NCBI GenBank assembly: GCA_003142185.1
Contig: PLOR01000085.1
Span: 1 to 39,229 of the forward strand
Reading direction: 5' to 3'
Length of the DNA stretch: 39,229 nucleotides
DNA from: Bryobacterales bacterium
GTDB lineage: Bacteria; Acidobacteriota; Terriglobia; Bryobacterales; Bryobacteraceae
The translations under genes and the position numbers were made by a program. Numbering within the stretch: position 1 is the first letter of the stretch; each line of letters starts with the position of its first letter. Shown here in pieces: positions 1-39,229 of this stretch. The notes below the pieces were generated by a model. That model did no database searches. It was not told the DNA's origin and saw nothing but the letters and a program-made list of their open reading frames with translations.

Positions 1-965
1 ACTTGACTTGTTAACGACAGGGTACTCGCGAAGACCGGGTCGCGATGCACGATGCCGAGCTCCTCGCGCAGCAGCAGGTAGTCGTCCGGCTTGGGCAGAA
101 GAGTATACTGCGAGAGACCGTCGAAGGTGGACACCAAGTGGTCGTCCTGGCGTTCCAGGCGGGCGTGGAAGTCGCCGCATTCGAGTTCGGCAAAGGTTTG
201 TTGCGCCTTGGTGCGAACGTGCACCGTAGAGCTGACGCCGGCGGCCTCGAGCGCGCCGGCCATCCACGTACCCATGTAAAGAGCCTGCGTCGTGACGGCG
301 CCCCCGTCGCACACGGTAATGCGCGCGGCGCCGGTGAGGCGGGCGGCATGGCGCGGGTCTTCGAAGATTTGCGCCAGGGTTTGCCGCCAGCGGGTGAGGC
401 GGGTCCAGGCGAGGTCGCCCAGCAACATGCCGTGGGCGGCTTCGTCCGCCAGACGCCGCAAGGCGGCGGGTGCATCCGTTAACGCGCTCGAATCCACCAC
501 CACGCGGCGCGCCATGGCGGCCAGGGCGGGGAAGTCGGCCATCCCCAGCAAGCGCGGGCTGCGGCACCACAGGATCACGGGAAGATCCGGCACTTCGAGC
601 GGCAGCACCACCGACGGCAGATCGCCGAGCGATGCGTCCGAACAGGTGATTTCCACCTGCTCGCAACAGATCTGGCGGCGCTGTCCGAACGGCATCCAGC
701 ACTGGGCGAAGACGCGCTGCGCGATGGAGCGTTCGCCCGCGCCGGTAAGGCGGATGACGATGGTGCGGGCGGGATGCTCCGGCATCAGGGCGGCGATGGT
801 TTCGCCCAGGCCGGAGGGATCCTCGCGGTCTTCGGTGATGACGATCAGGGTCATGGTGCAGGCGCGGAGCACGCCCTGCGCCTCAACGCCGGCTTCCTGT
901 TTGCCGGTGGTCACCCAGAGCTCGGCGAGATCCTTGAGGATTTTCTCGGGAGGCGCGACGGCCAT
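1..965 (-). CDS. opcA: Glucose-6-phosphate dehydrogenase assembly protein OpcA (partial, 3' end outside window)
   Basis: OpcA is a soluble cytoplasmic protein that promotes assembly or activation of glucose-6-phosphate dehydrogenase. Reading the minus strand from the ATG at 965 gives 321 codons with no stop before the window edge, so the C-terminus is missing. Seen in the translation: an early EHPARTIVI segment, DLPVILWCRSP near the middle, then DLAWTRLTRWR and ARLTGAARITV. These match the OpcA family pattern (HP-x-R, LPxxLWW-like, DxxWxRLxxWR). The ATG overlaps the stop of zwf by one base (TAATG), which fixes the start and implies translational coupling. A direct zwf-opcA pair is the standard arrangement in bacteria that have OpcA. 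Open frames on the other strand here are shadows. Confidence 0.88.
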   Translation of the reverse strand, partial: MAVAPPEKILKDLAELWVTTGKQEAGVEAQGVLRACTMTLIVITEDREDPSGLGETIAALMPEHPARTIVIRLTGAGERSIAQRVFAQCWMPFGQRRQICCEQVEITCSDASLGDLPSVVLPLEVPDLPVILWCRSPRLLGMADFPALAAMARRVVVDSSALTDAPAALRRLADEAAHGMLLGDLAWTRLTRWRQTLAQIFEDPRHAARLTGAARITVCDGGAVTTQALYMGTWMAGALEAAGVSSTVHVRTKAQQTFAELECGDFHARLERQDDHLVSTFDGLSQYTLLPKPDDYLLLREELGIVHRDPVFASTLSLTSQ

Positions 966-2485
966 TACGGTTTCCTCCAGATGTGGCCGCGGCGGGCCAG
1001 CATGGCGTCGGCTGCATCCGGTCCCCAGGTTCCGGCGGCGTAGTTGGGGAAGTCGACGGACTCTTCGCGCCACACGTTTTGGATGGGCTCGACCACGGCC
1101 CAACTGGCTTCCACCATGTCCTGCCGCGTATAGAGAGTGGCGTCGTCGAGCAAGGCATCGAGCAGCAGGGTTTCGTAAGCGGAGGGCGAGCGCTCGCCGA
1201 AGCTGGAGCCGTAGTTGAAATCCATCGACACCGGACGCAGTTTCATGCCGGCGCCGGGGCGCTTGGAAAGGAACTTGAGCGAAATGCCCTCTTCCGGCTG
1301 GATGCGCACGATGAGCAGATTGGGCGTGCCGTCCGCCATCTCGCCATCGAACATGGCCAGCGGGGCCTGATTGAAGTGGATGGCGATTTCGGTGACGCGC
1401 TTGGGCAGCCGCTTGCCGGTGCGGACATAAAAAGGCACGCCGGCCCAGCGCCAGTTCTCCACGCAGAGGGTCACCGCGGCGTAGGTATCGGTGGTCGAAG
1501 CAGGGTTGACGCCGGGCTCCTGGCGAAAGCCGGGGACGTCTCCGCCGCCAATCCGCGCCGGGCCGTACTGGCCCGCCACCGCATTCTGGCGGATCTCGTC
1601 GGGCGTCATGGGTTTCATGGAGCGCAGCAGCTTGGAGCGTTCGTCGCGCACGCTGGTCGCGCGGAAGCTGGCGCAGGGCTCCATGGCAATGGTGGCCATC
1701 ACCTGCAAGAGGTGGTTCTGGATCATATCGGCGAGCGCGCCAGCTTCCTGGTAATAAGCGCCGCGGCCTTCGACGCCGATCGATTCGGCGGCGGTGATCT
1801 CGACGTGATTGATGTAGCGGCGGTTCCAGAGCGGCTCGAAAATCCCGTTGCCGAAGCGAAACGCCAGGATGTTCTGCACGGTTTCCTTACCCAGGTAATG
1901 GTCGATGCGGAAGATGGCCGATTCGTCGAAGACTTCGTGCAGGCGATCGCTCAGCTCGCGTGCGCTGGCCAGGTCATGGCCGAAGGGCTTCTCGACTACC
2001 AGCCGGCGCCAGCCCGCGCCGTGCTGCAGGCCGGCCGCGCCGATGCCCTGCGCCGCCAGCGCGTATTGGCTGGGCTGGGTGGAAAGATAGAAGAGCACGT
2101 TGCCGCCGGTCTGGCGGGATTGGTCGATTTGGGCGAGCTTCTCTCCGATGCGCTGGAACAGCGCGACGTCGCCAAGGTCGCCCGCGACATAATGGAGGCC
2201 CTCGGCAAACGTCTTCCAGAGATCTTCATCCAGCTTGGTGTCTTCGGAAAACGCGGCGACCGCGTCCTTCATCTTGTCGCGAAACTGATCGTCGGTGAGA
2301 ATCGTGCGCGAAGTTCCCACGATGGCGAATCCGGGCGCCAGGCGCCGGTCGTAGGCCAGACGGTAGAGCGCGGGCAACAGCTTGCGCTTGGTGAGGTCGC
2401 CATTGGCGCCAAAAATCACTACCGCGCACGGTGGCACGCGCCGTTCGAAGCGCAACGGATCCTGGAACGGGTTCTGCTGAGGCAT
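965..2485 (-). CDS. zwf: Glucose-6-phosphate 1-dehydrogenase
   Basis: Catalyses the NAD(P)+-dependent oxidation of glucose 6-phosphate to 6-phosphogluconolactone, the first step of the oxidative pentose phosphate pathway, in the cytoplasm. The 506-residue product has the usual family length. The N-terminal Rossmann motif reads VVIFGANGDLTKRKL, where GANGDL is the GxxGDL nucleotide-binding signature. The active-site signature RIDHYLGKE lies near residue 195, and VEKPFGHDL precedes it. The frame is open 20 codons further upstream, but the extra residues do not resemble the family. The ATG at 2485 (MPQQNPF) places the Rossmann motif at the expected distance, with only a weak AGG upstream. It is followed directly by opcA, sharing one base. 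Confidence 0.95.
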   Translation of the reverse strand: MPQQNPFQDPLRFERRVPPCAVVIFGANGDLTKRKLLPALYRLAYDRRLAPGFAIVGTSRTILTDDQFRDKMKDAVAAFSEDTKLDEDLWKTFAEGLHYVAGDLGDVALFQRIGEKLAQIDQSRQTGGNVLFYLSTQPSQYALAAQGIGAAGLQHGAGWRRLVVEKPFGHDLASARELSDRLHEVFDESAIFRIDHYLGKETVQNILAFRFGNGIFEPLWNRRYINHVEITAAESIGVEGRGAYYQEAGALADMIQNHLLQVMATIAMEPCASFRATSVRDERSKLLRSMKPMTPDEIRQNAVAGQYGPARIGGGDVPGFRQEPGVNPASTTDTYAAVTLCVENWRWAGVPFYVRTGKRLPKRVTEIAIHFNQAPLAMFDGEMADGTPNLLIVRIQPEEGISLKFLSKRPGAGMKLRPVSMDFNYGSSFGERSPSAYETLLLDALLDDATLYTRQDMVEASWAVVEPIQNVWREESVDFPNYAAGTWGPDAADAMLARRGHIWRKP

Positions 2486-2568
2486 TGGACCTACATTATC
2501 AGATGCGAGGGAGGGCTTTGGCGGTGGCCAGCGACCAAAAGACACCGGCGGTTGTCACAAGTGGCGGC

Positions 2569-3327
2569 TCACGAGGCTACCTTGTTCGGATCCTCGCCGC
2601 CAAGGCGTTGCAGCAGATCCTTGACGCGCCGGCGGCTGACTTCGAGGCGCACACCCGTGTTCAGCACCACCTCGGCCACACCGCCGATCAGCGGCAGGAC
2701 TTCAGTCACGCAGTCCAGGTTCACGATGGCGGCGCGGCTAACGCGGAAGAACAGAGCGGGGTCCAGACGTTGCTCCAGATCGTTTAGGGTCGGATCGAGA
2801 AGGTAGGTACGATCGCGGGTGCATAGCTTGGTCAGCCCAGTGTCGGAGAAAAAGTGCACCACCTCAGACTGCGGGATGACCCGATACCCATCGCCCGAGC
2901 GAGCCAGCAGACGCGTGTTCCTGGCGCGCAACGCCGCGAGGATGCGCTCGACCTCGCCACCGGCTTCGAGGCCATCGCCCTGGCAGACGCGGTCGATGGC
3001 GCGCGCCAGCCGGACGCGATTGACGGGCTTCAGGAGGTAGTCGACTGCGTGCAGCTCGAACGCATCGACGGCGTATTGATCGAACGCGGTGCAGAAGATA
3101 ATTTTGGGGCGAGGGGTTGGAAGGCAGGCCGCCACTTCCAAACCAGTGCAGCCGGGCATCTGGATGTCCAGCAGGACCAGGTCCGGCCGCAGATCGACGA
3201 TCCTCTCGATGGCCTGTTCGCCATCGGCCGCCTCGCCCACGATTTCGAGGCCTGGAATCGGGCCGAGCATCTGCCGCAGCCTCTCCCGCGCCGCCTGCTC
3301 GTCGTCTACCAGCATGACCCGGATCAT
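2569..3327 (-). CDS. LytTR-family response regulator
   Basis: Cytoplasmic DNA-binding response regulator of 252 residues. The receiver domain (about residues 1-118) has the acidic pair in VDDE near residue 8, phosphoacceptor Asp54 in LLDIQMPG, and the conserved Lys in LLKPV. A LytTR DNA-binding domain follows (about 140-245), with typical segments FFRVSRAAIVNL and LEVSRRRVKDLL. LytTR regulators bind direct repeats through a beta-rich domain and often control extracellular or cell-envelope functions. Its ATG overlaps the stop of the upstream sensor kinase by 4 bases (ATGA), so the two are an operon and almost certainly cognate. The target genes are not shown by the sequence. The receptor gene at 5274-8792 lies immediately upstream on the same strand and is a plausible candidate. 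Confidence 0.93.
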   Translation of the reverse strand: MIRVMLVDDEQAARERLRQMLGPIPGLEIVGEAADGEQAIERIVDLRPDLVLLDIQMPGCTGLEVAACLPTPRPKIIFCTAFDQYAVDAFELHAVDYLLKPVNRVRLARAIDRVCQGDGLEAGGEVERILAALRARNTRLLARSGDGYRVIPQSEVVHFFSDTGLTKLCTRDRTYLLDPTLNDLEQRLDPALFFRVSRAAIVNLDCVTEVLPLIGGVAEVVLNTGVRLEVSRRRVKDLLQRLGGEDPNKVAS

Positions 3328-5219
3328 TGCGCCCTCGCCTCCACCGCCTGCGACACTGCGCGCGGCAGGCGAACGCTGACTACGGTCATCCCCAGCCTTG
3401 TGTCGCGGTCCACGGTCAGGCTGGCAGTTTCCCCGAAATGCCCCTGCAAGCGCTCGCGGATGTTGCGCAGTCCGTAGCCGCCGTTGCCAGGCGGAAACGC
3501 CCGCATCGCGGCGGCGGGAAATCCGGGGCCGTTGTCGCCGACCGCAATGCGCAATCCGGATGCGGAGACTTCGGCGCTGACCTCGACCACCGCCTGAGTT
3601 CGAATGCCTCCGACGCCATGTTTGACTGCGTTCTCCACGAGGGTTTGGACGATCATGGCGGGGATCCCCATCTGCCTGGCTTCAACGGACGCCTCGATCC
3701 GAATGGCCAGGCGGTCGCCGAAGCGCGCCTGCTCGACGTCCAGGTAGGCGCAGACGGCTTCGAGTTCCTCTTCGAGAGTTACCCACTCCCGGTCCGACCG
3801 GCGCAGAGTGTAACGGAACAACTCCGCCAACTGCTCGATGGTTCGCTCGGCGCGATCGGGTTGGCGCGGGATGAGGCTGGCGATGGTGTTCAGCGCATTG
3901 AACAGAAAGTGGGGATTGACCTGGGCGCGCAGAGCCTTCAACTCCGAGCGGTTGGCGTTCAAAACCAGTTGCTGCTCCCGTTTCTCCTGTTCCAGACGCT
4001 TTTCGCGCAGGCGCAGATTTTCCAGCAGGAATGAAAACGCCTCCGCCAGCGAGGAGAGAAGATCGAAATCCTCGCTGAGAAACTGCTGGCTGTCCGCGCG
4101 CGGCTGGACGCGGATCACCCCAGTGGGTTCACCGTGCAGGCGAATGGGCACGGTAATGGCCGCCCCGGTACGCGAACCGCCGGATTGGCTGGCGGCATCG
4201 CCCAGCACCTCCACGCCCGCCCGGAAGATGGCGCTCAGGTGTTGTTCGGCAAGCTTATGCAGTTCGCCGGCGCTGATGGCGCCCTGCAGGCCGGCCAGGA
4301 AGTAGCGGGTGGCCTCGGCGGGCGAGAAGCGGCGGCCCAGCCAGAGCCGGTCCACCCAGCGCGAAAGCTTGCGTTGCCCCCAAGGAGCCAGGAGCACGAT
4401 GGGCCACACCGAGAGTGCCCAAACCAGGGTGCCGATCCAGCCGCGCAGGTGCATGGCCCAGATGAACGGAGTGACGAACGCGAAGTAGAGCGTGAGCAGC
4501 AGCAGCGACGCGAAGACGAAGGCGGCCTTCTTCACCAGAACGTCGAAGAAGGTGAGCCGCTCCGTGTAGTATGTAACGATGAAAACGAAGGCCAGCGAGC
4601 AGATGTCTATGCCGATGGCTACGGCGAAGGCGACGGCCCGGCCCTGCCACCGCGGCTCGAGTGCGGCGAGGCAGATCCACGCCAGAAACAGCAATACTAA
4701 CCAGCGGCGCGGGCCGCGTGCGAACAGCCCGAGGCGGTTGCGGGAAGCAACCAGTATGCCGATCGCACAAAGTGCGCAGTAGGCATCGAAGGCGACCGAC
4801 AGTTGCCACAGACTCCGCTCGTGGCCGCCACGGTACGCCGCCACGGCGGCAATCGCCACCGCCGCGGTGATCGGCCAGCAGAGGGCCAGCAGCGTCGCCC
4901 AGACGCGCCGGCCACGCAGTTGCAACCGCTCACTGTGGTATAAGACGTGAAATACCAGCGGCGGCGCAAGCAAGGTGGCAAGTCCGTCAACGAAATCCAG
5001 CAGTGCAAATCTGCGGTGCAGCGTGGTGACTGCCCACTCCTGAGCCAGACCGCTCAGAAACATGGCGGCGATCGACATTACCAGACAGGCGTAGCCATAG
5101 CCGCCCCATTGCGCTTTCCGCGCGCGCAGCCGTCGCAGGGACAGGACCGAGACGAAGGTATAGGCGATGGCGTTGAAGCATTTCAACAATATCAGCAGCA
5201 GCGGATAATACATGCCCAC
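3324..5219 (-). CDS. LytS/YehU-type membrane sensor histidine kinase
   Basis: Inner-membrane sensor kinase of 631 residues. The first 300 or so residues hold about eight hydrophobic segments, with no recognisable ligand-binding family. A GAF-like region follows (about 310-400), then a short coiled coil (LREKRLEQEKREQQL). The His_kinase dimerisation motif is NPHFLFNALN with His437. The HATPase part has the N box VENAVKHG, GDNGPGF and GGYGLRNIRERL. This arrangement is that of LytS/YehU kinases, which pair with LytTR regulators, and the regulator gene overlaps it by 4 bases. The start ATG is preceded by AAAGGAGATGG, a good ribosome binding site. Only 54 bases separate it from the upstream receptor gene, so read-through from that gene is possible. 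Confidence 0.93.
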   Translation of the reverse strand: MGMYYPLLLILLKCFNAIAYTFVSVLSLRRLRARKAQWGGYGYACLVMSIAAMFLSGLAQEWAVTTLHRRFALLDFVDGLATLLAPPLVFHVLYHSERLQLRGRRVWATLLALCWPITAAVAIAAVAAYRGGHERSLWQLSVAFDAYCALCAIGILVASRNRLGLFARGPRRWLVLLFLAWICLAALEPRWQGRAVAFAVAIGIDICSLAFVFIVTYYTERLTFFDVLVKKAAFVFASLLLLTLYFAFVTPFIWAMHLRGWIGTLVWALSVWPIVLLAPWGQRKLSRWVDRLWLGRRFSPAEATRYFLAGLQGAISAGELHKLAEQHLSAIFRAGVEVLGDAASQSGGSRTGAAITVPIRLHGEPTGVIRVQPRADSQQFLSEDFDLLSSLAEAFSFLLENLRLREKRLEQEKREQQLVLNANRSELKALRAQVNPHFLFNALNTIASLIPRQPDRAERTIEQLAELFRYTLRRSDREWVTLEEELEAVCAYLDVEQARFGDRLAIRIEASVEARQMGIPAMIVQTLVENAVKHGVGGIRTQAVVEVSAEVSASGLRIAVGDNGPGFPAAAMRAFPPGNGGYGLRNIRERLQGHFGETASLTVDRDTRLGMTVVSVRLPRAVSQAVEARAQ

Positions 5220-5273
5220 GCGCCATCTCCTTTCTGTGGCCGGGAAGAAGTACCGGCCATATTCTAACGCGGC

Positions 5274-8200
5274 TCAGAACCTGTACTTGAAGGCGATTAG
5301 CACCATGCGGGAGCCCACTGAGTAGATCGGGTAGCCCGTGGTGAGAGCGTTGGAGTTCTTGGTGCCCGCCACAGGCGCCGCGAAGTCCAGTTCCGTGTCG
5401 GCGCCAGTGAACTGGGGTATCGCGTGATTGAGAAAGTTGAACGCGGAAAAGCGCGCGTCAATCGTGTGCTCGCGAATACGAAACTCCTTATGAACCGACA
5501 GGTCGCTATTGAAGTAGTTCGGCCCCTTGATATAGGGCCAGACCGCCGGGCCATTCTGGCCTTGCGGAGCGAGCGCGAAACAAGCCGGATTGAAGTACTG
5601 CCCGGGCTTCAAATTATTGCGCGGGTCGCAGGTGAGCACGGGCAGGATTTCCTCCGAATCCGTGCCCAGCCACATCTGCGAGGTCAAGCCGCCGGTGGTG
5701 GCGAGATACAGATTGCCACCCGTATTGGGTTGAATCGGCGCGCCACTTTGCCACATGGTGGTGCCGGAAATCACCCAGCCGTTGGCCACCCCCTCCAAGA
5801 GGTGGTTGCCATGGACATGGAAGGGCACGTGAATTGAATACGCGGCGTTGAAGATGCCGGTGTGATCGTACGGCAGCACGCCGTAGTTACCGTTGAGGTT
5901 CCAGGGATCCACGGCGAAGCCATTGCCGGCTCCGTTGTCCGACTCGCCGTCGCGTATGCCCAGCACCTTGCTGAAGGTGTAATTCAGCATGAAAGTGACT
6001 GGCCCGGTTTGCTTGTTCCAGGACGCCATCAGCGCATTGTAGTTCTGATAACTGCCATGACTGACGAGTAACATCGTCTGATAGTTCTTGTAAGGCCGGT
6101 AGTCCTGGTAGGGGATCGCCGCCGACGCCGGATCGTTAACCGCTCCGGTGACGGGGTCCGGCAGGAAGTACGCGCCAGACGGCGTCTTATTCAGGTTTCC
6201 CAGAGCGGCGATGGTGCTGCCGTTGCCGGAAAGCAGCAGGTCGCGGCTCTGATTTCCGGAATACTGGACTTCGAGAATCGACCTCCACGGCAGAGCCTGG
6301 GAGACGATGACGTTGTAGGTCTCCGTATATGGCGTCCGGGAGTCTCCCTGTTGCATAGCTCCGAGATTTCCACCCAGACCCAGGACCGTGCTCGGCAGAC
6401 CGTACTGGGCGAAGTTCCATCCCTGGTTCGCCGGGTTAGTGAGGTTGTAACTGGGGATGCCGGTCGGCTCGTCATAGATTCCCGCGGTGACCGCGCTGTT
6501 ATAAGAGAACTGGTAGCGGTATACGCCGAACCCGCCACGGAGCACGGTCTTGCCATTTCCGAAAAGGTTCCAGGCCACGCCGAATCGCGGCAACGGGAAG
6601 AAGGGTTTCGACGGGAAGCCGGACATGGGAATCTTGTCGTCGATGCCGTGCCACAAGAGGCCCGTCCACGGCCCGGCGGCGCTGGTGTTGTCGTATGAGG
6701 CTGGGTTCCACACGGCCAAGCCGGGCCCGCTGGTGGGGCACCATTGGCCGACGTGTTCGAGCCGCACGCCGTAGGTGAGGGTCAGTCTGCGACTTGCCTT
6801 CCACTGGTCCTGCGCATACAGCGAATACTGACTCTGCCTGAGATCGTATACGCTGAGGGCTGGCACCTGCTGGAAGGACTGCACGCGGCCGGTGAGAAAA
6901 TCGACCAGGTTGTTGCCGCTGGAGTCCGCACCCGTGTTACCGAACTGAAGAATCCCCTGCGGGAAGTTTCCCAATCCGCCCGGCTGATTGTTTTCGGCGA
7001 AGTCCCAATAGACGCCGAACTTCAGAGCATGGGTGCCTACCACCTTGGAGAGATTATCGGCGACCGAAGGATCGAGCGACAGTTTTCCGAAATCGCCGCC
7101 TTGAAAGCTGGTGCCGAAAGCGGGTGCATAGTAACCGGGGACGCCCGACACGTTGGGGGGCTGCGGCAAATACGGATCGGGCACTAAAGGCTGATAGCCA
7201 CTGAGACCGAGCGTAGCCGGGTTAACCGTGGAGGGATCGGAAAGCCGAACCGGGTTCAGAAACCTGGCGAATGCGACTACCGTCTCGTTGGTCAGCGTGG
7301 GACCGAACACGTGAAGCACGTTGCCGCTGAGTATGTTCGAAACCTCGTGGGCCGGCATAGGCGACGGATAGGGAAGCGCGGTGCCGGGGTAGTACCAGAC
7401 GCCGGTTATATTATGATCGAACTCATCCTGCCGGTTCCATGTCACGGAAACCCTGGTCCTGTCGTTGACGTTGTAGTCCGTCCTCACTCGAAACTCAAAA
7501 CGATCCGCCGGCGTCTTTAGCCCGTAATAGAAGTTGTTGCCAGCGGCGGTGGGTTGCTGCCAGGTTATCTGGGGGAAGCTGTTCGTATAGGCGAGCGAAG
7601 TCGGATTGAGCAGACTCTCCGGGATGATTCCGCCGGGATACTCGGCAGCGGCTCCGTGCTCGGTTGGGAGCGCCGCATAGTAAGGATAGGCGTTCGCGAA
7701 TGCCGTGCCGAGAGTGGCAATATATTGCGGCGAGAAATTCCCTTGCAGCATCTGCGCGGTGGGAACGAAAGTCTGAGCGCCCGAGAACATGGGCTGATCC
7801 ATGCCTTCCGGTGCGATGTAAAAGAACAGCTTGTCGCGCTTACGATTGAACCGGAGGCCCGGAATCAGCACCGGGCCGCCAATCTCGCCGCCGGGAAAGA
7901 AGAAAGACGGGGTGGTTTCCGACCGGGAGAATCCAAGGGTCTTGTAATAGGCATCTTCAGAGTCGAGTTTGAAAGCAGACACATATAAGTACAGTGCGCC
8001 GTGAAATGCGGATGCACCGCTCTTGCCGATGGCCTGGATGGTGACCGGCCCCTTGGCATACTCGGCGCCGTAGGCCGAGGTAAGTACGGTTACCTCCGCG
8101 GTCTGGTCCGGATTGATGTTGGCCACTTGGGTGCCTTGGTTGCCGGGGTCGAGCAGGTTGGCGCCGTCAGAGGTGACAGTCATCGCTCCGTTGGGTTGCG

Positions 8201-8792
8201 TACCGTTGGCGGAGTATTGTCCGACCGGTCCGACGTTGCTCTGCGTGACCAGGCTGGTCCATGCGTGTTGCGAGAGGCCGCTGTTCATGGCCATGCCCGG
8301 CATGATCTTGATGAGTTCGGTGACATTGCGGCCCTCGATGGGAATGTCGCTCACCATGGTGCCGTTCAGCGTTTGACGGCTCTCACCGGTCTCGAGCGGT
8401 GCGATCGAGTCAAGTGAGGCTGACACGTGAACGTGCTCGGCGGCGATCCCAACCTGCAGCACGACGTTTGGCAGATTCCGGTTCTCGCCCTGGCTGAAGA
8501 CGATGTGTGCACGCTCCCAGACGGCGAAGCCAGGCGCCGAAATGGCGACCTTGTAAGAGCCGGGTTGGATGGCGGAGAGGCTGAAGAACCCGCCGTTGTT
8601 CGAGACCGTCTCGCGAGTCGTGTTTGTAGCTTCGTCTGTCAGCACGGCCTTGGCGTTTGGAACCACCGCGTTGCTCGCGTCATAGACGGTGCCGCTGAGC
8701 GAACAGCTCGCGTTCTGGCCGAAGGCGAGCGATGGCAGCCAGGTCAGGACCGCAACGAGCAGCCCCGCTGGTAAGATGGCGCGTCGATTCAT
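5274..8792 (-). CDS. Oar-type TonB-dependent receptor with N-terminal carboxypeptidase-regulatory-like domain
   Basis: Outer-membrane receptor of 1172 residues. A signal peptide of about 26 residues ends at LAFGQ. Next is a CarboxypepD_reg-like beta-sandwich (about 30-115; SGTVYDASNAVVPNA, LSAIQPGSYKV), then a plug region with GKSGASAFHGALY, then a long beta-barrel. The last residues, FKYRF, end in Phe, the outer-membrane assembly signal. Acidobacteria carry many such Oar-like proteins, thought to import or bind polymers, and no SusD partner is visible here. The frame can begin at a TTG three codons upstream, but the ATG at 8792 is preferred. Both starts share the GGGAG at about 12 bases from the ATG. 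The gene is divergent to the propeller sensor kinase. The substrate cannot be read from sequence. Confidence 0.9.
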   Translation of the reverse strand: MNRRAILPAGLLVAVLTWLPSLAFGQNASCSLSGTVYDASNAVVPNAKAVLTDEATNTTRETVSNNGGFFSLSAIQPGSYKVAISAPGFAVWERAHIVFSQGENRNLPNVVLQVGIAAEHVHVSASLDSIAPLETGESRQTLNGTMVSDIPIEGRNVTELIKIMPGMAMNSGLSQHAWTSLVTQSNVGPVGQYSANGTQPNGAMTVTSDGANLLDPGNQGTQVANINPDQTAEVTVLTSAYGAEYAKGPVTIQAIGKSGASAFHGALYLYVSAFKLDSEDAYYKTLGFSRSETTPSFFFPGGEIGGPVLIPGLRFNRKRDKLFFYIAPEGMDQPMFSGAQTFVPTAQMLQGNFSPQYIATLGTAFANAYPYYAALPTEHGAAAEYPGGIIPESLLNPTSLAYTNSFPQITWQQPTAAGNNFYYGLKTPADRFEFRVRTDYNVNDRTRVSVTWNRQDEFDHNITGVWYYPGTALPYPSPMPAHEVSNILSGNVLHVFGPTLTNETVVAFARFLNPVRLSDPSTVNPATLGLSGYQPLVPDPYLPQPPNVSGVPGYYAPAFGTSFQGGDFGKLSLDPSVADNLSKVVGTHALKFGVYWDFAENNQPGGLGNFPQGILQFGNTGADSSGNNLVDFLTGRVQSFQQVPALSVYDLRQSQYSLYAQDQWKASRRLTLTYGVRLEHVGQWCPTSGPGLAVWNPASYDNTSAAGPWTGLLWHGIDDKIPMSGFPSKPFFPLPRFGVAWNLFGNGKTVLRGGFGVYRYQFSYNSAVTAGIYDEPTGIPSYNLTNPANQGWNFAQYGLPSTVLGLGGNLGAMQQGDSRTPYTETYNVIVSQALPWRSILEVQYSGNQSRDLLLSGNGSTIAALGNLNKTPSGAYFLPDPVTGAVNDPASAAIPYQDYRPYKNYQTMLLVSHGSYQNYNALMASWNKQTGPVTFMLNYTFSKVLGIRDGESDNGAGNGFAVDPWNLNGNYGVLPYDHTGIFNAAYSIHVPFHVHGNHLLEGVANGWVISGTTMWQSGAPIQPNTGGNLYLATTGGLTSQMWLGTDSEEILPVLTCDPRNNLKPGQYFNPACFALAPQGQNGPAVWPYIKGPNYFNSDLSVHKEFRIREHTIDARFSAFNFLNHAIPQFTGADTELDFAAPVAGTKNSNALTTGYPIYSVGSRMVLIAFKYRF

Positions 8793-9092
8793 GTGGATCA
8801 AGGCTCCCTATTCCTTATTCTTGGCCAGCCCGCCGCCGGAACGGGCAGGAGGGCCGGCAGCAATGCGCAGAAGGCCCAGCCAGCCTGGCACGGGTCATTC
8901 GATTTCAGGCCTGATACTCGGTTTCAACCCACCTGGATCGATTCTACTCGACCCGCCGAAAAGTGCAATGGTTTTCAGAGGACTGGCGGCCACAGCCGGA
9001 TGAGTGGGCGGCCGCGAGGATGGCTGGCGGCCGGCTGTGGGGCGCTCAGCCCCGGCACGCCAAGTCAACCACGTTTGCCCCGAAGTGATAGG
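8793..9092. promoter_or_regulatory. Divergent intergenic region between receptor and sensor kinase genes
   Basis: About 300 bases separate two divergent genes, so promoters for both must lie here or within the flanking ends. The sensor frame stays open through this stretch, but the resulting peptide is Pro/Arg/Gly-rich without a family match, so I treat it as non-coding. I see no convincing sigma-70 hexamer pair, no riboswitch and no long inverted repeat. A shared operator for one of the two adjacent regulators is possible but unproven. Confidence 0.45.
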
Positions 9093-12074
9093 ATGTGCTT
9101 ATCCGTAATGTATCGCTCCATTTGGGTGTGTGCATTCGTTTTCTGCCAGGCCACGCAGCTTGATGCGGTCACGCAACGCACCTTCGCGGATGGCTACACT
9201 CGCCGTGTGTGGCAGACCCAGGATGGACTGCCGGAAAACACGGTGCAAGCGTTTGCGCAGACGCCCGATCACTACCTCTGGATCGGGACGAGCGGTGGGC
9301 TGGTGAGATTCGACGGAGCGCGGTTCGTCGTTTTCGATCGCGGAAACACGCCAGAGATACACGAAAACAGTATTTTCTGCCTGACCGTTTCGCGTGACGG
9401 GAGTTTGTGGGCCGGCACGGAGGGTGGCGGTTTGTTCCGGTACCACAACGGCATCTTCCAGGCCTATTCCGCGCCGGGCGGCTTGACGAATGGCTTTGTG
9501 AGGGCTGTTTATGAAGACCGCGAAGGAACTTTGTGGGTCGGGACGGACGACGGCTTGTTTCAGCTTTCCGGTGGGCGCTTCATCCGCACGGACGGCAATG
9601 GCAAGATCCCCGCGCTCGCCGTACATGCTATCCGCGAGGACCATCGAGGCCGCTTGTGGGTTGGTGGCTCCAGGCTTGTGATGATTCAGGGTGGTGAATG
9701 TAAAGAGTTATTGCTCGAAGGCTATCCAAGCGCCACCCGTGTTAAATCCATTCTCGAAACCAGCGACGGAACACTTTGGGTCGGCACAGTGTCAGGGCTC
9801 GAGCGGCGAACGGCCCAAGAGGGTGCGCGTTTCGAGAAACTCCCGGAGGTCGCCAGCACCGTTCGAGTGTTGCGAGAAGATGCTGAGGGCACGCTGTGGA
9901 TTGGCAGCATAGGTGGGGGCTTGCTTCGCTTTCGGGATGGGCGCTTCACACGAGTTACGACTTCCGACGATCCTCCGAGTAGCACCGTGCTGGCCTTGTT
10001 CGAGGACAGCGAACAAAACCTCTGGGGCGGCATGCAGACGGGTCTGTTGCGTTTGAGCAGGACGGCAATGAGTACGTTCCCGCTGCCCGACGTCCAGAAT
10101 GCGGATTTCGGAACGATATACCCCGATCTCGATGGTTCGCTGATTGTGGCGAGCACGGACTTATATCGAATTAATCCGCGACGCGACGATTCGGAACGGA
10201 TCCCTTCCCCGGGGCCCGGGATTCGTGTGCGCAATGTTTTTCGCGACAGCTCAGGCGCTCTGTGGGTCGGCACAGACGGTCATGGAGCATTTCGATCGAA
10301 AGCCGGCAGCCAAGTTCACTACACCACGCGATCCGGCCTGACCAACGATTTTATCCGTGCTTTCCTCGAGAGTCACGACGGTAGCATCTGGATTGGGACC
10401 GACGAGGGCGTCAATCGGTGGCACAACGGCGAGATAACCAGTTACAGGATGGCCGACGGCCTCTGTTATTTCAGCGTTCGTACACTGATGGAGGACAGCA
10501 GGGGCGATCTGTGGATTGGAACCGATCACGGAGTGAGCCATTGGCGAAATGGGAGCTTTCTTCAGGACGAAGTCACGGAGCGGCTTCGTTCGGAGAAGGT
10601 ATGGACCATTCACGAGGATCGGGATGGAGGGCTTTGGTTCGGGACGCGCGGAGGCGGGCTAATTCGCTGGCGAGCGGGGAAGCTGACGTCATTCAACAGT
10701 GGTCAAGGGCTCGCCAGCAATAGCATTTATCAGATTCTTGAAGATGCGCGCGGAACGTTCTGGATGAGCGGACCGACCGGAATTTCTTCGGTTCCCCGGC
10801 ACGATTTGGATTGGCTCGCGGAACACCCGGATTTTCATCCCTCAGTCACGCTTTACGGTCTGTCAGACGGTGTTGAAGCGACGCAAATGCATGGCGGTAC
10901 GCAACCCGCAGGCTGCATCACGGCGAGCGGTGAGCTGTGGTTCCCCAGCAATCGCGGACCGGTTCGAATCCTGCCCGACCAGACGCGTCCACGCGATCTG
11001 CCGCAGGTGGTCATCGAGCAGGTGCTCGTGGACGGCCGCGAGAAGCCGGTTACCGGCCGACTCCTCGTCCCGCCTGGCGATGGCAGACTCGAGATCGACT
11101 ACAGCGCCATACGCCTGCGATCGCAGGAACGCATCCGCTTCCGATATATGCTCGAAGGTTTCGATCGCGACTGGACGGAGCCGCTGAACAGCCGAGTGGC
11201 GAACTATACGAACTTACCGCCGGGAGAGTACCGATTTAGGGTTCAGGCATTCGAAATGAATATGCCGGATAAGGCGACTCAGGCCTGGCTAGGAATCGAT
11301 TGGCGGCCGCATGTTTATCGGACTGGTTGGTTTCTGGCTCTGTGCGCGGCCCTTGCCTTCGCCACGGTTTTGAGCGCCTATCGAATTCGATTGAGTCAGG
11401 TGCATGAGCGATTCGAAGCCGTGCTCGAAGAGAGAAACCGCATAGCGCGCGAGATTCACGACACGGTTATCCAGGGTTGCGCTAGCACTTCGGCTCTGCT
11501 TGAGGCAGTGGTTTCACTCGATCTGGACGAGGCCGGGCCAGTTCGCGCGCTGCTCGATTCGGCTCGGGAGCAGGTCCGCGAGACAATTAACGAGGCGCGG
11601 CGCGCGGTTTGGGATCTTCGTCAGAAGGGGAGCGCTCCTCCCGGACTTAGCCCTTTGCTCGATCAAATGACCAAGCAGATGAGCCAAGTGTCCCATGTGT
11701 CAGTGAAGTTCGAAACGTCGGGCAGGCCGGTAGCGCTGGATGATGGGGTCGCTCACGTCGTCCTCATGGTTGCGCGCGAGGCCGTTTCTAACGCGGTGCG
11801 CCACGCTCAGCCTCAGGTTGTGCGCGTGAGTGTGCATTTCACGGGCGGGAGCGTGCGACTGCAAGTGGTCGACGATGGCCGTGGTTTCGATTCCGAAAAA
11901 GCCTTCACCGCAGACACCGGGCATTTCGGCTTGGTCGGGATGCGTGAGCGGGTTGAAGGCGTGGGCGGCCGTTTCGAGATTACAACTTCGCTGGGAGATG
12001 GAACTGCCCTTTTGATCGAAGTTCCAGTGCGTCCCTTGAGCACCGGGAAGCAACGAATGAGTGTCACGGCATGA
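9093..12074 (+). CDS. Propeller-type (Reg_prop / Y_Y_Y) sensor histidine kinase
   Basis: Membrane sensor of 993 residues. After a short hydrophobic leader come about a dozen repeats of the form LW[IV]GTxxGLxR[FW] (about residues 45-590), the two-component-regulator propeller that folds into large periplasmic beta-propellers. A Y_Y_Y domain follows (about 680-720; FRYMLEGFDRDW, LPPGEYRFRVQAF). One membrane segment (about 743-763) leads to a HisKA_3 domain with His789 in REIHDTVIQG, and a HATPase with DDGRGFD and GHFGLVGMRERV. The periplasmic part resembles that of Bacteroides hybrid two-component systems, which bind plant-glycan oligosaccharides. Here the regulator is a separate, overlapping gene. 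The frame is open 100 codons upstream; ATG 9093 or ATG 9108 are the sensible starts, and neither has an ideal ribosome site. Likely role: sensing glycan for the downstream enzymes. Confidence 0.9.
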   Translation: MCLSVMYRSIWVCAFVFCQATQLDAVTQRTFADGYTRRVWQTQDGLPENTVQAFAQTPDHYLWIGTSGGLVRFDGARFVVFDRGNTPEIHENSIFCLTVSRDGSLWAGTEGGGLFRYHNGIFQAYSAPGGLTNGFVRAVYEDREGTLWVGTDDGLFQLSGGRFIRTDGNGKIPALAVHAIREDHRGRLWVGGSRLVMIQGGECKELLLEGYPSATRVKSILETSDGTLWVGTVSGLERRTAQEGARFEKLPEVASTVRVLREDAEGTLWIGSIGGGLLRFRDGRFTRVTTSDDPPSSTVLALFEDSEQNLWGGMQTGLLRLSRTAMSTFPLPDVQNADFGTIYPDLDGSLIVASTDLYRINPRRDDSERIPSPGPGIRVRNVFRDSSGALWVGTDGHGAFRSKAGSQVHYTTRSGLTNDFIRAFLESHDGSIWIGTDEGVNRWHNGEITSYRMADGLCYFSVRTLMEDSRGDLWIGTDHGVSHWRNGSFLQDEVTERLRSEKVWTIHEDRDGGLWFGTRGGGLIRWRAGKLTSFNSGQGLASNSIYQILEDARGTFWMSGPTGISSVPRHDLDWLAEHPDFHPSVTLYGLSDGVEATQMHGGTQPAGCITASGELWFPSNRGPVRILPDQTRPRDLPQVVIEQVLVDGREKPVTGRLLVPPGDGRLEIDYSAIRLRSQERIRFRYMLEGFDRDWTEPLNSRVANYTNLPPGEYRFRVQAFEMNMPDKATQAWLGIDWRPHVYRTGWFLALCAALAFATVLSAYRIRLSQVHERFEAVLEERNRIAREIHDTVIQGCASTSALLEAVVSLDLDEAGPVRALLDSAREQVRETINEARRAVWDLRQKGSAPPGLSPLLDQMTKQMSQVSHVSVKFETSGRPVALDDGVAHVVLMVAREAVSNAVRHAQPQVVRVSVHFTGGSVRLQVVDDGRGFDSEKAFTADTGHFGLVGMRERVEGVGGRFEITTSLGDGTALLIEVPVRPLSTGKQRMSVTA

Positions 12075-12700
12075 ACCAAGGTCAAAAAATCGGCGTTCTG
12101 GTTGTTGACGATCATCCCATCATGCGTTTGGGTGTCGCTGCCATCATCGGCGCTCGATCGGACATGTGGGTTTGCGCACAAGCCGGCTCGGGAGAAGAAG
12201 CAGTGCTGATGTTCAAAAAACATCATCCCGACGTCACGTTGATGGATCTGCGACTGCCGGGAATGAGTGGAATGGAAGCGATCCGCGCTATCCGTCAGGA
12301 GGATCCTCAGGCAAAGTGCGTTGTGCTGACGACCTATGAAGGGGACGAGGACGTTCATCAAGCATTGGCAGCAGGCGCGCTGGGATATCTGATCAAGGGC
12401 ATGTCGCACGAGACCCTCGTGGATGCTTTGCGCCGAGTGCATTCGGGATCGAGATTTCTGCCCCCTCCGATCATGCGCAGCCTAGCCGATCGCACTCCCA
12501 ACTCGGAGTTGACTCCGCGAGAGCGCGAAGTACTTTCTTTGATGGCGCGCGGGAAGAGCAACAAGGAGATCGGCAGCGCACTCGGCATTACAGAAGCTAC
12601 CGTGAAATGCCATGTCAGCGTGATCCTGCTGCGACTGGAGGTCAATGATCGCACGCAAGCGGTCATCGTCGCTTTACAGCGAGGATTGGAGCACCTGTAG
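12071..12700 (+). CDS. NarL/LuxR-family response regulator
   Basis: Cytoplasmic DNA-binding regulator of 209 residues. The receiver domain (1-120) has VVDDHP, phosphoacceptor Asp59 in LMDLRLPG, and Lys in the LIKGM segment. A LuxR-type helix-turn-helix occupies about 145-205: LTPREREVLSLMARGKSNKEI then ATVKCHVSVILLRLEV. HisKA_3 kinases pair with this class of regulator, and the ATG overlaps the stop of the sensor kinase by 4 bases (ATGA), so the pair is cognate. The glycoside hydrolase and receptor genes directly downstream are the likely targets. The helix-turn-helix shows no missing key positions. Confidence 0.94.
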   Translation: MNQGQKIGVLVVDDHPIMRLGVAAIIGARSDMWVCAQAGSGEEAVLMFKKHHPDVTLMDLRLPGMSGMEAIRAIRQEDPQAKCVVLTTYEGDEDVHQALAAGALGYLIKGMSHETLVDALRRVHSGSRFLPPPIMRSLADRTPNSELTPREREVLSLMARGKSNKEIGSALGITEATVKCHVSVILLRLEVNDRTQAVIVALQRGLEHL

Positions 12701-12753
12701 ACCACGCACAAAACCACGTCCGGAGGCCGACTGGATGTACGACCTTAGTTGGA

Positions 12754-12781
12754 TTGCAAAGTTTCCCTCTGCCGGTATATT
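12754..12781 (+). promoter_or_regulatory. Candidate sigma-70-type promoter of the GH35 gene
   Basis: TTGCAA (12754-12759) and TATATT (12776-12781) are separated by 16 bases and lie 35 bases before the GH35 start codon, in the only gap between the regulator and the hydrolase. Consensus match is good for a GC-rich genome, but it is seen by eye only. No operator repeat for the upstream regulator is evident. Confidence 0.4.
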
Positions 12782-12816
12782 GATAGTTTCAATGCGAAGC
12801 ATCAGGATACTTGGTG

Positions 12817-15282
12817 ATGAGAGACAACCTTGGAATTCGATTCACATTTGCGCTTCTGGCTGGATTTGGCGTCTTGTTTTGTATCAGTTCCAGAGGAGTG
12901 TGCCAGGATAACGATTCATCATTGCTGATCGACGTAAGCCAGCCTGCCGCTCCGCCGGAACCCCTTCCATTTGCGGTTGGAGGTCGAGCACCGGACGGGC
13001 ACGTGCTTTCGGCGAACAGCCGGTATCTGCTTAAGGACGGGACTCCCTGGTTTCCCGTAATGGGCGAGTTCCATTATGCGCGCTACGCCGAAAGTGGCTG
13101 GGAAGAAGAAATCTTGAAGATGAAAGCTGGCGGCGTGCAGGTTGTTTCGACGTATATCTTCTGGATATACCATGAAGAAACCGAAGGTCAGTTTGACTGG
13201 ATGGCTCAACGGAACCTCCGCCGGTTTGTCCAACTTTGCGCGAAACATGGATTGTACGTTTGGATCCGGGTTGGACCCTGGGCTCACGGTGAAGTACGCA
13301 ATGGCGGCCTTCCGGATTGGTTGATTCAGAAATACCCCACTCGCCAAAATGACCCAGCCTATCTTCGCTATGTTCGTCGTTTCTACGAACAAATTGGCCG
13401 GCAAACGAAGGGATTGTTCTGGAAAGAGGGTGGCCCCATCATCGGTGTTCAAATCGAGAACGAATATCACGAGCGTGGACCAGGTAAAGGGCCCGAGCAC
13501 ATGCTGACGCTCCTCCGGATAGCGCACGAAGCGGGTCTCGACGCGCCCTTTTATACCGCGACCGGCTGGGATGCCGCGGAGGTTCCGCAGCAGCAGTTCC
13601 TGCCGGTGTTCGGGGGATATGCAGACGCTTTTTGGGGCCGAAGTTTGCAGAAACTACCACCCAACGCGAATTACTTCTTCACTCCCATTCGTTGCGACGA
13701 AAATGTGGGTGACGACCTGCGGGCCATACGCCCGGACCTTGACGCCCGTTTCGTTTCCTATCCTTTCCTGACGGCGGAGATGGGCGGCGGCATGGAGATG
13801 TCTTATCACCGGCGACTCGTACTCACCGCGGACGACGTGGCCGCCATGGTTCTGGTCAAGTTGGGATCGGGCGTGACGTTGTATGGCTACTACATGTTTC
13901 ATGGTGGAACCAATCCGGATGGCAAACGCACAACTCTACAGGAGTCCCAGGCCACGGGTTATCCCAACGATCTCCCGGTGAAATCCTATGACTACCAGGC
14001 TCCTTTTGGTGAGTTTGGACAGATGAATCCCTCGCTCCGGGACCTGAAGACATTTCACCTGTTTCTGGATGATTTCGGTTCCAGCCTGGCGACGATGACT
14101 GCGTATTTTCCGGACCGCATGCCGGCGAGCAAGAGCGATACCGCGACTCCTCGTGTGGCGGCACGTTTCGAGGGAGATCATGGTTTCGTGTTCATCAACA
14201 ACTACCAGAGGAATTATCCGCTACCCGCGCGAAAGAATTTCCAGGTTCGTTTGAAAACAGCCGCGGGCGAAATGAAGGTGCCGCGGCATCCGACGGAAAT
14301 CCCCAGCGGTGCCTATGTCATGTGGCCCGTGAATCTCAATTTGGGAGGAACCTTGCTTCAGTATTCGACCGCGCAACTCCTCTGCCGATTGGGAGAACCG
14401 AATACCTATGTGTTCTTTGCCTGGCCGGGCCTGCCAGCGGAGTTTGCGTTCGAATCCGCCGCGGATGAGATTATCGAAGCTCCGCATGCCAGAATCGAAC
14501 GTGAGAACCATCACATCATTGTTGACGGTGTCGAACCGGGAACGCAGGCCGCCATACACATCCGGAAGGCCGGGGGCCGGGAAATCCAGATCATCGTGCT
14601 TTCTCGAGAAATGGCACGCGATGCGTGGAAGGCGAATTTGGCTGGTCGCGCGCGATTGTTACTGTCAGCCGCCGACCTCTATTTCACTTCCGACGCCGTC
14701 CATCTCAGCACCACCGACCCCAGTCAGTTAGCGTTCGAGATTCTCCCGAGGCCCGATGCCACGCCGACAGGATTCATCGCCTCCGGTCCTGATGGTCTCT
14801 TCGAGCAATACCAGAGTCACGTAAAGTCAGAAACGGTACGAGCGACGGTTAAGAAACTCCGCGATGCAAAGGTTCGCCCGCCGGTTCGTATGGGCAAGGA
14901 AGTGGCTGAGGCGCCGGAGGCCGAGGCGTTCAATGGCGCCGCCGAATGGAGGATTCAGGTTCCAGCGATCACTTCTCCGGCGGTGCGAAATGTGTTTTTG
15001 AGGATCACCTACATGGGTGACATCGCTCGCGTCTATGCCGATGGCAAACTGGCGACGGATGACTTCTATAAGGGAACGCCCTTCGAAATCGCGTTGCGCC
15101 GGTTTTCGGCCCCGGAAGCGGACGAAACCCTGAGACTGCAAATCCTCCCGATGAAAAAGGATGCTCCGATTTACTTGCCCGCCGGAGCCAACATCTCTTT
15201 CCCTCCCTGTGGCCAAGTTGCTGAACTGCAAGACGTTCAAGTGGTCCCGGAATACCAGGCTGTTGCGGAGTTGGGCAGATGA
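12817..15282 (+). CDS. Secreted GH35 beta-galactosidase
   Basis: Retaining beta-galactosidase of family GH35, 821 residues, with an N-terminal signal peptide ending near GVCQ, so periplasmic or exported. Family features: GEFHYARYAESGWEEEI near residue 80, WIRVGPWAHGE, then GPIIGVQIENEY with acid/base Glu216, and FLTAEMGGG with nucleophile Glu321. The C-terminal half holds beta-sandwich domains typical of long GH35 enzymes. The open frame begins at a TTG two codons earlier, but the ATG at 12817 has CAGGA at a normal distance. It would remove terminal beta-linked galactose from oligosaccharides released by the GH53 enzymes encoded about 5 kb downstream. A candidate promoter precedes it, and the gap to the receptor gene is 234 bases. 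Confidence 0.93.
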   Translation: MRDNLGIRFTFALLAGFGVLFCISSRGVCQDNDSSLLIDVSQPAAPPEPLPFAVGGRAPDGHVLSANSRYLLKDGTPWFPVMGEFHYARYAESGWEEEILKMKAGGVQVVSTYIFWIYHEETEGQFDWMAQRNLRRFVQLCAKHGLYVWIRVGPWAHGEVRNGGLPDWLIQKYPTRQNDPAYLRYVRRFYEQIGRQTKGLFWKEGGPIIGVQIENEYHERGPGKGPEHMLTLLRIAHEAGLDAPFYTATGWDAAEVPQQQFLPVFGGYADAFWGRSLQKLPPNANYFFTPIRCDENVGDDLRAIRPDLDARFVSYPFLTAEMGGGMEMSYHRRLVLTADDVAAMVLVKLGSGVTLYGYYMFHGGTNPDGKRTTLQESQATGYPNDLPVKSYDYQAPFGEFGQMNPSLRDLKTFHLFLDDFGSSLATMTAYFPDRMPASKSDTATPRVAARFEGDHGFVFINNYQRNYPLPARKNFQVRLKTAAGEMKVPRHPTEIPSGAYVMWPVNLNLGGTLLQYSTAQLLCRLGEPNTYVFFAWPGLPAEFAFESAADEIIEAPHARIERENHHIIVDGVEPGTQAAIHIRKAGGREIQIIVLSREMARDAWKANLAGRARLLLSAADLYFTSDAVHLSTTDPSQLAFEILPRPDATPTGFIASGPDGLFEQYQSHVKSETVRATVKKLRDAKVRPPVRMGKEVAEAPEAEAFNGAAEWRIQVPAITSPAVRNVFLRITYMGDIARVYADGKLATDDFYKGTPFEIALRRFSAPEADETLRLQILPMKKDAPIYLPAGANISFPPCGQVAELQDVQVVPEYQAVAELGR

Positions 15283-15505
15283 GCCCCACGGCGAGAACCT
15301 CCGCCACAAGGGCGGACGGAGAAAATCAGTTGCGTACCCCGACGGCTATCCGTCGTGCACAAGGATCGATGCTTTCAAGCGGCAGTCCTACTTTAGACGG
15401 ATTTCTTCGCCGGGAAACAGGTCGTAGAATCAATCGGTTGCCCTTACGCGGATTGTCAGGTATCCGAGCGTTGGGTGCGGGCGATTGGTGGGATTCTCAG
15501 TTCTC
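15283..15505 (+). promoter_or_regulatory. Leader region between GH35 and receptor genes with two small hairpins
   Basis: The gap holds CCGCC-ACAAG-GGCGG (15301-15315) and CGACGG-CTAT-CCGTCG (15340-15355), both perfect stems. Neither is followed by a T run, so they are not canonical terminators. They may be an mRNA processing or partial attenuation site between enzyme and receptor transcripts. I see no clear promoter here and no coding sequence. Confidence 0.3.
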
Positions 15506-15511
15506 AGGAGG
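15506..15511 (+). promoter_or_regulatory. Shine-Dalgarno site fixing a GTG start
   Basis: AGGAGG lies 5 bases before the GTG at 15517. The open frame extends 14 codons further upstream to another GTG, but this strong site and the signal peptide that follows choose the inner GTG as the start of the receptor. Confidence 0.75.
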
Positions 15512-15516
15512 CTCAA

Positions 15517-18500
15517 GTGATTGATTTGACGGTGCTTCATCGGTACAGTCTCAGAGTTTTGCTGGCGGCGGCGATCTTATTCGCCCCTCTCGCCAGAGCC
15601 CAAAACGCGAACACGGGGGAACTCAAAGGCTCCGTGGCGGATTCTTTGGGAGCCCTTGTTCCGGGAGCGGCGGTCTCGATCAAGAACGTGCAGACCGGTG
15701 TCGTCACTCCAACGGCGACGAACCAGTCCGGCCTGTACGATGTGCCGTTTCTGGCGCCGGGCAGCTATACAGTCACATTCTCGAAGCAACGCTTTCGCGA
15801 TTTTGTCCGCGAAGGCATTGTTCTCCAGATCGAGACAATCGAAATTAGCGCGACGCTCCAAGTCGGCGCTTCCACCCAGGAAATTGTGGTGAACGCAGCG
15901 TCGCCGCTGGTTGAAACGGAGACAACCGAGCAGCACGTGAGCCTGAACTCCCAGGCGATTGACTCGGCGCCTATCGTTGGCACCGACTGGCGCGCGGAGT
16001 TGACTCAGCTTATTCCCGGCGTGAATACCGGCGGAGGCGCTGGGGAAGCCGCCGGCCAGGGGGTCGGAATCAACGGCACGCAGGGATACAATATCAACTA
16101 TTTGTCTGACGGTTCGGCTGCCACCGCTCCGAGAGACTTCAACAGCAGCAACTTCATCCCGCCCATTGACTCCATTTCCGAGGTAAGCATCAATTCAGGC
16201 AATGCACCCGCGCAGTATGGCAATGGTCTCACTTCGATTAATGTGATCACGAAAAGCGGGACCAACCATTGGCACGGCAGCGCATATGAATTCGATCAAA
16301 ACACCGCGCTGAACGCCAGAGGTTTTTACAATCACACGGGGTCGAAGGCCGTGGAGCACTGGAATAACTACGGCGGCAGCGTGGGCGGGCCGATCAAGAA
16401 GAACAAGCTGTTTTTCTTCTTCAACTACCAGCGCAACCCTTCGTCCGCTCCAACTTCCGGACTCTATAGTTACCCGACCGCTGCCATGGAAGCGGGCAAT
16501 TTTTCCGGAATCCGAGGCTCCACAGGAGCCGCCTTCAGTCCCACCGGCACCCTGCTGGGAACCTACGATCCCGTGGCATTGAAGCTTCAGAGCTACTTCC
16601 CCGGGGCTACCGCTCCGGGATGGGTTTCGGGATGCCCCACTTCACCAAGCTGCCCCACAATCAACAATTTCGTGTTTAACGGCACCAGTCCGAATACGGC
16701 CACCTGGTATACAGGCAAGGTCGACTACAATATCTCGGACAGCCAAAGACTCTCGTTTAGCTTCAACTATTTTCCCACTGTGTCGTCTTATGTCCCCGCG
16801 GATCCTCTGTACCCCAACGACGCCACGTCGTATTCCCAAGGGCAAACCGACAATCTGACCGGACAACTCACGTATATCTACACGATCACCCCGACGGTGC
16901 TGAACGAGTTTCGTCTGGGTGCAAACCGCGAGCTTGATAAGTACAAGCCGCCCTCCCTCGATAAGAACGATCCAACCTCGCTTGGCCTTGAGCCGGCCTA
17001 TGGCACCAATTCTCCGGCCAACGTGTTTCCCAAAATCACGATTGATAGCGGAGCGGGCGTTGGATGCGTCGCTTTGGGTTCCGGATGCGGCGAAAATGGT
17101 AACATAGATGCCGCTCTGGGCCAAGGTGTGTACAACGTCTCCGATGTCATCACGCTCATTCGCGGCAGGCACACCATCAAGGTTGGCGGCGAGTACGACA
17201 AAGATTACCAGGACTATACGAGCTGGGGGGATATCAGCTCGGGTAATTTCGAATTCAACGGAGGCGTCACCGGAATCCCGTACGCCGACTTTCTGGCTGG
17301 CGACGTTTACGGATGGTATGTCTACGATTCCGACGCAACCAGCGCTCACATGTGGAATTCGGCGGTGTTCGCCAGTGACGACTTCAAGGTCACATCGCAT
17401 CTGACGCTGAACTTGGGTCTCCGCTGGCAGATGCAGTCTGGATGGGGCGTGAATCACAACCTGTTCGGCAATTACGACCCCTATCTGCCTAATTCCGCGG
17501 ATGGCGGGGCCTACAAAGGCGCCATCCTCTTTGGCGGGCAGAGCGATACGCAATATGGAGGGTCGACAAGCAACATGTCGACAATCCAAAACGGCGATTA
17601 CAAGGAATTCGCACCCCGAGTTGGTGTCGCTTGGGCACCCCGCGAGAAGTGGTCCATCCGGGCCAGCTACGGTATTTTTGACGCGGCGCGCGATGCCGAG
17701 AATTACACCGATGGCGCGCTCGGCCTCGGCTTCAATCCCCACAACAACGGAAATGGGGGATATGTCAACGGGAGCTATGCATGGAAACTGGCAGTAGGGC
17801 CGCCTGCCGGGACAGTGGTCTATCCGACGCTTCAAACTCTCTCGCCGGAAATCGACAACTATAGCTCCGTGGAGTATTACCCGCGTAACATACCTACCGA
17901 TTACGTGCAGCAGTTTCTCCTCAGTGTTCAGCACCAGTTTGCGGGTGGCATCCTGGTGGACGCAGGCTACTTCAACACGCGCGGCAAGAACCTGAACTTT
18001 GCAACCGATATCAACCAGGCTCCGGTATCCAAATTGGGGTGCACGGGCTATAACTGCGGGAACCCCAACCCCATATTCAACTCTATTGCGGCTCAGAACT
18101 ACACAGGATGGTCGAATTACAACGCACTGCAAGTACACCTGGAAAAGAGGATGTCGCAGGGCGTGACCTTCCAGGCCAATTACACTTGGTCGAAAGCGCT
18201 CGACACCGGCACCGGGAACGGTCACGGATCGGGCGTCGATATCTACCAGAACGCATACGTCCCGGCCGCCAATTACGGTTTGGCGGACTTCAATACGACG
18301 AATTTCCTGACCGCTCAGATCGTCTACGAACTGCCGTTCGGCGGCGGGCGCCAGTTTGCGCTTCACGGCGTGGCGGACCAGATCGCGGGTGGCTGGCGCG
18401 TCTCCACTATCTTCCAGTGGCACGGGGGTGTTCCGTTTACCCCGGTGATCCAGAATTCGGTTGCTGAGGGTATTGACACAGGGCTCGACTCATCGCTCAG

Positions 18501-18879
18501 CGCCGGCTCCACGCTATATCCCGAGCTAATCGGCAACCCGAAGCTGTCAAATCCAACAATCAAGGAGTGGTTCAATCCCGCGGCCTACACCAACCCGGCG
18601 CCTGGGACCTTTGGCGACAACGGGCGCATGACCCTGATCGGGCCGGGCTTCTTTAACGCAGATTTCAGCATCGGAAAGAGTTTTTCCCTTCACCGCGAGG
18701 GGATGAAACTGGAAATCAGGGCTGACATGTATAACGTGTTCAATCATGTCAACTACGCTAACCCGGATGCGAACGTTGGCTACACCAACGGCGTATTGGC
18801 CGATAGCACGGCTGGCGTAATCACGGGCCCCGAAGGCGGCCAGCGCATCATACAAGTGGGCGGTCACTTCACGTTCTGA
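15517..18879 (+). CDS. Oar-type TonB-dependent receptor of the galactan locus
   Basis: Outer-membrane receptor of 1120 residues, starting at GTG with a strong ribosome site. A signal peptide ends at LARAQ. A CarboxypepD_reg-like domain follows (about 30-115; LKGSVADSLGALVPGA, FLAPGSYTVTF), then a plug with NVITKSGTNHWHGSAYEF near residue 245, then a long barrel. The chain ends VGGHFTF, with terminal Phe as expected for outer-membrane proteins. It sits between GH35 and the GH53 genes on the same strand, so import or surface capture of galacto-oligosaccharides is the natural inference, though substrate is not encoded in any motif I can name. It belongs to the same type as the receptor at 5274-8792 but is clearly diverged. 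A strong terminator follows 29 bases after the stop. A 593-codon open frame on the opposite strand (16642-18423) is a shadow. Confidence 0.92.
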   Translation: MIDLTVLHRYSLRVLLAAAILFAPLARAQNANTGELKGSVADSLGALVPGAAVSIKNVQTGVVTPTATNQSGLYDVPFLAPGSYTVTFSKQRFRDFVREGIVLQIETIEISATLQVGASTQEIVVNAASPLVETETTEQHVSLNSQAIDSAPIVGTDWRAELTQLIPGVNTGGGAGEAAGQGVGINGTQGYNINYLSDGSAATAPRDFNSSNFIPPIDSISEVSINSGNAPAQYGNGLTSINVITKSGTNHWHGSAYEFDQNTALNARGFYNHTGSKAVEHWNNYGGSVGGPIKKNKLFFFFNYQRNPSSAPTSGLYSYPTAAMEAGNFSGIRGSTGAAFSPTGTLLGTYDPVALKLQSYFPGATAPGWVSGCPTSPSCPTINNFVFNGTSPNTATWYTGKVDYNISDSQRLSFSFNYFPTVSSYVPADPLYPNDATSYSQGQTDNLTGQLTYIYTITPTVLNEFRLGANRELDKYKPPSLDKNDPTSLGLEPAYGTNSPANVFPKITIDSGAGVGCVALGSGCGENGNIDAALGQGVYNVSDVITLIRGRHTIKVGGEYDKDYQDYTSWGDISSGNFEFNGGVTGIPYADFLAGDVYGWYVYDSDATSAHMWNSAVFASDDFKVTSHLTLNLGLRWQMQSGWGVNHNLFGNYDPYLPNSADGGAYKGAILFGGQSDTQYGGSTSNMSTIQNGDYKEFAPRVGVAWAPREKWSIRASYGIFDAARDAENYTDGALGLGFNPHNNGNGGYVNGSYAWKLAVGPPAGTVVYPTLQTLSPEIDNYSSVEYYPRNIPTDYVQQFLLSVQHQFAGGILVDAGYFNTRGKNLNFATDINQAPVSKLGCTGYNCGNPNPIFNSIAAQNYTGWSNYNALQVHLEKRMSQGVTFQANYTWSKALDTGTGNGHGSGVDIYQNAYVPAANYGLADFNTTNFLTAQIVYELPFGGGRQFALHGVADQIAGGWRVSTIFQWHGGVPFTPVIQNSVAEGIDTGLDSSLSAGSTLYPELIGNPKLSNPTIKEWFNPAAYTNPAPGTFGDNGRMTLIGPGFFNADFSIGKSFSLHREGMKLEIRADMYNVFNHVNYANPDANVGYTNGVLADSTAGVITGPEGGQRIIQVGGHFTF

Positions 18880-18907
18880 GCTCACCGCCGGAGTTTGACT
18901 AACCCCC

Positions 18908-18952
18908 TGCGGGTTGCGGAAGGAGCGTTCCTTCCGCATCCCGCATTTTTTT
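18908..18952 (+). terminator. Rho-independent terminator after the receptor gene
   Basis: TGCGGG (18908-18913), a T, then TGCGGAAGGA (18915-18924), loop GCGT, TCCTTCCGCA (18929-18938), a T, and CCCGCA (18940-18945). This gives a 10-bp inner stem and a 6-bp outer stem separated by one T-T mismatch. Seven T residues (18946-18952) follow directly. It separates the receptor transcript from the TPR-GH53 transcript. Confidence 0.9.
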
Positions 18953-19066
18953 GCGGCTCGTCGGAGCAGTGAGTTTTGTGGTATCTTTCGCACAGCGACG
19001 AGGCCCCGAGCCGCGAGTCGGGCCGCCCCGGTTGGCATTCTGTGATCTGGAGAGAGCGCAATCATC

Positions 19067-20353
19067 ATGAACAAGCCCCAAACCAATAAGCCTCACGAAT
19101 CCGTGGTTCGCTTGGGCGTTGCTCCGGGTGTGGCTGAGAACCGGGTCGAACGCTTAGGCGGCAGGGCGTTGGTTTTGGTTGTTACGATTCTCGCGAGCGC
19201 GCTCGCAGTCATGCCCGCGCAGACCGGAGCTTCCCGCGCTGCGGGGATTCACGATGACCTTCGGAAAGCGGCCGAGTACCTCAAGGCGAACGACCCGAAC
19301 TCCGCGGTCAAGGAGTTCGATGCGGTTCTGGCACTCGATCCCAGGAACGCCGAGGCGTACGCAAACTTAGGTGTAATTGCGTTCTTTCTGCATGATTATC
19401 AGAAGGCGTCGCAATATCTGCGCAAGGCTCTCGTGATTGACCCGTCTTTAATAAAAACGCAGGCTCTCCTGGGAATTTGCGAAAGAAGATTGGGAAACCG
19501 TTCGGCACAGGAGTTACTGGAGAAATCATTTCCCGGATTGAAAGACAAAACCCTGCAAATCCAGACGGGATTGGAACTGGCTAATATCTACTACCAGCAG
19601 GGTAACCTCGATCGCACTGCTTCTGTGATGCGGTCGCTTGTGGATCTCGACCCCGACGATATCGAAATCCTATACATGGCGCAGCGGGTTTATTCCGATT
19701 TGGCCGACGACACCCTGAACAAGCTGGCGATCCTCGCTCCGGGTTCAGCCCGTATGCAGCAAGTGATCGCGGAGCGCCTGATCAATGGGGGCGACTTGAA
19801 GGGCGCCACGGAACACTATAGGAAGGCGCTGGAGATCAACCCACACCTGCCAGGCGTGCACTACGAACTGGCCGAAGCCATTTTGGAGTCGGCGCCGGGC
19901 GACGCGCAATCGGAGGCTGCGGCGGAACAAGAGCTGGAAACTGCCGTGAAGCTGGATGGCGACAGTTGTCGGACGGAATGCGAGTTTGGAAAGATTGCTT
20001 TTCGGCGTTCCGATCTGGACGCCGCATATGCTCACTACAGCCGCGCCTTTGCCCTGAATCCAGGAGATGCGGAAGCGCAAATCGGGCTTGGCCGCGTCCT
20101 GGCAACCACGGGGAAGCTCCTGGAGGCGGCGAAGTATCTGCGCATGGCCATTCAATCGGATCCGCTTAATGACGAGGCCCACTTTCGACTGGCATCGGTT
20201 TCGAAGCGTCTTCAGTTGAAAGATGAATCCGAGAAAGAACTACGGCTGTTCCAAGAAATCAAGCAAGCCAAGGAGCGTCTCAGTGCGTTGTACTGGCAGA
20301 TGAACAAGAAGCCCCCAGGGCAAAAGGATCAGACGCCCGATGCGGAACCATGA
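19067..20353 (+). CDS. TPR-repeat protein of the galactan locus
   Basis: A 428-residue protein with one hydrophobic segment near residues 33-52 (LVLVVTILASALAV), either an uncleaved anchor or a signal peptide with a long n-region, so probably exported or membrane-anchored. The rest is tetratricopeptide repeats from about 62 to 400, for example NAEAYANLGVIAFFLHDYQKA and HLPGVHYELAEAILES. No enzyme motif is visible. TPR proteins scaffold complexes, and similar ones often lie beside Oar-type receptors and hydrolases in acidobacteria. The stop overlaps the start of the lectin-GH53 gene by 14 bases, so the two are cotranscribed. Its exact role is unknown. Confidence 0.85.
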   Translation: MNKPQTNKPHESVVRLGVAPGVAENRVERLGGRALVLVVTILASALAVMPAQTGASRAAGIHDDLRKAAEYLKANDPNSAVKEFDAVLALDPRNAEAYANLGVIAFFLHDYQKASQYLRKALVIDPSLIKTQALLGICERRLGNRSAQELLEKSFPGLKDKTLQIQTGLELANIYYQQGNLDRTASVMRSLVDLDPDDIEILYMAQRVYSDLADDTLNKLAILAPGSARMQQVIAERLINGGDLKGATEHYRKALEINPHLPGVHYELAEAILESAPGDAQSEAAAEQELETAVKLDGDSCRTECEFGKIAFRRSDLDAAYAHYSRAFALNPGDAEAQIGLGRVLATTGKLLEAAKYLRMAIQSDPLNDEAHFRLASVSKRLQLKDESEKELRLFQEIKQAKERLSALYWQMNKKPPGQKDQTPDAEP

Positions 20354-22664
20354 AAACCCAGGGACTCTCTCCCCGCGTCTCCTCTTCTGCTGGATCATCA
20401 TGATTTCCGGCCTCTGCTGCGGCTATGCACGCGGAGGCGGCTCGGGCGGGTCGTCTCCTCTGACTACCATCGTACCTGCGCCGAGTCAGCAACCACAGGA
20501 GCCCACCGATGCCACTCCGGTCAACGGTGAGACCTATTACCTCCTGAACCAACTCAGCGGCCTCCATGCCGACCTGATTGACAACTCGACGACCGCTGGC
20601 GACCACATCGTTCAACAGCCGCGGAGTTTCACGAATCTCAGCCAAAGATGGGCCTTCACCAGGCTTTCCGACGGGTTTTGGCGGATCAGCAATACTCGCA
20701 ATAGCCTCTGTTTCGATAGCGCCGCCATCTTCCGCGTGACCCATCCGGTTAGAGATGACGCGGGCGGCGCGGCAGTGCGTTTAGAGGCTTGCCGGCAGCC
20801 ACCGCGTCGCGGGCGCGAGATGGAGGAGACTGGCCGGCAGGCGTCCGCGTGCTATGTGGTACAGAATCCTTGCGCGGCTATTGACTCGCAGCGGTGGGTC
20901 CTCAACGCGACAAGCAACGGCTACTATACGATCTCGAACAAGAGCACGGGTCTCGCGATCGATTTGTCCCAGAGATCCGTGTCGGCAGGAACGTCGCTGG
21001 ATCAAACCGAGCTATTGGGCACCGCAACTCAGAGCCAACAGTGGCTGCTGCGGCCAGCCTTCTTCCGCGGGGTGGACGATGCATTGCTGGAGAAGCAGGA
21101 GGCGGCCCGCGCGGCAATTGGGTTGTCCTGGTGGAAGGATGCCGGTCAGCAACAGGACGTGCTGGAGATTTTCAAGAACCATGGCGTCAACATGGTGCGC
21201 CTAAGGCCCAGCTCGGTGCCACCCTATGGAAACGCGTCGCAGCCAGAGTGCAGGGGCAATGCCTGCTACGCGGAAACAGAGGAGCAGGATTTGGATCTCG
21301 CGAAGCGTGCGAAGAATCTTGGCCTGAGTGTCGAACTGACCCTGCTGTTCGATGGCGGCGGCTCTGCCAGTGTCCCGGCGGCGTGGGCCAACGACACGCT
21401 GGGGGCGCAGTTGCAGAAGGACTTGTACACTTACGTGAAAGGCGAGATCCTGTCGTATCGGCAGGCAGGAACCATGCCGGATCTGGTGTCAATCGGCAAT
21501 GAAGTCGATACCGGTTTTCTCGGGTCACTCGGCAGCCCGACGGGAGCGGACTTTGGCGGTTTCGCCGCCTTGCAGATCCAGGCTATTCAGGCAGTGAACG
21601 ATGCGGCGGCGGACACCTCGTTTGGCCCCGCGATTCCGGCCCCGCTGACCTGCATTCACATTACACCGGCCTGGGACCTCACACAGTTTTTCACGCTCGC
21701 GAACCATAACAATATTCCCTATGATGCCATCTGCCAGAGCTACTACCCCATCTATCATGGTCCCTTGACCGAGCCGCAGGCTACCGCGTCAAATCCCAAC
21801 AACAAACCGATCGAACAAGACGTGCTGATTGACGCCGCCAATAACATTGGGAAGCCCATCTTTATCATCGAAACCGGGGAGCATTACGAGAGTGGCTTCG
21901 ACTCAAACGATCCGTGGTACGCTCAGCCAACCCCGGCGCTGCAGCGTCAATTTCTGGTGGATCTGCAGGGTGCGCAAAAGAGTTTGCCGAATAACCTGGG
22001 CATGGGAATGGAGTACTGGGATCCGGCCGGTGTAAACATACCCAATGCGAGCGGCGGATTTCTCAACGGCGATAGTCTGCAGGACGCGATCTACATCTGG
22101 AATGGCCTGACGCTCTTCGATAATGCGGATGCTTCCGGATCGACAAACGTAAGTGCTTCGAACTATTCCATGCTGCTTCCAGGCATTGATGCACTCGGCG
22201 GCAAGCTCGATCCCACTTTAGACTACAAGTTCGTCAATCTCAGCAGCGGGCAGATTCTGTCCGTTTCTCAAGCTTCTACCGCCGCCGGCGCACAGCTCGA
22301 CGCCGAGGTGGATAACGGAAATCCGACCTTGAGCCAGCAATGGCGCATTACGAGCAACAACGACGGGTATTTCCAGATCGCTGGTCTCAATCCAGGAGCG
22401 GGCAACACGACGAATGTACTGGATGATTTCGGCGGATCAACCTTGAGCGGAAACGCCATTGTTCAATCTCCATCCGGTACCGGCCCCGAACTGGAATGGA
22501 ATGTCATTTCAGCCGGCAACAGTTACTTCAGTTTTGTCAACCGCGTGAGCGGTTTGGTGTTGGACATGAACGGCGGAGTTGGCGCGCAAGCCGGGTTCGC
22601 CGTTCAAGAGCCGCAAAACGAAAACAGCGCGACGCAGCAATGGCAAATCGTTCCGGTCCACTAG
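20340..22664 (+). CDS. GH53 endo-beta-1,4-galactanase with ricin-type lectin modules at both ends
   Basis: Modular secreted enzyme of 774 residues. A hydrophobic leader (about 13-30) and Gly/Ser linker come first. Residues about 65-240 form a ricin-B-like beta-trefoil with QxW motifs (SQRWAF, SQRWVL, SQQWLL). The GH53 domain spans about 245-610: WWKDAGQQQDVLEIFKNHG, HGVNMVRLR, SIGNEVDTG with acid/base Glu388, QSYYPIYHG, and FIIETGEHY with nucleophile Glu511. A second ricin-like region (about 625-774) has SQQWRI, LEWNVI and TQQWQI. GH53 enzymes cut internal beta-1,4-galactosyl bonds in galactan and type I arabinogalactan. The lectin modules probably hold the enzyme on polymer. The ATG lies inside the end of the TPR gene. 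Odd: an Arg-rich stretch at about 130-175 interrupts the first trefoil. Confidence 0.88.
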   Translation: MRNHENPGTLSPRLLFCWIIMISGLCCGYARGGGSGGSSPLTTIVPAPSQQPQEPTDATPVNGETYYLLNQLSGLHADLIDNSTTAGDHIVQQPRSFTNLSQRWAFTRLSDGFWRISNTRNSLCFDSAAIFRVTHPVRDDAGGAAVRLEACRQPPRRGREMEETGRQASACYVVQNPCAAIDSQRWVLNATSNGYYTISNKSTGLAIDLSQRSVSAGTSLDQTELLGTATQSQQWLLRPAFFRGVDDALLEKQEAARAAIGLSWWKDAGQQQDVLEIFKNHGVNMVRLRPSSVPPYGNASQPECRGNACYAETEEQDLDLAKRAKNLGLSVELTLLFDGGGSASVPAAWANDTLGAQLQKDLYTYVKGEILSYRQAGTMPDLVSIGNEVDTGFLGSLGSPTGADFGGFAALQIQAIQAVNDAAADTSFGPAIPAPLTCIHITPAWDLTQFFTLANHNNIPYDAICQSYYPIYHGPLTEPQATASNPNNKPIEQDVLIDAANNIGKPIFIIETGEHYESGFDSNDPWYAQPTPALQRQFLVDLQGAQKSLPNNLGMGMEYWDPAGVNIPNASGGFLNGDSLQDAIYIWNGLTLFDNADASGSTNVSASNYSMLLPGIDALGGKLDPTLDYKFVNLSSGQILSVSQASTAAGAQLDAEVDNGNPTLSQQWRITSNNDGYFQIAGLNPGAGNTTNVLDDFGGSTLSGNAIVQSPSGTGPELEWNVISAGNSYFSFVNRVSGLVLDMNGGVGAQAGFAVQEPQNENSATQQWQIVPVH

Positions 22665-22694
22665 CACCCCGCGCGAGGAGGCGGTGAAAGACGC

Positions 22695-23732
22695 ATGAAA
22701 ACAGTTCCGAGCATCATTCTTCTAACCTCGCTGCTCCTGGCGGTGACGCCGCTTCGCGCGGCCGAGTATGCGGTTGGCGCCGATCTCTCTTTTCTAAAGC
22801 AAGCGGAGGACCACGGCAAGGCCTTCAAAGATATGGGTGTCGTCAAGCCGGGCCTGGAGATATTCAAGGATCACGGTTATAACTGGATTCGCCTGCGACT
22901 GTTTCACACACCCTCAGATCTGCCCAACAATCTCGAATACACCATCGCGCTCGCCAAAGACGCTAAGCGGCTGGGTTATCATTTTCTGCTCGACTACCAC
23001 TATTCGGACACCTGGGCCGATCCGGGCAAGCAATTCCTCCCAAAAGCCTGGGAAGGCATGTCTCATGCCCAACTGGTCAAAGCAGTGTTCGAATACACAA
23101 AGCAGACCATATCCGCGTTCCACGAGGCGGGCGTGCCTCCGGACATGGTGCAAATCGGCAATGAAGTCGTCAACGGCATGCTCTGGCCGGATGGCCGGCT
23201 CCCTGACAATTGGGACAACTTCGCGGATCTGATCAAAGCGGGCGTTGCGGGCGTGGACGCGGGAACTGGAGATGCGCCGCGTTCTCAAATCATGATTCAC
23301 ATCGATCGAGGCGGCGACAAGATTCGGACCAAGTATTTCTTCGACAAGCTCAATTCCTATCATGTCAATTATGACGTCATCGGCCAGTCTTACTATCCCT
23401 GGTGGCACGGCAGCCTGAACGATCTAAGGGAAAACATGGCTTTCATGGCGCGTGAGTATAGGAAGGATATCTTCGTCGTGGAGGCCGCGTACAACTGGAT
23501 GCCGGCGGAGTACACGAAGCGCCCTGGACCGTTTCCCGAAACGCCTGGCGGACAAAAGGAGTTTCTCGAAGAACTAAATCGGGTTGTGCAAGAAACTCCG
23601 GAGGGCCGAGGCAAAGGCGTGTTTTGGTGGGAACCAGCCGTGATTGGCCCGCTGGGTTCTAGAGGATTCTTCGACGAGGCTGGCAACTCTCTCCCAGTAA
23701 TGACGACATTCGACAAGTATACGCGGCATTAA
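22695..23732 (+). CDS. Secreted GH53 endo-beta-1,4-galactanase
   Basis: Single-domain GH53 enzyme of 345 residues with a cleavable signal peptide ending at LRAA. Classic family signatures are all present: GADLSFL, NWIRLRLF, YHYSDTWADPGKQ, VQIGNEVVNGMLWP with acid/base Glu157, GQSYYPWWHG, and VVEAAYNW with nucleophile Glu263, followed by GVFWWEPA. Length matches typical bacterial GH53 catalytic domains. It hydrolyses internal beta-1,4-galactosidic links, likely in the periplasm or outside the cell. Only 30 bases separate it from the lectin-bearing GH53, so it is the last gene of that operon. The AGGAGG upstream is about 13 bases from the ATG, longer than ideal. The protein is distant from its neighbour, so this is an old pairing and not a fresh duplication. 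Confidence 0.95.
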   Translation: MKTVPSIILLTSLLLAVTPLRAAEYAVGADLSFLKQAEDHGKAFKDMGVVKPGLEIFKDHGYNWIRLRLFHTPSDLPNNLEYTIALAKDAKRLGYHFLLDYHYSDTWADPGKQFLPKAWEGMSHAQLVKAVFEYTKQTISAFHEAGVPPDMVQIGNEVVNGMLWPDGRLPDNWDNFADLIKAGVAGVDAGTGDAPRSQIMIHIDRGGDKIRTKYFFDKLNSYHVNYDVIGQSYYPWWHGSLNDLRENMAFMAREYRKDIFVVEAAYNWMPAEYTKRPGPFPETPGGQKEFLEELNRVVQETPEGRGKGVFWWEPAVIGPLGSRGFFDEAGNSLPVMTTFDKYTRH

Positions 23733-23739
23733 GACCGCG

Positions 23740-23891
23740 GATGGGCCGGGGTTCCAGGCCGAACCAGGCGAAAAACTCATCAGCCCCAGATTGTAAACGC
23801 GCTTTGTGATCGGGGCGGAAACGTTATCCAGGACCAGGGTCTTCAGCCTCTGCCAGTTCGCCGCTCTGTTGGCTATGGTTAACTCGTTCAT
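23740..23891 (-). pseudogene. Remnant of a tyrosine recombinase/integrase N-terminus
   Basis: On the minus strand an ATG at 23891 follows AAAAGGAGTGAA, a good ribosome site. It opens a frame whose first 37 residues (NWQRLKTLVLDNVSAPITKRV, then YNLGL) resemble the SAM-like N-terminal domain of phage-type integrases common in acidobacteria. After LGL, near 23780, the frame breaks. Moving by one base restores DEFFAWFGLEPRP, the expected continuation, so one base has been lost. Homology ends at about 23740, eight bases from the end of the GH53 gene, and the catalytic domain is absent. This is a decayed fragment, not a functional gene. The longer open frame to 23574 runs antisense into the GH53 gene. 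Confidence 0.65.
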
Positions 23892-24038
23892 TTCACTCCT
23901 TTTAATGGGCGCTATCGGCAGCCATTTGGACCCTAACTCGGCGCGCTGAGGACATCAAGCAAAACTGGGACCGGGGAGATCAGCCTCCGGATTCGGTATC
24001 CTCAAGTATCGGCTTGTCAGCTCGATGGAGGTTGGAAC

Positions 24039-26576
24039 ATGTCCGCGAAGAAAGACGATCCTGCCGTTCCCGACGACGCCGCATGCGCGCTGGATGTCGT
24101 TACCGAGGTCCGGCGCGAAGAGGCTCTGCTCAAGACGGGGGCCTTGCAGAACGCAATTTTCAACAGCGCCAACTTCTCCAGTATTGCCACCGACGAGAAG
24201 GGTGTCATTCAATTATTCAACGTCGGCGCCGAGCGCATGCTAGGCTATGCGGCCGCCGAAGTGTTGAACAAGATTACTCCGGCCGATATTTCCGATCCGC
24301 AGGAAGTCATCGCGCGCGCCAAGGCGTTGAGCCTGGAACTGGGAACCGGGATTGCTCCGGGCTTCGAGGCACTGGTGTTCAAGGCCTCGCGCGGGATTGA
24401 GGATATCTATGAACTGACCTACATCCGCAAGGACGGCAGCCGCTTTCCGGCGGTGGTGTCGGTCACGGCGCTGCGTGACGATAGCGACGCCATCATTGGC
24501 TATCTGTTAATCGGCACCGATAACACCGCGCGCAAGCGGGCGGAAGAGGCTCTGCTGAAGGCGGGAGCCTTGCAGGCCGCAATTTTCAACAGCGCCAACT
24601 TCTCCAGTATTGCCACCGACGAGAAGGGTGTCATTCAATTATTCAACGTCGGCGCCGAGCGCATGCTAGGCTACGCGGCCGCCGAAGTGTTGAACAAGAT
24701 TACTCCGGCCGATATTTCCGACCCGCAGGAAGTTATCGCACGCGCCAAGGCGTTGAGCCTGGAACTGGGTACCGGGATTGCTCCGGGCTTTGAGGCACTG
24801 GTGTTCAAGGCCTCACGCGGGATTGAAGATATCTATGAATTGACCTACATCCGCAAGGACGGCAGCCGCTTTCCGGCGGTGGTGTCGGTCACGGCGCTGC
24901 GCGACGATCGTGGCGGCATCATCGGCTATCTGTTAATCGGCACCGATAACACCGCGCGCAAGCAGGTGGAAGCGGACCAGAAAAAGCTCGATCAGCGCCT
25001 GCGCGACCAGCAGTTCTACACGCGGTCTCTCATCGAATCCAATATCGACGCGCTGATGACCACCGATCCGCTCGGCATTATTACCGACGTCAACAAGCAG
25101 ATGGAGGCGCTCACGGGTTGCACGCGCGACGAGTTGATTGGCGCGCCGTCCAAGAACTACTTTACCGATCCGGAGCGGGCCGAAGCGGCCATCAAGCTGG
25201 TGCTGAGCGAAAAGAAAGTCACCGACTACGAACTCACCGCGCGCGCCCGGGATGGCAAGAAAACAGAGGTATCCTACAACGCCACCACCTTCTACGACCG
25301 AGACAGGACGCTGCAGGGCGTATTGGCCGTGGCGCGGGACGTGACGGAGCGCAAGCGCAACGAGCAGGCGCTCCAGGAAACCAACGTCGAACTGGAGAGC
25401 GCCAAGTCCGCCGCGGAGCAAGCCAACCTCGCGAAATCGGATTTCCTTTCCAGCATGAGTCATGAGCTTCGCTCGCCGCTCAATGCGATCCTCGGCTTCG
25501 CCCAGCTCATCATTTCCGATTCCCCGCCACCAACGCCCTCCCAGACGGCAAGCATCGATCAGATTCTCCAGGCGGGATGGCATCTGCTGAAGTTGATCAA
25601 CGAAATTCTCGATCTCTCGGTGATCGAGTCCGGAAAGGTGTCGCTATCCACGGAAGCTGTCTCGTTGGCCGAGGTCATGTCCGAATGCCAGGCCATGATG
25701 GAGCCGCAAGCGCAACAGCTTGGCATCAACATGACCTTTCCCCGGTTCGACAACCCGTTCTTTGTCAGCGCCGACCGGACCCGGTTGAAGCAGATTGTCA
25801 TCAACCTGCTTTCCAACGCGATCAAATACAACAAGGAGCAGGGAACGGTTGTCGTGGATTGCGCCACCAGCGCTCCGGGACTCACTCGCATCAGCGTCAA
25901 GGACAGCGGTGCGGGATTGTCCCCGGAAAAGCTGGCGCAACTGTTCCAGCCCTTCAATCGTCTCGGACAAGAGGCGGGCGGCGTGGCAGGCACGGGCATC
26001 GGCCTGGTGGTGACCAAGCGGCTGGCGGAACTGATGGGGGGCGTACTTGGCGTAGAAAGCATTGCCGGCGCGGGAAGCGTGTTCTGGTGCGAATTGATCT
26101 CGTGCGCCGCACCACAACTTGTGGTCGAAAGCGGCGAAGCCGCAGCATTGGACGTACCGACAGTTGCGACCGGCGCGCGGCGGCTCACCCTGCTCTATGT
26201 CGAAGACAACCTGGCGAACATGAAGCTGGTGGAGCAACTCATCGCGCGGCGCCCCGACCTGCGACTGTTGACCGCGGTGAACGGTACTCTGGGCATCGAG
26301 GTAGCGCGCACCAGTCAGCCGACGATGATCCTGATGGACATCAATTTGCCCGGCATCAGCGGTGTGGAAGCATTGAAAGTCTTGCGCGGAGACCCGGCCA
26401 CGGCGCACATTCCCGTGGTTGCCCTCAGTGCGAACGCAATGCCACGCGACATCGAGAAGGGCTTGCAGGCAGGATTCTTCCGGTATCTCACCAAACCAAT
26501 CAAGATCAATGAGTTCATGCACACACTGGACGCAGCATTGGAATTCGCTCGACAGGAGGCGGGTCATGCCAGGTAA
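24039..26576 (+). CDS. Hybrid sensor histidine kinase (PAS-PAS-PAS-HisKA-HATPase-REC)
   Basis: Soluble, cytoplasmic hybrid kinase of 845 residues with no signal peptide or membrane segment. Three PAS/PAC units lie at about 35-165, 175-310 and 325-445. The first two are nearly identical in protein and DNA. HisKA follows with His475 in SMSHELRSPLNAILGF. The HATPase has the N box LLSNAIKYN, KDSGAGLS and GTGIGLVV. A C-terminal receiver (about 715-835) has phosphoacceptor Asp767 in LMDINLPG and the Lys of LTKPI. The start is set by TGGAGG seven bases before the ATG. The next gene, a REC-PP2C phosphatase, begins 15 bases after the stop, so the two form a signalling operon. The PAS ligand cannot be read from sequence. 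Confidence 0.94.
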   Translation: MSAKKDDPAVPDDAACALDVVTEVRREEALLKTGALQNAIFNSANFSSIATDEKGVIQLFNVGAERMLGYAAAEVLNKITPADISDPQEVIARAKALSLELGTGIAPGFEALVFKASRGIEDIYELTYIRKDGSRFPAVVSVTALRDDSDAIIGYLLIGTDNTARKRAEEALLKAGALQAAIFNSANFSSIATDEKGVIQLFNVGAERMLGYAAAEVLNKITPADISDPQEVIARAKALSLELGTGIAPGFEALVFKASRGIEDIYELTYIRKDGSRFPAVVSVTALRDDRGGIIGYLLIGTDNTARKQVEADQKKLDQRLRDQQFYTRSLIESNIDALMTTDPLGIITDVNKQMEALTGCTRDELIGAPSKNYFTDPERAEAAIKLVLSEKKVTDYELTARARDGKKTEVSYNATTFYDRDRTLQGVLAVARDVTERKRNEQALQETNVELESAKSAAEQANLAKSDFLSSMSHELRSPLNAILGFAQLIISDSPPPTPSQTASIDQILQAGWHLLKLINEILDLSVIESGKVSLSTEAVSLAEVMSECQAMMEPQAQQLGINMTFPRFDNPFFVSADRTRLKQIVINLLSNAIKYNKEQGTVVVDCATSAPGLTRISVKDSGAGLSPEKLAQLFQPFNRLGQEAGGVAGTGIGLVVTKRLAELMGGVLGVESIAGAGSVFWCELISCAAPQLVVESGEAAALDVPTVATGARRLTLLYVEDNLANMKLVEQLIARRPDLRLLTAVNGTLGIEVARTSQPTMILMDINLPGISGVEALKVLRGDPATAHIPVVALSANAMPRDIEKGLQAGFFRYLTKPIKINEFMHTLDAALEFARQEAGHAR
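24117..24542 (+). repeat. Tandem intragenic duplication, copy 1 (PAS unit)
   Basis: First copy of a 426-base (142-codon) in-frame repeat encoding one PAS/PAC unit. Aligned by eye with copy 2 it shows about 20 mismatches, many at third positions, and no gaps. Confidence 0.95.
24543..24962 (+). repeat. Tandem intragenic duplication, copy 2 (PAS unit)
   Basis: Second copy, directly abutting the first. It begins at the same GAAGAGGCTCTGCT and stays alignable to about 24962. Differences cluster at the start and at a short segment near 24908-24918 (DSDA versus DRGG). Confidence 0.95.
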
Positions 26577-26591
26577 ATCGGGACGAAGGTC

Positions 26592-27815
26592 ATGGTCAGT
26601 TTAGCCGACATTCTGAACGCCAGAATCCTGGTGGTTGACGATCAGGAAGCCAACGTCCGTCTGCTGGAGGGTATGCTGCGTATCGCAGGCTATGCTTCCA
26701 TCGAGTCTACGATGGACCCGCGCGAGGTCTGCGAGCTTCACCGCAAAAATCGATACAGCCTGATCCTGCTCGATCTCCAAATGCCTGGCATGGACGGATT
26801 CCAAGTGATGGAGGGGCTGAAAGAGATCGAAACAGACGGTTATCTTCCGGTCCTCGTCATCACCGCGCAGCCGGCTCACAAGTTGCGCGCTCTCGAAGCG
26901 GGCGCTAAGGATTTCGTCAGCAAACCGTTCGATCTAGCCGAGCTGCGCGCGCGCGTTCACAACATTCTGGAAGTGCGCCTGTTGCACCTGGAAACCAAGA
27001 ACTACAGCAAAGTGCTGGAGGAGACGGTCCGGGAACTCGAGGCAAGCCGCGAGGTGATTCGCCTCAAGACCCTGGAGGAGCGAAAGAAGAGCGAGCAGGA
27101 ATTAGCCCTCGCGCAGGAAACTCAGGAAAGCCTGCTGCCCCGTTCCCTGCCACAGGTTGAGAATCTTCGCATCCATGCATTTAACACTCCCACACGCTAT
27201 GTGGGAGGGGATTTCTACGATTTCCTGCAGCTAGATTCAGGGGATTGGATGGGGGTTCTGGCAGACGTCTCAGGCAAGGGGATGTCCGCAGCCTTGCTAA
27301 GTTCGATGGTGCTTGGCGCCCTCAGCATGGAATTTCACTCAAGGACCCAACCGCAGGAGGTCTTGGAGCGGGTTAACCGGCTACTTTGCGAGAAATCTCT
27401 TCCATACCAGTTCGTGACGCTCTTTCTCTTTGTCCTGAACCCACAGGGCATGGGACAATTCATCAGCGCGGGACATACTCCAGCCTATTTGTTCCATTCT
27501 GCAACGGGAAAAATCGAAGAGCTGGGTTCTAACGCCAATGTCCTGGGGCTGTTCGATGACGCCTCTTATGAATCCAGCGTGTTCCGTCTCGACAAAGGAG
27601 ACATTCTCGTGGTGTATTCCGACGGCCTTACGGACGCAGAAAACCCGCAGGGAGAGATGTTCGGAGAGGAAAGGCTACTAAGACTCATCCGGCAAGAGGC
27701 CCCCTCGGGAAGTCAGGCCATCGAGCAGAGGCTCTTGAAAGCCATTGAGGCATTCACTCAGGGCTTGCCGCAGACCGATGACATTACCTTCGTAGTCGTT
27801 GAAAAATGTCAGTGA
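26592..27815 (+). CDS. Response regulator with PP2C-type phosphatase output (RsbU-like)
   Basis: Cytoplasmic signalling protein of 407 residues. The receiver domain (about 10-125) has VVDDQE, phosphoacceptor Asp61 in LLDLQMPG, and Lys in VSKPF. A coiled-coil linker (about 135-180; LEETVRELEASREVIRLK) joins it to a SpoIIE/PP2C phosphatase domain (about 195-405). Metal-binding segments are GGDFYDF, LADVSGKGMSAAL, YSDGLTDAEN and QTDDITFVVV. Such proteins dephosphorylate anti-anti-sigma factors in partner switching. No anti-sigma or STAS gene is in the window, so the target is elsewhere. The hybrid kinase upstream is the likely phosphodonor. After the stop, 117 bases separate it from a convergent gene, with no clear terminator hairpin. 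Confidence 0.93.
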   Translation: MVSLADILNARILVVDDQEANVRLLEGMLRIAGYASIESTMDPREVCELHRKNRYSLILLDLQMPGMDGFQVMEGLKEIETDGYLPVLVITAQPAHKLRALEAGAKDFVSKPFDLAELRARVHNILEVRLLHLETKNYSKVLEETVRELEASREVIRLKTLEERKKSEQELALAQETQESLLPRSLPQVENLRIHAFNTPTRYVGGDFYDFLQLDSGDWMGVLADVSGKGMSAALLSSMVLGALSMEFHSRTQPQEVLERVNRLLCEKSLPYQFVTLFLFVLNPQGMGQFISAGHTPAYLFHSATGKIEELGSNANVLGLFDDASYESSVFRLDKGDILVVYSDGLTDAENPQGEMFGEERLLRLIRQEAPSGSQAIEQRLLKAIEAFTQGLPQTDDITFVVVEKCQ

Positions 27816-27932
27816 GAAACTCGTGGTGGCAGTGCGTAATTCTTCTCCTGGTTCTTCTCGGGACTTACGCCGGATCCCAGATTTGACGGCACCTCGCGAC
27901 AAACGCCGCGACCTCCCGGCAGGGTGATTCAA

Positions 27933-28505
27933 CTACGGTCCAGCCGGTGCCCCGGTGTCTCCGCCCAGTCGGGCGGCGGCCTCCAGATCGGCGCGGGCGG
28001 ACGATTCTCGCCCCAGCAGGGTGAAGACACGGCTGCGGAGTATATAGAGATGCGGTTCGCCGGGCGCCAGCCGAATAGCCTCCGTGAAGTCCTGGAGCGC
28101 GGATTCTGCGGCGTCCGGTTCTCCGAGACGCATTTGACCGCGGTATTGCCGCGCCTGCCAGAGGCTGGGGCTCAGCCGAAGCGCTTCATTCAGTAGCGCG
28201 ATCGCCCGGCCGGTCTCCCCCGACGCCGCCAGCCGGATGGCCTTGTCCAGAATCGCGGCGGAATCGGGAATCGCGGGCCGGCGCTCTCGCCCGGCAAAAT
28301 AGAGATACGCCGCCGCAACCAGGCACAGGCACGCTATGCCCGGCGCGCCGTCGAACCCCCAACTGCCCAGGAACAACTTGCTCGCCATTGGCAAACTGGC
28401 GAAGAGAAAGGCCAGCGTCAGCGCCGCTCGGCACCATTGACGGGCCCGTGAAGCCCAGGCGTCCGCGGGCGGTTCCACATCCTCACGATGCCGCGGAGCA
28501 GGCAT
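27933..28505 (-). CDS. Small TPR-containing membrane protein
   Basis: A 190-residue protein of unknown function. The N-terminal third holds two hydrophobic segments (about 28-45, LTLAFLFASLPMASKLFL; about 52-70, APGIACLCLVAAAYLYFAG). The rest carries about three tetratricopeptide repeats facing one side of the membrane: ILDKAIRLAASGETGRAIALL, SLWQARQYRGQMRLG and HLYILRSRVFTLLGR. It would anchor a small protein-interaction scaffold in the inner membrane. It is convergent with the PP2C gene and lies 141 bases downstream of the permease gene on the same strand. Consistent codon use and intact repeats make this a real gene. Confidence 0.72.
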   Translation of the reverse strand: MPAPRHREDVEPPADAWASRARQWCRAALTLAFLFASLPMASKLFLGSWGFDGAPGIACLCLVAAAYLYFAGRERRPAIPDSAAILDKAIRLAASGETGRAIALLNEALRLSPSLWQARQYRGQMRLGEPDAAESALQDFTEAIRLAPGEPHLYILRSRVFTLLGRESSARADLEAAARLGGDTGAPAGP

Positions 28506-28646
28506 GCTTCCACCATACCCCTTCCGGCTCCGCGAGGCGCCCGGTATCGCGCAAATATCGGCAGTTGTTCTCGGCCCTGCGCGGGTCCGCGGTGGAGTGG
28601 CTTTCGGCGACGGCCAACGACAACGACCGGGTTGGACGAAGGCGAA

Positions 28647-30593
28647 TCATGACGCCTTAGGCCGGATCAGTTCCTGAATCTGCTCGACAGCCTGCGCCAG
28701 GCTCGTGAGCAATCGATCTGGTTGGGTTCGCTCGAAACGCGCCTTGGCCTTTTCCGTATCGCCGCTGAACCCCCAGACTCCGATTACAAGCTTGACCTTC
28801 GGAAAGCGTTCCCGAATTAGTTTGCACATGGTCCGCGCGGGTGGAAAGGCAAAAGGCGGCAACGCGGAGATGCAGATGACGTCGTCTTGTCTTATCTCCA
28901 GGAGCGCCAGCATCTCCACGAGGGAAGCGTGGGCTATCGGAAGAGACAGAGCCGCGTGGCCCGCCTGCTCCAGGATTTGCGCCAGCATAGCGGCGGTGAC
29001 CTCATCGGCCCGATCGTTTGCGGGAAGGCAGATTATCCTGGCGCTGAGACGCTCCGCCGGGCCTGATTCCGCCGCGGCATCTTCGGATTGGGATGAATCG
29101 TGCGCCGGTTGGTGCTCCGAAAGCTCGGTAATCATATCGTTGATGCTGAGAAAGAGAAACTCCTCCCTGGTCGGGTCAATCGCCCCTTTGTGGCGATCCT
29201 GCTCGACCAGACTCAAAGCGGGTATGAGCACCGAATCGTATAATTCCACCAAAGGTCTTGCTTCCAGGAACCGGTCCACAATAGCGTGCGCCTCCGGCTG
29301 GTCCATCGCCAGTAAGCGCTGGTAGATCTGAGCTTCCGCCCCCAGAACTACTTCATCTCCCAGCAGGACATGAAGAAAAGAGAGCTGAGGAACGTAGCGG
29401 CCCAGCACAACGACGCAAACCGTGAGAGGTGTAGACAGAATGAGGCCGGCGGGTCCCCACAGAATCGTCCAAAAGACAACCGCCACCAGCAGCGCCAACG
29501 AAGAGATTCCCGTGTTTGCCCCGTAAAGCCACGGCTCGACGAAGTTGCCAATGATCATTTCCAGGCCGGCAAACAGCAGGAAAACCAGCAGCGGCGGCAG
29601 CCAGTTGTCAAAAGCCGCCAACGAGAGTGCGATCGGCAGCGCGGCGGCAACCATCGTGCCGATATACGGCACGATGCGCAGGAGGCCGGCGACGACTCCC
29701 CATAACGCGGGATAGGGCACGCCAATCCAGTACAGACCGAATCCGAACAGAGCTCCAAAGCCGGCATTGACCAGGATCTGCATCAACAGGTATCGGCTGA
29801 CACGTTGCGCAGCGTCGTCGAGCACTTGCGTCATGATGTTGATCTGACCGAGTCCGACCAGCCGGAAAAGGCGATGTCTCAAGTCGTGTCTCTTGATCAG
29901 CATGAAGACCGTGAAGACGAGGACAAGTCCGGTCACTGCCAGAGGCCGAAGAACGGGCTGAACCAGATCGCGAACGTACTCCAATTCATTTGCCGGCGGT
30001 TGCACGACCTGTACAGGCAGGGGAATCCCAGGAGCACTCGGCGCAGTGCGCTGCTTCCGATTCTGCGCCGGAGGAGCAGGCTCCGGAGAGGGTGCCGCCG
30101 GGCTGGAGAATTCGCGCGCGATTTCCTTAACGCTGTTGGCCGCAAGGCCAAACGGTCCCGTGGTGGGAATGCGAAGCGCTGCCATCTTGGCTTGGATGTT
30201 TTGGCGGTACCGGGGAAGCTCCTGGGCGGCGTTAACGAGCTGAATTGCGATGATCCCGGCAATGCAGCCAGCCGCCGCTATCGTTACCAGGACGGTCACA
30301 GCGACGGACGGTACGCGGCCGATCCGCGATCTTTCGAGGAGCGCGACCACAGGGGTCAAAACGAACGTCAGAATGAGAGCAAATGCCAGGGGGATTAGAA
30401 TTTCGCGGGCGAAGTACAGCACCGCGATCGTACCAAACAGCGTGACCATCGCCCAGTTATTGGAGCTTGGGAGATGCCGGTTTGACGGGCTGATGGCCAC
30501 CGGTGCTGAAGCGCTGTGCAAGCCAATCGCGCTTGTCGCGGGACCCTTTTCGGGGCGCCTGGAAAAAAACGGTCGATTCCAGAAGAAAGCCAT
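28647..30593 (-). CDS. AI-2E-family (PerM-type) permease with C-terminal cobalamin-binding-like domain
   Basis: Inner-membrane protein of 648 residues. Residues about 45-440 match the AI-2E transporter/PerM family. Two or three membrane helices come first (ILIPLAFALILTFVLTPVV), then a long Pro/Ala-rich periplasmic insert (about 160-200), then the signature helix cluster with GVVAGLLRIVPYIG and IIGNFVEPWLYG. After residue 450 the chain is soluble. A helical linker leads to about 530-640, predicted as alternating beta/alpha: ARIICLPANDRADEVTAAM, DDVICISALPPF and KVKLVIGVWGFSG. This resembles the B12-binding Rossmann fold but lacks the DxHxxG motif. Substrate is unknown; members export diverse solutes. 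The neighbours give no hint. Confidence 0.85.
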   Translation of the reverse strand: MAFFWNRPFFSRRPEKGPATSAIGLHSASAPVAISPSNRHLPSSNNWAMVTLFGTIAVLYFAREILIPLAFALILTFVLTPVVALLERSRIGRVPSVAVTVLVTIAAAGCIAGIIAIQLVNAAQELPRYRQNIQAKMAALRIPTTGPFGLAANSVKEIAREFSSPAAPSPEPAPPAQNRKQRTAPSAPGIPLPVQVVQPPANELEYVRDLVQPVLRPLAVTGLVLVFTVFMLIKRHDLRHRLFRLVGLGQINIMTQVLDDAAQRVSRYLLMQILVNAGFGALFGFGLYWIGVPYPALWGVVAGLLRIVPYIGTMVAAALPIALSLAAFDNWLPPLLVFLLFAGLEMIIGNFVEPWLYGANTGISSLALLVAVVFWTILWGPAGLILSTPLTVCVVVLGRYVPQLSFLHVLLGDEVVLGAEAQIYQRLLAMDQPEAHAIVDRFLEARPLVELYDSVLIPALSLVEQDRHKGAIDPTREEFLFLSINDMITELSEHQPAHDSSQSEDAAAESGPAERLSARIICLPANDRADEVTAAMLAQILEQAGHAALSLPIAHASLVEMLALLEIRQDDVICISALPPFAFPPARTMCKLIRERFPKVKLVIGVWGFSGDTEKAKARFERTQPDRLLTSLAQAVEQIQELIRPKAS

Positions 30594-30632
30594 GTTAGTT
30601 GGATTAGCCTGACTGCCCTGTTGGAAAGGAGC

Positions 30633-32669
30633 TCAGCTCCCGATGCGGACCGTCACGCCAGACTGCGCGGAGACGCCGCCCACGCTCACCTCCAGCGGAA
30701 CCGCATCGCCCGTGGGCGCGCCCGCCGGGACACAGGCGTTCACCTGCGTCACCCCCTCGTAGATCAGTCCCTCCCAATTCCCCGAACACTCGCTCGGCAC
30801 TCCGCCCATATGCACGCTGACCGGCGCGGCTGGATTCGGGAACAGAGGCGCCACCGGCAGAAAACCGTCGGCCCACGGCGCCGTCAACTGTCCCTCACCG
30901 GTAATGAAGAAAGTGAGGTAGCCCCCGCGCGCCGCTGGACGGTCCTGGTTGTAAGCCACGGTTTGATCGGCGTACGTGTTGACCGCCACTGCCTGCCCCG
31001 CTCCACCCGAATAGCAGTAAATGCCCGGCGCGGCGGGTCCCACCGGAATCGCCACGGGCTGGCTCCGCAAGCCGGCGTATTCCACCTGCACCTGGGTGGC
31101 TCCGGATATCTCGTATGGCGCCACCGCGCTCACCTGCTGGCTGAGCGAATAAATCATCGGCGCCGCGATGTTATCGAAGTACACACGCGTGGCCCCCACC
31201 TCCACCGGCAGGTATCCATCGCTCCCATAGCTGGCTATGGCGATGGGGCTGGCTCCGAAGCCAGTGCCGAAGATGGTCACCAACTCGCCGGGAGACACGC
31301 CGCCGCCCGCGAAGCTGGCCGCGTTCAGTACTCCCGCGGCCGAAAACGCGACGCTCCCGCTGATCGTCGATTCGTATGCGCCGCGGTTCACGGTTCCCGG
31401 CTGTTGTGGGCGCAAGAGTCCTTCCAGATCGTCCGGCGGCGCTACCGCCAGGTTCCCGGTGCGCGCCGCGGGGCTGCTTTCGAGCAGGTGGAAATCGGAG
31501 CTGGCCGGATCGGTGCCCAGCGCGTTGAACTGCGGATCGGCGGTGAGATCGTGCGCGCCGGCCGTGGCGTTCTTGACGGGGCCGTTCCAGTACACGTTGT
31601 AATCGAGCTGCACGTCGGTGCTCCCGTAAGCGTTCACGGCGGTTCCGGTGGCGGCGGATTCCACCACGTTATTCCACACGTTCACCGAGCCCGACTGGTT
31701 GACGAAGATATCCGCGTACTGCACCACCAGCCCGTTCCCGTACACCGTGTTGTTCAGGAAAGTGATGTTATCGCTCTGGTAGGCGAGCAGGCCGGCACCG
31801 CCGTTGTTGACGCAGAGATTGTTCTGCACCAGAAACCCGCCCTTGTACGCCCCGATGGGGTCGCCCCCTTGGTTGTTGCGCGACGTATCGATGATGATGC
31901 CTTCGCCGTCGGTGGGCTTGCCGGTTTGCCCATAGGGGACCAGCGATTGGTTATGGAATGCGCGGTTGCGCTGGACGATGGTGTGCGGCGCCTGCCCGCT
32001 GTCGTAGTTCCACGATTCCCAGAGTGAAATGCCGCTGTTGCCATATTGCGAGTACCAGGCGTTTTCGTGAACGAAGTTGTCTTCGACGGTCACGTAATCG
32101 GCCTCCGCGGTGCCGATGCCGCCGCCCGGGAAATCGTAGATCTCATTGCCAGCAATCAGAATATGATGCGGCTTGTTGGCGCCATCCTGGCGCCCGTCGA
32201 TACTGATGCCGTTCCCGTCGCAGGCCGGATCCGGCTGTGCATTTGGTGCCTGCTCCTCGGCGGTGCACTGGGCCAGGCTCACGTTCTGGCGGTTGCCTTG
32301 CAGATGGAGGCCCGATATCTCGATATAGGACGCTCCACCAGAAATCTCGATGGCGTTCCAGGCGCCCGCGGCGTTGATCTGCGGCTGGTGGCCGGGGTAC
32401 GCGCGATAGGCGATCCACGCTGCCGCCGTGCCGGAACGCGTGATGTCCAGAAGGTTGCTGCATCCCGTGCATGCGGTGTAGACGCCGTTCATCACGTAGA
32501 CCACGTCGCCGGGCAGCGTCTTGTTCGCGGCGGCTTGAATGGTTCGAAATGCGGCGCCTTCGCTCAGGCCGCTGTTCGAATCGCTTCCCGTCCCGCTGAC
32601 GTAGTAGGTGGCGCCGTAAGCGGAGACGGTGAGCGCCGCCAGGGCAATAATGCGCATGGCTACGGGCAT
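30633..32669 (-). CDS. Secreted right-handed parallel beta-helix protein with TIGR03437-like C-terminal domain
   Basis: Exported protein of 678 residues. The signal peptide ends near SAYGA. The next segment YYVSGTGSDSNSG...FRTIQAAANK is the usual opening of pectate-lyase-like beta-helix proteins. Repeats follow with Asn ladders (NNLCVNNGGAGLLAY, ITFLNNTVYGNG, VNVWNNVVESAATG). The helix ends at about residue 440. The last 220 or so residues (LNAASFAGGGVSPGELVTIFG onward) match the C-terminal domain shared by many Solibacter secreted proteins. Function is uncertain: polysaccharide lyase, glycan-binding or structural. No catalytic residues can be assigned. A second in-frame ATG four codons in is equally possible as the start. 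A long open frame on the opposite strand (30516-32027) is a shadow. Confidence 0.85.
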   Translation of the reverse strand: MPVAMRIIALAALTVSAYGATYYVSGTGSDSNSGLSEGAAFRTIQAAANKTLPGDVVYVMNGVYTACTGCSNLLDITRSGTAAAWIAYRAYPGHQPQINAAGAWNAIEISGGASYIEISGLHLQGNRQNVSLAQCTAEEQAPNAQPDPACDGNGISIDGRQDGANKPHHILIAGNEIYDFPGGGIGTAEADYVTVEDNFVHENAWYSQYGNSGISLWESWNYDSGQAPHTIVQRNRAFHNQSLVPYGQTGKPTDGEGIIIDTSRNNQGGDPIGAYKGGFLVQNNLCVNNGGAGLLAYQSDNITFLNNTVYGNGLVVQYADIFVNQSGSVNVWNNVVESAATGTAVNAYGSTDVQLDYNVYWNGPVKNATAGAHDLTADPQFNALGTDPASSDFHLLESSPAARTGNLAVAPPDDLEGLLRPQQPGTVNRGAYESTISGSVAFSAAGVLNAASFAGGGVSPGELVTIFGTGFGASPIAIASYGSDGYLPVEVGATRVYFDNIAAPMIYSLSQQVSAVAPYEISGATQVQVEYAGLRSQPVAIPVGPAAPGIYCYSGGAGQAVAVNTYADQTVAYNQDRPAARGGYLTFFITGEGQLTAPWADGFLPVAPLFPNPAAPVSVHMGGVPSECSGNWEGLIYEGVTQVNACVPAGAPTGDAVPLEVSVGGVSAQSGVTVRIGS

Positions 32670-32733
32670 TCTAGCACCGGGCGCGCGGGCAAGCCGCTCT
32701 GGCAGCGGTTGCGAACTGCTTTCCCAACCTCCC

Positions 32734-34593
32734 TCAGCGCGCGCCGAACAGCCATAGCCTGATCGGCTGATATATCAGGTAGATCGCCCCAGCGGCTAGC
32801 CAGATCATCGAGCTGACGGAAAACACTCGCGCGGTGATTCGCACCTCTGGCGTGCGGTCTAACTGCAGCAACGGACCACTTTCATTGGCGGCCGTCCGGT
32901 CGTATAGAAATAGCGGTGTCCCCGCAAAGAGCGCAAACACAGGGAACCAGGTTGCGGTGGTGACCTCATTCGCCTGAGCGATCCGCCCACTTTGCCAAAG
33001 GAAGCCGATAGATTTGACCACGTCTGCAATCGCGAATGCCGCCAGCGCCAAATGGCGAATCGCGAGGGCACGCCCGGCGGACCGCAAGCCGGTCATCAGA
33101 TCGCGCGAGCGCTGAATGGCCCGCTTCCCCGATAGCTTCTCAACCACGCAAATCACCGGCCATAGGCTATCGCCGATCACCCAGCCGGGCCCGAAGAACC
33201 ACAGAGATCGGGCCTGCGTTACCACCAGAACCGGCATCGCCTTAACCAGTTTCCAGAAGACTCGGAACGAAAGGAATCTCCTGAGGCGGGTTTGTTCGTC
33301 CAGCGCCATTAGTGCTGCTGCCGCACGAAGTAAGTTGTCGGCAAAAATGAAAAGAACCGCCGCTGCCAACGGGACCAGCACGATTCGCACAGCGGCAACC
33401 GGCAGCAGTTTCTTGCTCAATGCAGCCAAGACAGCCGTCACCGACAAGATGGTCCCGTAAATGGGCACCAGCAAAAGAGCATATGCCGCGAGATGTTGCA
33501 GCAGAAATGCCTTCGATCTCCTTAGCGCGAGAAACTCGGCGTCCACGGCGTTATGGAACCGCCGGGCAAATGCGATCGCGGAGGCCGGGCGATCCGCGGG
33601 ATTGCGCGCGAGTCCGGCGAGAATCGCGTCCGATACGTCGCGCGGAATCTTGTGGACGCTCGCGGTCTCGGCAGGATTACCAGTCTGTTGGTTCTTGAAT
33701 AACTCGCTCGTCTTTCGTGTAAAGGGCAGTTCGCCGCAAACAAGGGAGTAGGCCACGACGGCCAAACTGTAGATGTCAGACCGGAAATCGACTTCCTCTC
33801 CCGACGCCTGCTCCGGCGACATATACGCGGGGGTACCCACCAGGCTGCCCGGCATGGTTTGCGCGCCTGCGCTGCTGTCGAACGATCCGGAGGATGGGCC
33901 GGACGAGGACAGCGCGATGGCGACGGTCTCTGCCTCCTCGGCTCGCGTTCGGCTTTTTGATGACCGGGGCTCATTCGTCATGTCCATCACGGCCGTTTCC
34001 AATTCGTCGCCGGACACGATGGGCCGAGGAATGACCGTCTTCGGTTCGCTCACCTCCGGCATCTCTTGCAAGCGGGGAGCCCAGTCAGCGAGCAGATTTA
34101 CCTTGGCCACTCCGAAGTCGAGCACTTTCACCGTGTAGCCGCCGCGGCCGTTTGGTTCCAGCCAGACGTTGTCAGGCTTCAGATCGCGATGGATGATTCC
34201 ATGCCGGTGTGCCTCCGCAAGCGCCAGTCCAATCTGGTCCAGAAGGTCCGCGATCAGCGGCAGCGCGATCCGCGGATTGGCTTTCTGAAAATCCGAAAGC
34301 GTCTGTCCGTCGAGAAGCTCCATCACCAGATACGGCATGTCGCCGCTCGCGGCTTTCGCGATTCCGAAATCCGTCACGTTGACGATGTTCGGATGGCGCA
34401 GGCGGCCGCATGCCTGCGCTTCGCGCTGGAAACGCGCGAGAAATTGCGGTTCCGCCGCCCACCTCGGAGCGATCACTTTGACTGCGACGACGCGAGTCGT
34501 TCCGAGATGCGTCGCCAGGTAGACATTGCCCATTCCGCCCGCGCCGAGCTGCTCATCGATGCGGTATTTGGCGTCAAGGATTTCGCCGATCAT
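32734..34593 (-). CDS. Membrane Ser/Thr protein kinase (Pkn2-type) with extended activation segment
   Basis: Eukaryotic-like kinase of 619 residues from the ATG at 34593 (MIGEILDAKYRI, the common start of these kinases). The frame is open to a GTG at 34674 and another ATG at 34623. Kinase motifs: glycine loop GAGGMG (18-23), Lys39 in VAVKV, HRDLKPDN (Asp137, Asn142), DFG (159-161), GTPAYMSPEQ (253-262), and DIYSLAVVAYSL. Between DFG and GTPAYMSPEQ lie about 90 residues, rich in Ser, Glu and Thr, where about 20 is usual. Residues after about 360 hold five or six membrane helices without PASTA or other sensor repeats. The catalytic set is complete, so it should be active. Substrate is unknown; it is the upstream neighbour of the beta-helix gene. 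Confidence 0.9.
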   Translation of the reverse strand: MIGEILDAKYRIDEQLGAGGMGNVYLATHLGTTRVVAVKVIAPRWAAEPQFLARFQREAQACGRLRHPNIVNVTDFGIAKAASGDMPYLVMELLDGQTLSDFQKANPRIALPLIADLLDQIGLALAEAHRHGIIHRDLKPDNVWLEPNGRGGYTVKVLDFGVAKVNLLADWAPRLQEMPEVSEPKTVIPRPIVSGDELETAVMDMTNEPRSSKSRTRAEEAETVAIALSSSGPSSGSFDSSAGAQTMPGSLVGTPAYMSPEQASGEEVDFRSDIYSLAVVAYSLVCGELPFTRKTSELFKNQQTGNPAETASVHKIPRDVSDAILAGLARNPADRPASAIAFARRFHNAVDAEFLALRRSKAFLLQHLAAYALLLVPIYGTILSVTAVLAALSKKLLPVAAVRIVLVPLAAAVLFIFADNLLRAAAALMALDEQTRLRRFLSFRVFWKLVKAMPVLVVTQARSLWFFGPGWVIGDSLWPVICVVEKLSGKRAIQRSRDLMTGLRSAGRALAIRHLALAAFAIADVVKSIGFLWQSGRIAQANEVTTATWFPVFALFAGTPLFLYDRTAANESGPLLQLDRTPEVRITARVFSVSSMIWLAAGAIYLIYQPIRLWLFGAR

Positions 34594-35029
34594 TGAGTGA
34601 TCCACAGGTCCAGCCGCCATCATAACAACCGCCAGACCGCCAAAAGCGGTTACTTCGCTCGATGTCCTCGCCACACCGGCGCAACTCGGCCAGGATGGCC
34701 ACCACGGTCCATCGGGATTCTTTCCGCATGCCCGTTACTCATTCCCTATGACTCGGCCCGATGACGGTGACAAAGTTCTGCGGCGCGGCGCGGCGATAGA
34801 TCGTCTGGGAGGCCGCAGTGCTAACCGACGCGCTCCAACGCCCGAATCGTCGCCCATCCGGAAGTTGGCATGCGTACTGGGCCAGCGCCGATTCGTTTGG
34901 TGGAAGCTGGTCGGATAAAGAGTTCGAGTCCACGCCGGGCTCACTGCCAAGCGGGGCCAATCCAGAAGAAACGTCTGAAGTGCCCGTAATGAAATCAATT
35001 AGATAGCATGAAGTCGAGAAGCTTCAGAC

Positions 35030-35075
35030 TGGCTCCCCGGACACGTCTCGAACCAACGACCTCTTGGTTAGCAGC
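35030..35075 (-). other. tRNA-Asn-like 3' fragment, possible attachment-site relic
   Basis: On the minus strand this reads CTGCTAACCAAGAGGTCG then TTGGTTCGAGACGTGTCC then GGGGAGCCA. From memory it resembles the 3' half of bacterial tRNA-Asn: anticodon loop, variable loop AGGTCG, T-loop TTCGAGA, acceptor end CCGGGGAGCCA. It is not a working tRNA. The T-stem does not pair (GTTGG versus CGTGT), the anticodon would read GCT in place of GTT, and no 5' half with TCCCCGG occurs upstream. A decayed tRNA or integration-site remnant is the best reading. Confidence 0.4.
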
Positions 35076-35120
35076 GGTCACCTTTGGTTGACGGCTAACT
35101 CCTACAGTCCACGCAACTGA

Positions 35121-35168
35121 CTCTCTCGCAGAGAGGCCCCAAGAGAGACTGAGAGAGAGGAGAGAAGA
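35121..35168. repeat. Hairpin CTCTCT-CGC-AGAGAG and purine-rich GA tract
   Basis: A perfect 6-bp hairpin (35121-35135) is followed by a nearly pure A/G stretch (35141-35168) just outside the stop of the minus-strand propeller gene. There is no T run on either strand, so this is not a standard terminator. Simple-sequence origin is likely. Confidence 0.5.
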
Positions 35169-35186
35169 TGTCGCGACTGCCGAATT

Positions 35187-37172
35187 TCACTGGCCGGCCA
35201 AATAGATCTGGAAGAAGTTGCTATAGCTCGCCCCTGACGGCGTCTGCACTACGAGTTGCACGGCGGAGAGAACCCCGATGACATCGCTCGCGAAAAAGTT
35301 GATCTGGCTCGCTCCCGCAATCAGGTCTGGTGCAGGCCCGGCGTAGGCTGGAGCGTACGTGACGTAGCTGATATCGGCAACGCCGCGACCTGTGAACGAT
35401 CCCAGTTGGAGAGGCAGTGTATTCACCGGCAGCGGTGTTCCTGCCACGAGCACGCCATCGGCCTGCTGAGGGTTGATCGGCCCCAAGCCTGTAGCATAGA
35501 CCGTCACGATGGAGTGGAGTGGCGCCGGATTCGTCGCTGAGTTGATACTCCCATCCTGATTCAGCGTCGCCGCGTGGTAAATGTCGACCATGAACACACC
35601 GGGCGCCGCCGCCGCGACCGGATAGGTCAGGCAATTCGTCGGCACGTTGTTATAAGTAACGCAGATCTTCGTCGTCTCCCCGGCCACAGACCACGGAACC
35701 ACCGTGTTGATCTGCCCGTCCTGCACCCAGAGCAGCGGCGCCGGCGTGCCATCGAAGGTCACCTCCGCGTTTCCCGCCTGCGTCGGGAACGGGCTCGCGA
35801 ACGTGGCTTGCGTTGGTATTCCCTGTTGTGGCCCGAGCCCGGTGCCGGACAAGGTTACGATCTCTCCCGGCGCAACCGGCCCGCTGCTGAATGTCGCCGC
35901 GTTTCCCACGCATGCAAGCGGGAGGGTCGGGGCGTTCGAATTCGGAGACAGGCGATACAGGGCGAGCGACGGCGGGAACGGCCCGGTCTGCGTGGGCGCG
36001 AAGTCCGCGCCTGCCTCCACCATCACGAAAACGGCGGAGTTCCCGTTCGCCGTAATGAGCGGCGCTGGCTGACCGACTGCACCTAAAGGGATCAGGAGCG
36101 GCCCGGAAGCCACCACTGGCGGGTAGGAGCCGCCGGGAAGATACGTGGTTTGTAAGATTGAGCCATCGGGCGCAATTGCGCTGAGCCAATCCGACCCGCA
36201 GGGCGCGACACTATTCTTGACCGGAAACGCCGATGACGCTGCGTAACCGGCGATGTACACATTCCCATTCGAATCCATCCCAAATCCGTCCTGGGACCCG
36301 ATAGAACCTCCGTAGGTCCCTTGAACCACGATCGAGAATACCGTCTTTCCGGCCGCATCGATCCGCTCCACATAGAAAGTCGAAGTGCTGTCCAGGCCAT
36401 TCGCTACTATGTCGCCATTCGCGGCCACGGCCAGACCGGAGGGAAACGGCTCCTGCGGAGTAGCGAGGGTAGTCCAGGTTACGTTGTCCGGCGCCAACCT
36501 CGCGAGTGCATAGCCCGGATCGCTGCCCGGAGGGAGGAAGTTCGTGATTCCGCCCATCCAGGAGACCACCGCGATGTTCGCCCCCGTTTGATCCACGGCA
36601 ACTTCCGCCGGTTTTCCGGGCACACCGGAAAATGTGGTATCAATCGCGCCAGCCGGGGTCAGGCGCACAACTTCGCCTCCGCTCGCCGCAGTCCCGGCCA
36701 CAAACACACGGCCGGTGGAATCGACAGCGAGGCTCGCCGAAACTGCGGGCGATGAAGACCGCATGGCGCCGATCTCGGTTTGCCACAACACGGCCGACCC
36801 ATCCGCGGTCAGTTTCTCCACGAAAACGTCGTAGAACTGCGCGTAAAACTCCTGGTTGTCTGTCGGTGCGGGAATTACGTAGACACCGCCAGTGGGGTCC
36901 ACCGCCATCGCCGCGGCGGTGAATCCAAGATTGTTCTGCCAAAGAACGGTCTGGCCATCCTCCGATAGCTTAGTCACACAAGAAGGCATGGTGGTAGGCG
37001 TGTGAGCCGCGCAGGTGGACAAAATGTAAACGGCCCCGGTGTTGTCGGCGGCGATCTGCGATACGGAACCAGGCCCCCACTCTACATAGTCGATTCCTAA
37101 TAGGAAGCTTGGGGTAGCAGCCAGGCCTCCAGCCGTCAGCAGCAACAGGCACACCGACATGCGAGGCAGCAT
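35187..37172 (-). CDS. Secreted beta-propeller-like repeat protein with TIGR03437-like C-terminal domain
   Basis: Exported protein of 661 residues. The start is the ATG at 37172: GGAG lies seven bases upstream and a signal peptide (MSVCLLLLTAGGLAA) follows. The frame extends 15 codons further without support. Residues about 25-400 contain at least six repeats of the type AxDxxGxVYVaG (IAADNTGAVYIL, MAVDPTGGVYVI, LAVDSTGRVFVAG, FGMDSNGNVYIAG), the SBBP/NHL-like beta-propeller pattern. The last 225 residues (NAATFSSGPVAPGEIVTLSG onward) match the same C-terminal domain as the beta-helix protein at 30633-32669. Function is unknown; these are abundant surface or exported proteins in Solibacter relatives. 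It is divergent to the oxidoreductase gene. Confidence 0.85.
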   Translation of the reverse strand: MLPRMSVCLLLLTAGGLAATPSFLLGIDYVEWGPGSVSQIAADNTGAVYILSTCAAHTPTTMPSCVTKLSEDGQTVLWQNNLGFTAAAMAVDPTGGVYVIPAPTDNQEFYAQFYDVFVEKLTADGSAVLWQTEIGAMRSSSPAVSASLAVDSTGRVFVAGTAASGGEVVRLTPAGAIDTTFSGVPGKPAEVAVDQTGANIAVVSWMGGITNFLPPGSDPGYALARLAPDNVTWTTLATPQEPFPSGLAVAANGDIVANGLDSTSTFYVERIDAAGKTVFSIVVQGTYGGSIGSQDGFGMDSNGNVYIAGYAASSAFPVKNSVAPCGSDWLSAIAPDGSILQTTYLPGGSYPPVVASGPLLIPLGAVGQPAPLITANGNSAVFVMVEAGADFAPTQTGPFPPSLALYRLSPNSNAPTLPLACVGNAATFSSGPVAPGEIVTLSGTGLGPQQGIPTQATFASPFPTQAGNAEVTFDGTPAPLLWVQDGQINTVVPWSVAGETTKICVTYNNVPTNCLTYPVAAAAPGVFMVDIYHAATLNQDGSINSATNPAPLHSIVTVYATGLGPINPQQADGVLVAGTPLPVNTLPLQLGSFTGRGVADISYVTYAPAYAGPAPDLIAGASQINFFASDVIGVLSAVQLVVQTPSGASYSNFFQIYLAGQ

Positions 37173-37578
37173 GTGCACTCTCCATGCACGCCGAATGCCA
37201 CAAAGGCATCTTTCCAATCAGCGGCTCTACGCGGATCGCTGTGTCCTCTCGACACAGCCGAAGTACATTTCGAACCGGGATTAGCCCACTTTTCAAGTGC
37301 GGCTTCGTGTCCTGCGCGCAGCTCGTGGACGGTCACGGCGGAGTTTGTAAAGGCCGTAAAGGTGATCGTTGCACATGCCTAAAACACGCCCGGCATCCGG
37401 ATGCCGCTTATTCAGCAATTGCGACCGGGGCACCAGGTTCTTCTGGCCTGCGGCGGAGCGGCGGTACATGAACAATAGGACATTTCTACTTTGCCTTGAC
37501 AGGTTGCGCCGTGGCCCATGCCCGCTCTCCGTGCCATCGGATACACTGATCGTTCCAATGGGAGTCCGCGAGTTACAA
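37173..37578. promoter_or_regulatory. Divergent intergenic region upstream of the propeller and oxidoreductase genes
   Basis: About 400 bases between divergent genes. The oxidoreductase frame is open back to 37369, but the translated extension (rich in Arg, Cys and Pro) does not resemble the family, so it is treated as leader. A TTGACA hexamer at 37496-37501 has no fitting -10 at 16-18 bases. ATGCC-ACAAA-GGCAT (37195-37209) is a small hairpin near the minus-strand start. Nothing else is recognised. Confidence 0.4.
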
Positions 37579-39195
37579 ATGGAAACGCCGAACCGGTGCC
37601 CTGCGCGCCGGTTGTTGCTGAGCGGCGACGAGGCGGTGGCGCTGGCCGCTCTGGATGCGGGGATGCACCTGGGCACCGGCTACCCGGGCACGCCATCCAC
37701 CGAAATTCTGGAAGCGTTCGCTGCGCTCGGCGGCCACGCCCAATGGGCGCCGAACGAAAAGGTGGCGCTCGAGGTCTCGATCGGCGTGGCGTTCGCCGGC
37801 GGCCGCGCGCTCGCCACCATGAAGCACGTCGGCTTGAATGTGGCGGCCGATCCACTCTTCACCGTGGCCTACACCGGCGTCACCGGCGCGCTGGTAATCG
37901 TCTCGGCCGACGATCCGGGCATGGCTTCCAGCCAGAATGAGCAGGACAATCGCCGCTACGCAGTGGCCGCCGGCGTGCCCATGTTCGAGCCCGCCGATTC
38001 CCAGGAAGCGTATGATTTCACCCTGCGCTCCATCGATGTCTCCGAGCGCTGGGGCCTTCCCGTGCTCCTGCGCATCACCACCCGCGTGTGTCATTCGAAA
38101 AGCGTGGTCATCACGCCGGGCTACCCCGCTCCGCCGCCGCGAGCGCCCGCCTTCGAGTGCAACATCGCCGCGCGCGTCATGATTCCCGCCTATGCCCGCC
38201 CGGCGCATCGGCGCTTGCGGCGGAAGCTCGCCGAAATCGCCCGTTGGAACGAATCTGAAGGCCCCACCGTGATGATCGAGGGCGATGCCGCGCTCGGCGT
38301 CATCGCGACCGGCATCTGCTACCAACATGTGCGCGAGGCGCTGCCTCATTCGAGCGTCTGCAAGCCCGGCATGACGTATCCTTTGCCGATCGAACGGATG
38401 CGCGAATTCGCCGCGCGCGTCGGCCGTTGCCTGGTGGTCGAAGAGGGCGACCCGTACCTGGCCGATGCGGCGCGCGCCGCAGGCATCGCAGTCGAAGCCG
38501 CGCCGGAAGCTTTCCGCTTTGGCGAGCTCAACGTCGCGCGCGTCCGGCGTATCGCCGCGCGCGATCAATCGCCCGAGCCCCAGCCGTCCGCCGGCAAGCC
38601 TCCCGAGCTGTGTCCCAGTTGCCCGCACCGCGCTGTGTTCACCGCGCTGCGCAACCTGGATTGCATCGTGGCCGGCGATATCGGCTGCTACTCGCTGGGG
38701 GTGCTTCCGCCGTTTGAGGCCATGGACACGCTGGTTTGCATGGGCGCCGCGCTGGGCGTCGGGCTCGGCATGCGCCACGTGCTGCCGCCCGAGCAGGCGC
38801 GCCGCGTGGTCAGCGTGATCGGCGACAGCACCTTCGTGCACAGCGGCATCACCGGCCTGGTCGAGATGGTCTACAACCCTCCGCCTACCGGTCACGTCGT
38901 GCTGATCCTCGATAATGGCACCACTGCCATGACCGGCATGCAGGAGCATCCCGGCACCGGCCGCACGCTCGATCACCAGCACACCGGCAAGTACGTTTTC
39001 GAAGACGTGGCGCGCGCCATGGGCATCCGCCGCGTGCACGTCACCGATCCCACACTCGAACCGGCGGCCTTCGAGACGCTGATCAAAGCCTGCCTGGATT
39101 CCGGCAAGCTGGAATTGATCATCGCGCGCCGCGACTGTTTGCTGGCGGCCGGCGCCATCCGGAAGTACGAGAAAGCCAATGAACAACCGCACTAG
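37579..39195 (+). CDS. Indolepyruvate ferredoxin oxidoreductase alpha-subunit-like protein (no ferredoxin domain)
   Basis: TPP-dependent 2-oxoacid:ferredoxin oxidoreductase of the IorA type, which oxidatively decarboxylates aryl pyruvates from amino-acid breakdown to acyl-CoA. The 538-residue product begins with LLLSGDEAVALAALDAG and GYPGTPSTEILE (pyrimidine-binding domain), followed by NEKVALEVSIGVAFAG and SADDPGMASSQNEQD. CPSCPHR (Cys345) corresponds to the family CPGCPHR. The TPP site is GDSTFVHSGITGL...LDNGTTAMTG near 415. IorA proteins usually end with two 4Fe-4S ferredoxin motifs; here the chain stops at about that point (IIARRDCLLAAG, then 17 residues). Starts at 37579 or 37558 are both possible, and neither has a strong ribosome site. 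No beta subunit gene is visible in the 34 bases left. Confidence 0.85.
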   Translation: METPNRCPARRLLLSGDEAVALAALDAGMHLGTGYPGTPSTEILEAFAALGGHAQWAPNEKVALEVSIGVAFAGGRALATMKHVGLNVAADPLFTVAYTGVTGALVIVSADDPGMASSQNEQDNRRYAVAAGVPMFEPADSQEAYDFTLRSIDVSERWGLPVLLRITTRVCHSKSVVITPGYPAPPPRAPAFECNIAARVMIPAYARPAHRRLRRKLAEIARWNESEGPTVMIEGDAALGVIATGICYQHVREALPHSSVCKPGMTYPLPIERMREFAARVGRCLVVEEGDPYLADAARAAGIAVEAAPEAFRFGELNVARVRRIAARDQSPEPQPSAGKPPELCPSCPHRAVFTALRNLDCIVAGDIGCYSLGVLPPFEAMDTLVCMGAALGVGLGMRHVLPPEQARRVVSVIGDSTFVHSGITGLVEMVYNPPPTGHVVLILDNGTTAMTGMQEHPGTGRTLDHQHTGKYVFEDVARAMGIRRVHVTDPTLEPAAFETLIKACLDSGKLELIIARRDCLLAAGAIRKYEKANEQPH

Positions 39196-39208
39196 GTCTT
39201 CGGTGGGG

Positions 39209-39228
39209 CAGGTCCCCGACCACACCTG
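39209..39228 (+). repeat. Partial inverted repeat after the oxidoreductase gene
   Basis: CAGGT and ACCTG enclose a 10-base loop just after the stop codon, and GTGGGG lies before the first arm. The second arm is cut by the window end, so a longer hairpin (terminator or dispersed repeat) is possible but not demonstrable. Confidence 0.25.
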
Positions 39229-39229
39229 T

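Follow-up and report, generated by a model that had tools for sequence, protein, structure and literature searches.

Encoded in a 39,229-nucleotide stretch of DNA from a Bryobacterales bacterium of the Acidobacteriota (contig PLOR01000085.1 of assembly GCA_003142185.1, hereafter the window), an AI-2E-family permease bears a soluble C-terminal tail, which is probably a repurposed B12-type module, i.e., of the CarH/AerR corrinoid type, regulating the permease in cis in response to a putative ligand. The same replacement by Asp of the His that ligates cobalt is found across related transporters and suggests, at the level of sequence, that an old B12 sensor has been re-used for transporter control. 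A more specific version, in which the module has swapped this His for Asp, with a basic residue as its probable partner, senses a different ligand and directly controls a clade of permeases, is advanced tentatively and, taken in all its parts, appears rather unlikely; the estimates given for these readings and for the alternatives below overlap and do not sum to one.

The gene belongs to a genome of 5.8 Mb in 119 contigs, and its features are collected in Table 1. As the preliminary description had it, the product is an AI-2E-family permease, the match to PF01594 (AI-2E_transport) reaching 150.1 bits for a cut-off of 34.3. Its four named relatives, at 78-85% identity, come from three Bryobacterales MAGs and one Acidobacteria MAG, by which the host is identified as an acidobacterium; the N-terminus MAFFWNR is common to the window protein and its close relatives L001 and L002, and reads MAFSWNR in L003. 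Two more AI-2E ORFs are present in the host genome, of 353 and 435 aa, both without the tail. Since the last hydrophobic segment ends at about 402-412, the soluble part begins before residue 450, from which it had originally been counted: solubility itself stands, but the boundary had been drawn too late and a helical cap overlooked, and the start then given, 29260, falls one base inside codon 445. Further into the tail, a hydrophobic stretch of 19 residues (547-565; 1.71) was considered as a membrane helix and rejected, being read as the buried β2/α2.

Table 1. Location of the AI-2E-family permease gene and of its parts in the window.
Feature	Position	Strand	Basis
AI-2E-family permease with B12-type tail, 648 aa	28647..30593	(-)	Intact ORF
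AI-2E membrane domain, residues about 46-395	29409..30458	(-)	PF01594 E 1.1e-43, two stretches, best 206-395
Helical cap, B12-binding_2 type, residues about 410-492	29118..29366	(-)	PF02607 421-474; four predicted helices, low confidence; hhalign; dN/dS 0.17-0.26
Unconstrained linker, residues 493-516	29046..29117	(-)	dN/dS 0.95-2.9, six pairs, few sites
Rossmann (flavodoxin-like) B12-type domain, residues 517-645	28659..29045	(-)	PF02310; model; hhalign; dN/dS 0.09-0.30
R528-A-D530-E-V-T533 replacing DxHxxG; Asp530 occupies the site of the cobalt-ligating His	28995..29012	(-)	Three alignments; 43/47 Asp, 4 Leu
S576-A-L578, SxL equivalent, 42 residues past T533	28860..28868	(-)	SxL in 27/47 tails
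G605-V606-W607, GG equivalent, 26 residues past L578	28773..28781	(-)	Trp at 607 in 39/47 tails

When the full-length protein is scanned against Pfam, PF02607 matches at 421-474 (E 2.7e-4) and PF02310 at 530-606 (E 1.1e-3), both below the Pfam cut-off; when the tail is scanned alone, PF02607 reaches 23.7 bits for a cut-off of 23 and PF02310 21.7 bits for a cut-off of 32.1. Among 29 tails, PF02310 matches 16 and PF02607 10 at E 0.01, and one member of the deepest branch exceeds the PF02310 cut-off with 42.7 bits. By hhalign, the profile of these 29 tails aligned with three CarH-type proteins (L062-L064), first found with the tail profile itself and thus not a blind choice of control, at a probability of 99.3% (E 4.4e-20) over 202 columns, covering their caps and running through cap and Rossmann domain in order, against 0.0-2.2% for the controls, namely a reversed profile, five with shuffled columns and the receivers encoded in the window. 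The three proteins are 358-374 aa long, pass both Pfam cut-offs (PF02607 and PF02310) and were read as soluble without a topology run. The B12-binding-like domain initially proposed for this permease is thereby borne out and, as far as sequence profiles go, homology of the tail to a B12-type module is confirmed as more than chance. In a profile search of the PDB, the best match was the cobalamin-binding protein 8jbs at E 0.0011, with the CarH structure 5c8a at E 0.0077, both being weak though consistent; the first nine matches comprise photocobilins, cobalamin-binding proteins and CarH-type regulators, three of them bearing no title beyond “Probable transcriptional regulator”. Searched by sequence against the PDB, the window tail on its own gave three hits, which at E 0.14-0.16 were put down to chance, and NCBIfam provided no name above cut-off for the window protein. 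A response-regulator receiver was also considered for the tail and rejected, as hhalign gave 0.2% against the two receivers of the window and the β3-end strand, ICISALPP, carries no phosphoacceptor Asp; receivers nevertheless reach Z 11-12.7 as fold matches.

Structure models were predicted from shallow alignments, i.e., the window protein with L001-L004, and are consequently weak. The full-length model has a mean pLDDT of 41.5; from residue 521 onwards, block means lie at 62-78, except for 54 at 551-560 and 52 at 641-648, and regular β/α elements follow one another from β1 (519-524) through α5 (632-643). The tail-only model (mean pLDDT 52.7) has four helices and then a β/α domain. The β/α rhythm previously noticed in the last 120 or so residues thus corresponds to the predicted order of a flavodoxin-like domain. 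Over cap and Rossmann domain, the best VIA-align matches are the SCHIC domain of AppA (4hh1, Z 14.1, rmsd 3.9, 196 residues aligned), photocobilins and corrinoid proteins; Foldseek with the tail places the B12 domain of a Chloracidobacterium MerR protein first (8jbs, E 2.8e-5, but a TM-score of 0.31), and in the structural comparison of the tail alone B12 proteins, the BaeR receiver and others tie. As such, the predicted fold is supportive, not decisive, and the case rests on the sequence profiles.

The tail is no peculiarity of one genome. A search of 396 Acidobacteriota genomes gave matches to the tail in 51 at E 0.001 and in 25 at E 1e-60 or better, with G367 as one more in which the tail is broken; the four weaker matches that were read (L062-L065) are B12 proteins or MetH-like. 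Outside the Acidobacteriota, where the sample consists of plasmid records only, 273 records match the window protein somewhere, of which 155 over at least 80% of its length, and 181 match the tail, of which 106 over at least 80%; most are from Rhizobiaceae, and tailed members also occur in a betaproteobacterium (L066) and a planctomycete (L070). Among the plasmid matches listed, the gene, where it carries an annotation, is named only “AI-2E family transporter,” so that the tail is easily overlooked. After collapsing identical tails, 64 ORFs from Acidobacteriota, Alpha- and Betaproteobacteria and one planctomycete gave 47 distinct tails, a set that includes L004 and leaves out L005-L010 and, as failing the full-tail filter, L061 (broken over two frames) and L062-L065. 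Surveyed from the side of the family, the tail was found on one of the 29 AI-2E ORFs read, mostly the best match per genome, and is absent from the other 28. No virus-borne copy was found in two scans of viral contigs. Two copies of the tailed gene are divided between two frames, i.e., L004:4761-6886 (CTSoil_012 MAG) and L061 (genome G367), each being either a pseudogene or an assembly error.

In a tree of the membrane domain only, in which L004 is absent, 46 tailed proteins form one clade with support 100/99, the untailed sample consisting only of 28 Acidobacteriota sequences, several of them on long branches. This topology fits a single fusion event, with permease and tail joined at or before the common ancestor of the clade. 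Four tails with Leu at the cobalt-ligand position are sister to the rest and keep GExLxLG and GG, a pattern that would fit a CarH-like ancestor decaying step by step. Of the 47 tails, six carry 176-207 extra residues. A GAF domain (E 2e-13 to 6e-17) comes after the tail in all six of these long members (L018, L029, L023, L035, L066 and L067), which are divided between two separate branches; GGDEF gave no match in these six.

Three alignments agree on one register for the Rossmann domain, in which R528, D530 and T533 take the place of D, H and G of DxHxxG, the canonical spacing being DxHxxG-(41-42)-SxL-(26-28)-GG. The reading of PANDRADEVT as standing where the cobalamin motif has been lost is upheld in all three. 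Across the 47 fused tails, the cobalt-ligand position is occupied by Asp in 43, by Leu in 4 and by His in none, with two aligners, and the CarH-type controls L062-L064 have His in three out of three with MAFFT, one being gapped there with hmmalign. The D position of the motif holds 14 residue types and the G position 5, which argues that Asp has been selected at the His site; the glycine of the motif is lost in 43/47 tails. Of the 43 Asp tails, 41 have Arg or Lys at position 587, as no Leu tail does, and Asp530 perhaps pairs with this basic residue; since the four Leu tails are one clade, the covariation amounts to a single change, with two exceptions, and is a hint only. The CarH-type signature (GxxW, EH, GxxH, GxxxP) is absent, the window protein having E464 and R467, then E477 (kept) and E478, D527 and D530, and P552 and A556; the His of EH is left in 5/47 tails. 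A CarH-type photoreceptor was accordingly rejected, and the tail is not a His-on cobalamin photoreceptor of this type.

One alternative is that the tail still binds a corrinoid without His ligation and serves as a light-independent hydroxocobalamin sensor regulating the permease. Of the 14 signature positions counted, the window protein retains E477, S576, L578 and G605, with S576 and G605 each kept in 34/47 tails, but the other 10 differ, the cap Trp of the CarH signature being Arg in 34/47 tails and Trp in none, and a near-fixed Asp at the ligand site would be unexpected in a corrinoid pocket. In its favour is HaAI-2E, which is reported to have an Arg at the cobalt-His position, to show no light response, and to bind hydroxocobalamin (OHCbl) in vitro and not AdoCbl or MeCbl (PMC11796333), although this OHCbl may be coordinated by another residue. 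A corrinoid sensor is, on balance, quite unlikely; nonetheless, as HaAI-2E bound hydroxocobalamin without the His, the cofactor “other than cobalamin” first put forward for the window protein is not established.

A second alternative, in which the ligand of the tail is a different tetrapyrrole or cofactor (heme, following AppA SCHIC, or a bilin) and the tail acts as a redox or light sensor on the permease, draws on the first rank of SCHIC in the structural comparison over cap and Rossmann domain, a ranking obtained from a low-confidence model. In SCHIC, which serves as the precedent, the heme-ligand His is shifted by two residues and the cap Trp is replaced (PMC9144470). Such a shifted His was looked for in the window protein, which has R528 and V532, and position 528 is His in 1/47 tails. 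Further His-rich columns were found in the Rossmann domain at 546 (16/47), 585 (13), 596 (11) and 643 (8), and between 400 and 518 at 400 (24/47), 408 (15) and 468 (19), the last lying in the cap beside the former Trp and counting in favour of a heme or bilin; against this, no His is widely conserved. Two cysteines of the window protein, C522 (29028-29030) and C574 (28872-28874), presumably on adjacent strands by the usual strand order of the fold, form a possible redox pair; Cys is found at 522 in 36/47 tails and at 574 in 24/47, but at both in only 18/47. Altogether, a heme or bilin sensor is very doubtful.

To return to a repurposed module with a function of its own, dN/dS was computed for six pairs among the window protein, L001, L002 and L003. 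Ratios of 0.31-0.42 were obtained for TM3-8 and 0.22-0.54 for TM1-2, and, by this sequence measure, cap and Rossmann domain (Table 1) show no less constraint than the transporter; purifying selection on both indicates that the tail is functional. The best conserved positions of the 47 tails include Y424 (47/47), R426 and L460 (46 each), A435 (45) and P598 (44), followed by L428, D431 and D530 (43 each), and the two top-scoring columns, Y424 and R426, fall in cap helix 1, close to the membrane. The ligand edge of the Rossmann domain is not significantly more conserved than the rest, 11 of 124 circular shifts being as high. Both observations, together with the loss of the motif glycine, would also fit a ligand-free tail, i.e., one that serves as a scaffold in oligomer assembly, in folding or for binding a partner. 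More than a spacer is, however, suggested by the near-fixed Asp with its basic 587, by a Rossmann dN/dS going down to 0.09 and by the GAF domain added after the tail in two separate branches, and such a scaffold is regarded as possible, if somewhat unlikely.

As for the side of the membrane, the tail had been placed in the cytoplasm from the outset. GAF and DGC domains work in the cytoplasm, and the former is found after the tail in the long members; residue 399, just past the last membrane helix, is Arg or Lys in 43/47 tails. For HaAI-2E, a C-terminal DGC is likewise described (PMC11796333). On the opposite side, for UPF0118, an antiporter of the AI-2E family, PhoA fusion located the C terminus to the periplasm (PMC7221264, section 13). 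A cytoplasmic tail is, all considered, the better guess and likely, the original placement having the first three counts in its favour and the last against it.

An operon partner was considered and rejected, none of the seven window neighbours compared having a counterpart at E 1e-8 in those flanks of L001-L004 that were covered; with no neighbours in common, the permease to which it is fused is the most likely target of the tail, in keeping with action in cis. Among these neighbours, a receiver-SpoIIE phosphatase at 26592-27815 (+) lies near the AI-2E gene and is not conserved in L001-L004. In two Azospirillum plasmids (L031 and L075), siaB/siaC-like genes adjoin the tailed gene, again with a SpoIIE phosphatase nearby, and no siaB/siaC-like neighbours were found in 12 other annotated regions of the tailed gene. 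Elsewhere in the window, a hybrid histidine kinase (24039-26576, +) has near-identical PAS repeats 1 and 2, which by the look of their sequences are a recent internal duplication and precede one more PAS, then HisKA, HATPase and a receiver. Two adjacent GH53-family proteins are encoded at 20340-22664 and 22695-23732 (+), the first with ricin-type lectin repeats.

Under the preferred reading of a repurposed module, the following sequence of events can be proposed: (i) a corrinoid module of cap and Rossmann domain would have been joined to an AI-2E permease in or before the common ancestor of a clade whose members today span several phyla, (ii) the tail would act in cis from the cytoplasmic side, (iii) a small molecule or partner protein would be accommodated at the cleft between cap and Rossmann domain, where Asp530, perhaps with the basic residue at 587, would replace His-cobalt ligation, and (iv) the resulting change would be relayed via the conserved cap helix 1 (Y424, R426 and D431), which comes soon after the last membrane helix, and would open or close the permease. 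It is in this sense that we infer gating of the permease by the tail. AI-2 export by YdgG and Na+/H+ antiport are among the functions reported for the AI-2E family (PMC7221264). AI-2E proteins were found in 13 of 14 control genomes, archaea included, and their substrates and control are poorly known. A conserved module of known fold, built into the transporters of one clade, would offer a direct handle on regulation. Should a different ligand indeed be sensed, it would constitute a new ligand class for the B12-type fold, and the permease the first transporter known to be gated by this fold. The near-fixed change from His to Asp looks like a cofactor fold outliving its defining cofactor ligand.

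Respective to known systems, TqsA/YdgG, PerM and the UPF0118 antiporter share the PF01594 membrane domain with the window protein, and we know of no such tail on any of them. The closest published architecture is that of HaAI-2E (WP_052573826), composed of AI-2E, CBD and DGC, where the C-terminal position of the DGC comes from the authors' AlphaFold model (PMC11796333). Like the window protein, it is described as having, after the AI-2E domain, one of cobalamin-binding type that lacks the cobalt His; unlike it, it continues into a DGC, whereas the window protein ends after the Rossmann domain. At the His position, Arg in HaAI-2E faces Asp in the window protein, a comparison made by published description in which a difference of register is possible, R528 lying two residues upstream. 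With HaAI-2E, one protein of this architecture that has lost the His is already in print; no other paper on a fusion of AI-2E with a B12-type tail was found in the openly accessible literature, among the matches listed, and neither the clade-wide Asp, the single clade, the GAF-bearing forms nor the constraint was met there. With the CarH and CtMerR type of module (PF02607 and PF02310), the window tail shares the order of cap then Rossmann domain, the motif spacings and profile homology over both domains; it differs in having lost the signature and in being attached to a permease instead of a DNA-binding domain. AppA SCHIC, the best structural match of a weak model, resembles the window tail as a B12-type module without the cobalamin His in place, the window protein differing from it by the absence of a shifted His and of a BLUF domain and by carrying its module on a transporter.
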